Below, piece after piece: positions 1-64,000 of a DNA stretch of 64,000 bases. The first letter of the stretch is position 1. Every line of letters starts with the position of its first letter. Both the position numbers and the translations under genes were made by a program. Source of the stretch: Conchocele bisecta (Eukaryota; Mollusca; Bivalvia; Lucinida; Thyasiridae); the NCBI GenBank assembly GCA_029237695.1, contig CM055278.1:72097188-72161187 (forward strand), written 5' to 3'. Under the pieces are notes generated by a model that saw only the letters and a list, made by a program, of their open reading frames with translations, did not search any database and had not been told where the DNA came from.

Positions 1-345
1 GGATATGTCGTTCAGTGCTGAACCATTTCATTGTAATTTCAGTACTGAACCTTTGATGCACCCCCAATGCTTTGATGCTTCACAAACATTGCAACATATC
101 ATTTATCATTTATTTTTCCCGAAATGTAAAGTTTCATATAGAAATAACGACTGCATATATTTGATGATTAAACGTATGCAGAATTATTACACTGATTACA
201 TTATCACAGCCAATCAGCCAATTTGGCTGTGATAATGTAATAAATTCCGCACAATAAAAAAACTATCCTTAAATTGAAAATTTCTCCCTCAAAGTGTACT
301 TAACAAGCAAATTATACGTTGCAATTTTGGTGAAATAGGCTACAC
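1..345. repeat. Family G foldback, partial
   Basis: Contains the palindromic core ATTATCACAGCCAA...TTGGCTGTGATAATGTAATA and the CTCCCTCAAAGT arm shared with copies at 5655-5950 and 32195-32455. The left arm is diverged and may run off the window. Confidence 0.7.
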
Positions 346-924
346 GTCATGTAATTCGGCTGACTAACTCGTGCTGCGCGCTCGTTAGTCAACCAAATTA
401 CTTGTTATGGTTGTCTGGTGACATATATTCTGTACGAAATAAAGGATGGTAGTTATTCCCTGTTCATATGATACTGGTACCCGGTTTAGTGACAGGTGGG
501 AACATGCAGTGGGTAATTTAATGATCGGGTCTTACCGGAACCCTGACCGAGACCTGGTTTGGTCCTCACATATAATACGTCTTTGGCATTTTTGTATCTG
601 ACTTTGGTGTGGTATGGACCTGGCACCAGGTCATATTATTGCAGAATATATTTTTTTCGATGTAAATATTCCGTTCCGATTTTGGGATTCCCCCGCCCCA
701 ATGCAGCAGGTAAAATGCGGGATCGGACCCGTTGAGCCGGCCTTAAATGGCCTTAGGTGTTGATACACCGTTAAACACAAATCAGTGAAATCAAATCAAT
801 CCGCTGTACCGTACCTTCAATTCAATTTCGCCCCTGTAATCCACGTGATACCCTCCAAGTTCGTCCAGGATGCATTTACACTCCTCACTTATATGGATTC
901 TGTACGCTGCAATCGACACATATT
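346..924. other. No recognised feature
   Basis: Intergenic or terminal-intron sequence. I see no exon, RNA gene or repeat family used elsewhere in the window. Confidence 0.4.
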
Positions 925-1855
925 GTGCAGTGAAACGTCTCTAAATCGGAGACCCTGTGAGGTTTCCCGGGTGTCCGAGTTAGATAGGTTCCACTGTATA
1001 TTGTGCAGTAAAACCTCTCTAACTCGGACACCCTGTGAGGTTCGCAGGGTGTGCAGTAAAATCTCTCTAACTCGGACACCCTGGGAGGTTCCCCGGGTGT
1101 CCGAGTTAGAGAGGTTCCACTGTATATTGTGCAGTAAAACCTCTCTAAATCGGACACCCTGTGAGGTTCCGCAGAAACTATACTTGTCTGCATTGATTAT
1201 GTAAGCTGAAAATACAATACAGTCAAACCTACGAACAAAGGCCATCCATGGGAAGAGAAAAATCTGGGCCCGGTTGCTCAAAGCTTCTATTAGCTTAACA
1301 GACTGTTAAATCCTTAGCATTGCTAAGGATTTAACAGTCTGTTAAGCTAATAGAAGCTTTGAGCAACCGGGCCCTAGCCTTTATCAACATTGAATAATTT
1401 GAAAATAACAGCATGGCTGCTATAGACAGGTGATTGCTATTCGGAGGTGGCCATACGAACAGGTTCGACTGTATATTGTGCAGTGAAACCTCTCTAAATC
1501 GGACATCCTGGGAGGTCCACAGGGTGTCCGAGTTAGAGAGGTTGCACTGTAGTTGTGTACGTAAGAAATGCATACATGTCTGACATAGAAATAGATGCCC
1601 CGCTACCATTTACATTTATCGCTCAGCGAAACCTCTCGAAATCGGACACCCTGGGAGGTTCCATGGGAGGTTCGAGGGTGTCCGAGTTAGAGAGGTTCCG
1701 CTGTATGTGTGTACGTAAGAACTGTAAGTTTACTACAAAATAAATAGATGCTCCGCTACCATTGAAATATGTGTACAGTGAAACATATCGAAATAGCACA
1801 CCACGGCAGGTGGTTCCCATGATGTCCGGTTGAGAGAGGTTGCACCGGAATAGAA
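925..1855. repeat. Cluster of family A pogo/Tigger-like hairpins with tandem spacer
   Basis: At least five copies of the hairpin whose arms read AACCTCTCTAAATCGGACACC and GGTGTCCGAGTTAGAGAGGTT, ending CACTGTA. Copies after 1465 are separated by a repeated spacer (GTGTACGTAAGAA ... GATGCCCCGCTACCATT), so part of the cluster is a tandem array of about 150 bp. TA flanks and CAGT termini are typical of pogo/Tigger-type miniature elements; no transposase is present. Confidence 0.75.
1266..1374. repeat. Near-perfect 109-bp palindrome
   Basis: Arms of about 53 bp run from GGGCCCGGTTGCTCAAAGC to the complementary end GCTTTGAGCAACCGGGCCC, meeting at AGCATTGCT with essentially no loop. It lies between family A hairpins. 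Confidence 0.9.
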
Positions 1856-2160
1856 TTCTGCATTTGCTATTGAAAATTTGTCAACATTCATCTAGAGAAA
1901 ATATCAGATTTTCTGTTAATATGTTTCAAGACAAATCACACATCTTCTTAGATACAAAATCACACGGCTTTCTCATTTGTTGCAAAGTCTCGCATCATAT
2001 CTGCTGAAAAGTTGTAAAAGACATGAAAGTTGTGACCAGTCGAACCTCATATTTTGTGTCACTGCAAATATTGGGCTTATGAAAGTTGTGGCAAGTCTGT
2101 ATTCTTATTATACCTCATCGTAATTTCTAGGCTCATCATTGGTCAGATTGCCGTGGTATT
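1856..2160. other. No recognised feature
   Basis: AT-rich sequence without a recognisable exon or repeat, ending in the GTATT that flanks the next element. Confidence 0.4.
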
Positions 2161-2463
2161 CAGTGACGGATCCAGGATTTCACCAAGGGGGGCCCACATG
2201 GAACTTGAACGAGGTATGCTCGTTCGTCGACTGAGCGGAGCGAGCGAGTTGGCTAGGGGGGTCCGGGGGCATGACCCCCCGGATTTTTTTTGAATTGAGG
2301 AAGCCATTTCTGCATTCTATTGCATTTATTTCATAGCACTTGCTCAATATTTCGTTGTTTTTTTTTTAAAAAATCGGGATTTCTGAAGGGGGGCGGACCG
2401 ACCCCCCCCCCCCCCCCCCCACCCCCCCCCCCCCCCCCCCCCCCCCCGCTGAATCCGCCACTG
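2161..2463. mobile_element. Nonautonomous terminal-inverted-repeat transposon, 303 bp
   Basis: Starts CAGTGACGGATCCAGG and ends GCTGAATCCGCCACTG, an imperfect 16-bp inverted repeat. Both sides are flanked by GTATT (2156-2160 and 2464-2468), a likely 5-bp target duplication. The CAGTGGCGGATYCAG terminus is widespread among invertebrate cut-and-paste elements; I do not assign a superfamily. It contains a long C tract at 2402-2447 broken by one A. Confidence 0.75.
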
Positions 2464-2745
2464 GTATTAGCCAATCTGAGATATCCCCAGTCCGTGTATA
2501 TTACCGTGGGATATTGCCATGGGATGTTGAAAATATCCCCCGCTGCCGCTGAAAATACCCGAAGCGTAATTACGGAAACAGCCGAAGGTATTACGTCATA
2601 CACATTAACTGACGTCACACGATGGACTGGTACCTTGCTCGTGCCATTACTGTTCCTTTTTCGAAAGAAATCGGGTACCAGCTGAACGTTCGTAAACAAC
2701 ATGCTTATGCTTCTGTCTCTGAAATAGTGACTAACGATGTTCATA

Positions 2746-3463
2746 TTAAAGGTACATGCCCACGCAGTAGGCACAAAATGTTATTTATAGGAATTAAATA
2801 AGTGTATAATTATGTCACTATTCCACAAGTTCTAAAAATTACGAGTGCCCACTATACAAATATAATCATTTATTAATTATCAATTTACTGTTAGCGACGC
2901 GCGGCGGTAACAGTCTATTTTGATAATGTGCGGGGACGACGACTTTCACATCACGGCTTGCGGTGCGCATGCGCAGTATACTACGCGCGCCAGTAGGCTT
3001 CCCAATATGTAAACAAGAATATCAACATGTCGAAACGTCCAGGACGGAAATTGTATGAAACGGCGTCGGCCAAAAAAAGGCGAAATGTCTGAGGGACAGG
3101 CAGTACAGAGAGAGAGTGGTTAATATTGGCGACCAGATCACCAAATGGAAAGAGTTACGTGGAGATTTAGATTTGGATTCTAACAGAGATTTTTCTTCTC
3201 AACTTCCGATACTTCACTGCGCATGTCAAAGATGTGATATGATTGACCGTGTCACGTGACGCGTGTTGGTAAAAATAGCACGAGGTCGGAAAATACCCTT
3301 TCTGGTCGCGGCATATACAATTCGATTTAACACCAATTAACACGCGCCGTAATTAAAAAATAACTCGTTAGTGGGTAGACAAATGGCTCATATAAGGCAT
3401 GACAGAAAATGAAAAATAGTAGTACAGTGTAACCGGCTGCGTGGGCATGTACCTTTAAACTTC
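2746..3463. mobile_element. Family F TTAA-flanked element carrying an ORF remnant
   Basis: Both ends show TTAA followed by AGGTACATGCCCACGCAG in inverted orientation. TTAA duplication with AGG termini suggests a Kolobok-like (less likely piggyBac-like) nonautonomous element. Inside, from about 3026 on the plus strand, it has a broken version of the ORF found intact at 9985: MSKRPGRKLYETASAKK, then a frameshift, then VVNIGDQITKWKELRGDL. Confidence 0.8.
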
Positions 3464-3806
3464 GGTATAATAAATTAAATCGCATTGGGGTGAGGGGACT
3501 ACTATGGATTATCTCCCCTCGAAAACAATATCTCCCTCGGCTATCGCCGCGGGAGATATTGCTTCCTCGGGGAGATAATCCACAATATTTCCCTCAACCA
3601 AGGGCGATATATATATAATATCTGCTGTCATTGCAGATTGTTGTCTGGTGCGATTTTGGACCATACACGTATGCTATACGCTATCATACACATCCCCAAT
3701 GATGATAATCTATACTGTTTGTCTGAGGCAACGATTAACAGTGGGGATCCGCATCATACTGTGTGGATTCATTGACTGAGCTGGGATGAAGCTAATCGGA
3801 AACGAT
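3464..3806. repeat. Spacer with a hairpin at 3506-3583
   Basis: GGATTATCTCCCC at about 3505 pairs with GGGGAGATAATCC near 3583, and an inner pair (AATATCTCCC / GGGAGATATT) continues the stem. The rest is unassigned. Confidence 0.6.
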
Positions 3807-3880
3807 GTACAGTGGAACCTTTCTAAACCGAACACCCTGGGAGGTTCCAAAGCTGTTCTGTTCAGAGACATTCCATTGTA
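3807..3880. repeat. Family A hairpin (diverged)
   Basis: TACAGTGGAACCTTTCTAAA ... ATTCCATTGTA, with TA at both ends; the second arm is degraded. Confidence 0.65.
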
Positions 3881-4020
3881 AATAGTTGATCACTGCATGG
3901 CGTGTCTTGCCACTTTGCAATCATGAACATACATTGTCATTGAACAAAAAATAGCGCGGCAATTAAGCGAACTGACGTTGCATATTTATTACATAGAGTT
4001 AAGCATTATGTTATTTAATA

Positions 4021-4222
4021 CACAGGTGGAAGACTCGGACCTGTGACATAAACAATGCCTGTTAAACAAAATCCCATTACCCCACCCACTTGGTCACGTA
4101 CATGTACTGCACTGTGCTACAAGTATAAAAAAGCACAGTAGCGTACGAGACCAGGTGGGTGGGGTAATGAGATTTTTTAATGGGCATTTTTTGTGTCACA
4201 GGTCCGAGTCTTCCACCTGTGG
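4021..4222. repeat. Foldback element of about 200 bp
   Basis: ACAGGTGGAAGACTCGGACC at the left end is repeated in inverse at the right end (GGTCCGAGTCTTCCACCTGT). The next layers (AATCCCATTACCCCACCCAC / GTGGGTGGGGTAATGAGATT) also pair. Confidence 0.85.
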
Positions 4223-4346
4223 TTTAATACACTGTATTATTACATGTACATTGTGAAGGACCATGTATGGAATATACTGGGTGTACATCCAAAGTTAAGC
4301 CTAATGATGTTACGTGTACCGCCACGCTATTATTTGTCAATTCCTT

Positions 4347-4512
4347 ATTACAACATACATGAATATTGTGCTTGAAAGTAATCCGCTTGATTGGCTGAAC
4401 CTGTGCTCTGCTACAGCTCAGACACAGCCCATAAAACTGCTTGATTGCCAGTGGACATTGCCAATAGATGTTCAGAAATGTTGATATCTTGGCAAGATTG
4501 GCGGTGGTGTAC
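4347..4512. repeat. Family B foldback, partial
   Basis: Holds the core CTGTGCTCTGCTACAGCTCAG between CTTGATTGG and its inverse, and ends with TTGGCAAGATTGGCGGTGGT, the family terminus. Confidence 0.7.
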
Positions 4513-4569
4513 AATAATGTTCCCTATTTTTTCTAAATCCAATTATTTGCTGCTACCAGTAGAATCTTC

Positions 4570-4860
4570 CATGCATAATTAAGATAACAAGGGCATCGTC
4601 GTCACTACGCTAATACCCTCGATGGCAGCCTTGATAATAAAAACATAATAAAAATAGCATGTTCGCCTTGCAAACAATATGAACATAAGTCCTCAGTCCC
4701 CTTGACATTGGGCGCGGACGTGGGTCGTATGCAAAACAAAACACCATCCATTGTGGCCAAACATTATAAAAATCGGTGAAGCAGTTCATGAGTTATTGAA
4801 AAGTGAAAGGTGTTACTAACGTACGCACGTACATACGTACGCAAGTACGTACGTACACGG
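4570..4860. repeat. Family K dispersed repeat with ACGT-rich tail
   Basis: AACAAGGGCATCGTCGTCAC ... AATCGGTGAAGCAGTTCATG ... GGTGTTACTAACGTACGCAC, then a CGTACGTA tail. A second copy lies at 41560-41835. Variable simple-repeat tails like this are common in mollusc dispersed repeats. Confidence 0.7.
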
Positions 4861-4941
4861 ACTAGCGCTATATCCCTATTGCCTAAAAGTTATTGTTCGT
4901 GTAACCTCGCCTGATAATATGTATATGTACATGTTTAATTA

Positions 4942-5142
<201 letters not shown>

Positions 5143-5163
5143 ATACAGTATCCCGGGCATAGT

Positions 5164-5500
5164 TACACCACTATCTGCGTTATATTTATCAACATTTGTA
5201 AATTTCCTATTTACAAAATACTTGGGTATTGTGCTTGAAAGCAAACAGCTTGATTGACTGAGCCTGGGCTGTGCTACAGCTCAGGCACAGACAATCAAAC
5301 GGCTTGACTGCGAGTTGATAATGCCAATAGATGTTCAGAGACGTTGACATCTGGAAAAGATGAACTCAGGCGGTGGTTTACACGTCAATGCTACAACTCA
5401 AGCTCAGCAAATCAAATTGCTTGATTGCGAGTTGATATTGCGGATTGATGTTCAGAAACGTTGAAGTCTTGGCAAGATTAAGGTAGGCGGTTGTATAGGC
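5164..5500. repeat. Family B: one full and one half copy
   Basis: The core GGGCTGTGCTACAGCTCAGG is flanked by inverted GCTTGATTG blocks; the terminal TTGGCAAGATT...GGCGG motif occurs twice (about 5360-5375 degraded and 5470-5495). Confidence 0.7.
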
Positions 5501-5654
5501 CGACCACTACTGCCACTCACTAATTGGATTGGCAATAAACATGATACAGTAACATATCTGTATTCCGAAACCCACGTGATGTCCCGTTCGAAAGGCTAGT
5601 TACGTTTTAAATTAGTACCATAACAACATATTGTACCTTAACCAGTAGCCGATT

Positions 5655-5950
5655 TCATCAAAATTGCAAAGTATACTTATCTAGCAAAGTATACTTTGAG
5701 GGAGTAATCGTTTATTTTCCCAAAATGAATTATTTCATATAAAACTAACCACTGCATATATTTGATGATTACAACTATGCACAATTATTATACTGACTTT
5801 ACTACATTATCACAGCCAAAATGGCTGTGATAATGTAATAAATTCAGTATAATAAAAAAATATAAATTTATCCTTAAATTGAAAATTTCTCCCTCAAAGT
5901 ATACTTTGCTAGATAAGTATACTTTGCAATGTTGGTGAAATAAGCTACAG
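5655..5950. repeat. Family G foldback
   Basis: A long inverted repeat: AGTATACTTATCTAGCAAAG on the left against CTTTGCTAGATAAGTATACT on the right. The centre is ATTATCACAGCCAAAATGGCTGTGATAAT. Confidence 0.85.
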
Positions 5951-6279
5951 ATGACTCATACATGGAGGTACATTTGGGTGCAGCAGTACGATCATAAAAT
6001 GTACAATTATGCATCTTACTAATGTGTTTGAAAACTTTCTGCGCATATACGTGACCCGGTGCCATTAAACACATTACCCTAAAGCTGAAGCCCGATTAGC
6101 TCTTACAACTGTGTCATCGGGACTTTTGTGAACTAATATGCATCTGATGAAGTCTAACTGACGTTAATGAAGTGTAATGGTGTCAGAAGTGGGTTATGGG
6201 AGTAACTCGATTACAAGTGATAAACGTGAATCCTTACAACGATGGTGGGATATGTACATGGCACGCGCCTACAATACAA
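5951..6279. other. No recognised feature
   Basis: No exon or shared repeat seen. Confidence 0.4.
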
Positions 6280-6720
6280 TACAACAGACGAAACTAGAAT
6301 ATAATGGGATATAATATAATGGCATATTGGAATGGAATTCAATGGATATGACATATAATAGAATAGCATATATCAGCATGGAATATAATATAATATAATA
6401 TAATATAATACGATACGATACGATACGATACGATACGATACGATACGATACGATACGATACGATACGATACGATACGACAGAATAGAATAGAATAGAATA
6501 GAAATGGAATAAAATAAAAAAGATTACATCGGCATAAAATACAATAGAATGTAAGCAATTGAAATATAATATAAATCAAACAACAAAAATATAATATATT
6601 ATAATAAAATATAATATAATAAAATGGAAATATAATATGATTACAATAGAATAGAATATAATTAATAGAAATAGAATATAATAGAATTGAATTGAAATAT
6701 AATATAATGTAATAGTTTAT
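6280..6720. repeat. Pentanucleotide low-complexity tract with a (CGATA)n core
   Basis: ATAATATAATATAATA-type sequence grades into about 14 uninterrupted CGATA units at roughly 6408-6477, then into AATAG and AATAT units. Stepwise changes in the unit suggest slippage with drift. Confidence 0.9.
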
Positions 6721-6755
6721 ACACTAACATATAGTACATAGCGGATAGTACATGA

Positions 6756-6874
6756 GTGATGATTTAATATGATATTTATTAAACAAGTTTACTGATTTCA
6801 TAAGAAACGAGGCTCTGCCGAGTTTCTTATGAAATCAGTAAACGAGTTTAATAAATATCATATTAAATCATCAC
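6756..6874. repeat. 119-bp hairpin
   Basis: GTGATGATTTAATATGATAT on the left pairs with ATATCATATTAAATCATCAC on the right. The inner arm TTACTGATTTCATAAGAAAC pairs with GTTTCTTATGAAATCAGTAA around the small loop GAGGCTCTGCCGA. Confidence 0.9.
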
Positions 6875-7899
6875 GAATGTTAGATTCTATTTATGGCATA
6901 ACCACAAGTTCCTGTATTGAAACGGTGCTGATTACCTAGCATGGTTTCCGTAGAATATAGGAGAAAATATGACCAGGCAATGGACCGCTTTTGAATACAT
7001 CGGCCAGCAAAGTAGTTCCTATTGTCTGTTCGTTTTATATCAGTTTAATACTGATTTGGATTTTGGAAAATACTGCAACTTATAATATTAATAAACTAAA
7101 ATAATTTACTAATATTTTTAATCGCGTATCATATCCGTAAACATGTAAGCATTAAAATGTGGAGCAAAACATGCTGCCACTGCATGCCACGGCATTATCG
7201 AATTGTTTACGTTTTGCCCGGTCGATTGCTGACACAGTTTCCTGACCTCATATTTAAAGTGCATGTATACTGTATATTTTAGTAACAACATTGACATTGA
7301 TTGTGAAATTCCAAACTAACTCAATTATAGACATAATATGCACAGTAGTTTGTTTGAAAGAATGGTCGTCTGAATATCGTATTGGCCGAATAAGTAGTTC
7401 GACACTGCCAGATAGGATACAGTAGTGCAGTACAGTTTATCTGCAACGCTTGTGGATCTATTTGCATTTAGGCTACATGTTTCATTTGTGAAGTTAAATA
7501 AGCATTCATGGGAACAGCAGCACATGGGCACAGGTATGTTCCAATGTGTGTCTCAAATAGTGTGGAGGCGGCCATATTTGTTTATCGGTAACCAATTGGA
7601 GTAGAAATACACCGATGTGATGCGGCCTCAGTTGCATATCTATTACACTAGTCTAGTGTATTACGATATTTATTACACCGTGTTAATACACTGTATACGC
7701 CCATTTTATGCACTAAAAACAAATACAATACGGAATACAGTCTGATTTATAACATAAGTTACATGTATTTGCCATGTATACATGTTTTTCAGTACATTAC
7801 CGTGAGCCAGGACATACATGGTATTGCATAGTCTTACTTGGGCTCTGAATATACCAGACACTACTGGATCAGTTTAGCAGCGATAAAGCATACTCATCC
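6875..7899. other. About 1 kb with no recognised feature
   Basis: Intron 9 sequence. No open frame beyond chance, no RNA gene and no family used elsewhere. Confidence 0.4.
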
Positions 7900-8285
7900 A
7901 CATGCCCAGATCAACGTGTCTGAACATCTATTGGCAATGGCAGCACTGTATTGACAATGGCAACTCGCAATCAAGCAATTTGATTGTCTGAGCATGAGCT
8001 GTAACACAGCTCTGGCTCAGCCAATCAAGCTGCTTGATAAAAGTACGATATTCAAGTATTTTGAAATAACGAAATTGATAAATAGTGACAAGATTAGCCT
8101 CGGCGGTAAATAAACCACCGTCTGCCTTAATCTTGCCAATATTTCTCTTTTCTTACTTTCAAAATATTTGAATATTGTGCTTGAAATCAAGCAGCTTGAA
8201 ATCAAGCAGCTTGATTGGTTGAGGCTGAGCTGTGCTGTGCTAAAGCTCAGGTACAGCCAATCAAACTGTTTGGTGGGGAGTTGAT
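7900..8285. repeat. Family B, two adjoining copies
   Basis: Two CTGAGCTGTR...AGCTC cores flanked by inverted GCTTGATT blocks, with TAAACCACCGTCTGCCTTAA terminus-like sequence between them. Confidence 0.65.
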
Positions 8286-8689
8286 ATTGTCGTTTGCTGT
8301 TTATTCTTTCTTAATTAAAACATGGGTTGAAAGAAATTGAGAATAATTTCCAATTCTAAATCGCAGTCAAAATCATGTTTTTCATAAGAAAAATGGAAAA
8401 TAAAAATCAAACAGCAGACGACAAAATTTAATTAGGTTTGAGGAATTTGATTCCTCAAACCTTTTGTTTTCGTTGGTTTTTTTTTTCTTTTTTTTCTTTT
8501 TTTTCTTTTTATTCAGCCGTCGAGACTACAGCCCAAACCGCTGGTCGGATCGACTTCAAATTTTGCATACCGATTCGCATCAACAGTGAGACGAGAATAA
8601 CGCAATTTTCAGAATTCTCATGACGTCACTTTTTACGAAACCGGAAGTGACGTCATATATCATATAATTCCCTATAACTTCCTTATTTT

Positions 8690-9506
8690 CCGACCGATTT
8701 CAAAAATTCTTTTTGTATTCGAAAGCTGCGAGAAATCTCTATCTTCATTTGCCTGGCCGTTATTGGCTATCTGCTCAAATGAGAGAGCTATTGACATGTG
8801 AAGTTGAGAAAAATGAAAAAAATCAACAATTTCGGATTTTCTTTTTCATTTTAACGGGTGGTCTTCGAAAACAGTTTCCAATTTGTACAGTAATCTCAGC
8901 AACATAATTTTTTGACAGCGTGACGCGGGACATTCATCCGCACAAAAGATGATACTTTTCAGAGCTATAGCTTGAAGAGTTCCGATTATATTGCCTTTCA
9001 AAGTTGGACGTTTTTTTTTCAATTTTTCAAATTTGAAATGTTCATAACTTTGTTATTATCTAACCGATTTCAAATATGTTTTTTCCATTAAAAAGCCAAC
9101 AAAATTCTCTATCTCCGTTTCGCTGGTAGTTTTTGGCTATCTGCCCAAATGAGAGAGTTGTAGGCATTTGAAGTTTGGTTCTTTCATTTTTTTAAATTTG
9201 AAATGGTCATAACATTTTTATTATTCAACCGATTTCAAATATTTTTTTTCCATTAAAAAGGCAATAAAATTCTCTATCTCCGCATCTCTGGTAGTTTTTA
9301 GCTATCTGCTCAAATGAGAGAGCTACATGCATTTGAAGTTTTTTTTTCAATTTTTCAAATTTTAAATGTTCATAACTTTGTTATTATCTAACCGATTTCA
9401 AATATTTTTTTTCCATTAAAAAGCCAACAAAATTCTCTATCTCCGTTTCCTGGTAGTTTTTGGCTATCTGCCCAAATGAGAGAGTTGTAGGCATTTGAAG
9501 TTTGGT
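8690..9506 (+). repeat. Tandem array, unit about 165 bp
   Basis: Copies begin with ACCGATTTCAAA near 8693, 9061, 9227 and 9391. Each contains ATTCTCTATCTCCG (or a variant), TTTGGCTATCTGC and CAAATGAGAGAG in the same order. The first is diverged and separated; the last three are contiguous. The flanks 8290-8690 and 9507-9530 are T-rich. Confidence 0.85.
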
Positions 9507-9703
9507 TCTTTCATTTTTTTTATTTTCTTTGTTGTTCAACATAATCATGATAATTATACCGATGAAAGCCGAAACAGGCCGAATGCCTGTGGCTGCGGCT
9601 AAATACTTTGATCTTAGCAACGTGTTAAGTTCATGAGGTCACTGTCTAGAGTTGGATGGCATACTTCGCGTGTTAACTCTATGCGACCACTGACCAGCGT
9701 TTG

Positions 9704-10235
9704 TTAAAGGTACATGCCCACGCAGTAGGCACAAAATGTTCTTTATAGGAATTAAATAAGTGTATAATTATGTCACTATTCCACCAGTTCTAAACATTAT
9801 GAGTGCCCGCTATACAAATATAATCATTTATTAATTATCAATTTTCTGTTAGCGACGCGCGGCGGTAACAGTCTATTTTGATAATGTGCGTGGACGACGA
9901 CTTTCACATCACGGCTTGCGGTGCGCATGCGCAGTATACTACGCGCGCCAGTCGGCTTCCCAATATGTAAACAAGAATATCAACATGTCGAAACGTCCAG
10001 GACGGAAATTGTATGAAACGGCGTCGGCCAAAAAAAAGGCGAAATGTCTGAGGGACAGGCAGTACAGAGAGAGAGATATAGTGGTTAATATTGGCGACCT
10101 AATCACCAAATGGAACGAGTTACGTGGAGATTTAGATTTGGACTCGAACAACTTAAACAATTTTCATTTTATATACGAACTGACATGCTGTGAGTGCTTT
10201 AGAATCGTCTCAACTTCAATGTCAGACTAGGGGGT
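9704..10235 (+). mobile_element. Family F TTAA element with intact ORF, right end missing
   Basis: TTAAAGGTACATGCCCACGC at 9704 is the family terminus, and the next 450 bp closely follow the copy at 2746. After about 10155 similarity stops, and the right inverted end is not present. Confidence 0.75.
9985..10230 (+). CDS. Small ORF carried by a TTAA transposon (81 aa, uncharacterised)
   Basis: An ATG-started frame encodes a basic N-terminus (MSKRPGRKLYETASAKKKAK) then RDRQYRERDIVVNIGDLITK and WNELRGDLDLDSN, and ends with about 28 residues that the other copy lacks. The block (basic stretch, then V-N-I-G-x-x-x-x-W-x-x-L-R) resembles a short segment I associate with N-termini of uncharacterised animal proteins, some with zinc fingers; that resemblance is from memory. 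The shared part is likely a captured first exon or the start of a lost transposase. Whether it is expressed is unknown. It is antisense to the host cyclase gene. Confidence 0.45.
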   Translation: MSKRPGRKLYETASAKKKAKCLRDRQYRERDIVVNIGDLITKWNELRGDLDLDSNNLNNFHFIYELTCCECFRIVSTSMSD

Positions 10236-10610
10236 TAACGGTACACATTTCGTAGTACGTTATATAATGAAAAATGCTTAGGATAGTCAAGCGATTCTGA
10301 AAATACAAAACTTTATTTTTTCAATTTCATTGGAATTGCATCAATTTTTTTGGAGTTTCATATGTTTTCGTCATTGGCAATGTCTTCTAATCACTTTGCC
10401 AGTGTACGTTTGTCAGTACATCAAGCCTCAAACCGTTGATGCAGCTTCAGCTGCTCTAGTTTTGAATTGTAAGCGTTAAATTTAAGAACATATATGTAAT
10501 TTTTATTTGGGAAAATCTCTCAGAATGTGTCACAACTCGGTAATGTTTTTATTTTTTCATGCCTGTGTTATTGGCCTGACAATCAATGACGAAGTGGTTT
10601 GTTCACGTAC
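10236..10610. other. No recognised feature
   Basis: Short stretch of intron 9 adjoining the exon 9 donor; nothing recognised. Confidence 0.4.
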
Positions 10611-10785
10611 CTGAGTGAAGTCCGATCCTCACCCTGAGAGGCACGTCAGGCATGTGTTTGATCTTGAAACTCGCGCATTGGCAGAGTAAATCCAGTGCCA
10701 TTGTGGTTATCTCCCCTGCGTGGCGGTTTTCGTTCTTAACCGGAAGTCCGCTCACGACCATGTAGGCGTCGCCTATCGTCTCCAC
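10611..10785 (-). CDS. Receptor guanylate cyclase, exon 9 (cyclase catalytic domain, GTP-selecting Glu)
   Basis: Fifty-eight codons plus one base (residues 357-414). It starts VETIGDAYMVVSGLPVKN, holding the glutamate that contacts the guanine base and the second metal-binding aspartate (GDAY). It continues through RHAGEITTMALDLL to VPLRVRIGLHS. The acceptor is CTCGCCAG and the donor CAG|GTACGT. The valine is encoded by GTG directly after the acceptor and is not a start codon. The sequence fits an active guanylate cyclase. Confidence 0.96.
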
Positions 10786-10906
10786 CTGGCGAGAGAATGT
10801 GTTCGTTAAGAACGAGGCGCGGAAAAATGAATAGAGTCTCCGATGATGTCTTACAAGTATAATATTATGGCAGACTTGTATTTTTATTTATGCATGGCAA
10901 ATGAAG

Positions 10907-11010
10907 TACAGTGGGGTCAGCGTGTAAGTACACATACGAACGAACACGACAGGTTGGTTCCAACATGTCGTGTTCGTTCGTGTGTCCACTTACACGCTGA
11001 CCCCACTGTA
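10907..11010. mobile_element. TA-flanked palindromic miniature element, 104 bp
   Basis: TACAGTGGGGTCAGCGTGTA at the left is matched by TACACGCTGACCCCACTGTA at the right, and the arms continue through ACGAACGAACACGACA. TA flanks with CAGT ends fit a Tc1/mariner/pogo-type deletion derivative. Confidence 0.85.
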
Positions 11011-11118
11011 TATCACCCAATTCAACCATGATTATATTTGATCAAATGACACGCAGCTTATGTTTTATTGGATATTATACAATGTATGAGCAGATAATTT
11101 GGTAATTTATGTCCGTAA

Positions 11119-11633
11119 TTAAAGGTACATGCCCACTCAGTAATATAGGGAGACAGATAGGTTTGCATAGTCTGTAGATTTGACATTTTCTGACAAAAAA
11201 AACATTCATTCACCATTACCCCACGTATTGATTGGCATTTTTATGCATTTTATATCAGACGTAAATTTCCATACTGATATCAGGGGCGATAACCGTGTTT
11301 CCTTAAAATGTTAATGGATATTACTATTTATTATCTGCATTTATTTTTGGATGTGCAATGATCACACTTTACAATCTGTCGAAAATGATATGTGTCAGGT
11401 GACGCATTTAATTAATATAAATAATTAAAAAATATCATGCCTCATTTGCATATGAAAATGGCCTGACACCACCGCGCGTCACTATCAGTAACATAAAAAT
11501 TACTAAATGATTATATCTGTATAGCGGGCACTCGTAAGTTTTAGAACTTGTGGAATAGTCACACAATTATACACTTATTTAATTCACTTATTAAAATAAC
11601 TTGTTGTGCCTACTGAGTGGGCATATACCTTTA
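11119..11633. mobile_element. Family F TTAA element without ORF
   Basis: TTAAAGGTACATGCCCACTC at the left and GAGTGGGCATATACCTTTAA at the right, with TTAA on both sides. The interior differs from the ORF-bearing copies and matches 21863-22351 in inverse. Confidence 0.85.
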
Positions 11634-11649
11634 ACAGCAATTGCAGAAA

Positions 11650-11740
11650 TTGTGACTGAAAGGTTCTTGGAAAAGTCGCGGGAATACTGGACGAGGCCTT
11701 CCGGCCTTCGTCCAGTATTCCCGCGACTTTTCCAAGTTTA
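11650..11740. repeat. Family J hairpin core
   Basis: CTTGGAAAAGTCGCGGGAAT and its inverse surround ACTGGACGAGGCCTTCCGGCC. Larger copies are at 19035-19670 and 50930-51245. Confidence 0.8.
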
Positions 11741-11950
11741 TGCTTATTTGTTATTGAAATGTGCATGCGCACCACGGACATGTTTCAGTGCTGCAGTCGT
11801 TAAGTGTCTGCATAACTGGCAATGAACCCACCAGACTTAAGCACAAAGGATAGTTGTGCGTGTCTGGTTTTGCTAGATTTCTACTGTTGTTAGTTTGGTC
11901 AATACACATCAACCTCAGTAATCGTTGCTAGAACGTTTCATGGATATATT

Positions 11951-12170
11951 ACACAAACGCCTGCGTTAATCTTGCCAAAATTATTAATGTTTCTGAACAT
12001 GTATTGGCATTGCCAACTCGCATTTATGCGCAACTTGATTGTCTGAGTCTAAGCTTTAGCACAGCTCATGCTCAGTCAATCAAGCTGCTTGCTTTCAAGC
12101 AGAATATTCAAATACTATGTAATAAAAAAACACATATTGGCAAGATTAGCTTAGGCGGCAGCGTACGGCA
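11951..12170. repeat. Family B foldback
   Basis: CGCCTGCGTTAATCTTGCC at the left, TTGGCAAGATTAGCTTAGGCGG at the right and an AGCTCATGCTCAG core. It ends about 65 bp downstream of the exon 8 donor. Confidence 0.8.
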
Positions 12171-12235
12171 CGACACAGGATTTCTTCATAACTTGACAGT
12201 TGCAGAACGCTCTGACCACCCCTCGTAACACTTAC

Positions 12236-12428
12236 TTTATACACATCAAAATTGTTAATCGTTGCATCAAACATCGTGTAGAGATCGTTGAGCAGATCCA
12301 CGACTTCCATGGGCGTGCTCATGGCCGATATCGTGGTGAATCCGACGATATCGGAGAAATATATGGTCACCTCGGAAAACTGCTCCGCCTTCACAGTTTG
12401 TCCCACCTTCAAGTTATCCGCTACGATT
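12236..12428 (-). CDS. Receptor guanylate cyclase, exon 8 (cyclase catalytic domain, first part)
   Basis: One hundred and ninety-three bases: 1 base plus 64 codons (residues 292-356). It opens the class III nucleotide cyclase domain with [20 protein letters not shown], then [20 protein letters not shown] and ends [11 protein letters not shown]. The aspartate in FSDIVGF is the first metal-binding residue. The acceptor is AATTTTCAG and the donor AAA|GTAAGT. This intron position (after VYK, before VETIGDAY) separates the two catalytic motifs. Confidence 0.96.
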
Positions 12429-12539
12429 CTGAAAATTATATCAATATAATAATAAGAGAATAAATTAGACATGTGCGATTGTTCATGACATATGTTTACC
12501 GAAACTGGTATTTTCTGTAAATGACGTTGCAAGATGAAG

Positions 12540-13010
12540 AATTCCACGTTTGCTGCGAAGAGTTTATTTACGGAACATATCGTAAATTTTGCAAATATTT
12601 TTCATGATATATCGCACATGTTCTTTGGTACAAAGCCACATCACATGTCATATCTCATATGTTGTGACCAGTGTATAGGATCTGCACTGTCGCCTTTCTA
12701 TAAACACGTGTTATACTGTACAAAATAATGTACCCCTGTCAGACTACACGACTCAGTTACATGTGGTAGACCAGGAGCTACATTGGTCACACTTGTCAAA
12801 GGTCCCATATATACAGTCACAGACACGTATAGCATGTGCAACCAGTGTAGATCCAGGCCAGCCTGTTCATCCACGCTGTCTGTCCAATGTCCGTACCGTT
12901 CGCCATTCAATCAGCGATATACATATCATGATTCTTCGTATCAGTGCGTAAAAGTGAACTAGACTGGCCATGAATACAACTTCACCAGTCACAGCCACAT
13001 ACGAGATATG
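12540..13010. repeat. Diverged family L and family C fragments
   Basis: 12540-12665 matches part of the foldbacks at 40610 and 46410 (TACGGAACATATCGTAAATT, ATATCGCA, GGTACAAAGCCACAT). 12660-13010 has worn family C blocks (GATCTGCACTG, GTGTAGATCCAG, CCAGTCACAGCCACATA). Confidence 0.5.
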
Positions 13011-13445
13011 TCCTGAATGCGTTTTGTCAATATTGGTAATTGGCTAAGTCAATGTAACATTCAGCAAGACAGTGCTGTCATTTGGTGTCAGAAATGCGCC
13101 TGTTATCTTTCAATTTAGTTCTATCTGAAATGGCCCACGATCTGCCTCATGCGGGTTTTTCATTCGCGATCACAGTAGATGGGCAGGATGGGCAAGCACA
13201 TTCCGATCTGTACATGCGATTTGTTTTACTGTCGGCGGCAACGCATCTCAGTGACTGAATAGTGGACAGCATGAAGCATGATCAGACTGCGCGTAAATGT
13301 ATGTGTTTGTTGAAATAAAATGGCAACATATGAAAGAAGATGATGTTAGTTTCCCCATGTTCAAGGGCCAATAAATACCAAATAATAAGTACATGTAGCA
13401 TAGTGTGATCAAGAAAGGCCGGATTGCTGGTTCAAGTACACTCAC

Positions 13446-13586
13446 GGCGGCAGCATCCTGTACAGCAGCGTGTCCGTTTTCTTCTTTTCCTCCTCCAGTT
13501 GGTAGGTCCGATCACGCACCAGTTCCTCCAGATCCGTGGAATATTTCTCCAGCATCCGAAACATCGTGTCCACAATGTTCATCTTC
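13446..13586 (-). CDS. Receptor guanylate cyclase, exon 7 (coiled-coil dimerisation segment)
   Basis: One hundred and forty-one bases (residues 245-291 plus a split proline). It reads [20 protein letters not shown], then [20 protein letters not shown] and LYRMLPP. This is the signalling-helix/coiled-coil linker between kinase-homology and cyclase domains, matching the family pattern NI-D---RMEQYANNLEELV-ER----EEK-K-E-LLY-ILP. The acceptor is CTGTGCAG and the donor CC|GTGAGT-like. A partial copy with the same acceptor lies at 18008-18050. Confidence 0.95.
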
Positions 13587-13599
13587 CTGCACAGAGTAA

Positions 13600-13795
13600 T
13601 GATCATTAACTCTTTGAACCCGAAAGCCCGTTATATCGGTTTATGCAAACATGGCAGAATCCAGATGAGCAGGCTCGTAACGAACCGTCTCATCAGGATC
13701 TTCTCTTTTTGAAAGCAATTTTCGCATTTGTTAGAACAAAAACACCCCCTTTTCATAAATGGACTAATCGGAACACTATTTTGTGACGGTTGGTT
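13600..13795. repeat. Family N dispersed repeat beside exon 7
   Basis: Begins ATTAACTCTTTGAACCCGAA and runs through CATCAGGATCTTCTCTTTTT to TTTTCATAAATGGACTAATC. Other copies are at 18051-18205 and, inverted, in intron 1 at 47945-48115. Confidence 0.75.
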
Positions 13796-14576
13796 GCTCA
13801 ATTAACATATGAACATTAATTTCAGTTACTTAGGGGGGAAATGGTTAAAGTGGAATAAAACAACTTGTTTTATTTCTTTAAATGATAGAGTTTGATCAGA
13901 TGAATACATACTCAATTTGACTATCATTTTTATTCGAACGCTAGCTAAGAATTATACAAGCAACATCCAAATTTGAGGTCTTCCAGATTTAACGAAAATT
14001 AGCATATGTCGGTCGCAGCACTCATTGTGTGGGTTGAACCTTCTGAAAACACGGGTCTTACGCCATAACAAATAGTTCTAATAACTTAGCTTGATCGTCT
14101 TTTCAGTGTGATACAGGTTTTGTTTGTTTTTTTATGCTAAATGTATGTATTGCACGTGTTTCCATAATCTAAGGGTTATTCATAATCGGTTATTCGTGAT
14201 CGGTAACTCCATGGTTCGGTGCATGAATACAATCTTAGATTTTGGTTCAGAATAGGTCTCAGAATGGGTTTTCCAAAACACTATTTTAACTCGTTGTTGT
14301 TGTTGTTGTTGCTGCTGTGAAATTCCCGCGCTTATGTTTTGCGAAACGCTTTCCACTCTAGATTAAATTATTAGTCTATGTGTCATCCACAAACACATAC
14401 TGCGAAGAATTTCAGGACATTCAATCCTTTGATCAAGTAAGGGAGTCATCCCCGTCTGTATCGGTTCATCCTATAAACTCGCGACGGATACGATATGATA
14501 GATTTCATTGCCATTTATCTCCGATTCATGATCACAAAGCACACATGCGTGTCTTGAAGTAGTCATAAGCCTGTTT
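13796..14576. other. No recognised feature apart from a short (GTT)n/(GCT)n run
   Basis: Part of intron 6. A GTTGTT run at about 14293-14320 is the only pattern seen. Confidence 0.4.
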
Positions 14577-14649
14577 TACAGTGGTACCCCTCTAAATAGG
14601 ACACTCTGGTGACCTCCCAGGGTGTCCCGTTTGCAGAGGTTCCACTGTA
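14577..14649. repeat. Family A hairpin
   Basis: TACAGTGGTACCCCTCTAAA ... CAGAGGTTCCACTGTA, TA at both ends. Arms meet at GGTGACCTCC. Confidence 0.8.
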
Positions 14650-14884
14650 TTGCTGACCTTCCGGAAATAAATTAATTTAACTTAATTTACCAAGGCGCAT
14701 GTCAATTAAAAAAACAACAACCCTTAAACACGTTAAATATTCTAACATATGGTCTCACGGTGCTACACCACCGCCTGTGCTAATCTTACAAGTATGTTTA
14801 AATGTGCAGTTGTGTTTACTGTGGACTCCTCGTAAACTTTTAACACCAACTGTGCACATAGTGTTGTTACTTATACATAGAGAA

Positions 14885-15240
14885 TATTAGTATAGTGTCA
14901 TGAACGTGAATAAATATCTGTCGAGGCTGAGAAATCAGGATGGGCGAGGCTTGCCGAGCACATCCTGATTTCGAGCCGAGTCAGATATTTATTCACGTTC
15001 ATTACACTATAATAATATTCTATTTATCCCGTTAACCACATCAAAGTTGTTCAAATGTCTCTAAAAATGCATTTGTGGCCTCATAAGTTTGTCTTCTGAA
15101 GCGACAAGATTATCGTGTTACGTCATTCACATAATGACGTAACGTCATACATAATGACGTATCTACTAGACGTGAACGAGAAAAAATACACGTACCTGCT
15201 TTTCACGTCTAGTAGCGACATAGTTGACGGGATAAATCTA
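14885..15240. repeat. Family I element with hairpin
   Basis: A long inverted repeat AGAATATTAGTATAGTGTCATG / TTCATTACACTATAATAATATTCT encloses CATCCTGATTTC-type arms. It ends with GACGGGATAAAT, as do the copies at 26990-27280 and 31745-32045. Confidence 0.7.
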
Positions 15241-15480
15241 TTTACAGTACATGTTCTGAGAGTTTCTAAGATGTAAATAGCTAGCAAATGGCGCTAAAAT
15301 TAAGAATCATCTTTTTACGTCGTGTTTTCGCAATTCGTGAAATAACGTCGTTGCCGGTCAATAACGTGACGTTATTGACAACGTCATGCATACTAATGAC
15401 GTCAAACATGCTTTTGCGAATCGACAACGTCGCGCTACATCACGTGGGGCTAATATAATGTACTGGGATATAAACGCAAT
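15241..15480. repeat. Dispersed repeat rich in ACGTCA
   Basis: AATTCGTGAAATAACGTCGT ... TGACGTTATTGACAACGTCA ... TACTGGGATATAAACGCAA. Related inverted sequence occurs at 17260-17640 and a diverged copy follows family J at 19400-19660. Confidence 0.65.
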
Positions 15481-15524
15481 ACCGACGTTGACTAGACTTT
15501 TCAATTATGAATTTATGGACAGTG

Positions 15525-15665
15525 TAAATATTACAAAATACTGGTAGGAATCAGCTTGATTAGGTGTGCCCGAACTGTAGCACGGCCGCTTGATTTTGAG
15601 TTGATATTGCCTATATATGTTCAGAAACGTTGACATCTTGGCAATATTAACGCAGTCGGTGGTGT
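15525..15665. repeat. Family B, right half
   Basis: GCCGCTTGATTTTGAGTTGA ... GACATCTTGGCAATATTAAC, ending in a degraded terminus. Confidence 0.6.
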
Positions 15666-16070
15666 GTTGTTGTTAATGTGCAACTGGTATAACGTTGAGT
15701 TTGGAAAGGACACCAAGAAAGAGCAACGCATAAACAATTATCCCATTAACCAGTTTCTCGTTTGCGAAGTGTCATCTTTCTGTAATTGGGTGTTTTCGGA
15801 AAGCGCACAATAAATAAAAGATTATCTAATTTCCGTGCCGGCGGTGTCGTATTTCGATAACTAGAGACTCCGCTGGGCACGAGAAACGACATTAGCAATA
15901 ATATATACTAACGAGCTCGACTCGCCAATATCCGTGGGGGAGTATGGTAAGCGTCTGGGTGATCTATAGAATTGTCATAGCGCGAAACACTGTATCACAA
16001 AACGCTCATTACGGCATTCACTACGGGCTGCGGTATGATGATCGTGATTATAACATGACTGAGTGTCAAT
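15666..16070. other. No recognised feature
   Basis: Intron 6 sequence; nothing recognised. Confidence 0.4.
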
Positions 16071-16316
16071 TGCGTTATTACAAAATATTTGAATATTGTG
16101 CTTAAAGGCAAGCAGCTGTGATACAGCTGAGGCACAGCCAAGCAAACTACTTGATTGCAAGTTGATATTGCCAGTAGATGCTCAGAAACATTGACACATT
16201 GGCAAGATAAACGCAGGCTACAGCTCAGGCACAGCCAATGAAACTGCTTGATTGTGAGTTGATATTGACAGTTGATGCTCAGAAACGTTGACACGTTGGC
16301 ATTATTAACGCAGGCT
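16071..16316. repeat. Family B, copy plus duplicated right half
   Basis: The block AGCTGAGGCACAGCCAAGCA ... CTTGGCAAGATAAACGCAGG-like end occurs twice in tandem (ends near 16216 and 16316). Confidence 0.7.
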
Positions 16317-16689
16317 ACTGTATATGTAACTATTAAGACATATACATATGTAAATTCGATATGCTGTCACCACCCTGGTGATGGCCCCAAAAAGTAAGCG
16401 GCTGGAATTGAAACATACATCACGTGACAAAACTGTGCATAATTAAATATAAACCCAAAGATGTTAACGCTACAGTAGCATGCGTGTGAAGTAGATCAGT
16501 ACACCAACCGATAGGGTTCTACAAGCAAATAGTGTCTATGACATTAAACATGTCGATTATTTTCTTTAGAGCGCTCCTTTTGACTACATCGCGCATACAT
16601 ATATGTTTATTTAATGTTGTTAACCCACTTCAGCCTAAGGACACAATGATTTTAGTTGAAAACACATCAAGAAAGTGTTTATTACTCCA

Positions 16690-16745
16690 TATAGGTATAT
16701 GTTGTTACCACTTATTTGACAAATGAGTGGTAACAACATATACTT
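16690..16745. repeat. Short hairpin
   Basis: TATATGTTGTTACCACTTAT pairs with the inverse AATGAGTGGTAACAACATAT across a loop of a few bases. Confidence 0.8.
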
Positions 16746-16858
16746 CTGAGATGAAATAAAGAAAATGGTATAATTTTATCCCGTCACTAATGGATTAAAT
16801 ATGTAAGAAAGCAGAAACAATCCGAATCACCGTGGTTACGAGTGAAGCATACACTTAC

Positions 16859-17030
16859 TTCCCGCCGGTGATGGTTTTGAACTGTTGATAAATGTCCTCC
16901 ACGTTGGGCCTCAAATCCGGGTTCTCTGACCAGCACACCTTCATGATTTGGATATACTCGGGCGGCGCCGTTCCGTGTGGGACGGAGGGGCGAATAAGAG
17001 GCGGTGGGTGGCGCAACTTTTGGATGATTT
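16859..17030 (-). CDS. Receptor guanylate cyclase, exon 6 (end of kinase-homology domain)
   Basis: One hundred and seventy-two bases encode residues 188-244 plus two bases. Visible are EIIQKLRHPPPLIRPSVP, then APPEYIQIMKVCWSENPDL and RPNVEDIYQQF: kinase subdomain XI with its conserved arginine and the CW-E-P--RP signature of cyclase kinase-homology domains. The acceptor is ATTTCAG and the donor GGAA|GTAAGT. Two decayed partial copies of this exon occur upstream in intron 5, at 17162-17217 and 18218-18254. Confidence 0.95.
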
Positions 17031-17161
17031 CTGAAATGATAGGAAGCGGGATATTGCTATGCATACGTTCAGGTCGTATTTAATTTACCGGTATAATCAA
17101 TTTGCATGATGCTAGAAGACAATATTTATAGAATGAATACACTTTCACAATATCATGTCTC

Positions 17162-17217
17162 GTGTGGGACAGCGGAGCGGAGAAGGAGTGGTGGGTGTCG
17201 CAACATTTATATGATTT
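17162..17217 (-). pseudogene. Decayed copy of guanylate cyclase exon 6 (5' part)
   Basis: On the minus strand a CATTTCAG acceptor is followed by about 56 bases closely matching the start of exon 6 (AAATCATNNAAA, TTGCG, CACCCACC, TCCCACACG), 131 bp upstream of the real exon. In the exon 6 frame it meets a TAA stop within four codons and the match ends at about 17162, so it cannot substitute for exon 6. Confidence 0.8.
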
Positions 17218-17229
17218 CTGAAATGTTTA

Positions 17230-17660
17230 CACCTTCTATACATTCATAATGCAAACGCCCATTCGACGTATTGCGCTTACATCCCAATACAATGCATTAG
17301 ACACACGTGACATAACGTGACGTTGTTGATTGGTGAACGTTCGTTTGACGTCATTAATGTCCACGAGGTTGTCAATAACGGCTCGCAATTGACCGGCAAC
17401 GTCGTTGTTCCAGGAATTGCGACAAAATGGCGTAAAAGAAGATTATTCTTAATTTTAACGGCATAGTTGGTTATTTACATGTTTCAAACTGTCAAAATGT
17501 AAATATAACAAAACCATAGGCTTTTGCGCTTACTGTGGTGAACACTACATTTGGTCTGTTTAAAGTTTTCGACGAGTCCGTCGGATTCCACGCACTTTAA
17601 ACAGATCAAATGTAATCTATATCCCAGTAAACGCAAGAGCTCATGGTTTTATTCCTTAAA
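17230..17660. repeat. Inverted copy of the ACGTCA-rich repeat, plus hairpin
   Basis: Matches 15241-15480 in reverse (CAACGTCGTTGTTCC, AATAACG, TGACGTCATTAA). A diverged hairpin (CTACATTTGGTCTGTTTAAAG / CTTTAAACAGATCAAATGTA) lies at 17547-17612. Confidence 0.6.
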
Positions 17661-17699
17661 TGAACACACGGGTGGTAATCATGAGAATATCTGTCCATT

Positions 17700-17940
17700 G
17701 TGGTTACACTACCGCCAGCGCTAATCTTGCCAATACACATTATTGTCTTTATTCAGAAAAACTTTAATTTAATATTGTACCTGGTACATGTATCAATCAG
17801 CTTGATTGGACGAGACTGAGCTGTGCTGCAGCTCAGCCAATAGCCAATCAAGCTGCTGGATTGCGAGTTGTCAGTGCTAATATATGTTGAGAAACGTTGA
17901 TAATATGGGCAAGATTAACGCAGGCGGCTGTGTAATTAGC
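17700..17940. repeat. Family B foldback
   Basis: ACTACCGCCAGCGCTAATCT on the left, GGGCAAGATTAACGCAGGCGG on the right; core TGAGCTGTGCTGCAGCTCA. Confidence 0.8.
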
Positions 17941-18007
17941 ATAATTATTATACTTGTAAGTGAGTGGATGATGCTAAAAGACAATTCTACATAATGAATT
18001 CATACTA

Positions 18008-18050
18008 TCTCCAGCATCCGGAACATCGTGTCCAAAATTGTCATCTTCCT
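18008..18050 (-). pseudogene. Partial copy of guanylate cyclase exon 7
   Basis: Minus-strand sequence reading [13 protein letters not shown], nearly identical to the start of exon 7 ([13 protein letters not shown]) and with the same GCAG acceptor in front. The similarity stops abruptly at 18007, so two thirds of the exon and its donor are missing. Similarity continues upstream through the neighbouring family N repeat, as at the real exon 7. Confidence 0.88.
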
Positions 18051-18205
18051 GCATAGACTAATGATCACTAACCCTTTGTACCCGAACGTCCGCTATTATA
18101 TAATAACGAGCCGTCTCATCAGGATCTTCACATTTTGAAAGCAATTTTATATTTTTTAGAACGAAAACACCCTATTTTCATAAATGAACTAATCTGAAAA
18201 CCATT
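18051..18205. repeat. Family N repeat beside the exon 7 copy
   Basis: Matches 13600-13795 (ACTAACCCTTTGTACCCGAA, CATCAGGATCTTCACATTTT, TTTCATAAATGAACTAATC), with a small internal deletion. Confidence 0.75.
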
Positions 18206-18217
18206 CAGTTATACTAA

Positions 18218-18254
18218 CGGACCCGTGGCGTGGGGACAGATTGGCGGACTAATA
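18218..18254 (-). pseudogene. Second fragment of guanylate cyclase exon 6
   Basis: Minus-strand CCACCGCCTATTAGTCCGCC and what follows align with CCACCGCCTCTTATTCGCCC of exon 6 (the HPPPLIRPSVP codons). The piece is short and diverged. It lies 167 bp upstream of the exon 7 copy with only family N sequence between, so the pair looks like an old compact exon 6 - intron - exon 7 unit. Confidence 0.6.
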
Positions 18255-18259
18255 GGCGG

Positions 18260-18780
18260 TGGCCTGAAAAACAATGGGATTTTATTCTGATATGAAAATA
18301 AAATGAGGGAATGTTGTGGATTGTTTTTATGAATGGAATAGACCCAGTTCTCATAAATAGCTCAAACAAAAGGATGCTGGAAGAGGACACGGTTACTGGT
18401 GGAAGAAAATAAAATAAAATATTTCTAAACACTTGGCCGAAGGAAATATATTCTGTTCTGCTGGTGTTCCATTTAAATTTAAGTCTTTCAAAGATGGATT
18501 TAACAGCATATGGGAATCAATAGCAACGATTCTTGTAAGCCATCAAACGATGTGTTTTTCTGGAAAGATGGAAAAACATAATAATCAATGATATCTGGTA
18601 TCTTGTCAAGTCAATGAGATGTTTGTCTTGATAACGCCCTGCATCTATACATTCAAAGAGCGGATATTATTTAAGGAATAATTCCATAGGCTTTTGCGAT
18701 TACTGTGGTTTGAACACGTTCAGTCTGGTTAAAATTTTCAATGACTCAGAAGAAGGATATTAATCTCAGTTGTATTACTT
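18260..18780. other. No recognised feature
   Basis: Intron 5 sequence; 18670-18720 resembles part of 17510-17560 (TAGGCTTTTGCG-TTACTGTGG), otherwise nothing. Confidence 0.4.
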
Positions 18781-19030
18781 ATATGTGGCTGTGACTGGAG
18801 AAATAGGGCTTATGGGATTTGTGACAACTGTAGCTCCTGATTAATTAACACACTCATGTAGCTTGATAACGATATATAATGCTTGTTAGAAGCATGATGG
18901 GTGTTCATTGATGGAATGGCGAACAGTGCAGAGCCTGGTCAGACTATGGGCATGCACAGGCTGATCTGGATCTAAACTGGTCGCAAAGCCCATAAGCCTC
19001 ATTTCTCCTGTCACAGTCCCATATATGTAT
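18780..19030. repeat. Family C inverted-terminal element
   Basis: GTGGCTGTGACTGGAGAAAT at the left, ATTTCTCCTGTCACAGTCCC at the right. The interior has GATGGGTGTTCATTGATGGA and GGCATGCACAGGCTGATCTG. Confidence 0.85.
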
Positions 19031-19034
19031 TTAC

Positions 19035-19670
19035 ATTACAATAATTCCAGCACAAAAATATTTACACAATTCCCTAACATTTGATTGGTCCGTAGCAAGT
19101 CTCTGTCCAAAATTCATATCCCAGTAAACTCACATGCTGAACTACTTTCCGTAACCGTCAGGCGCAGTTAAAATAATTCTTAAGAAAACGGAAAATAAAC
19201 ACATTTTCTTGATTAATTTACTTCAAATGCTGGAATTATAAGGAATGAATAGCCTTTTTGTGGAATTTATCGGGGATATAAACTTGGAAAAGTCGCAGGA
19301 ATACTGGACGAGGCCTTCATGCCTTCGTCCAGTATTCCCGCGACTTTTCCAAGTTTATACCCCGATAAATTCCACAAAAAGGCCATTCATTCCTATATTA
19401 TCTGATAGTGTCAACACGTAAATAGCCAAATATGAAGTTAACAATACATGTAAGTATCATCTTGTTTTACGGCAATATGTCGCAATTCATGGAGCAGCGA
19501 CGTTGTCGCTCAATCGCGTGCCGTTATTGACAACTACCTGGAAATTAACGACGTCAACACAAACTTTAACCAATCAATAACATTGGGCTAATGTAACTAG
19601 GATATAAAGTTACGCAATTCGCATTCCCATTGTATGCATTGATGGAAGGTGTAAATAGTTAATATTATTA
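19035..19670. repeat. Family J element with central hairpin
   Basis: Starts ATAATTCCAGCACAAAAATA. The hairpin at about 19245-19400 has arms GAATGAATAGCCTTTTTGTG and CACAAAAAGGCCATTCATTC. The first 340 bp recur inverted at 50930-51245. Confidence 0.8.
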
Positions 19671-20655
19671 CCCAACTCCTATATTACAATTAGTCCCTGG
19701 ATGTTTTTACGTGTCTGTGAAATAGTTTCACGTGCCTGACAAATAGACCCATTGGAATAGTCAAACAAATGTTCACCCCTAAACAGCATGATGTCATATT
19801 TTATTTGTCGAATATTACGTCATAAAATTCAACACTATTTATATTTGCCATTCGATGCCCCCATCAAAATTAGGCACCACTCACGTTTCTCTATGTCCGG
19901 CTTAGAGGGGTTTCATTGTATATACGGGTAGTATCATTCCCTTTGGAAGTCAAGTCATTGTATTGAAACAAATAAATAACCTGTAGACGACACATTTAAT
20001 TCAGCGTCGTAAGGATTAGACTAGATAACCGCGCCCGCATGTTGCGCCCGCCGACGCTTTTATAGGATGCTGATATTTTTTTGTCCAAACAGAAAGCGTT
20101 AACCAACAACTTTGACCAAGAACTTTAACCCACGTACGTACGTACATCAATGTGCTGACTATCGCGCTGTCCGCAAGCGGGCGCGACACAAAGCATTATG
20201 CTGTCTCCATCATTTGAAACCTATTCAATACGATTCCTAGCTGTGCAAAGCTGCAAATGAACCCCCGATACAACGACCTTTGCAAATCATCTCGACCATT
20301 ACCCAATATACTCGGGAGTATATGGTTATAGCTCAGACGAACCAAGTCCGTCAGAAACCGCGACAATTTAAGCGCCGAGTGCCCATGAGACCTACCATCT
20401 GGAAACGACAACAGACAAATCGTTTGATCCAGGGCACGGTAAAAGAGACTAGATTACATAGTCCATTTCAGGAAACCTGTCAACTTGATACGGCTATATA
20501 TCCACAATACAAAAACATTTTATATTGGAATATTAAATTTGAGGCAAAGTTTAAGAATAAGCCTAGTAGAACGCCCTATTGTGCTCCCTCCCCTATCGTA
20601 ACCTCATGTCCATATCGCATATCGAATGTAGATATCTTAAATAGTATATACATAC
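19671..20655. other. About 1 kb with no recognised feature
   Basis: Both strands have open frames of 70-126 codons at 20196-20660 with no resemblance I know. I treat them as chance. Confidence 0.4.
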
Positions 20656-21481
20656 TGTAGACCCCTCTAAACCGGACACCCTGGCACACCACATTGTCTT
20701 AAATTTAGATGGGGTTCACTGTCATTTCTTTCGGTGTCGTGTCTTTTCATGATTGAAAATGACAAAAACTGTTCATGGAGTGCTTAATCACAATGAAACC
20801 TCTGTAAAATGGACACACTGGGAGGTCCCCAGGGCGTCCGGTTTAGAGATGACCCAACTGTATATATTGTATCTCCATTAGTCGCCATAGTGAACATTCT
20901 TTAACGAACATTCAATAACGTTTTTAAATTATGTACTAGAGGTTACACTAGACTAGTGGAGGATGAGCAAACATATAGCTGGATAGTGTAACCCCATCCA
21001 AATAGTGAGTAACCATGGCAACCTAGACATCGATAACTACAAAAGTAAGACATCTAGCGCTGACATCTTCTACTATTTATATATTTCGTTTGTAGTCGCC
21101 AACTATCGACGTCATCCTTAAACATAGTTGTACTTTACAGGGGTTAACCAGGGGATGACTATGAAAAAGTAGTGTTCACATGACTACTTATTAACCAGAA
21201 TGATCTTTGTACCAATCCCGATTATTTTCCATACGGCCCATTCAGAAATAAGATGCCTATCTACTACAGTGAAACCTCTCTAAACCGGACACCCTGGGAG
21301 GTCCCCAGGGTGTCCGGTTTAGAGAGTTGTAACTGTAAATCGGGCATTTGATCATTCTGAGCCATATGTGTGTGCAATGCGATCATGAACAGACATTATC
21401 ATGGGACAAATGACCAAGCAACTCATCAAAATAAGATCACATGTGTTTTCTTGGTGTCCGGTTTAGAGAGGTTCCACTGTG
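20656..21481. repeat. Family A hairpins, four copies of differing integrity
   Basis: Diverged copies near 20656-20727 and 20795-20864, a near-perfect copy at 21265-21337 (TACAGTGAAACCTCTCTAAA ... TTTAGAGAGTTGTAACTGTA), and a half copy at 21453-21481. Confidence 0.8.
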
Positions 21482-21862
21482 TTAAATGCGTTTTACTAAT
21501 CAGATGTAACACTTTCCGTGCACATCTGAGAAATAGTCCCTTAAGCATAGACGAATATTCCGACAAGTTGTCTCTATGTTGGAAGATAATGCCGAGTTGT
21601 ATGTTTTCTCATCATCTCAGGATCGCACAATTCTGTTATTAGATAACATGGAAAGTGAGACAGCGCTATGGGATAAAACCCAGTTGACATGACGAAACCA
21701 TGCTTGCCACATATCAAATATGTTTCTCACATTGTCTTCGTTTCAAATTTAATTTTCTAATTATTGCAGATTGATTTATTTTAATGACGATTGGCCAACT
21801 ACATGTTTATAATGTCATCATGACATGTACAATATACGTGTCTTGGCGAGTTTCGTTTGATT

Positions 21863-22351
21863 TTAAAGGTACATGCCCACTCAGTAGGCATAAAATGTTC
21901 CTTACAGGAATTAAATAAGTATATAATGGTGTCACCAGGTCTAAACATTAAGAGTGCCCGCTATACAGATATAATCATTTAGTAATATTTATTTTCGCGG
22001 TGGTATCAGGATATTTTCATATGCAAATGAGGCATGATATTTTTTAATTATTTATACTAATTAAATGCGTCACCTGAACAAATAATATTTTCGACAGATT
22101 TTAAAGTATGATCATTGCACATCAAAAAATAATTACAGAGAATAAATAGTAATGTCCGTCAACATTTTAAGGAAACACGGTTATCGCCCCTGATATCAGT
22201 GTGGAAATTGACGTCTGATATAAAATGTATAAACATGCCAATCAATACGTGGGGTAATGGTGAATGAATGTTTATGTTGCCAGAAAATGTCTCAGATGAT
22301 GTCACTGATATAAAGAACAGCTTGTGCCTACTGAGTGGGCATGTACCTTTA
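21863..22351. mobile_element. Family F TTAA element without ORF (inverted relative to 11119)
   Basis: Left TTAA + AGGTACATGCCCACTCAG; right CTGAGTGGGCATGTACCT + TTAT (one mismatch from TTAA). The interior matches 11119-11633 in the other orientation. Confidence 0.85.
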
Positions 22352-22359
22352 TGTGTATT

Positions 22360-22990
22360 ATGCATATACTGTTTCACGAAACTTGCCCAAATGTTACGGC
22401 CATATAAACAATGCAAAAACAATATCTTTTTTGGATAATATTAAATTGTAACAAAATTAAGAATGAGCCTTCTTTTTATTTCGTGAAATTTGGTCAAATA
22501 TTGATTTTAGCGCGAAAATTGGATTTGTCTATTGGAATTTAACATGGGGGCTGAAATAGAATTTTTTTAAAGTATTTTTTTATTTGTGGACCGATTTTCA
22601 AAATCTAACTATTGATAAGGAAGGTGGAGGAGATGGGGGAGGAGTCAAAATTCGGAGAAAACAAACATGGAAATTGTTCCTGAAACCTGGCTTGACAGCT
22701 TGGAAATTATATAACTAAGAAAACAAAAGTTAGATTTTGAAAGTCGGTCCACTATTTCTGAAATTAGAAACATTTCCCCATGTTAAATCCCCAAAGACAT
22801 CTTCACTTTGGGAATTTAACATGGAGTAATTGTTTTTTCGTAATAAAATCAATATTGGAGTAAATTTCACGAAATAAAAAGAAGGCTCATTCTTAAATTT
22901 TGCTATAATTTTATATTATCAAGTAAAATATTGTTTTTGCGGCGTTTATAAATAGCCGTCAAATTTGGGCAGGTTTCGTGAAAAAGACAG
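22360..22990. repeat. Family E long foldback
   Basis: CTGTTTCACGAAACTTGCCC at the left and GGGCAGGTTTCGTGAAAAAG at the right. The inner arms share AAGAATGAGCCTTCTTTTTA / TAAAAAGAAGGCTCATTCTT and TTTAACATGGGG motifs. Confidence 0.85.
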
Positions 22991-23394
22991 TAGTCTTGGA
23001 ACCGCGTAGGAATTCCGAGGCAAGTCTATGTCTCATTTTTCCGGCCGACCTCTCTGTTGTAAAATCATGAGTGCTACCATCCAACACTTATTTTACTATT
23101 ATGTGTGCGTGAACATTGTAATGACGATTTTATATACAAAATATTGACAAAATCTTCAGAGTACATGCGGAATTAGTCAATCCCCAATATTCTATATCTC
23201 TGAGACTCGGCTCAGAACGGTAGGAATTATACGCGTTCCCCAGCATTGCATGCTTGAATCCAAAGACAAAAGCCCGCTATTCGCGATATTCATGTTCCCA
23301 TAGGGATTAATGGAGTCAGACTCACACCAAAGTCTGGCAAATGAAGTTAATGGAGAGAATTGGTGAGTGCGATGGACAATCTGTCTATTCGCTA
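22991..23394. other. No recognised feature apart from a worn family C block
   Basis: Intron 5 sequence; 23220-23360 has weak similarity to the family C interior. Confidence 0.35.
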
Positions 23395-23760
23395 CACAAC
23401 GGCCTGTGTTAATCCTGTACAGATCGTCAACGTTTCTGAACATCTATCAGCAATGGCAACTCGCAATCAAGCAGTGTAATTGTCTGAGCATGAGCTGCTC
23501 GAATTCAAGCACTATATTGTGATATATAATCTGTCTATTGGCTACAGAAAGGCCTGCGTTGATCTTGCACATACATGTACGTATTATCAACGTTTCTGAA
23601 CATCTATCAGCAATGGCAACTCACAATCTAGGAGTTTAATTGTCTGAGTCTGAGGCTCAGCAAATAAAGATGCTTGACTTCAAGCACAATATCATATTCC
23701 AGTATTGTGAAATAAAGAAAATAATAAATATTGGCAAGATTAGCGAAGGCGGTAATGTAT
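23395..23760. repeat. Family B, two copies in tandem, first incomplete
   Basis: CGGCCTGTGTTAATCCTGTA and AAGGCCTGCGTTGATCTTGC open two similar blocks sharing AACGTTTCTGAACATCTATC and AGCAATGGCAACTC. The right end is TTGGCAAGATTAGCGAAGGCGG. Confidence 0.75.
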
Positions 23761-23869
23761 ATATAATGAAGGAACAAGTTCTCTCGAATAGTCGAACATT
23801 AACCCATTTCATACTGAGGATACGCCATTATGTTTGAGGAAAATCCGAAATATTTCCTTCTATGCGCTC

Positions 23870-23945
23870 AGAAGTATATATCGCGACCATCATTTGAACT
23901 GTCTCGTCGAGACGGTTCAAATGAGTGGTCACCGCATATACTTGC
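23870..23945. repeat. Hairpin
   Basis: AAGTATATATCGCGACCATC with GTTCAAATGAGTGGTCACCG... and CATATACTT; the loop is at CTCGTCGAGACG. Confidence 0.8.
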
Positions 23946-23984
23946 AATGAAAAATAACAAAAATGAAAATAAAATATTGTATTG

Positions 23985-24240
23985 TATTTTTTTCTGGCTC
24001 GTTTCACTAAACGTACATGTTGTACGACTAAAATGTTCGTAATGGCAAGTGTGTCAATTACACATTCACATTGATGTATTGTAAATAATTATTGGATTTA
24101 CATTTATTGAGCAGAGGCTGCATATGCAGCCTATGCTCAATAAATACAAATACATCAATTTAAATTTCTAGACTGTCCTAAACTTTGCACCGACGGACAT
24201 TTTAGTCGCACGAAGTTTAGTGAAACCGCCCTCGGGTCTC
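23985..24240. repeat. Family D inverted-terminal element
   Basis: TTTCACTAAACGTACATGTT at the left, GTCGCACGAAGTTTAGTGAAA at the right. The central palindrome is ATTTATTGAGCAGAGGCTGCATATGCAGCCTATGCTCAATAAAT split into two arms. Confidence 0.8.
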
Positions 24241-24584
24241 AGATATGCATATAAAGTGATGAAACAGATTTGGAAAACGAGTTTAATTATAGACGTGTAT
24301 CGTATTTCTGAACCGAATTGTACATGTACATACAGAAAAATCGCCTTATCAGTATTATAAGCAGGTTTTGACTAATTTATTTTATTTAAAATAATATCAC
24401 TAGCGTCTACAATGGATATTTCCTCCTAAAGTGGTAAAATATTGTGATCATTTCATAACATCAAATTATATAAATATCATACTTTTTCCTTACTTGTACA
24501 TGTATAGCGAAACTGAATGCCAAAGTATAATATGCAGTTTTGCTCTCAAATGTTGTTTGCACAGAAGAAATGTATGAAATAAGA

Positions 24585-24735
24585 TATTCCATCGTACTGT
24601 TTGAATAGCTTGAAGTAATACACCCGTGTACGTCGGTTTCCGTGTAAACAACTCGTTCGCTTCGCTTACTCGTTGTTTACGTGGAAGCCGACGTACACTC
24701 GCGTGGTATTTCACGCTATTCAAACATGTACGATG
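24585..24735. repeat. 150-bp hairpin
   Basis: ATTCCATCGTACTGTTTGAATAG pairs with CTATTCAAACATGTACGATGGAAT; inner arms TACACCCGTGTACGTCGG and GTGTAAACAACTCG also pair. Confidence 0.85.
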
Positions 24736-25585
24736 GAATATCCTCTATATAACGCACGTTTTTGAAAAGTTCATCAAATATGACGATGCGATTGATTGAT
24801 ATATATATAATACATGTACATATATCATTTAGGCCATAACAAAAGTACTTTAGTTCTCAGATATCGCCGCGCCAGAAAATTCACTGCGAGAAATAGAGAA
24901 ATAAAATCGTACTGTAAATTCGCCACATGATCATTAGAAATCACTACCATGCAAACATACGTCAAATCCAATCATGTCTGACGAAAATCTTGCGAGTTTT
25001 CACGTCTAAATAGGTCATAGTAACTTTTTAGAACAAATGCAGAACAAATGCATATGTCGACCTGAACAAAATCAGAGACGAACGTCTCAAACAAAGAAAA
25101 ATATTATCCGCCCTCCCGCGTCACATTCCGCAAACCCCGTGTCTGAGAGACCAATATACTTTTCTTATTGCCGTACTGTGCATGAAGCGAAACACTACAT
25201 AATTGTTTCGTTTCTCGGAAACATAACCTGAGACACAGTCCCTTTAAGAGTAAATGTAGAACAAGTTATGGACACGCACTGTACAATGTAACACGCGTCA
25301 TTGACCCATTTTAATTCCAGGAAAATGTCATCGTACGCCGCGGCTCTAATCATGGTTTAACGGTGACATTGTGTCGCCTCTCAGTTAATTACGATCGTGA
25401 CACTAGGGCCTCGTAGTGTCATGTTTATTTCCGTGTTTACGTATATATCAGCTGTACATTTAGCATTTTAGTATTTTGAAGGTCCATACATTTATAGATC
25501 TGTCCTGAATTTTGTCCAGAATATTTGGTCAAAATATGCGAATAAAACGTATGCAACCAAAATGCAGTCAATATGTGCCACATCT
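24736..25585. other. No recognised feature
   Basis: About 850 bp of intron 5 without recognisable structure. Confidence 0.4.
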
Positions 25586-25589
25586 GTTT

Positions 25590-25990
25590 TTATTCAAGAT
25601 GTATGATCACGTGGTTCTAACAACAACAACAAGTACCGATTCAAAGTAGTCTTGTATAGTGTCCTTATTACGTAATGTATTTTGATGAAATATGGCGCAT
25701 CAAACGCGTCTTGTTAAACTGCATTTGGTGGTCTCTGTACGTTGGCCCAAACTTATGTCGTTTTTTCAAAGAATCGATTTCCGTGTCTACCGACACGGCC
25801 GATTCTTCGCAAAAGCGACATACATATAAGTCTGTGCCGAACTCCCTGGACCACCAAATGCAGCTCATGAAGACGCGTTTGATGCGCCATATTTCATCAG
25901 AATCCGTTGCATATTAAGGAAAATAATAATTAATTTGGAGTGGGGGACGTTGTTGTTGCTGTAACCACGTGATCATGCACCTTGGTATTG
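25590..25990. repeat. Family H long palindromic element
   Basis: The arms share GTATGATCACGTGGTT / AACCACGTGATCATGCACC, (AAC)n / (GTT)n and ATGAAATATGGCGCATCAAA / TTTGATGCGCCATATTTCAT. They meet at TCCGTGTCTACCGACACGG. Confidence 0.9.
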
Positions 25991-26104
25991 CAGGTTTGCC
26001 AATTAGTGCGGGGTGTGTATTGGTTTGCTTAGTTGCGAAAGGTAACTCCCGCAATCTACTCCTGTAGAGTAGCCAGTCTGGTTACGGACGGTACGGGAGT
26101 ATAT

Positions 26105-26240
26105 TGCAAGGGTATCAACGTTTCTGAACATCTATTGGCAATACCAAGTAGCAACCAAGCAGCGTGTTTGGCTGTGCCTGAGCTGTAACACAGCTCAGGA
26201 ACAGCCAAACAAGCTGCTTTCTTTCAAACATTATATCCAA
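26105..26240. repeat. Family B, left part and core
   Basis: TATCAACGTTTCTGAACATC ... CTGAGCTGTAACACAGCTCAG ... CAAACAAGCTGC. Located about 65 bp downstream of the exon 5 donor. Confidence 0.7.
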
Positions 26241-26303
26241 GTATTGTGCAAGAAACACATGTACAACTATTCGGGATGGATACGTTCGAATGCCAATGCA
26301 TAC

Positions 26304-26453
26304 CTTTCGGCGTTAGACCTGATGTGCTGTATGGACATGTTCGGAGGACAATACATTGCATAATGATCGCAATACTGTAGACGTCGCCCTTTTCTGAACC
26401 CTTCAATGGCGGAAGTGGGTGGCGCAGGTGTTCCGGTGCCTTGAACAATAAAT
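26304..26453 (-). CDS. Receptor guanylate cyclase, exon 5 (kinase-homology domain, C-lobe)
   Basis: One hundred and fifty bases: 2 bases completing an Asp codon, 49 codons, then 1 base (residues 138-187). It shows LLFKAPEHLRHP, the counterpart of the kinase APE motif, then SEKGDVYSIAIIMQ, the counterpart of the DVYSFG helix. It ends LTPK. The acceptor is TTTTCAG and the donor AAAG|GTATGC. The lone G at the donor joins AA of exon 6 to give Glu, so the frame carries through. Confidence 0.95.
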
Positions 26454-26707
26454 CTGAAAAATAGAAGTTATTATTATTATATATAAAATAATTTAATAAT
26501 ATTTTATTGCAAATGCTGTTTTTTTTGTAAATATTATTCATCAGACATCGCATCTTCGTAGTTACAAACGGTTATCGACAGAGATAATATTGTACATGAA
26601 ACTGAAAGTAACACATTTAATGACTAAATAACATGACATTGGGTTGCGCTACCCACTATATCGACAGTAGTTACAACGCACCCCAATAGGTTTTTACGGA
26701 TCAAAAA

Positions 26708-26945
26708 CTTATGCGGCTGTGACTGGAGATATGGGGCTTATGCGTTTCGCGAACAGCGTAGATTCAGATCAGTCTGCGCATCCATCGGGTTCTGCACTGT
26801 TCACAATTCCGTCAATGAAACACCCGTCACACTCAATATAAGAAGCAGAGTAGATCGTTATCAGACTACCGGAATGTGCTATTTAATCAGGAGCTACACT
26901 GTTCACAATTCCCATGAGCCCCATTTCTCCAGTGACAGCCACACA
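26708..26945. repeat. Family C inverted-terminal element
   Basis: GGCTGTGACTGGAGATATGG at the left and CATTTCTCCAGTGACAGCCA at the right. The interior has AACACCCGTCACACTC and a CTACCGGAATGTGCTATTTAATCAGGAGC stretch in two blocks. Confidence 0.85.
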
Positions 26946-26989
26946 TGTGATACGTGAACATGTATGTACGAGGGTTATTCGAAATGAGT

Positions 26990-27280
26990 AAATTTCCTAC
27001 GAATGTGAAACATAGAGAATAGTAGGTTAGTGTCGTGAATGGGAAAACATATCTGGCAAGGCTCAGGTAACGGGATGGGCGAGGCTCTGCCGAGCACATC
27101 CCGTTTCCTTGCCGCGCCAGATATATTTCCCATTCACGTCACTAACCTACTATTCTATTTATCCCGTCAACACCTACAAATGGTTGTAAAATGCAAAAAT
27201 TGTATTGACTGGATATCAAAAATGTTTCACGGCACCTTGTTTCACGGCACATACATGTACACACTGTGTTGACGGGATAA
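26990..27280. repeat. Family I element
   Basis: AGAATAGTAGGTTAGTGTCG pairs with CGTCACTAACCTACTATTCT; inner arms AACGGGATG / CATCCCGTT. The tail GTTTCACGGCACATACATGT ... GACGGGATAAA is shared with 31745-32045. Confidence 0.85.
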
Positions 27281-27294
27281 AATATAAACATACA

Positions 27295-27550
27295 ACAACA
27301 GGGGGGCGTTTCACTAAACTTCGTACGACTAAAATGTTTTGTAAGTGCAAATTTAGGATCGTCTGGAAATTTCATTTGATGGATTTACATTTATTGAGCA
27401 TAGGCTGCATATGCAGCCTATGGTCAATAAATGTAAATCCAATATTAATTGTTTACAAGAAAATATTGCAAATGTGAAATTTACAGACTATCATAATTTT
27501 ACACTTACGAACATTATAGTCGTACGAAGTTTTGTGAAACGGCCCCCAGA
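27295..27550. repeat. Family D element
   Basis: CGTTTCACTAAACTTCGTAC at the left and GTACGAAGTTTTGTGAAACG at the right, with the same central palindrome as the other D copies. Confidence 0.85.
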
Positions 27551-27675
27551 TTCAGCGAACTGTGTGCCATTGTGACGTGTGAAACAGGGATCTGGCGCGC
27601 ATTAAAGACCACATTTACAAGTGTGGATGCAAGTGTGAATGTCGAGATGAAATATACACATATGTATAGTGTATA

Positions 27676-27786
27676 TGTCACAGGGCTAAAAGGGTTCATA
27701 TCTAACCCGAGGCTCGAATCAGGGACCTCTAGCCGGACACGAATACACATCTTCTCCCCATAGTGAGTTACGTACCGTGACATACA
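27676..27786 (-). repeat. TRIM 3' LTR, with internal deletion
   Basis: Aligns to 27904-28051 end to end but lacks about 35 bases covering the tRNA-like A-box half (AACCGACTGAGCTAG region), so only a decayed B-box-like GATTCGAGCCTC remains. Confidence 0.75.
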
Positions 27787-27794
27787 TTCCCGCC
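27787..27794 (-). promoter_or_regulatory. Polypurine tract
   Basis: GGCGGGAA lies immediately 5' of the 3' LTR on the minus strand, where the plus-strand primer of an LTR element belongs. Confidence 0.55.
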
Positions 27795-27882
27795 AAATTG
27801 AAACTCGTCACCGAATTATATATTTAATTCGTATCTGAATTACATATTTTTGGTACAATTTTGGGCAGTATTTATCAGTCAC

Positions 27883-27901
27883 GGTCCCTCGTTGGGCGCC
27901 A
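27883..27901 (-). promoter_or_regulatory. Primer-binding site for tRNA-Lys
   Basis: TGGCGCCCAACGAGGGACC starts 2 bp after the LTR end. Its first 12 bases are complementary to the 3' end (CGTTGGGCGCCA) of tRNA-Lys(CUU). Confidence 0.75.
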
Positions 27902-27903
27902 AA

Positions 27904-28051
27904 TGTCACAGGGCGAGAACAATTTTGCACCGACCCGGGGCTCGAACCGGGCACCTCTGGTTCAGCATTGCATCGCTATAACCGACTGAGCTAGCCGGGC
28001 ACGAATACACACTTCACCCCACAGTGAGTTACGTAATGTGACGTATGTACA
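27904..28051 (-). repeat. TRIM 5' LTR containing tRNA-like sequence
   Basis: On the minus strand, 28000 to 27927 reads GCCCGGCTAGCTCAGTCGGT at its start, identical to the 5' end of animal tRNA-Lys including the A box, and CCCGGTTCGAGCCCCGGG near its end, a B box in a T-arm. The acceptor and anticodon stems no longer pair well, so it is a tRNA relic and possible Pol III promoter, not a working tRNA gene. Confidence 0.75.
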
Positions 28052-28079
28052 GTGCAAAGATATCTACGCATTTAATTAA

Positions 28080-28400
28080 AGTACAGTGGAACCTCTCTAA
28101 ACTGGACACCATGGGACGTTTAAAACCAACGAAAAAATAATTATATAATTAAAAACAACGAAAACAATGTCATATCGATGCGTGAAAGAAACCTCATACG
28201 TTTAAATAGTTGACAGCTGGGTATTCAAACGAACATATCGTCTCACGTACGAATAAAACAAAAGATAATCGTGTTTATGCATACCATCGTACAAAACGAC
28301 CATTTTCACTTCGTTTTCGATTTGCTTTCGTTTGTTTCGTTTGCGAACCTTTGGCAAATATTCACTGTATGTCTATCATACAGTGAATAGTGTCGTTATT
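28080..28400. repeat. Half family A hairpin followed by family M
   Basis: TACAGTGGAACCTCTCTAAA breaks off at 28115 into family M (CGTTTAAATAGTTGACAGCT, AGCTGGGTATTCAAACGAAC), whose other copy is at 29750-30190. Confidence 0.65.
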
Positions 28401-28519
28401 CGTTCGCGTAGAAAATACTTAATGCCTTTTTAACCTCGAATAACACAATTGCAGTTAATGGCCAGATACATGTAAGGATGTAGATGTCATAAGCTCGCAC
28501 ACATAGATGAACCTTTCAT

Positions 28520-28800
28520 TGTGTCTGTGACTGAAGAAATGGGACTTACAGGTATTGTAATAAGTATATAGCCTGATCAGCTTGTGCAACCGCACAGCCT
28601 AATCAGAATACGTAAGTTAGATCATGTTTGTCCGCATGTACGAGCTAAAGCTCGCGGATTATCTCCTCGTACTTGCGGACGAACCGTGATCTAACTTGTA
28701 TTTATCCAGCTAACGGCGTGCTACATGCATTTGATGGGAAGATAAACTGGTCATAAATCCCATAAGCCCCATTGTGTCAGTCACAGCAACATGTGTACCA
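28520..28800. repeat. Family C element interrupted by a hairpin
   Basis: The C ends (GTGTCTGTGACTGAAGAAAT, CATTGTGTCAGTCACAGCAA) are separated by a hairpin at 28611-28701 (CAAGTTAGATCACGG-type arms, TACGAGCTAAAGCTCG centre). A similar hairpin occurs at 45713-45829. Confidence 0.7.
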
Positions 28801-28874
28801 TTAATCTGGGTCTATGAAAATATATTTTCAGACATTAATTACGTTGTATTCATCTACATGTATGTTGGTTTACA

Positions 28875-29745
28875 CTACTGTCTGTTTCACGAAACCTGCC
28901 CAATTTTACGGACATATACACAATGCAAACACAATATCGTTTTAGATAATATAAAATATCTTCAAAATATAAGAATGAGCCTTCTTTTTATTTCACAATT
29001 GATTGTCTATAGGAATTTAACATGGGGAAAAGGAGTTGGGGGAGCTGTTGGAAGAGTAAAAAAATGGAAATTGACACAGAAACCTGGCTAGATACATGTA
29101 GCTTGAAAATGATCTAACTAAAAAAACAAAAGTTAAATTTTGAAAATCTGTTCTGAAATTAGAAAAGAAATCCCCATATTAAATCCATATAGGCATCTTC
29201 ACTCTTAAATATGTACATGTATATTTGAATTTAGCATGGGGAAATTGTTTATTATTCATAATAAAATCATTATTTGATAAATGTTCACGAAATAAAAAGG
29301 CGCATTCTTAAGTTTTGAGAAAATTTAACATTATCAAAAAAAAATAGCCCACATGTTACATCCACATAGACATCTTCACAAAGTGAAAATGTCTATGGGG
29401 ATTTAACATGGGGAATGTTTTCTAATTTCAGAAATAGTGGACCGATTTTCAAAATGTAACTTGTTTACTCAGTTAGATCATTTCCAAGCTATCTAGCAAG
29501 ATTTCAGAATCAATTTCCAAAATGTTTCGTTTTTCGACTCCTCCTTCAGGTTCTCCACCTCTTTTTTCCCCATGTTAAATTCTCATAGAGAACTCATTTT
29601 TCGTAATTAAATCAATATTTGACCATATTTCACAAAATAAATATTAATAGAATTTAATATTATCAAAATAAATATTGTATTTGCATTGTTTATACATGTA
29701 TGGCCGTAACATTTGGGCAGATTTCGTGAAACAGAGTTTGCGTCG
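28875..29745. repeat. Family E foldback, long copy
   Basis: CTGTTTCACGAAACCTGCCC at the left and GGGCAGATTTCGTGAAACAG at the right. Several repeated internal blocks contain TTTAACATGGGG and TCAAAATSTAAC, so this copy may be two elements joined. Confidence 0.8.
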
Positions 29746-29749
29746 CTAT

Positions 29750-30190
29750 CGAAGAAACATTTCGCCATTTACGTGTACGTGTATATGTTCCTGGTTCCAC
29801 AAACGAACAATTGCATGTCGTTTACACATCGTATTCACATCGTTTCCGCTTTTATAATTAGAAAATAAATGGTGTTTTCGTTGGTTTAAACGTGTCACGT
29901 TTAAACCAACAAATACATATGTTTTTAACTAAAAAGAATCAATACGATGTGTGAAGGACACGCCATGCGTTGGCAAAAAGAATGATACGACTTTCGTTGA
30001 ACGAAACCACATACGTTTAAATAGTTGAAAGCTGGGTATTTATACGAAAATATCGTGTTCACGTACTCGGAAAAGATCTTTCTATGCAAATATTGTACGA
30101 AACGAAAACGATAGTTTCCACTGCCTCTTCCCTTCGTTTCCTCGGTTAGGAAGCTTCGTCAAATTTTCACTGTACATATATACGGTCATT
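29750..30190. repeat. Family M element with hairpin
   Basis: GTTGGTTTAAACGTG / CACGTTTAAACCAAC makes a tight hairpin at 29880-29912. CATACGTTTAAATAGTTGAA and AGCTGGGTATTTATACGAA match 28200-28245. Confidence 0.7.
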
Positions 30191-30409
30191 TTCCTCAAGG
30201 AACTAGCCGCCATGTCGTATTAAAATGCTTAAGGAAAATGTCTTGGCATTTTGTCTTTAACATGTAGCAGACTGGTTGCTGTCAGACATAATGACATCAC
30301 TTGCCCGTGGTTATTAAGAATTACCCTTGATGAGATAATGGCTTTTTCTAGGAGTTTTAGGCTGAAGCCGTATATTATCTGCAGTTTTCTTCTGTACATA
30401 ACCACTGAA

Positions 30410-30570
30410 TGTTAATTCGTTCCCACGAAATAACAATTTGTTCCCACGATATAAAAATTGTTAATTCGTGGGAACGAATTGTTAATTCGTGGAAACGAAT
30501 TGTTAAATTGAGGGAAATAATTGCTATTTCGTGGGAACAAATTGTTATTTTGTGGAAACGAATTAATAAA
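30410..30570. repeat. Short tandem repeat, unit about 21-22 bp
   Basis: About seven units of the type TTAATTCGTGGGAACGAATTG, the first two in inverse orientation. The window's last bases (TCTCGTTCCCACAAG) may begin another such array. Confidence 0.8.
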
Positions 30571-30657
30571 AAAGAAATATACGTCCCCTGCGGGGCTCCT
30601 TACAAATCCACAATCAAATTCAAATGTAGACAACTTGTATGAACGGCTGGCTAGTTC

Positions 30658-31120
30658 CAATGTACAGCTGGCTCTGCAATCGGCATTCAAACATGTATGT
30701 TCGGTTGCATCTGAATGTAAAACTGGGTATGTCCGATGTACAGATGGCTCTGCAATCGACGCTGAAACTCGTATTTTTTGTTGAATTTGATTGTAAAGCT
30801 GGGTATGTCCAATGTACAGCTGGCTCTGCAATCGATATTGAAACACATGTTTTCGGTACAATCTGAATGTAGAGCTGGGTATTTCCAATGTACAGCTGTC
30901 TCTGAAATCAACATTCAATTTTGTAGTTTCCGTTCCATCTGAATGTAGCGCTGGGTATTTCCAATGGTACATCTGGCTCTTCAATCGACATTCAGCGATG
31001 TATTTTCGTTCGATGGGAATGTAGAGCTGGATGCTTCCAATGTAAAGGCTCTGTATTTTCGGTTGAATCTGAATGTAGAGCTGGGTATTTCCAATGGATA
31101 GCTGGCTCTGCAATCGACAT
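30658..31120. repeat. 76-bp tandem repeat, about 6.5 units
   Basis: Each unit holds ATGTACAGCTGGCTCTGCAA, TCGACATTCAA (or similar), CGGTTGAATCTGAATGTAGA and GCTGGGTATTTCCA. Units are 75-77 bp with one shortened. The minus strand is open through the array (30412-31344, 310 codons), but the period is 3n+1, so successive units are read in different frames; I do not call a gene. Confidence 0.85.
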
Positions 31121-31744
31121 CCAAATGACATGTATGCCTGCACTTGTACAACTATATGTATTGTGATTCCCACCATTCTGTGACGGATTTTGTCTGGGGA
31201 ATACGCTTCATTTAACCGAGATTTTCGTGCGAATGACAGTTCAATTTCGTAGGCACAGCCGGGAACTACTTTCGGTGCATTTGACATAAAGTAGTTCCGC
31301 CAGAGGGTGCTGCTGTCTAGCGATCCGCAATGACATGCAAACAACAGTTGGCACTACGAATAAACGTTATGCATTTACAACGTAATTGGTAGAAATTTAC
31401 CGGATGGTTGTACATCATTTTGATTATACAAAATGCCATCTTTAAATCCCGAATTGTTCACTCAGCCGGTAAATTGCTATCCTATCGCCGCCTGGCGAAG
31501 AATTTAATTGATTAAGTCTAGTCGCCATACACATGATATAGGAACCCGCACTGTTTAGCAGCAAACTGGTATGTTGACGGTTTGCTTACTAATAGTTAAT
31601 TCCAAACCTTAAATATATGACAACTAATTAGAAAATAGCCCATCTGTGAAAGTATATCACATGCTTTACGATACATTTGACAGCATATTGTAAAATATAT
31701 ACGTTGTGTATGTTTCATACGATTTGCGGTCAAGAGATGACATT
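31121..31744. other. No recognised feature
   Basis: Intron 4 sequence; nothing recognised. Confidence 0.35.
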
Positions 31745-32045
31745 TATCCAGTGCGTATGTGCCGTGAAACACGGTGCCGTGAAACATTTTTGATATCCTG
31801 TCAATACGACCTAATCACTGCGTATGAATATGTGCTGTGGCTGGGGTTATATTTTTGTATTTTACAGCCATTTGTAGGTGCTGACGGGATAAATAGAATA
31901 GTAGGTTAGTGCCGTGAACGGGAAACAATATCTGGCGCGGCACGGAAACGGGATGTGCTCGGCAGAGCCTCGCACATCCTGTTTTCTGAGCCTTGCCAGA
32001 TATGTTTACCCATTCACGGCACAAACCTACTATTCTCTATAAATC
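31745..32045. repeat. Family I element (inverted relative to 26990)
   Basis: GTGCCGTGAAACACGGTGCC at the left, then GACGGGATAAATAGAATAGT and the hairpin TAGAATAGTAGGTTAGTGCC / GGCACAAACCTACTATTCT. Confidence 0.85.
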
Positions 32046-32194
32046 TGGCCGATCACCTGCCGATATGTGCAAATATGGTCTCAGATGACACCTTCATTCA
32101 ATTTATAATTAGTCCACACTACATGTACACTGCACTAATCATGATGAGTTTGCATATTGGAACTGAAATGTGGCTATGTCTGACATTGCAAACG

Positions 32195-32455
32195 GAGTAA
32201 TCATTTCTTTTTCCTAAAATGCAATATGTCATATAGGACTAACGACTGCATATATTTGATGATTAAAAGTATGCAGAATTATTATACTGAATTTCAAGTT
32301 ATTACATTATCGCAGCCAGTCTGACTGTGATAATGTAATAAATACAGTATAATAACAATTAATAAATGTATCCTTCAATTGAAAATTTCTCCCTCAAAGT
32401 ATACTTTGCTAGAAAAGTATACTTTGCAATCTTGATGAAATCGGCTACTGGATAA
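32195..32455. repeat. Family G foldback
   Basis: The core ATTATCGCAGCCAGTCTGACTGTGATAAT and the arm CTCCCTCAAAGTATACTTTG match 5655-5950. Confidence 0.8.
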
Positions 32456-32760
32456 ATGGGACTTATGTGATTTATGACTAGCGTAGCTCTTGATGAAATA
32501 GCACTCTACTGTAGCCTGATACCGATCTGTATTGATTGTTCGAAGAATGACGGATATTTCAGTGATGCAATCGTGAACAGTGCAGATCCTGATCAGACTG
32601 TGTGGATTGATTTTCAAAATCTAACTTTTGTTTGTTTTCTTAGTTGCATCATGTCCAAGATATTTCCACAGCTTCTTGTTGCTCCATTTTTAATTCCCAT
32701 AGGAAAAGCGTTGTTTGCTTCACAATAAAATCAATATTTGATGGAATTTCATCAAATAAA
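32456..32760. repeat. Fragments of families C and E
   Basis: 32456-32605 has C interior blocks (GATTTATGACTAGCGTAGCT, GTGCAGATCCTGATCAGACTG); 32606-32760 has E blocks (TTTTCAAAATCTAACTTTTG, ATAAAATCAATATTTGATGG). Confidence 0.6.
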
Positions 32761-33111
32761 AAAAAATGGGGAGGGTGACATTTTGGCTTTTATGCAAAAT
32801 TACTTACATATAAATATTTTTCAGATTTATTGTGTTTAATGGCCAAAAGTTCGTCGGCAGCAAAACGTGGAACCGACAGTAGGCATATCTGACACCCAGT
32901 GCCTTTAATATAATTCCCTGTACAATTCGCAGATACAGATTCCACGAATGCAAGTGAACACTATAATTACCTTGTTGTATGATAAGGCAAATAGTTGCAC
33001 GGGAAAGCTATTCGTGTCAGTCTATTATTAATAAAGATTATCAGGAATTCAATAATTGTGGGCTGCCGTGAGAAAATGGGATTAGCTACACTTGCTACAT
33101 GCACCAGTGCA
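32761..33111. other. No recognised feature
   Basis: Intron 4; nothing recognised. Confidence 0.35.
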
Positions 33112-33365
33112 CTGGGGCCCGTTTCAATAAACTTCGTATGACTAAGAAGTTCATAAGTGCAAAATTGACATCCGCAATAACATTTGTTCTGATAACCGAT
33201 TTTGGAAACTATTTCATGGATGTTCTACATTTAATGACATGAACACGTAGGTATAAAATGGTAGCATTACAGCAATACGTTAATGTGAGAATCAAATTCA
33301 TAGAAATCTTCGCACAAACATTTTTTATAGTAAGACGTTTAGTGAAACGCCCCCCCCCCCCCCCA
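33112..33365. repeat. Family D element ending in a C tract
   Basis: CCCGTTTCAATAAACTTCGT at the left and AAGACGTTTAGTGAAACG at the right, followed by about 14 C. Confidence 0.75.
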
Positions 33366-33384
33366 TGAATTATGTGTCATCACC

Positions 33385-33615
33385 ATATGTGGCTGTGACT
33401 GGGGAAATGGGAGTTTTGAAGCCAGTGTAGCTGCTGCTCCAGTGTCACACTCGTGTAGCCTGATAACGATCTATATTGCGTGTTACAGGTATGATGGGTG
33501 TTTCATTGATGGAATGGCGAACAATGCAGATCCTGCGGATGCACAGGCTGATCTGGATCTACACTGGTCGACAAACATATAAACGTCATTTCTCCAGTCA
33601 AGACACATATCAGCA
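33385..33615. repeat. Family C element
   Basis: TATGTGGCTGTGACTGGGGA at the left, CATTTCTCCAGTCAAGACAC at the right. Confidence 0.8.
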
Positions 33616-34019
33616 AGCACACCTGTGAAGTGTGATCCTGCTTTACACTGTTCGTCATTCGGTTTGTGAAACGACCATCGCATAATGAACTAGATGGTCG
33701 GTGAATCCGACAAATGCTCCCCGATGACACTTGGATTGAAGTCCTTGACTCTGCGTATTGGTGTAGTATGCTTATTAATCACAATAAATGGTGATAAATG
33801 TGTATATAAAGTATCAAGTTGATATCGCAAGCGGTCACAGAGACATATATATAAAGCAATTTGAAGAACTTTAACGTAAATCTTAAACAAAAAGTTTAAA
33901 GTCATTTTACATTGAGCCTGTGCTTCTGTGCAGCATGGTTATGGTATACAATGAACATATGGATTGTGATTAATGTGTATATGAAGTTTCAAGTTGATAT
34001 TCCAAGCAATCACAGAGAT

Positions 34020-34520
34020 ATAGCAATTTGAACAAGAGTGCCGAAGGTCACAATATACGCCAGTCGAGGCAAGGCCAGTCAACAAGGGGAGATATCAATA
34101 GGCTTCTTCGTCTTACCGTGAGAAACATGTATACCGAATTGGGTTATGATCGGTTAAGTAGAACTTGAGTTATAGCGTGGAAAAGGATACAGAGTGCGAA
34201 CATTAAAAATGACTGCCAAGGGGAGATAAGTATCGGACATTTTTAACATCAATAGGCTTCTTTGTCTTGCCATGATAAACATGTATACCGAATTTGGTTT
34301 CGATCGGTGAAGTAGAACTTGAGTTCTTGCGTGGACAAGGATACAGAGTGCGAAAATAAAAATGGCCGCCAAGGGGAGATAAGTCAGGATTTTTTTCAAA
34401 ATCAATACGCTTCTTCATCTTGCCGTGATAAACATGTAAACTATACCGAATTTGGTTAAATTCCGTTATGTAGTACTCTAGTTATTGCGTGGACAAACTG
34501 TGCCCGCCCGCCCGCCCGTA
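34020..34520. repeat. Tandem array of about three 140-155-bp units with a CCCG tail
   Basis: Each unit has CAATASGCTTCTTYRTCTTR, AACATGTATACCGAATT, GATCGGT...AAGTAGAACTTGAG and GGACAAGGATACAGAGTGCG; the last ends in (CCCG)4. It appears related in type to family K, with its variable tail. Confidence 0.8.
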
Positions 34521-34749
34521 CAAGATGAATACATAATACGTCCCATTTTTTCAAACGGGCGTATACAAACTTCAACGTAAAACTCGGACGGCGGACGGCG
34601 GACAAAGCGGTAACTATATGCTCCACCGAACATTTGTTTTCGGTGAGCATAACAATGCAGATTGCCGCCACACTCTGACAGTGTTTAGTTTGATCAGGAG
34701 CTACACCGTTACCGCCTATGCCACCAAACACGACACGGTTGCATTCGCA

Positions 34750-35195
34750 GATGTGGCTGTGACTGGACAAATGGGGTATGTTTGTTTTGTGATCAGTGTA
34801 GATCATGATCAGTATAGATCAAGATTCAACTACCAGTTTGAAATACCGGGTTTATTTCCCCGAGACATCTGGAAATCCGATAAAGAAACGAGTGCTCCGC
34901 ACTCGTTTCTTTGTCGGATTTACAGATGTCAATGGTAGTGGACTAGATTACATTCTTACAGTAGCGCATGAACTGTTTCTTCGCCGCAAATGACGTCAAA
35001 ACGTGACGTCAATTCCGTCTCGCGAACGTCTAGGAGGAGATATTTCTTTCAAGAATATCCTACCTGAATCACGGTAAATCACTGGGTAGCATGTAGTATA
35101 GATCGCTATTAGACTTCAGGAGTGTGCTATCTGATCACGATCTACTCTGGTCACATATCCCATAAGCCTCATTTATTCGGACACAGCCAGATATC
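34750..35195. repeat. Family C element split by a hairpin-bearing insert
   Basis: The left C end (GTGGCTGTGACTGGACAAAT) at 34755 and the right C end (CCTCATTTATTCGGACACAGCC) at 35190 are separated by about 265 foreign bases. These include a hairpin at about 34855-34931 (GAAACGAGTGCTCCGCACTCGTTTC centre). Confidence 0.75.
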
Positions 35196-35434
35196 AGAAT
35201 GCACATCTGCGTATTGTGACCATATGGTTTACACTGTTTGCAATTCAGGTTGTGAAAGGACACCGAGTCTAAGGACACCGAGCCCGGCCACAATGTGGCG
35301 GTGTGCAGTCTGATTAGGAGCGAAACTGGTACATATACCAAAACAGTATCTTCAACATAACACCACTCAATTGCACCCACAAGTATGCCGACCGTTACTC
35401 TATACCACTGTGTGCGGTCATCGTGCCAAGACGT

Positions 35435-35560
35435 CAACGTTCATGAACATCTATAGGTAGATTTCATCTCGCAATCAAGCTGCATGCTTTCAAGCACTAT
35501 ATTTAAGTATTTAGAAATAATAAAATTGACAAATATTGGCGACATTAAAGCAGGCGGTGA
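35435..35560. repeat. Family B, partial
   Basis: CAACGTTCATGAACATCTAT, AAGCACTATATTTAAGTATT and ATTGGCGACATTAAAGCAGGCGG follow the family order. Confidence 0.6.
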
Positions 35561-35669
35561 TGCACATATAGCAAAACCGCATATTCCACATAACGTCACA
35601 CAATTACACTCACAATTATGACTACTGATACACTAAATTAATTACCGTCACCTTAGAATGTCATCATGG

Positions 35670-35930
35670 TTCAGAGGCCCGTTTCACTAAACTTCGTACG
35701 ACTAAAATGTTCGTAAGTGCAAAATGATGATAGGCTGTACATTCCACATTAACAACGCTTTATTGTAAGCAATTAATATTGGATTTACATTTATTGAGCA
35801 TAGGCTGCATATGCAGCCTATGCTCAATAAATGTAAATCCATCAATTGAAATTTCCAGACGATCCTAAATTTCCACTTACGAACATTTTAGTCATACGAA
35901 GTTTAGTGAAACGGCCACAAGGTTATTAAT
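35670..35930. repeat. Family D element, best-preserved copy
   Basis: CCCGTTTCACTAAACTTCGT / ACGAAGTTTAGTGAAACGG ends. The central palindrome is TTTATTGAGCATAGGCTGCA against TGCAGCCTATGCTCAATAAA. Confidence 0.9.
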
Positions 35931-35984
35931 GTTAATAGTTCCCAATTTAGTTAACTTGTGACATGGACTCAATTCAGTATGGTT

Positions 35985-36315
35985 AATATGTCATGTGACA
36001 ATAATTTAATTTCTATTCACGGTCGGTGCATAACGCAGATGGATGTGTATATAATTCAACCAGTGTTTACGTGTCATATTGAAATTAATTGAAAACTTTC
36101 ATTTCATGGTAGGTGCATAAAACAGATGGGAGTGCATATTAACTCCATTCAGCGTTTATATGTCATGTGGAAATTACTTAATTCATATTCACGCTTGGTG
36201 CATAACACAGATGTGTGTGTACATGTATATTGACTTCAATCATGTTTTACACGTCATACATGTATATATGGAAATTAATTGAAAACGTTCATGTCGTAGT
36301 AAGGCACATGGTAGA
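35985..36315. repeat. Degenerate tandem array, unit about 85 bp
   Basis: Four units with the order GTCATRTGRAAATTAATT, GGTGCATAAMRCAGATG, TCAAYCAGTGTTTAC-like blocks. Confidence 0.7.
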
Positions 36316-36830
36316 TGCACGTTTTCCGTTTTATAGGCAACACATTGCACTATATCGCTACATAACGCTCAACGGTAAAAAATAAGTTTACATTTCGCGC
36401 ACTAAAATATAGAAAAAAACCTGCAGGGCGTTGACGTTCATGCTTCGCTATATTTTTCTTGAGAGACAATTCTACAATATGATACAAAAGTATTACCGTA
36501 AACTTACATAATAAAGTGTATATTAGCAAAATTCTTAGGTCACTCTCCACGAAGGATAAAGTAAACAGAAAACGCTTACAACGCACATTTGGAAAGACTA
36601 CTCCGTCATGACGCTTATGTAATGTAATGTAATAACAGTTACATGTATGTACTCAGTACTAAATCATAAGATGCACGCTGTTTTTACATCTGTGTAATTA
36701 ATCGGATTAGAAGGGTACTTGATATTCACGTAACCTTTTCAGTATAGAACATTCACCTTCAGAGTATAATACAGTTTACCTGGCAACAAAATTACATCAT
36801 AGTGCGTTGATAAAAGTACTCGGCTCAAAT
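36316..36830. other. No recognised feature
   Basis: Intron 4; nothing recognised. Confidence 0.35.
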
Positions 36831-36834
36831 AATC

Positions 36835-37075
36835 AAGGTGCATGATCACGTGGTTACAACAACAACAACGTCGTTCACTCCAAAGTAAGTATTATTTTAT
36901 ATTTTCTTTAATATGCAACGGATTTTGATGAAATATGGCGCGGCAAACGCGTCTTCATGACCTGCATTTGGTGGTCCATGGAGTTCGGCACAGACTTGTG
37001 TCGTTATTGCGAAGAATCGATTTGGTGTTGTTGTTAGTATCACGTGATCATACACCTTGGTAATAGTACTGATTT
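36835..37075. repeat. Family H, internally deleted
   Basis: Both ends are present (GGTGCATGATCACGTGGTTA; GTATCACGTGATCATACACC), but the right half of the palindrome is mostly missing after TTGCGAAGAATCGATTT. Confidence 0.8.
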
Positions 37076-37129
37076 CATAAAATCTGTTTCATCATACGGC
37101 ATGGTATTGGTTGTGAAAAAGTGGCCTAT

Positions 37130-37580
37130 GTGACGTGTGCAATCATCGTAGTCCCTGATCAGTCTGCGCATCCGCATCCGCGCAGCCTGATCAGGGGCTA
37201 CGCTGCTCGCCATTTAGTTAATCTAGCGACAGTACATTTCAATAAATAACAGCTGTTCGAATAGTCGGTTGACGGTATATGCAATGTGCATGGTGATGAG
37301 GACACACGCATGCCACAGACGCAATGTGTATTTAGTCTCGAACTATGTGTGTAAATAATTCCACAACGGAAGCGGTGTCGCTCCTGCCGAGGCATTTGAC
37401 CGTAACATGAGCATGGGCATGTGCTAAAGTAAGCATCACACAAACCAACAAAGAAGTTCATGTTTAAAATACGAAAAATGTCAAGGTTGAATAAACTTGT
37501 TGACATAAAACATGGCTAAGTGTTTCCACAACCATGTGAAGGTCAAAATGGCCAAGGTCGTGTTACTGGTGGCATGTGAC
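37130..37580. repeat. Family C fragment, then one family Q unit
   Basis: 37130-37210 is a C interior piece. 37365-37440 and 37500-37580 match the array at 54650-55400 (GGAAGCGGTGTCGCTCCTGC, CCGAGGCATTTGACCGTAAC, CCACAACCATGTGAAGGTCA). Confidence 0.65.
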
Positions 37581-37589
37581 ATGTTACTT

Positions 37590-37770
37590 ACCAATATTTG
37601 TCCTTTTCTTTATTTGAAAATACTTGACATTAAGCAGTTTGATTCCCGGAGACTGGGCTGTGCTGCAGCTCAGGCTCGGACAATCAAGTCGCTTGATTGC
37701 GAGTTGACATTGCCAGTACATGTTCAGAACAGTTGATAATTTGGACACAATTAATGCAGGCGGTTGCGTA
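37590..37770. repeat. Family B, copy beginning at the core-side arm
   Basis: GGGCTGTGCTGCAGCTCAGG core and AATTAATGCAGGCGGTTGCG terminus. Confidence 0.7.
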
Positions 37771-37784
37771 ATATAATGATATCG

Positions 37785-38190
37785 TATTACACAACTGCCT
37801 GCGTTAATCTCGCCAATATGTCAAAGTTTCTGAACCTCAATTGGCAATATCAACTCTCAAACAAGCAGTTTGTACGGTTGTACCTGAGCTGTAGCACAGC
37901 TCAGGCTCAGCCAATTCAAATGGTTATATTCAAACACAATGTTCAAGTATTTTATAATAAACACATTTACAGAAGAACCTCACTTATCCGGACACCATTG
38001 GGACACTATTGTGTTTAATTTATATAGGTGTCACTGTAATTTATGTCAATGTCGTGCATGTTCATCATTGAAAATGAAAATTACAGTGTAACCTCTCACA
38101 ACCGGACACACTGGGGACCCCCAAGTGTGTCCGGTTTAGAGAGGTTCCACTGTACAACTATTGGCAAGATTAGCGCACGCGGTTATGTAA
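37785..38190. repeat. Family B element with two family A hairpins inserted in its right arm
   Basis: B starts at about 37790 (ACTGCCTGCGTTAATCTCGCC), reaches its core at 37885-37910, is interrupted at about 37971 by A copies 37971-38040 and 38082-38154, and resumes at 38155 (CAACTATTGGCAAGATTAGC) to its end at 38187. Confidence 0.8.
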
Positions 38191-38205
38191 TGACGTCGTC
38201 TTTAC

Positions 38206-38362
38206 CTTTATCTTCGAATTGTGGCATTGCCTTCGCCGCCTCCATAAGACTTGCTAGTCCAAAATCCGTGACCTTAAGCACCCAACGACTGTCAATAACA
38301 CAATTTCGCGATTTCAGGTTGCCATGACAACGGATTGCGCTATTGTGCATGAATCTGATTCC
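38206..38362 (-). CDS. Receptor guanylate cyclase, exon 4 (pseudo-catalytic loop and DFG region)
   Basis: Fifty-two codons plus one base (residues 86-137 and a split codon). It contains the pseudokinase catalytic loop as HGNLKSRN, where a true kinase has HRDLKxxN, followed by [10 protein letters not shown]. Replacement of the HRD aspartate by Asn with HG in front is the hallmark of guanylate-cyclase kinase-homology domains, which regulate and do not phosphorylate. The acceptor is ATTTCCAG and the donor AAAG|GTAAAG. A family B foldback ends about 18 bp downstream of the donor. Confidence 0.95.
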
Positions 38363-38639
38363 CTGGAAATAAGAGGTTTATTTAATTGCATGGGAAATTA
38401 AGGACAATTATTTCGGTTATGGAAAATAATTAATACAGCGAAATAGAACGGCGGATTTAGAATGTTCCATTACAACTGAACTAACATGTTTCAATGCAAC
38501 TCCATTAGCATGTTAGTTTTGTATTAATTCTGCATGATATACCGTGTGATGTACGGTATAGAACATGGTGGGTCGTTGAGGACGTTTCTTTTCTTCGTTT
38601 ATGTTATACATGTACCAGTGTGATGGATATTTTTGACAT

Positions 38640-38750
38640 ATACAGTGCAACCTCTCTACAACAGACACCCATGCGAAGGCAGTTATAGAGAGGTGACTGT
38701 TATAGAGAGGTTAAATATAGAGGCATTTACCAAATTCGACTGTACATGTA
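38640..38750. repeat. Family A, rearranged copy
   Basis: TACAGTGCAACCTCTCTACA followed by two inverse AGAGAGGT blocks. Confidence 0.65.
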
Positions 38751-38764
38751 CATGTAGTACTCAC

Positions 38765-39305
38765 TAATGTCTGTTTCACGAAACTGCCCAAATTGTACGG
38801 CCATATAAACAATTCAGAAACAATATTTTATAAAAGGAATATTTAAGAATGAGCCTTTGGTCAAATATTGATTTTATTGCGAAAAAACAATTTCCCCAAG
38901 TTAAATCCCCATAGACATCTTCACAGAGTGAAGATGTCTATGGGGATTTAACATGTGGAATTATTTTAGAATTTCAGAAATACTGGACCGATTTCAAAAT
39001 TTAACTTTTGTTTTCTTAGTTAGATCATTTCCAAGCTATCTAGCTAGGTTTCGGAGTAAACTTCCAAATCTTTTTGTGTTTTTTTTACTCCTATCACAAC
39101 TCCTCTCATTCTTTTTCCCCCATGTTAAATTCCCATAGAGAAATCAAGTTTTCGTAATAAATTCAATATTTGATCAAATCTCACGAAATAAAAAGAAGGC
39201 TCATTCTTAATTTTTTATAAAATTTAACGTTATCAAAAACGTTTTTGCATTGTCTAGTCTATATAGCCGTAAAATTTGGTCAGGTTTCGTGAAACAGACA
39301 GTAGA
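38765..39305. repeat. Family E foldback
   Basis: CTGTTTCACGAAACTGCCCA at the left, GTCAGGTTTCGTGAAACAGA at the right. The central pair is CATAGACATCTTCACAGAGTG / CACTCTGTGAAGATGTCTATG-like. Confidence 0.85.
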
Positions 39306-39495
39306 TCGAATTTCAATTTCGATCTATGCCAATAGAATACAAACTAACGTACATGTATTTATATCATGTTTAACTACAAGTATTTCAAAACGTCTTGTGA
39401 CACTACGTACTCAGAACAATAAATACAATATGAATGTAACCTGTCAGAAACTTGGACAACACATAGTAAATTTATATACATGTACGTGCACTTAC

Positions 39496-39567
39496 TTTTA
39501 CAAGGTCGGTTAGTAAAGACACTTTAAAATCCCAGTCAAGTTTAATGTCCGCATTATTTAAAACATC
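39496..39567 (-). CDS. Receptor guanylate cyclase, exon 3 (kinase-homology domain)
   Basis: Twenty-four codons (residues 62-85), DVLNNADIKLDWDFKVSLL followed by TDLVK. This is the alpha-D/alpha-E region, equivalent to the family's DIL-NDDIKLDW-FK-SLL-DL stretch. The acceptor is ATTTCAG, the donor AAA|GTAAGT, phase 0 at both ends. A GA-rich simple repeat (CT-rich on the coding strand) sits about 100 bp upstream at 39665-39872. Confidence 0.93.
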
Positions 39568-39664
39568 CTGAAATAGAAACAACGCAAATAGAATATAGAA
39601 CATAATATTAAATGCAAGTATGTATGCATTCAAATGTATCATCAGGAGAGATACATATACACAT

Positions 39665-39827
39665 AGAAAGAGAGAGAGAGAGAGAGAGTCTGAGAGAAAG
39701 CGAGAGAGAGAATGAGATATGCAGAGCGAGACATAGAGAGAGGGAGTGGTGGTGAGAGAAAGAGACATATAAAGATGGAGAGGGAGAGAGTGAGACCGAG
39801 AGGCTGATACCGAGAGAGAGACATAGT

Positions 39828-39869
<42 letters not shown>

Positions 39870-39872
39870 TAT
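39665..39872. repeat. GA-rich simple repeat
   Basis: AGAGAGAG runs with interruptions over about 200 bp. On the gene strand it is a CT-rich tract about 100 bp upstream of the exon 3 acceptor. Confidence 0.9.
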
Positions 39873-40605
39873 ATATGTGAGAAATTAAACCTTAAGACTA
39901 TGAAAATGATTTGACACCCTGATCGTGGCGCCCAGTTAACCAGTCGAACTATGATTTACGACATGCTGACTACAGTAATCTGTAAAATGGCGAACTACGT
40001 AGTCCCACATCAGACTGCGCAAATGCGCATTCTGATCTGGGGCTACGTTGGTCGCAAGCTGTTAAGGACCATTTCCCCAACCACTGACTCTTACGTGGAC
40101 ACGTGTACCAAGTAGAACATACACTTACGTTAAGTAATTACAGTAATTGGGTAATTATCCAGCTAAAATCTCGTCGGTAAATCTTTTGTGACAAAAATAG
40201 TGTTTGACATCAATGCGGTACATCATTATGGTAGAAGATGCATTATTTCTGGGATCGTTGAATGTATCAAAGGTTGCCTCATTGCACTATAACTGCGACG
40301 GATGAAGATTTATACATATACATGAACAAACCGTGGAACCACTGTATACTGTTAGCGTGAACCTATGAATTTATGATTTGACAGTCTCCTCCATTTATAT
40401 TAAAATACACATATTTGGGATATGTCCAACACATTTATATACACACTAACAAACTACCGACGTACACGTAGGCTAAATAACTCATAGTTTTGCATGCTGC
40501 CATTTTGATTTAAAACTCTCGTAATTAATTATTCTAGGAGAAGACATAATCAATTCAGATCATAAACATATAGTTTAAAGCTTATATTACGATGATGACC
40601 TTACA
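39873..40605. other. No recognised feature apart from a family C fragment near 39985-40080
   Basis: TAGTCCCACATCAGACTGCG ... GATCTGGGGCTACGTTGGTC resembles the C interior; the rest is unassigned. Confidence 0.4.
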
Positions 40606-40875
40606 TGTATACCACACCACATATGAGACACGCCATGCGAGTTTGTAGCTTCGGACATATGAGTAATTTCATGAAATACGTTTACAAGATTTACAATATT
40701 TTCCGTAAATGGTGTCAAAAGTTGACAAAATTGCCAGAGTACACGGGATTATATTCCACATGTACTCTCAAAGTTTGGTCAACATTTGGCTTTATTTATG
40801 AAACATATTGTACATTTTGTAAACGTATTTCATGAAATTACGCAGATGTCCGAAGCTACAAAATCACATGACGTG
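40606..40875. repeat. Family L foldback
   Basis: GAGACACGCCATGCGAGTTT at the left and AAATCACATGACGTGTCTC at the right. Inner arms GTAGCTTCGGACAT / ATGTCCGAAGCTAC and ATTTCATGAAATACGTTTAC / GTAAACGTATTTCATGAAAT. Confidence 0.85.
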
Positions 40876-41512
40876 TCTCAATTATTAGTCAATTTAATTT
40901 GTTGCCTATATATGCACAAGCTGATGTGGGTCTGCACTTCCAGCAAAGGCCATACACACCGTACCTATTTCTCAGATCAAAGTCACGTATATGACTTCGA
41001 GTCAAGTAATAACATTTATGTCGTTTGAACGTAGTGCCTTAGAAATCAATTATTTTTCTGTGGCGGTCGGCGGGACTACCTTATACAATGTTAAGAATAT
41101 TGATTGATGGTAACCCGCTTGGGCGTGTTCAATCGTGCGCGTTTTCGCACCAAGCGTGGTCACTAAGTGTGACCACTGGCGGAATCTTGTCATTCAAGTG
41201 TTGACCGACACTAGAGCGACACGTATTTTTGTCGCAATGGTAATATGGTAGGAATTAATTTAATTATGTAGTTATTTAGGACAGGTTATTGGATTGGATG
41301 TAAGAAATGCGTGTTTGTCAAATGTCGCGTCGCCTGCTTGTCTACAATACTATACACTGATGTCTTTTGCTTGATTAAATGCTAAATATAAGTGAGTGTT
41401 GCGTTTGTATAAGGTTGTTCCCGGGGGATTGCCAGAGAAATGGGACTTACGAGCCAGTTCAGCCTTTCCGATCAGTGTAAGCGAAACAATGACCTACATA
41501 GTTGGCATCGCT
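40876..41512. other. No recognised feature
   Basis: Intron 2; nothing recognised. Confidence 0.35.
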
Positions 41513-41563
41513 ATATCGATGGTCTAGTAACATAAGACCTTATGTTACTAGACCATCGATATG
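41513..41563. repeat. Hairpin directly before family K
   Basis: ATCGATGGTCTAGTAACATA pairs with its inverse TATGTTACTAGACCATCGAT across a six-base loop. Confidence 0.9.
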
Positions 41564-41835
41564 TAACAAGGGCATCGTTATCACTAACTAAGCTAATTCA
41601 CTCATTGGCAGCTTTGATAACAAAACAAAACACTTTAACGCATTGGCCTAACAAACAAGGTGAACAAAAACCCTCAGTGTCATTGTCCTTCGGCAGTCGG
41701 ACTTGGGTCGTATGCAAAACAAAGCACCATCCCTAGACACACGTTGTGGCCAAATATTATCAAAATCGGTGAAGCGGTTCATGAGTTCATGAAAAATAAT
41801 GGTGTTACTAACACACGTGCGTACGTACGTACAGC
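41564..41835. repeat. Family K repeat
   Basis: AACAAGGGCATCGTTATCAC ... TCGGTGAAGCGGTTCATGAG ... GTGTTACTAACACACGTGCG with a CGTA tail; matches 4570-4860. Confidence 0.75.
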
Positions 41836-41837
41836 AA

Positions 41838-42255
41838 GGTGCATGATCACGTGGTTACAACAACAAAAACGTCGCCCACTCCAAGGTAAGTACTATTTGA
41901 TATTTTCCTTAATATCAAACGGATTTTAATGACATATGGCGCAGCAAACGCGTCTTCATGAGATTAATGTAGTGGTCCAGGGAGTTTGGCACAGACTTAT
42001 GTCGTTTTTGCGAAGAATCGATTTCCGTGTCTCTCCGACACGGAAGTCGATTCTTCGCAGAAGTTTGTGCGCAAATACAAAGACCACCAAAATTCAGCTT
42101 AACAAGACGCGTTTGATGTGCCATATTTCATCAAAATCCGTTACGTAATAAGGACAATATAAAAGAATACGTACTTTCAATCGGATGGATTCTGGAAGTT
42201 TCAGTACTTGTTGTTGTTGTTGTTAGTACCACGTGATCATACACCTTGGTACATG
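41838..42255. repeat. Family H long palindromic element
   Basis: Left end AAGGTGCATGATCACGTGGT, right end ACCACGTGATCATACACCTT. The arms meet at CGTGTCTCTCCGACACGG. Confidence 0.9.
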
Positions 42256-42904
42256 GACTAACGCTATATCCACTCTTGTCTATCGGCGAGGGGATAATAC
42301 AAATACATAGCAAGCAAGAGGGGTGTGCTATTTGATCAGGACTTGCACTGCCAGCTGATGGTTAAACCTGATCGATAAGCGGTTGATAAGCTATTGACAA
42401 ATGAGAGGTGTTACTAACGCACGTGTGTATGTATATGGCAAGTCAAACGTACATTAATTCCCTAAAACATGATTTGGAGCTTAGTTTAAACAATAGTTAT
42501 TAAATAAGTTATAAGTCATGTAAAGAAACAATACATGGTATGATACAAACATTAAATAGTGTGTGGATTGGAAAACAAGCTTGAGAAAGCTCATATGAAT
42601 TCTTCTCCACTATGAGCATGAGTGCAATATACATGGCATTACTGTCATGCAGGTTATGACTAGTTAATTATCAATGGTGACTGAAATAACAATTGATCAT
42701 TTATATTTGAAATAGATGGTAATATGTGTAGATTGATGGTGGAATATGTATTTTACATCATTATTTATATAACTATAAGTTCAGTATTTCAGTACTAAAC
42801 AAGGGAGTACACACATACAAATGATCAATGTAATCGAAAGTATAACTATTGTATGGTGGTGACGAGGTAACTGTGGGGAGGGGGGATAAAGGGATGCACT
42901 AATT
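42256..42904. other. Unassigned, possibly LINE 3' untranslated region
   Basis: No family recognised. On the minus strand this directly follows the LINE coding remnant and could be its tail; I see no poly(A) or target duplication that fixes the end. Confidence 0.35.
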
Positions 42905-44823
42905 GCTGGCATGGTGGCTCGTACTGGACATCTGTCCACCTGTCTCCTCAATTGCCGAAACGCCTTGTAGCCACGATGAACTTCTGGACCTGCTGAAATA
43001 CCAAGCTATTTCCACCGAATGTCAAATGTTCATTGCCGCGGAGCAGTGTGTCTACTGTGGGAGGTCATGGAAGGTTGTTAATAGGTGTGTTTCGATGAAG
43101 TGTATATTTGTTGCAATACAAGAGAAGGTGGCTGACTGTTTCTATGGATCCGCATGTGCAGTGTGGGGTGTTAATAATATATCTCCTGTGAAGGTCGAAG
43201 TTGAGAGCGCTACATGAAAGACGAAGGCATGTATGAAGAATTTGTCCTGTCCTGTTTCCGACGTTAAAAAAGGGTGATGCTTTGACGGAATTGGCGTTTA
43301 TGTTTGCTTTGAAAGAAGACAGAGATTGAGAGTCCTTTATGTTCCGATTCAATGCATTCCAGTCACGAATGGTGGATGGTAAGTATGATTGGTTTTACTG
43401 TTGTGTGCGACAAGGTATGTGAGGTATGTCGTCATCATTTCTAAGATTGTAGCGAGGCTGCCTTTGAACTGGGATTAAATTTGCAAGATAAGATGGTGTA
43501 AGATTGTTTAATATCTTATATAAATGGACTAGTCTGTGTTTCCCACTTGAGTTCCTGCTAGAATCTGGCTATGTTACAAAGTTTGGTCGCGCCCGACACT
43601 ATTCTGGCAGCTTCAGTTTGCACAGCCTCCAGGTCATCCTTCATCTGGTACGAGGAATTATCCCAGACAACATCGCCATATTCAAGGAGAGGACGAATAA
43701 ACGAGAATTGCATACGTTCAAGTGAGGACCTTTTAAGACGAAATTTTAGAGATCTCAAAATGCCTATACGTTGCCATGCTTTGTTGATACACTGTGAGAT
43801 ATGAGAGTTCCATTTTCAGCCGTCAGATAATGTAAGTCCAAGATGTTTGTGTTCTTTGACAGGATCGAGTGAGGCATCATTCATGAGTAGAGAAGGATGG
43901 TGTGGTTTGTTGTATTTCCGGGAAAAAGTCATAGTTTCAGTTTGTGATGGATTGAAGTTTACGAGCCACTTCTGTGACCAATTGTGGATAGTGTTAATAT
44001 CGTTGTTTACAATAGTTGAAGAAAGGACAGGGTCATCGACGATAATGTAGAGACTGGTGTCGTCGGCGAAAAGACGATTGTTTGATTTAATTTCCTCAAC
44101 GATATCGTTTATGAAGATAAGAAAGAGAAGAGGACCAATAATAGAACCTTGAGGAACACCGGCATTCAATGAGGACCACTGCGAACTGGAATTGTTATAA
44201 ACTACCATTTGCTGTCGATTATATAAATAGGAAGATAACCATTTATGAAGAGGACCGTGAATACAAAGGAAAGACAGTTTGTATAGAAGACTGCGATACC
44301 AGACTCTGTCGAAAGCTTTAGAGATGTCACAAAAGACTGCTCTGACCTCCTTGCCGTTATCAAGTGCCTTACATATGTCGTTGTATACATAAGTAAGTTG
44401 GTTGATAGTCGAGTCGACTCTAATAAAGCCTGATTGGAAGGAAGTTAGCTTATTGTTGTTAATGAGAAAGTTGTACAGATACTTGTGGATGCAGCGCTCC
44501 ATCAACTTACCAATGCAGCTGAGAAGAAATATTGGTCGGTAGTTTTGTGGTTTTGATGGATCTGAATTTTTAAACATGGGTGTAACGTTGGCTAGCTTCC
44601 AAGAAGAGGGGAAATGAGACCTGCGGATCGATGTTGTAAAGTATGTAGAGAGGGGAATGGATAATACGTTTGCTGCTTCCCGTAGAAGTCTTGGGCTGAT
44701 AAGATCAGGACCACTAGCTTTGGATGGGTCAATTGCCTTTATTGCATTACAAACGTCGCTAGGAGAGATTGTGACTGATTGCAGGTTGAGAGGTTTCCGC
44801 TTGTAAATGTAGTGTGTGTTCAT
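42905..44823 (-). mobile_element. LINE fragment, jockey/CR1 group, reverse transcriptase and C-terminal region
   Basis: The longest open part, 44823-43816, encodes reverse transcriptase: KASGPDLISPRLL, NYRPIFLLSCIGKLMER, AVFCDISKAFDRVWY, NAGVPQGSIIGPLLFLIFIN and the catalytic FADDTSLY. A TGA after LTLSDG interrupts it, and the same frame then continues KWNSHISQCINKAWQRIG to IARF. A frameshift near 43560 and another near 43380 precede the C-terminal CTCGSIETVSHLLLYC motif. The endonuclease half is absent, so the copy is 5'-truncated as LINEs often are. It lies in intron 2 in the gene's own orientation. Confidence 0.9.
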
Positions 44824-45261
44824 TGTCGTCGATAGTCGACTTGGAGCTTAAACCATAGTTTAGGCTCCTCAAACCCGAGTTTGGGCTCACCAAATACACA
44901 GTAATTCACTAAATCCCAGTCTGTCTCATAAGCCCCATTTTTTGCTGTTATAACTGCATGTTATAACTGTATGTCCTTACTGCCGTGTTTCACCGATATT
45001 GATTTCGAAAATGACTTGTATTTTCCTCAAATGACGTCGAAAATTTACAAAACATTCAACGCTCGTGCGGAATGCATTTCTACACGAGTTTTGCATGTTT
45101 TTTCAACTTTCGACGTCATTGATGGAAAATATTGCTTTTTGTTCTAAATCAATATCGGCGAAAGAAAACGGCAATGCGATACGGGAGGTAATTACAGATT
45201 ATTTCGCTTACATGTTAAGAACTACGAGTTGATCGGTGGGATTGGGAAAAGCAATTAATTG
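44824..45261. repeat. Foldback at about 44990-45175
   Basis: TTTCACCGATATTGATTTCGAAA pairs loosely with CTAAATCAATATCGGCGAAA, and AATGACGTCGAAAATT-type arms lie inside. No host feature. Confidence 0.65.
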
Positions 45262-45500
45262 TGATTGTGACTGGAGAAACGGGGCTTATGGGTTTTTGCA
45301 GCCATTGTAGATCCACATCAGCCTGTGCATCCGCACAGTCGGATCAGGATCTGCACTGTTCGACATTCCATTAATAAACACCCGTCATGCCTCTAAAACA
45401 CAAGCGATATAGATCGTTCATAGACTAATGGCGCGTGATATTTGATCATGAACAACACTGGTAATACATTTCATAAGCCCCATGTCTGTAGTCATAGGCA
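45262..45500. repeat. Family C element
   Basis: TGTGACTGGAGAAACGGGGC at the left, CATAAGCCCCATGTCTGTAG at the right. Confidence 0.8.
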
Positions 45501-45712
45501 CAGTTCAGTATCTCATTACATATTGAGCGTCCGAAAAGGGCGCCCGCACTGAACCGGGTGCGTTTACAGGAGCACAGGAAATATACATATTTTTGAAGAA
45601 CACGATCATATGAGTGACAAAAATTGTAAATTAAATGGCTTCGCGTCTCGGCAACAACCAATGAAATTAAATGCAGCACGGAGACATCACACAGTATCGT
45701 GGGTGCTGCCGG

Positions 45713-45829
45713 ATGAGGTAACACTTAGAGTAATGTTCGTTCGCATGTACGAAGAGATAATCCACTCGCTAAAACTCGCGGATTATCTCTTCGTACATGC
45801 GAACGAACAGTACTCTAAGTACATGAGGA
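45713..45829. repeat. Hairpin
   Basis: TTAGAGTAATGTTCGTTCGC pairs with GCGAACGAACAGTACTCTAA; inner arms ATGTACGAAGAGATAATCC / GGATTATCTCTTCGTACAT. Confidence 0.9.
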
Positions 45830-45894
45830 CTAGCGCGCTCTAAATGATTTATCCCACCCAATACCCATGCCGTGTCTGGTTTACCTACATTGTT

Positions 45895-46085
45895 CATCAC
45901 CGCCTGCCAAATATTGCCAATATTTGTCAATTTCATTATTACAAAATACTTGAATAGTGTACTTGAAAGCAAGTAGCTTGATTGGCTGAGCAGTCAATCA
46001 AACTACTTGATTGCGAGTTGGCATTGCCAATAGATGTCCAGATACGTAGTAATCTTGACAAGATTGACGCAGGCGGTGCTGTACT
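45895..46085. repeat. Family B foldback, core deleted
   Basis: CATCACCGCCTGCCAAATAT at the left, GACAAGATTGACGCAGGCGG at the right. The central AGCTC palindrome is reduced to TGGCTGAGCAGTCAATC. Confidence 0.75.
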
Positions 46086-46409
46086 TTCGCTGGGGAGTAT
46101 TGGTTAAGTGGAATCTTTCAAATTCTTGTACAGTGCATGGCGGTCGTGGAGACGAATTATTCTAGCTAAACGGATGTTAAACATCGCATGACAACCACCT
46201 TCCGACAGCCTTGACATAGCCGTCAATTTCCTGTCGTAAATCATTTCCGGTTGCAGATAAGACTTGTCTACAATTTCATTGGTTAATAATAGAGTTCGAG
46301 TTCAATCACAGGACAATGGCCAAAACCTGAATAAATCAGATAATGCATTACGTATAATCGTTCTTGCGCATTTGAATATCTGTCTACAACACATTGAGAC
46401 AAGCTATAC

Positions 46410-46745
46410 GATTTTGTACCTTCTGACAGCTGCGTTATTTCATGAAATACATATTCAAAATTTAAGAAATTTTCCATAAATTTAGTCAAAAGTTGTAAAA
46501 CCTTTCAGAATACATGTGGAATTATATTCCGCATGTTCTCCGAAATTTGTGTCAACTTCTGAAGCCATTTACTGAAAATATCCCATTTACTGTAAATACA
46601 TTTCATGAAATATCGCAGATATCCGTTGGTACAGAAGCACATGGCGTGTCTCATTTGTGGCCATGATCGGAGACACTTGGCTTACGGGATATGTGACAGT
46701 GTAGCTACACTGGTTACATCTCACCAGTCGTATCCACATTTAAGC
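46410..46745. repeat. Family L foldback and a family C fragment
   Basis: ATTTCATGAAATACATATTC / ATACATTTCATGAAATATCGC and GAAGCACATGGCGTGTCTC match 40606-40875; 46660-46745 is a short C end. Confidence 0.7.
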
Positions 46746-46964
46746 CGTCATGAGAGAAACATATTATTGGTGTTGTAACCAGTATCAGTATGAGTATATG
46801 GCCTGACATAAGATACGTATCTGACCAGTACATTCAGAACAGCTCTGCTATTGACTGAGTGGCACGACGGGCAAGACTGTGCGTAGTGATATTACATATA
46901 GCCGATTATTCTAATTTAAACTATACATATAGTACATATACAATATAAATAACACTTCGTTTCC

Positions 46965-47639
46965 ATGGTAACAAGTCACGTAGCATGTAAACTTACATCT
47001 ATACTGTGTGATAAACTAACGTGTTTCCCATGGTAACAAGTCACGTGGCATGTAAACTTACATGTATAATCTGGGATAAACTAACACTTAGTTTTCATGA
47101 CAACACGCCATGTGGCATGTAAACATACATCTAGAATATCGGATAAAGTAAACTTGATTCCCAAGGTAACACGTCAGGTGGCATGTAACGACAGCTATGA
47201 TCTGAAATAACCTAACACTTGGTTCCCATGGTAACCCTTCTATATTTAGAATCTCGGATAAAGTATCATTTGGTTCCCATAGTAACAAGTCAGGTGGCAT
47301 GTAAATTAACATCTAGAATATGTGATAAACTGACACTTGGTTCCCATGGTGACAAGCCAGGTGGCATGTAAACTTTCATCTATAATCTGAGATAAACTAA
47401 CACTTAGTTTCCATGGTAACAGGTCAGGTGGCATGTAAACGTTCATCTATACTCTGGGTTAAACTAACACTTAGTGTCCATGGTAACACGACAGGTGGTA
47501 TGTAAACCAATATATAATCCCGGATAAACTAACGCTTGGTTCCCATGGTAACACGTCACGTGGCATGTAAACTTACACAATTATATAATATACCATAAAA
47601 CACTTAGTTTCCATGATAACATTTCATGTGCAAACTTAC
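46965..47639. repeat. Minisatellite, about 11 units of roughly 60-66 bp, abutting the exon 2 donor
   Basis: The typical unit on the plus strand is GGTAACACGTCAGGTGGCAT, GTAAACTTACATCTATAATC, TGGGATAAACTAACACTTGG, TTCCCAT. The last partial unit runs into GCAAACTTACCTCTAGACTA, the exon 2/intron 2 border (on the gene strand CTAGAG|GTAAGTTTGC). Several units keep a GTAAGTTTAC on the gene strand. Confidence 0.9.
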
Positions 47640-47744
47640 CTCTAGACTACCTCGGTTGCAGTAATCCGAAATAATGGCTGGCGTATTCTGGTCGTCATAG
47701 AAACCGATCAAGCCGTTGACGTTTTCGTGGCGAATTTCACGTAA
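47640..47744 (-). CDS. Receptor guanylate cyclase, exon 2 (kinase-homology domain)
   Basis: Thirty-five codons (residues 27-61) reading LREIRHENVNGLIGFYDD and onward to NRGSLE. This matches the HENI...F-G and EYCPRGSL segments that follow the alpha-C region in receptor guanylate cyclases. The acceptor is TTTCCACAG and the donor GAG|GTAAGT, both phase 0. The donor abuts a tandem array (46965-47639) whose units resemble this very junction. Intron 1 upstream is only 426 bp, and part of it is a dispersed repeat (family N). Confidence 0.93.
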
Positions 47745-48170
47745 CTGTGGAAACAATAAAATACATACTAAATGTGGCAAAACATATTGTTTTTATATGT
47801 GCACACTGATGACAAAGACCAGCCCGTGGATCCGCGCAGTCTGTTAAGCGTCTTCATTTTTCGATATCGGTACCATTGCCAAACATGCTTTTTCACCCCT
47901 AAGGAACTTGAATGGATGTTGATGGTAATTTTGCAGCCAATCCAATCATCACTAAATGACTAGTCCATATATGAAAAAGGCGTATTTTTTCAAAATATGA
48001 AAATTACTTTAAAAAAGTGCAGATCCTGATGCGATACAAAACGGCTCATCTGGATCTGCACTGTTTGCATAAACCGCTATAGCGGGCTTTCGGCTTCAAA
48101 TGCTTAATTCACACGTCCCGACACCACGATACCGATATACATATCGATGAATGTAGCGGTCTATACTTAC
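47745..48170. repeat. Intron 1 containing an inverted family N repeat
   Basis: From about 47945 to 48115 the reverse complement matches 13600-13795 (GAAGCCGAAAGCCCGCTATA, CATCAGGATCTGCAC, TATATGGACTAGTC). Confidence 0.7.
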
Positions 48171-48248
48171 AGATTTGATGACCTGTAGAACTTTATTTTT
48201 CATCTCAAATCCTTTCACGTTCAGTTCCTTAACATGGACTAGGTCTCC
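48171..48248 (-). CDS. Receptor guanylate cyclase, exon 1 of those seen (kinase-homology domain, N-lobe)
   Basis: This exon encodes 26 codons (residues 1-26 of the recognised part) starting GDLVHVKELN. It corresponds to the N-lobe of the protein-kinase-like regulatory domain of membrane guanylate cyclases, with the lysine of the VAIK-type strand kept as HVKEL. On the minus strand it is preceded by a TTTTCAG acceptor and followed by a GTAAGT donor, in phase 0 at both ends. The next exon continues the domain without a break. The upstream exons (glycine-rich-loop region, membrane helix, extracellular ligand domain) were not found between here and the right edge, so the true 5' part is missing or too divergent to see. 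Confidence 0.9.
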
Positions 48249-48473
48249 CTGAAAATAAAACAACTTTGACTGTAATTGGAGAAATGGGCAAGGACGAGCG
48301 TGGCCAAACTCTGCTACGGACGGAAGCAGAGTCAGAGTTATGTGCCCACAACTAGCTATATGTCCATGTACTGATCTGTGACTGACTGGAGACTGGGACT
48401 TGTGACATATGTGGTCAGGCTAGCGGCTGATCTCTCAGTACCCTCCTGCAGGCTGCCATACACCGTTTCTTAG

Positions 48474-50010
48474 TACAGTAGCGCTTTTCTGCTCCTTACC
48501 TATTTGTATATACTAATATCGTATACATATCGTAATCGTATAGTATTTAGGGGATAACCATGCTTTGATTTTCGATTTGGAGCGGTATGTGGGAGGTTTT
48601 ATGGTCTGTGAATCAGTTTTACGGCGACGCGTCCCCATTCTAATGCACCTAGTGTGCTCATCGCTTTCTATAAACGTTTTTCATTACGTCAGCAGGTTGT
48701 TGTCGTCATATCGATAACCGCCTCACACCAAATGAATTTTAAGAAATTTAACTCCGTCGAAGAATATTCCCATTTGAAATAGAGATTAACGGGACTTTTT
48801 CTAAGACATCTATACATTTATTCAACTGTAATGTTTATATTAACTATTGTATTGCTTTTGTATGTGTAGTTGCAACAGTTATTTGCTTTTATTAATTTAA
48901 AGAAATGCCAACAATTCTACATTGGGTTCGTGTGAGTTTACAAAGGAAATGTCAACAACAACTTGTGTCAACAGGCCTAGGATTTCCCTGGATTTACGCC
49001 TAATTCAGGTGAATACCCATCTGCAATACAGTTTATTATGTATAGTCATGTATGTGCACATTGAAATTCGTAAAGTTATCGGCTGGTACTGGCATAGTGA
49101 GTTTGCATTTGAGCACTTTATTAAATTATTCTGCATTTTGGGCGGGTGGGGTAATATTTTTAGGAATTTGTTGAAGGGCCACCACACTGAAGCCACTTTT
49201 GTCAGCCGTTGGTAGATTCTCTTTTCCGCTTTGGGTTGTACATGTCAATATGGCCGAATGGATAACCGAAAATGTACCGAAATTAATTTGGAAATATTTG
49301 CATTCCCCGCCGCGCTGGCCATTGTTTACAAAAGCGCGTAGGGTTACATACATATGTCAAGTTGTAAAACACAGGCTGGTAAAACGGAGATTTTATATGC
49401 TGTGATTTTTCATATTTTATAGGCTCTGATTTCAATTGACCAATCAGATGCGTGCTTTCTAGTTTCGGTGCATTAGAATGGTATATTTAATGATCATATA
49501 CTATTGGTATGTTAGTACCGTATCATCGTATAGTATAGTTTGTTTACATTATGCAAACGTACTATACGAATAGTATAGAAACATACGATATCCGATCGTA
49601 TATACGATATATTTACCATACCCGAAGTGTGGCTTTTCATTCTACTGAAAACACCTCTCATTTTAAAGAAATTCTCGACCCCAAAGAGGACCAAATATTA
49701 GGGGCGGACCAAATATTAGGGCAAATAGAACACGGCAACACCATTAATATATCGTATACATTTACGGTATTCTGGTATATTTATACCGTACACAAATCCG
49801 GTATGTTTGTACGATACAAACGTACCAGAATGATACACATGTATACAAATCGTATAAACGTACGATTTGAATGGTATATCAATACGATATTATTTGGTAT
49901 GTACGGTACAAACATACCGTACGTTTATATTATATGCATATCGTATTGGTATAGTATACGTGTAGTATTGGTATAGTACGTATAGTTGACCTGCATAAAA
50001 GCGCTACTGT
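48474..50010. mobile_element. Possible 1.5-kb TA-flanked terminal-inverted-repeat transposon without recognisable transposase
   Basis: TACAGTAGCGCTTTTCTGC at 48474 has its inverse GCATAAAAGCGCTACTGTA at 49991. CAGT ends and TA flanks fit a Tc1/mariner/pogo-type element. The terminal 50-400 bp on both sides are rich in GTATAC, TACGATA and TATCGTAT words. The interior (48560-49440) has open frames of under 100 codons with no domain I recognise. Confidence 0.6.
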
Positions 50011-50021
50011 ACATGTAGCTG

Positions 50022-50099
50022 TGTAACCCGAATTCTCTGTCTGTAACGCAGGACGACTTATACAGTCGTCTTGCGTTACAGACAGAGAATTCGGGTTAG
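50022..50099. repeat. Perfect hairpin just outside the 1.5-kb element
   Basis: AACCCGAATTCTCTGTCTGT pairs with ACAGACAGAGAATTCGGGTT; the arms continue AACGCARGACGACT to a loop at TATA. Confidence 0.9.
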
Positions 50100-50189
50100 T
50101 AGCTGGGTGGATATTCACGTGACTGAATGGCGAAAATTGGGTCTACCCGGGTGTATATAACTGGACAATTGGACATCTGTGGCCAATCC

Positions 50190-50880
50190 AGTGGCCCGTT
50201 ACACTAAACTTCGTCCGACTAAGAAGTTCGTAAATGCAAAATCTATATCCACATTAACATTTGTTCTAAGCCGATGTTATCGTGTGCTGTCGATGTGGTT
50301 CTAAGCCGATGTTATCGTGTGCTGTCGATGTGGTTCTAAGCCGATGTTATCGTGTGCTGTCGATGTGGTTCTATAGCCTATGCTGCTTACGTGTGCAAAG
50401 TTTCATGTTTGTTTCCAAAAGTGCACAGACATATCCTTATCGCACTGCACTATGTTGGAAAACCTTTCGTGGATGTGCTACATTTAATGACATGAACCCG
50501 TATGTAAAACAATGGTAGCATTAGAGAAACACGTTAACTTGAGAAGCAAATTCATAGACATCTGCGTGTGACATGCTGATCTGAGTCTGTATTTACAGTA
50601 ATATATACTATTAACAAGCAATACAGGCCCCATTCTCGATATAGGACTATGCTTGCGATCTGGGCCCGTTCTACTAAGGTGCAAATTTAAGATCGTCTGG
50701 AAATTTCAATTCATGGATTAACATTTATTGAACATAGGCTGCATTTGATCAATAAATGTGAATCCAATAATTGTTTACAAGAAAACATGGTTAATGTGAA
50801 ATGTGCAGACTACATGTATCATAATTTTTCGCTTACGAGCATGTTAGTATTATGAAGTTTAGTGAAACGGCGCCCTGGTG
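50190..50880. repeat. Family D element(s) with an internal 35-bp tandem repeat
   Basis: CCCGTTACACTAAACTTCGT at the left and GAAGTTTAGTGAAACGGCGC at the right; the length suggests two D copies merged. At about 50263-50367 a 35-bp unit (TTCTAAGCCGATGTTATCGT + GTGCTGTCGATGTGG) occurs three times almost without change. Confidence 0.75.
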
Positions 50881-50929
50881 CTTGAAGACCTATTTCTACA
50901 CCCACACTCACATGTCACTATTTTATATA

Positions 50930-51245
50930 GGATGAATGGCCTTTTTGTGGAATTTATCGGGGTCGTCCAGTATTCCCGCGACTTTTCGAAGTTTATATCC
51001 CCGATAAATTGAACAAAAATGCCATTCATTCCTTATAATTCCAGCATTTGAAATAAATTCATCAAGAAAATGTGTTTATTTTCCGTTTTCTTAAGAATTA
51101 TTTTAACTGCGCCTCACGGTTGCGGAAAGTAGTTCAGCGTGGGAGTTCACTGGGATATAAATTTTGGACAGAGACTTGCTACGGGCCAATCAAATGTTAG
51201 GGAATTGTGTAAATATTTTTGTGCTGGAATTATTGAATGATAACG
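50930..51245. repeat. Family J element (inverted relative to 19035)
   Basis: GAATGGCCTTTTTGTGGAAT ... TCCTTATAATTCCAGCATTTG ... CAATCAAATGTTAGGGAATT ... TTTGTGCTGGAATTAT. Confidence 0.85.
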
Positions 51246-51264
51246 TAATTTCAGATTCGCACTC

Positions 51265-51490
51265 GAATGTGGCTGCGACTGGATATATGAGGCTCATGGG
51301 TTTTGAGACCAGTGTAGATCCTGATATCACACTTTGCATCTACACAGTCTGCTCAGGATCTGCACTGTTCGCCCTTCCATCAATGAAACATATATCATGA
51401 TTCTAACACGCGATATCGTATCAGGCTATGAGTGTAATACACGGGTCACAACTACAATAAGCGCCATTTTTCCAGTCACAGCCACAGATG
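51265..51490. repeat. Family C element
   Basis: AATGTGGCTGCGACTGGATA at the left, CATTTTTCCAGTCACAGCCA at the right. Confidence 0.85.
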
Positions 51491-51766
51491 TGGGCCAGTT
51501 AACATTCAACATCACTGAACAAATCTTAAATTGCATTTCATTTGCTACAGAGCTCGAACGTTCCATAAGTGCGTGCGTGCATTTCATTGTTATTAAATAA
51601 AGCAGGCTCATTTCCCATGCTTTTGAAATCGAAGATCCGTCAGCCATTCTTAAATGGCAGGAATTCCTGTTTCGCTACGCAATTTAGACTTCATTACGAT
51701 GATTCTACATGTACAACGAGTATTTATTTCTTTTCGATAAATCATCATTGCCAGTGACAAAGTTAT

Positions 51767-51885
51767 GCAGTGTGACCTCTCTAAACCGGACACTGTTTGA
51801 CTTCAAGCACAATATTCAAGTATTTTGAAATAAAAAAAAAAAACACGTATTGTTGACAAGATTAGCGCAGGCGATAATGTAATAA
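51767..51885. repeat. Half family A joined to half family B
   Basis: CAGTGTGACCTCTCTAAACC changes after GGACACTG into TTTGACTTCAAGCACAATAT ... TTGACAAGATTAGCGCAGGCG. Confidence 0.7.
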
Positions 51886-52017
51886 TCTAACGATACATCT
51901 CATGGACAAACTATGATTGTTCCGTACACTGTCGGAATTTGACGAACACTTCCGAGAAATTGGATTCCGCATGGGATACAACAATTTCACCAACGTCAGA
52001 CGTCATTTACATAATAT

Positions 52018-52215
52018 ATTGCAGCTCCTCCATATGAATTTATAACACACTCCTGTAGCCTGATAACAACCTATATGTCTTTTAAAAGCATGACTCGTGT
52101 TTCATTGATGGAGTGGCGAACAGCGCAGATCCTGATCAGCCTGTGCAAATGCACAGGCTGATCTGGATCTACACTGGTCGCAAAACCCATAAGCTCTATT
52201 TCTCCAGTCACAGGC
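52018..52215. repeat. Family C element, 5' end missing
   Basis: Interior GTAGCCTGATAACAACCTATA, TTTCATTGATGGAGTGGCGA, and right end TTTCTCCAGTCACAGGCATA. Confidence 0.8.
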
Positions 52216-52925
52216 ATATGGGATTAGCCAGAAAATCTCACACACAGGCCAAACTGCATGTCTGATAAACTGTACGCTCTTGTTTCCGGAACAAGATTAG
52301 CGAGAAGACAACCCTAATTACATGGTGAATATCGGAGCCCGGTGTTGCTATATTGAGTGATTGCTACATGTTGGCTCGTTGGCTGATAAAACGGACCTGA
52401 GTACGTTTGGGACCAGCCTATCTCCAATCAGACCAAGGTTATGGCAATTGGGGATCGTAGCTAGTTATCTCCCTTTGCAAATTTATTTATAGATATCCGG
52501 TCCTATGCCGTATTCCAGCGTTTATTTCTTACTAAATTGCAGAAAAAATGATTTTTGCGAACAGAGAAGACGCAGATCATACTACATATGCAGTCTGATA
52601 TGAGTCTACACTGTTTGCAATAAACTTAATAAGAACAATATAAAATTTGAAATAATGCAGCCCCGGATCAGATTGTGCAGATATGAAGGATGATCTTGAT
52701 GAACCCTAGACGAAATCACTATAAATGCCACTGTTCATAACAAATCATGATACATTTGCCCTTTTCCCAAGCAATAAGCCCCTAAATACTTGGGACCGCA
52801 TTCCTATAAAAAAAAACAACGGGAGATAACTAGCTAAGATCCCTCATAGTGCTAACAGATTATTTCCGCTTCCAATGTGCCGCGAAAGAAATCACTCCTC
52901 ACTTCACTACTAGTACTAGTTCTTA
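52216..52925. other. No recognised feature
   Basis: Nothing recognised on either strand. Confidence 0.35.
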
Positions 52926-53140
52926 TACTACACCACCGCCTTTGCTAATCTTGCAAATATTTGTAAATATGTTTATTACAAAATACTACTTGAATATTGT
53001 GTTTCAAAGTAAGCAGCTTGATTGGCTGGGCCTGAGCTGTGCTACAGCTCAGGCACAGCCAATCAAACTGCTTGATTGCGAGTTGATATTGCCAATAGAT
53101 TTTCAGAAACGTTGACATCTTGGCAAGATTACCGCAGGTA
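52926..53140. repeat. Family B foldback, best-preserved copy
   Basis: ACACCACCGCCTTTGCTAAT at the left, CTTGGCAAGATTACCGCAGG at the right. The core is GCCTGAGCTGTGCTACAGCT + CAGGC, flanked by CTTGATTGGC-type inverse blocks. Confidence 0.9.
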
Positions 53141-54092
53141 TTTGTGAACATTTTGGCTCAAAGGAACATTTCCTAAAACAAATGGTGTCCGAATATTTAC
53201 GTTTATTATGGGTACTCTTCAAAGTTCCGCGGAAAAAAATACTTCTCACTAGTATTACACATTGCGCTCCCTGGCTGAAAATAAGAGATTTTGATTGGTC
53301 GAGTTGTGTACAGTCTCGGCAAATTAAATGTGTATGAGTTTTAATTGTTTTGTACAAAACTTGCTCACAAGTAAGTTGTGCAAGCACAGGCACAACGGCA
53401 TTTAACGGATCAACGGTTTTGATAGTTTTAAAAAATAAAATTATTACATTTTGTCAACTTTCGAAGTCATTTCCGGAAAAAATCGCCACTATTGTAAATA
53501 TTTATCATATAAAATGGCATATCATGTATGTTCGCAAACATATGACCATTCTCATGCATTGTGTATGTATAAATTACATTTGCACTGTATGTAAATGTAA
53601 ATCGTATATAAAATGTAACGAACTAAAGCAAACGCTAAATCAAGTTTACAGGCATTGATCTGAATCGTCTCATGGAGACGGATGTGCGCGGGTTCTGTTC
53701 ATATATAGCAATAACGTGATTCTAGCACTGGAGTTATAACATCGATTATTCCCCTTGAATGAACAAGTAAACACAACGATTTGTGAAGTTTCGAAATTAA
53801 CTTGAGATTGTAAGTACGTTCAAACACTAATAACCGCGTGCAAACAACAGCTGTCTATCTGACAAGTTGGGTCTATTAATATTCACGGTTTTGATTGGTT
53901 GTATCGCTTTATTGCGGCGGCAATTATTTGATTTGGAGAATAAAAATCAGATTGAAGAGCTCCGCTTGTTTACATGGCGTGCGGCTAGAAACGTTACAAC
54001 ACCACTCCCCATGTTTTATGTCACGACATGCCGGAGATATGGAAGGAGTTATCTAAACGAATTGGACATCTAGGAAACCCCAGTGTGTATAT
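53141..54092. other. About 950 bp with no recognised feature
   Basis: Open frames of about 100 codons (for example 53350-53658 plus) have no recognisable similarity and biased composition; I do not call them. Confidence 0.35.
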
Positions 54093-54560
54093 TTTGACCG
54101 GACACCCTGGGAGGTCCCCAGTACAGTGGAGGTCCGCAGGGTGTCCGGTTTAGTGAGGTGTCACTGTAAGTAAGCACTCCAGGAACAAGTTTGTCATTTT
54201 AAGACAAAAACATACATGAAAATGAAATACATTAAAGTTAAACACAACGGGGTCCGCAGGGTGTCCGGTTTAGAGAGATTTCACTGTAAGTAAGTAATTC
54301 ATGAACATTTGTTTGTAATTTTCAATCATGAACAGACATGACACTGAAATACATTACAGTGACACTGATATGCATTAAACATAATATGGAACACAGGGTG
54401 TCCGTGTATAGAGCTTCCATTGTAAGTAAGTAAACCATGAACATTGTTTGTAATGTTCAACCATGAACAGACGCGACGGTTAAATACAATACTATAACAG
54501 TGATACCCTTCTAAATGAAACACAATGGGTCCCCAGAATGTCTGTTTTTTATGATAATAT
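54093..54560. repeat. Family A cluster with spacer
   Basis: Four worn hairpins (GGTCCGCAGGGTGTCCGGTTTAG-type arms in pieces) separated by ATGAACA...TTTGTAATKTTCAA spacers, arranged in near-tandem. Confidence 0.7.
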
Positions 54561-54649
54561 AATAATAAATTAAAGTAATTCACGATATTTTTGTTAAAAA
54601 GTACCATTTCAAATGTACCTCTATTTCATATACAATTGACATAATACAA

Positions 54650-55400
54650 GAATTCCGCCACGGAAGCAGTGTCGCGCCTGCCGAGGCATTCGACCGTAAC
54701 ATGATCATGGGCATGAACAAAGGTCAATGTCATGTTAATGGCAGCATGAGTATCTTCCAAATACTTACATGTACCAAGTATCCAAATATTGAAGCAATCC
54801 ATCATGTAATATTAAAGTTATATGATGATGAAGAAACGTGTATTTACTTTTTGACGTAAAACAATGGCTAACTGTTTTCATAACCATGTGAAGGTCAAAA
54901 AGGTGAAGGTCATATGGGGCATATGTTTGCTCCAAATGCTCACATGTATCAAGCAATATTAAAGGTACATGGCGATGAAGAAACTGGCACAAACCTTTTG
55001 ACGTAAAAATGATTAATTGTTTATGCAACAATGTGAAGTTCAAAAAGGTCAAGGTCATGTTAATGGGCGTGTTCCAAACATGACATGAGTGTGTCCCAAA
55101 TGCAAATATCAAATGTCCAGATATTGAAGCAATCCATCCAGTAATATTAAAGTCATATGATGATGAAGAAACTTGTACAGACATTTTGACATAACAAAAT
55201 GGCTAAGAGTTTCCACAACCATGTAAAGTTCAAAAAGGCCAAGGTCATGTTCATGGGGGCATAAGTGTGTTCCATATGCTCACATTTATGAAGTGTCCAA
55301 ATAATGAAGAAATCAGTAAAGAAATATTAAAGTATTATGATGATGAAGAAATATTGTACAAACTTTTGACGCCAGAAATTGACTAGTTACTAAGTATTTC
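54650..55400. repeat. Family Q tandem array, about four units near 155-165 bp
   Basis: Units share CAAATATTGAAGCAATCCAT, AATATTAAAGTYATATGATGATGAAGAAAC split over two lines of the unit, CCATGTGAAGGTCAAAAAGG and AAGGTCATGTTAATGG. A single unit occurs at 37365-37580. Confidence 0.8.
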
Positions 55401-55469
55401 CGCAAAAATGTGAAGGTTAAAAAAGAAAAAGCGGTGACTATAGTCACCTGTACTATATACCTGTACTTC

Positions 55470-55563
55470 CTTAGTTTGTGTCGTGCCCGCTTTAGCAGAA
55501 CGCGTGACTATAGTCACACGTTCTGCTAAAGCGGGCACGACAAAAACTAAGGAAGTACAGGTC
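55470..55563. repeat. Hairpin
   Basis: CTGTACTTCCTTAGTTTGTG pairs with AACTAAGGAAGTACAG; inner arms GTGCCCGCTTTAGCAGAACG / CGTTCTGCTAAAGCGGGCAC. Confidence 0.9.
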
Positions 55564-55822
55564 ATCCATTAGATTATACTTGCTATCCAATGTGTTACAT
55601 GTATATATGAACGATGTGAGAACTAAGAATACTAAGGCAGAAGTGTTGATTGTACAAACGTTGGACTATTTTTCATCAACTTCACACAACACAGTTGAAA
55701 CAGAGCATTTCCCCCAAGACTATGCTTATAACAACACTATTCCCTGTACAAAATAATTCTTCTACATCGACGTTAACCATGTGTGGCTGCGACTGGAGAA
55801 ATGGGGCGTATGGGACTTGTGA

Positions 55823-56040
55823 CTTTTGAAAAAAAGTGAAAGGGTTTAACGCCCCACCAACAGCTAAGGTCATATAGAGACGGGACAACAGCTTAAAGTC
55901 TCATCCGACAGACCAGTGGGAGGGAAATACTATGAAATACTTTGTAATGCCCTAGGCGAAGTTTGAACCCACAACCTCCGGATTGGAAGTCAGGTGTTCT
56001 AATGTCTCACGGGACAGTGGGCAGCTAGCTTTAAAAAGGG
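55823..56040 (-). mobile_element. tRNA-derived SINE
   Basis: On the minus strand: an A-box-like AGCTGCCCACTGT, then GACTTCCAATCCGGAGGTTG and a B-box GTGGGTTCAAACTTCGCC, a central CACTGGTCTGTCGGATGAGA + CTTTAA ... GTCCCGTCTC block and GGCGTTAAACCCTTTCAC before a T/A-rich end. The head-body arrangement is that of mollusc SINEs with a conserved central domain. It interrupts or abuts a family C end at 55780-55822. Confidence 0.7.
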
Positions 56041-57432
56041 GGTGGACGATTTTCTATACCGACCCTGTAAGTTACACCAGTGTGTCTAGAAAAATAGGTT
56101 TATGAATATTTCTTGACTTTGGGAGGCTTAACTAGGTGTATTTTTTAGAGTATTTCATAATTCTACGAAACTGAATGTTAGCTCCAGTTGATTTTGACAT
56201 CTTGGACAATGATGCCTGCTATGCTGTCTCGCCGGTACGGTTTCGTGTCAGAATTTAAGGTATTTTTCGGGCATTTGTAGCGAAAATTTGAGCTGGTTAT
56301 GACCCCGCTTTGAAATCATTTTCAGAAAATTGTGTGGTGTTACAAGTGATAGAACAAGACATAACAAAGTATCTGTGCCTCATATTTTCATGAAAATAAT
56401 TCCGATAAATTCAGTCGTGTTGAAACTTTTGGCCAAAAATAGGTGGGTGGGGTAACTTTGTAAAAAATTAATTGAACACATCTGATGCGGTTACTGAATT
56501 TTTATTGTGGCGCGCGATTTGTACTTCATTTGCGAGTATTTTTCAATACTTGTCGCAAGAGCCTCCTTAACTGATTGTGAGAGGCAGTGATTTTTATAAG
56601 TCACCCGCCGCCCTCAGAAAAGCAGTAAATTTTGGCTATTTTCAACCGTCCCGTGATGCCTTAAGGGAAAAGTCTGATATTTCAAGGTGTCATATTTCAC
56701 CTCTAACCAGTATTGTTTGACAGAAGAACATGTCCCAAGATAACATCCAGCAGTTTTAGCTTACTGCACTCAAATATGCAGTGTTCAGCAGGGCTGGAGG
56801 TAAGCATGGTATTTTGCTGTCGATACACCGAAATGAAACTTCGCGTTTCGCCATTTTGGGGGTGGGCGATATCCGCGCCCCATTTCGACATCAGCTTTCA
56901 TTTTGTACATTTTTCTTTGTTTGCGTTTTACGTAAAATTGCTGAAATTAGCAATAAAGAGCGAGACGAGCCGTTTCAGGGAAAAACTATTTCCCCTTAAG
57001 GTCTCACGGGACAGTGGGCAGCTAGCTTTAAAAAGGGGGTGGACGATTTTCTATATACTTCACTGCCGACCCTGTAAGTTACACCAGTGTGTCTAGACAA
57101 ATAGGTTTATGAATATTTCTTGACTTTGGGAGGCTTCACTAGGTGTATTTTTTAGAGTATTTCATAATTCTACGAAACTGAATGTTAGCTCCAGTTGATT
57201 TTGACATCTTGGACAATGTCGCCTGCTATGCTGTCTCGCCGGTACGGTTTCGTGTCAGAATTTAAGGTATTTTTCGGGCATTTGTAGCGAAAATTTGAGC
57301 TGGTTATGACCCCGCTTTGAAATCATTTTCAGAAAATGGTGTGGTGTTACAAGTGATAGAACAAGACATAACAAAGTATCTGTGCCTCATATTTTCATGA
57401 AAATAATTCCGATAAATTCAGTCGTGTTGAAA
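56004..57432 (+). repeat. Tandem duplication of about 997 bp, second copy cut by the gap
   Basis: The block from GTCTCACGGGACAGTGGGCA at 56004 recurs at 57001 and is near-identical to the N run. The second copy carries a 14-base insertion (TATACTTCACTGCC region) near 57055. No gene is recognised in the unit. Confidence 0.9.
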
Positions 57433-57932
57433 NNNNNNNNNNNNNNNNNNNNNNNNNNNNNNNNNNNNNNNNNNNNNNNNNNNNNNNNNNNNNNNNNNNN
57501 NNNNNNNNNNNNNNNNNNNNNNNNNNNNNNNNNNNNNNNNNNNNNNNNNNNNNNNNNNNNNNNNNNNNNNNNNNNNNNNNNNNNNNNNNNNNNNNNNNNN
57601 NNNNNNNNNNNNNNNNNNNNNNNNNNNNNNNNNNNNNNNNNNNNNNNNNNNNNNNNNNNNNNNNNNNNNNNNNNNNNNNNNNNNNNNNNNNNNNNNNNNN
57701 NNNNNNNNNNNNNNNNNNNNNNNNNNNNNNNNNNNNNNNNNNNNNNNNNNNNNNNNNNNNNNNNNNNNNNNNNNNNNNNNNNNNNNNNNNNNNNNNNNNN
57801 NNNNNNNNNNNNNNNNNNNNNNNNNNNNNNNNNNNNNNNNNNNNNNNNNNNNNNNNNNNNNNNNNNNNNNNNNNNNNNNNNNNNNNNNNNNNNNNNNNNN
57901 NNNNNNNNNNNNNNNNNNNNNNNNNNNNNNNN
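57433..57932. other. Assembly gap, 500 N
   Basis: Exactly 500 N, probably a placeholder length. It interrupts the second copy of a tandem duplication, so the true array may be longer. Confidence 0.99.
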
Positions 57933-58085
57933 ATCTGCACTGCTCGTCATGTCATCAATGGAAATCCGTCGTGCGCCTAACAAGCAATATATATCGGTAT
58001 CAGGCTCATTGAGTGTGCTATTTTATCAGGAGCTACACTGGTCACAATTCCCATAAGCCCATTTTATCGAGTCACAACCACATAT
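57933..58085. repeat. Family C element, left end lost in the gap
   Basis: ATCTGCACTGCTCGTCATGT ... GAGCTACACTGGTCACAATTC ... GAGTCACAACCACATA. Confidence 0.8.
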
Positions 58086-58142
58086 ATTTATGTTATGGCA
58101 CAGTGAATATCACGAGCTTCCAAATACGAATATAACTTGTAC

Positions 58143-58244
58143 TGTATCAAGGTGTATGATGACGTGGTACTGACTACAACAACAAGTACTGAAATTTCCA
58201 GAATCCATCTGAAAAAGTACGTATTATTTTATAGTGTACTTATT
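58143..58244. repeat. Left arm of a family H element
   Basis: CAAGGTGTATGATGACGTGG through GTACGTATTATTTTATAGTG, stopping at CTTATT. The complementary remainder of a family H element starts with CTTATT at 63647. Confidence 0.75.
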
Positions 58245-58636
58245 TTTAAAAAAAAAAATTATTAAATGTTTTTTATTCTCTTTGCTACATGTACATGTAC
58301 AAACACAATATATAAAAACAGTTCAATGAAAAAAAGTACATTTATTTATAATTCAGTTCATACGCATGGCTAAATTTCAATGAACAGTCTGAATAATAAC
58401 GTATTGATGCTTGTCTACATGTAACATTGAGTTTTTTAAATAAATAATAGGGTTTTTATAAGGCGTTTGGGCAATGAGACTGTTATCGGTCTTGTATTTT
58501 TATGAACAAATAAAATAAAAAATACGTGAGAAAACAGGTTATCAAAATTTTATATCAAACATAAAATATAGGAATGGACGTTTATTAAATGTTTTGTACT
58601 GACATAGTTATATCGATACACATAGCAGGTGAATGT

Positions 58637-61600
58637 TTACGTATTAATTTCCATAAAGTCACTCCATTCTGAATGGAAAATATCTAGTTTATTCTTGATA
58701 GTGGCAATAGTCTCTTCTATTATTATTGTTTGCTTCAGATATATTTTAAAACGGCCTATCGATGGTTGCGTTTCATCATATTTGCACTTAAAAATAAAAT
58801 ATTTTGCTAGAAGAATTAAAAAGCTGATAAGCATTGTTTTATTTTTGCAGTCAACCCTCACGTTACAAAATGATATGTTTTCATATGTTAAATTACTATT
58901 GTAGTCTAACCTACTTGTTTGCAATAGCAGGTTGATATCCGACCAAAAAGGTTGTATGACGTTGCATTCCCAAAACATATGCTTATTAGAATCCACATGC
59001 ATATGACAGAATTCACATAAGCTAGATGGTTTTAATTTGCATTTGAATAGAAAGGCATTGTTTGGAATTAGTCTCATCAAATATTTGTACTGAAATGCTC
59101 TAAGTTTTGTACTTATTGTGCTTTTACATGAAAATGAAAAAATGTATTTCCATTCTGTATCTTGTTTATTTAGTTCGTTTTCCCATTTGATTATATGTTT
59201 TTGTTGTGCTAATCTTGATTTTCTAATCTGTATATTATATACTAATTTATTTATATGCTTCGATGACAAACATAAATTTATTGCATATTTGGGTGTTTCA
59301 TTAGTCAATGGCTCGGTTTTCATTCTAGTTTCCATTCGGTTTTAATTTTACTTAATAATTTGTAATATTTCAAAAAATCTCCAGTATTTATGTTATATAT
59401 ATTTTTCATATCGTCGAAGCTATAAAAGTATTTTATTCTAAAATCATATATGTGTTTTAAATACATAATACCTTTATCATACCATTCTTTACAGAATATC
59501 GTTATATTTCTTTCATTGTTTATGTTTGAGTTATGCCACAACATTTCATAGGATATGTTAACACATGAATGATTAAAATTGACTTTGCACCAAGATGTTA
59601 GTATATTGTTTAGGAACGTATATTGTTTTACAAGATGTTTGGTGTCATTTGAATTTAGATTGCTTTTAAATAGTATATAACCACCATATTTATTTAGTTC
59701 CTTATTGTATGCAAGTTTTAACTGACTCTGTTTACCCTTTAAACGTTTTATCCATGAACAATTAAGTGAATTGATAAATGCATGGATATTAATCATTTTC
59801 AATCCACAATTTTCATAGCTTTGAATTATAGTTATTCGTGCTATTTTATCGGGTTTACCGTCCCAGAGAAAGTTATACATCAAATCATTGATGTGTTTGA
59901 TTGTTTCTTCAGCGGGATTCTCAAGCACTGTTAATGGGTATATTAATTTAGGTAACGCGAAGGTCTTTAAAACAGTTATTTTGCCAATTAATGTCAAGTT
60001 ACATTTTTTCCAGTTTATTAAACAGTTTTGAAATGATTTAATTGTTGGTATTAAGTTTAATTCATGTAGCCGTGTTTTGTTGTTTGTGAATATTATTCCA
60101 AGGGTTGATGCATGGTTACACAATGGATTTGGGTTATGTCTAAGCCTCCCGATATTTAGTGCTGTGCATTTTCACTTATTTAGTTTTAGACCAGATATTA
60201 GTGCGAAAGTGTCTAGTGTATGTATTAGTTCCTTAAATGATATTTCCGATCCATCCAGCGTAAAGCTTACATCGTCTGCAAATAATGTTTGTTTTATTTC
60301 ACTTTCACCTAAAAATAAACCTTTAATCTCTACATTTGCGTTTATTTGTCTAGATAAAAGTTCTATGCAAATAATAAAAATATATGCTGATAGCGGACAA
60401 CCTTGTCCGACACCTTTTTTAATACTGAAAAACTTTGATAGATTACCATTATTCGAAACACAACTGTTTGCATCTTTATAGAATAGAGATATCCATTGTA
60501 TTAGTGAAATACCAAAGTTAAGATTGTTGAGACACTTCCTTATAAATCTATGGTCTAAGCTGTTAAACGCTTTCTGGAAATCTGCAAAAAATATTAGACC
60601 TGGTGTATTGTTTTCATTTGCTTCATTTATTAGTTCCATAAGTGTTTTTACATTTTCTGCTATATATCGACCTTATATAAAACCAGTTTGATTCATGTTT
60701 ATTATTGTTTATAATTTTATAGTCTACATTTAATAGCGAAATTGGCTTCCAATTATCGATTGAAAGTGTGTTTTTATCTTGTTTTGGTCCTTGTTTTTGC
60801 AATTCAGTTAGAGATCCATTTTCGTATGAGTAATTAATCGATTTTATGTAGTGCTTTTTTATGTCATTCCAGTATAGCTTTGTAAAATTCGGCAGTAAAC
60901 CATCTGATCCTGGGCTTTTCATCTTTTTCATTTCCTTTATTGCTGTTACATATTCATATTCATTAATGTAACCCTCACACGGCTGTTTTTCGTTTTCGTT
61001 TAGTTTGTGGTCAATGACGTTGAAAACTGTGTCGTTAGTGTGATTTATAGTATTATATTCTTCATAAATATGCATATAATAGTGTTGTACATGGTTTAGA
61101 AAATCAGTTTGGTTATTTTTCAGTGTCCCATTTATAATTAGTTGTTTAATTGTTTTTGCTTCACTTCTTTTCTTTTCCAAGTTTGTAAAATATTTAGTAT
61201 TTTTTTCTGACCCTTCAACCCATTCAACCTTTGATATTAATAGTATGCCTTTAATCTTCTCGTTAATGATTTCACTAAGTTTATTTTTTTCGACATTTAA
61301 TTCGTCTAATATATCTGGATTATTTGGGGCATTTGCTAAGTTTTGTTCTAAATTTTTTATATTAAGTTCTATTTCTTGTTCATTTGCTCTATCTTTCTTC
61401 TTCACCATACTTGTATATTGTATTGATTCATTTCTTACAGTTCCTTTTATTAGTTCCCACATAGTATTTGGGTTACAACCTACATTTTGATTTATTATTT
61501 CCTGAATTTAATGTTTTATTTTTTGTTTGTATTCTTCTTGTAGCAAAATACTGTTATTTAGCTTAAAATATCCTGGTCCTCTTATTAGTTCGCATAAATT

Positions 61601-62309
61601 TAACTTTAGCAATACTGCTGAATGGTCAGACAAAAACCCAGGTAAGATATCACAATGTGTTACTGCATTTAGTAAATTAACTGATATACGAAAGTAGTCC
61701 AGTCTGCAGAATATTGGTGGTCTATGATTAGAATGCCAAGTAAAACGTTTGTGGTCTGGATGTATGAGTCTGTATATGTCATACAATTCATTTTCACTGA
61801 TAATATCATTTATTTTTGTTTAATATCTTTTATTTGTATCTCTTCTGCCATTTATCTTATCTAAATTGAAATCGATGACGTTGTTAAAATCGCCTCCCAA
61901 TATTAGAGATTCGCTATTATTCTCAATCACTAAATGTTCCAATTTAGTAAAAAAATTATATATCTTCAATATTAGGTCCATAAATGTTTATTAATGTTAG
62001 TGTTGTACTGGCTATACATATTTTTAGCAATTGCAGTCGTCCTGGAATTATATCTTTATATTCTATAATATTATATAAAGAGTTTAAATTGAGTAGAATT
62101 CCGATTCCTATACTATTTGAGCTGTTACCAGAAAGAAATATTTCATTATCCCATTCGTTTTTCCATTGGTCTATACATTCATGTGTACAATGAAGCTCTT
62201 GTAGAAAGCAGACAGCAAAACCATTTTTTTTCAACCACGAAAATAGTTTTGTGCGTTTGGTTTTGTTCCCAAGTCCGTTTACATTGAAGCTACAGAATTT
62301 CGAGTCCAT
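58637..62309 (-). mobile_element. LINE, L1/Tx1-like, nearly complete ORF2 with several breaks
   Basis: Pieces in order on the minus strand: endonuclease 62309-61508 (FNVNGL, LQELH, NIYGPN, GGDFN, LSDHSAVLL); linker 61462-60623 ending in NWKPISLLNVDYK; reverse transcriptase 60639-60172 (FFADFQKAFNSLDH, GVGQGCPLSAYIF, catalytic FADDVSF); thumb and C-terminal region 60123-58637 with the CEFCHMHVDSNKHMFWEC cysteine motif. The total of about 1220 codons matches a full-length L1-type ORF2. Frame breaks or stops near 61950, 61820, 61500, 60690, 60140 and 59330 make it inactive. A separate ORF1 is not recognised upstream. Confidence 0.9.
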
Positions 62310-63440
62310 TGGTTATGGTGTTTTTATATTTTTTATTATTTTCACAAACTACATGGCATTCATACCTACCACATGTAGTATATTCACGTCCATTGAATAG
62401 GGGTCTTTTCCATGAGGTATCATATGTAGGATTGTTAGCTTTATCTTTATATCGGCGGGGATATGATATCTAGGGAAGAGGTCGGTACGGTGAGAGTGTA
62501 GTAATATTTTAAATAGTTTCATTTGGATTGAGGAAAATTAATATTTTACTGACAACTTCCAAATTCAATATAGTTGTCTTTCATTAACGATAATTGTGTG
62601 ATGTCAATGTTTTGGACCATAATACGAAAGCTGACTGCGTGTTCCTCAATCAGGCTACACGGATGCGCATACTGATTGGGGCCCACATTGTCTGTCTACA
62701 CTATATATGTTCTCAAAAATGTATATTAGGGTTGTGACACGCGACTCGTATGTTACATGTATCTAAAGCGTTGGAGAAATAATAATAATCCATATTTAAC
62801 ATTCATAATGGTTGGGTGATCGTTCAGCTGTAAGGATAATTTGTGTATGACACAAATGTAAAAATAACGCAGTATCAGGAGGGTAGTGTAGAACCATATC
62901 TGACTGCACTATTATCTCTGACATTTGAAAATAAACTTGGATTTCTACGCTTAGTAAAAATAAAATAAAAAAATGTGTCTATCTGGCAGTGTAGAGCTCA
63001 CTCACGATATTCACTCAGTTGCGGCTTACCTTGAGTGTCGACAGTTTTATAATTAATACAATATCTGGTACATGATTCAAGTAACAATATGAATTGAAAG
63101 TTGAGTTTCCAATTCCAAATTAATATAAAATTAATGAGTCAAGCAGAATTGGATTTCGATCTAAGTGCACGGTTGAGATTCGAAGACACACCGAGCTTGT
63201 CAAAACAAATCCATGACTTTTATTATAATTATGAACGGAAGATGTTTAAACAAACGTATAAGTATTTTTTGTTTATACCGCAGATACATTTCTAGTGTTT
63301 TGATTGGACAGCTTGATGGGCAATATGAGCCCATATTGCTCGTCAAGCCAGTCAATATGGCTCGAATAAACAAGAAATGCGTCTGTCGAACGCGGATGCC
63401 ACCTGCAGCATATTTGAGAAACTGTGACAAAGTGGTTAAC
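62310..63440. other. Unassigned, possibly LINE 5' region
   Basis: No ORF1 domain recognised. A family C-like interior piece lies at 62625-62720. Confidence 0.35.
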
Positions 63441-63515
63441 CGAAAAGTGTGACGGACGGACGGACAAACGGACAGACGGAAGGACGGACAGACGGATGGA
63501 CGGACAGGCGGACGG
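63440..63515. repeat. (GACG)n-type simple repeat
   Basis: GACGGACGGACGGACAAACG and similar, about 18 imperfect 4-base units. Confidence 0.9.
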
Positions 63516-63646
63516 TCCAAACACTATATGCCACCCGTTTCTTCGAAACCCGGTGGCATAAAAAATTGCGGCAGGTCTAGGCTGAGTCGAAAATGAAAAC
63601 AATTGGAAATCACCCCCTATACACAGTCATATGGATTGGTAATGAC

Positions 63647-63903
63647 CTTATTACGTAACGGATGTTGATGAAATATGGCGCATCAAACGCACATGCATTG
63701 TTAAGCTGCATTTGGTGGTCTCTGTGTTTTCGCCCAAACTTCTGTGTGCCAAACTCCCTGGACCACCAAATGCAGCTCATGAAAACGCGTTTGCTGCGCC
63801 ATATTTCATCAAAATCTGTTGAATCTTCAGGAAAATATCAAATAATACTTACTTTGGAGTGGGCGACGTTGTTGTTGTTGTAACCACGTGATCATGCACA
63901 TTG
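63647..63903. repeat. Family H element lacking its left arm
   Basis: CTTATTACGTAACGGATGTT ... ATATGGCGCATCAAACGC ... right end TTGTAACCACGTGATCATGC. The missing left arm is the piece found at 58143-58244. Confidence 0.85.
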
Positions 63904-64000
63904 TGTACGATATTACGGTTATACATACTATGGTAGCTTACAAGGGGCATGCGCGTTTTTGTGATCTGACTCCCGCGACATAACATCTCGTTCCCACAAG

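Follow-up and report, generated by a model that had tools for sequence, protein, structure and literature searches.

A short element on the minus strand of the 64,000-nucleotide stretch of Conchocele bisecta DNA analysed here (called below the window) combines a tRNA-like block inside its LTR with a primer binding site (PBS) complementary to tRNA-Lys. This raises the questions of what kind of element it is, how it could be transcribed and primed, and whether the block and the primer have a common origin. Judged by its sequence and that of its relatives, it is almost certainly an old, damaged Helenus-type TRIM, that is, a non-autonomous LTR retrotransposon with a tRNA-derived, Pol III promoter-like block in its LTR. 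It is not a new kind of element, Helenus having been described in 2024 (Kojima, PMC10886601); the assignment to Helenus is made by the anatomy described there.

Anatomy and surroundings of the element

The borders of the element in the window were set by comparison with sister copies. The minus strand carries the whole element (27676..28043, 368 bp), which is a decayed Helenus-type TRIM. Its 5' LTR (27904..28043, 140 bp, CGTCAC..GTGACA) contains the tRNA-like block at 27926..28000, in which the A box (about 27981-27993) and the B box (about 27938-27948) are both present, as annotated. The interior (27783..27903) comprises 121 bp including the PBS and the polypurine tract (PPT), and holds no reading frame of note. 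The 18 nt of the PBS (27884..27901) are the complement of the 3' end, CCA included, of a host tRNA of the tRNA-Lys(TTT) type, and the PPT, GGCGGGAA, is located at 27787..27794, 4 bp 5' of the 3' LTR. This second LTR (27676..27782, 107 bp) has lost 34 bp between the acceptor strand and the B box, a deletion that includes the A box, which is found in the 5' LTR only. The first run of four T past the 5' B box, a possible Pol III stop, lies within the 3' LTR at 27688..27691. Candidate 4-bp target duplications, TATA on the left (27672..27675) and TATG on the right (28044..28047), match at three of four bases. When the window was searched for TGGCGCCCAACGNGGG with at most two mismatches, one match was obtained, compared to 0.01 expected from shuffled sequences.

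Two LTRs with ends of the TG..CA type enclose a short non-coding interior, although the window 5' LTR itself starts with CGTCAC where most sisters displayed read TGTCAC..GTGACA, and the PBS just past the 5' LTR and the PPT just before the 3' LTR are placed as in a TRIM and in Helenus. Most parts had been recognised in the initial annotation, with some corrections to be made: the two repeats are present but measure 140 and 107 bp by the sister borders instead of 148 and 111 bp, and the purine tract is there but does not directly adjoin the LTR. Similarly, the architecture is that of a TRIM but the copy is not complete, given the 34 bp missing from its 3' LTR and the strong divergence of its LTRs. 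The PBS 2 bp past the longer repeat was correctly placed, the sisters showing the same succession of LTR, two bases and PBS.

Candidate exons of a gene for a receptor-type guanylate cyclase, oriented like the element, lie on either side of it. An exon for the guanylate cyclase catalytic domain (PF00211) was found at 12149-12547 of the window, further exons of this gene probably lie near 26.4 and 38.3 kb, and a pattern search picked out what we take to be its kinase-like motifs. The window also contains a non-LTR reverse transcriptase frame (43816-44823, PF00078), a second LINE with several broken frames (58637-62309) and, beside the TRIM, two inverted-repeat, MITE-like stretches (27016-27156 and 27301-27547).

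A family of sister copies in the genome

The genome searched comprises 1.89 Gb in 1196 contigs, with 17 large scaffolds. At least 109 matching stretches were found, the window's own included; this figure counts stretches and not distinct copies, and is a lower bound, 40 having been scored of 3215 candidates. Using a pattern of LTR start and end, which misses damaged LTRs, the window's own included, 93 distinct sister LTRs were collected from 58 loci, 73 of them exactly 140 bp long. The layout of the sisters is a TGTCAC..GTGACA LTR, two bases, the PBS, the interior, mostly GGCGGGGAAG-TA, and again an LTR. Further copies, for which the initial annotation had proposed a search, are thus numerous in the animal's own genome and share one layout. 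The outcome named as contrary to a TRIM, with independent SINE insertions and no second copy in the LTR-PBS order, was not observed: among the 93 LTRs, 32 stand between flank and PBS and 31 between PPT and PBS (tandem arrays), while 27 stand between PPT and flank and three in neither context.

The LTRs form 47 chains, 28 of which were left out of the count because they lacked a border on at least one side. In 13 of the remaining 19, the 4-bp flanks are identical, the length found in animal Helenus and within the 4-6 bp anticipated for target duplications; the other six match at one base (three chains), at two (two chains) or at none (one chain). Counted per insertion, exact duplications amount to 12 of 18, since L090 and L091 share one site. 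These two loci, separated by about 54 kb, are the arms of an inverted duplicate. Their flanks agree at about 93%, and the one insertion that they have in common, with its TGCG duplication, is present as a full element in the one and as a solo LTR in the other. The arrays of four (L101) and six LTRs (L104) are each surrounded by one exact duplication.

Between the two LTRs of the window copy, 24 of 106 aligned sites differ (15 transitions and 9 transversions). This divergence is strong (K2P 0.28), compared to a median K2P of 0.037 for 43 neighbouring LTR pairs of sisters, tandem neighbours included, two of these pairs being identical; the window copy can therefore be considered old. The same comparison indicates that the Helenus-type family appears to have moved or recombined more recently than the window copy.

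Several other observations were made during these searches. A second Helenus subfamily (L136:1623-1770, L128, L145 and L147) has a similar PBS and PPT with a different tRNA block and anticodon stem. At L076:1565-2749, a Helenus LTR was seen in antisense orientation to a pol frame judged Gypsy-like by inspection of its translation. Three loci considered as hybrids (L083, L084 and L130) were rejected as such and are read as shortened copies or array ends. Scans of viral contigs with five patterns gave four matches for one pattern and none for the other four, and a scan of prokaryote genomes with one pattern gave 42 matches; these are taken for chance, the likeness to the element at the 46 viral and prokaryote loci being restricted to a short stretch at the pattern.

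The tRNA-like block and transcription of the element

The window block scored 13.8 bits against the Rfam tRNA model, below the gathering threshold of 29, and ARAGORN called no tRNA in either window LTR. Folding of the window block alone yielded no signal (z 0.26). In the sisters, 26 matches of at least 29 bits were obtained in 12 loci, the best reaching 45.6 bits, with none in L059 and L066. The tRNA-like LTR sequence with boxes A and B that characterises Helenus is thus well marked in the sisters and sub-threshold in the window. Regarding the pairing within the block, 40 sister blocks were taken by a pattern that itself requires D-arm and T-loop letters, and 30 of them could be parsed. Pairing is retained in the D and T arms of these and at most positions of the anticodon stem. 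It is lost at the first anticodon pair in 29 of 30 copies and at the two outer acceptor pairs in 29 and 28 copies, respectively. No covariation was detected at the broken pairs within the subfamily among the 30 parsed copies. From these features, the block is better seen as the relic of a promoter than as a functional tRNA.

The block probably promotes Pol III transcription. Of 87 distinct LTRs, 50 have a run of at least four T between the B box and their end, and one has such a run further upstream. Across 43 units made up of LTR, interior and LTR, the first T-run of this length past the 5' B box falls within the 5' LTR in 32, within the 3' LTR in four, as it does in the window copy, beyond it in seven and in the interior in none. 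A T-run hence stands ahead of the PBS in 32 of the 43 units, which is evidence against both a straightforward Pol III genome transcript and the simplest SINE-like reading of the element. Such a run behind the block would halt much of the Pol III RNA before the PBS in most sampled units, and genome RNA would have to come either from Pol III reading through the 5' LTR and terminating in the 3' LTR or from Pol II. For comparison, transcription of Cassandra starts in the 5' LTR and stops in the 3' LTR (Kojima 2024, PMC10886601); the available passages of that paper do not discuss a T-run in Helenus LTRs and name a terminator once, for Cassandra.

It is possible, though we do not favour it, that Pol II makes the genome RNA, starting at an outside or cryptic promoter, and that the tRNA block serves another role, for instance in drawing TFIIIC. 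The T-run found before the PBS in most units would be accounted for in this way, whereas two other observations speak against this reading: none of the 87 distinct LTRs contains AATAAA, ATTAAA or TATAAA, and one exact A-box string is common to 61 of the 87.

Two lysine isoacceptors at the PBS

To the host gene L142, of the tRNA-Lys(TTT) type, the window PBS is complementary at 18 of 18 nt, the first departure occurring at base 19, compared to a departure at base 13 for the Lys(CTT) type. These matches bear out the proposal that tRNA-Lys would be the primer. The host genes were among the 41 exact genome matches of a Lys head pattern, which gave none in the control; of the six that were read, L144 is a tRNA-Lys(CTT) gene and L145-L147 are Helenus-like pieces. 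The other two, L142 and L143, are tRNA-Lys(TTT)-type genes with an apparent intron, occurring in clusters on C4, for which ARAGORN reports no isotype.

The sister PBSs are mainly two 18-mers, exact complements of two host tRNA-Lys genes (TTT and CTT). They were surveyed in 73 distinct contexts from L047-L104, the window's own included; these loci had been chosen for their similarity to the window element and not by the PBS alone, which leaves a slight bias to the window PBS. The two bases diagnostic of the isoacceptor, at PBS positions 13 and 17, are AA (TTT type) in 63 contexts, TG (CTT type) in eight, TA, a mixed combination, in one and TT in one, a broken site, and exact 18-mers account for 49 sites of the TTT type and five of the CTT type. 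Counting sites whose first 12 bases are exact, the nine bases that follow read CGTGACTGA in 43 of 52 AA and three of five TG sites. In the whole genome, the CTT-type PBS pattern has 158 exact matches, compared to none for the reversed control.

The distribution of the two types was followed on a tree built with the PBS left out, from about 275 bases of recombining elements in 83 rows, 29 of them of the CTT type and 26 of these 29 from loci that had been selected by this PBS type. The PBS type changes at least 20 times on this tree, compared to 24.2 (sd 2.0) with shuffled labels. Because only 16 of 500 shuffles were as low, descent leaves some trace in the PBS type. Two PBS types that mark two old lineages, instead of rewriting from the primer, would likewise give fewer changes than shuffled labels. 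We nevertheless consider such lineages unlikely, since a single CTT-type clade is rejected (p 0.00065) and the LTR tail variants found with one type are found with the other, just as single arrays such as L104 contain both.

In retroviruses, the PBS is rewritten from the primer. Rewriting of the PBS from the primer during reverse transcription would be the simplest reading of the scatter in the present family as well, and the sister copies seem to record which of the two lysine tRNAs primed them. Changes of the primer tRNA are known in LTR elements, their mechanism being unknown (Kojima 2024, PMC10886601), and the passages on Helenus available from that paper do not address a family that uses two lysine isoacceptors. 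A literature search on primer site, isoacceptor and retrotransposon gave no paper treating this question for TRIMs among the matches listed.

Origin of the tRNA-like block

The initial annotation had called the block tRNA-Lys-like and had suggested that the primer tRNA-Lys itself was copied into the LTR, head and primer thus being of one origin. The first part holds for the head of the block, its first 20 nt being identical to host tRNA-Lys genes and, in L147 of the second subfamily, 25 of the first 25, but not for the whole: when the block was compared with three host Lys genes, 54 of 79 aligned columns agreed with Lys(CTT), and its 3' end is unlike the Lys 3' end that pairs with the PBS. ARAGORN likewise assigned no recognised LTR block to Lys. 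Among the 93 sister LTRs it called Thr(GGT) in 40, Asn in one and Lys in none, with no call in 52, and among 128 LTR-like pieces it called Thr in 50 and Asn in one. In the second subfamily, the L136 block, with its different anticodon stem, was called Thr(TGT), and of the related pieces L145 was called Ile and L147 gave no tRNA. Read-through into the primer would moreover be expected to leave an antisense tRNA downstream of the PBS and not a sense tRNA in the LTR, and several primer tRNAs are reported for bivalve Helenus, with no block-PBS complementarity in the passages concerned (Kojima 2024, PMC10886601). Copying of the primer tRNA into the element thus finds no support in a block that is sense-oriented and devoid of the PBS-pairing Lys 3' end, and we hold it to be highly improbable despite the shared head.

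The least credible explanation, two independent tRNA-derived SINE insertions lying side by side with an accidental PBS match, would account for a block with A and B boxes but can practically be dismissed, given that the LTR-PBS-interior-PPT-LTR order recurs in the sisters, that the LTR ends TGTCAC/GTGACA are inverted, that 4-bp duplications flank whole units, that the two arms of the inverted duplicate differ at one site by holding either the full element or a solo LTR, and that single units with a LINE-type 3' tail and neither PBS nor PPT were not found among the sisters.

Relation to described TRIMs and proposed replication

Kojima 2024 (PMC10886601) was the only paper found on Helenus, TRIM and retrotransposon in the literature searched. 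According to its available passages, Helenus are TRIMs of 311-1263 bp with a tRNA-derived block containing boxes A and B in the LTR; bivalve Helenus, of which 51 families from pteriomorph bivalves are listed, have a PPT and, in some families, a tRNA-Lys PBS, animal Helenus make 4-bp duplications, and tandem arrays are noted for LTR-11_DR. The window family has in common with them the tRNA-derived LTR block, the tRNA-Lys PBS, the PPT, the 4-bp duplications and the tandem arrays. Cassandra resembles it in having a Pol III promoter in the LTR and tandem LTR-interior arrays but, as far as described in the portions available (PMC7215508), carries a 5S and not a tRNA promoter and is an element of plants and ferns. 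Biv-TRIM is also a bivalve TRIM with tandem arrays; it differs, in the corresponding portions of PMC6934838, by TDRs of 202-218 bp, a PPT that is mostly GGGGAGA and the lack of an unambiguous PBS, and no tRNA block is reported there.

At the level of sequence, the LTR-PBS-PPT-LTR order, the 4-bp duplications of the sisters and the exact complementarity of 18 nt between PBS and tRNA-Lys are established. Gypsy has been argued to mobilise animal Helenus (Kojima 2024, PMC10886601), and the RNA of the present element would likewise be packaged and copied by the proteins of another LTR element, probably Gypsy. In such a cycle, tRNA-Lys would prime minus-strand DNA at the PBS, an integrase would create the 4-bp duplication, and each round could rewrite the PBS from whichever lysine isoacceptor had primed. 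No autonomous partner was found in a shallow look that covered about 110 nt past the PBS at 30 of the 158 CTT-type sites and frames of about 1.5 kb at six of those 30 and at L051. As a tentative proposal, the PBS might be a log of the last primer, with switching between tRNA-Lys(UUU) and tRNA-Lys(CUU) so frequent that the PBS type would be almost independent of descent, and the block and T-run might form the R region of a Pol III read-through genome RNA.

The window copy adds one member to an already known type of element. What is new is the presence in its sisters of PBSs of two types, for the TTT and CTT isoacceptors of tRNA-Lys, whose scatter over the family tree is as would be expected with PBS rewriting. 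With the sister copies, two questions can be put to the test: does Pol III transcribe Helenus in spite of the T-run in its LTR, and are natural PBS variants usable as a genome-wide log of isoacceptor primer choice? A family with two PBS types offers a direct case of primer-tRNA change in LTR elements.
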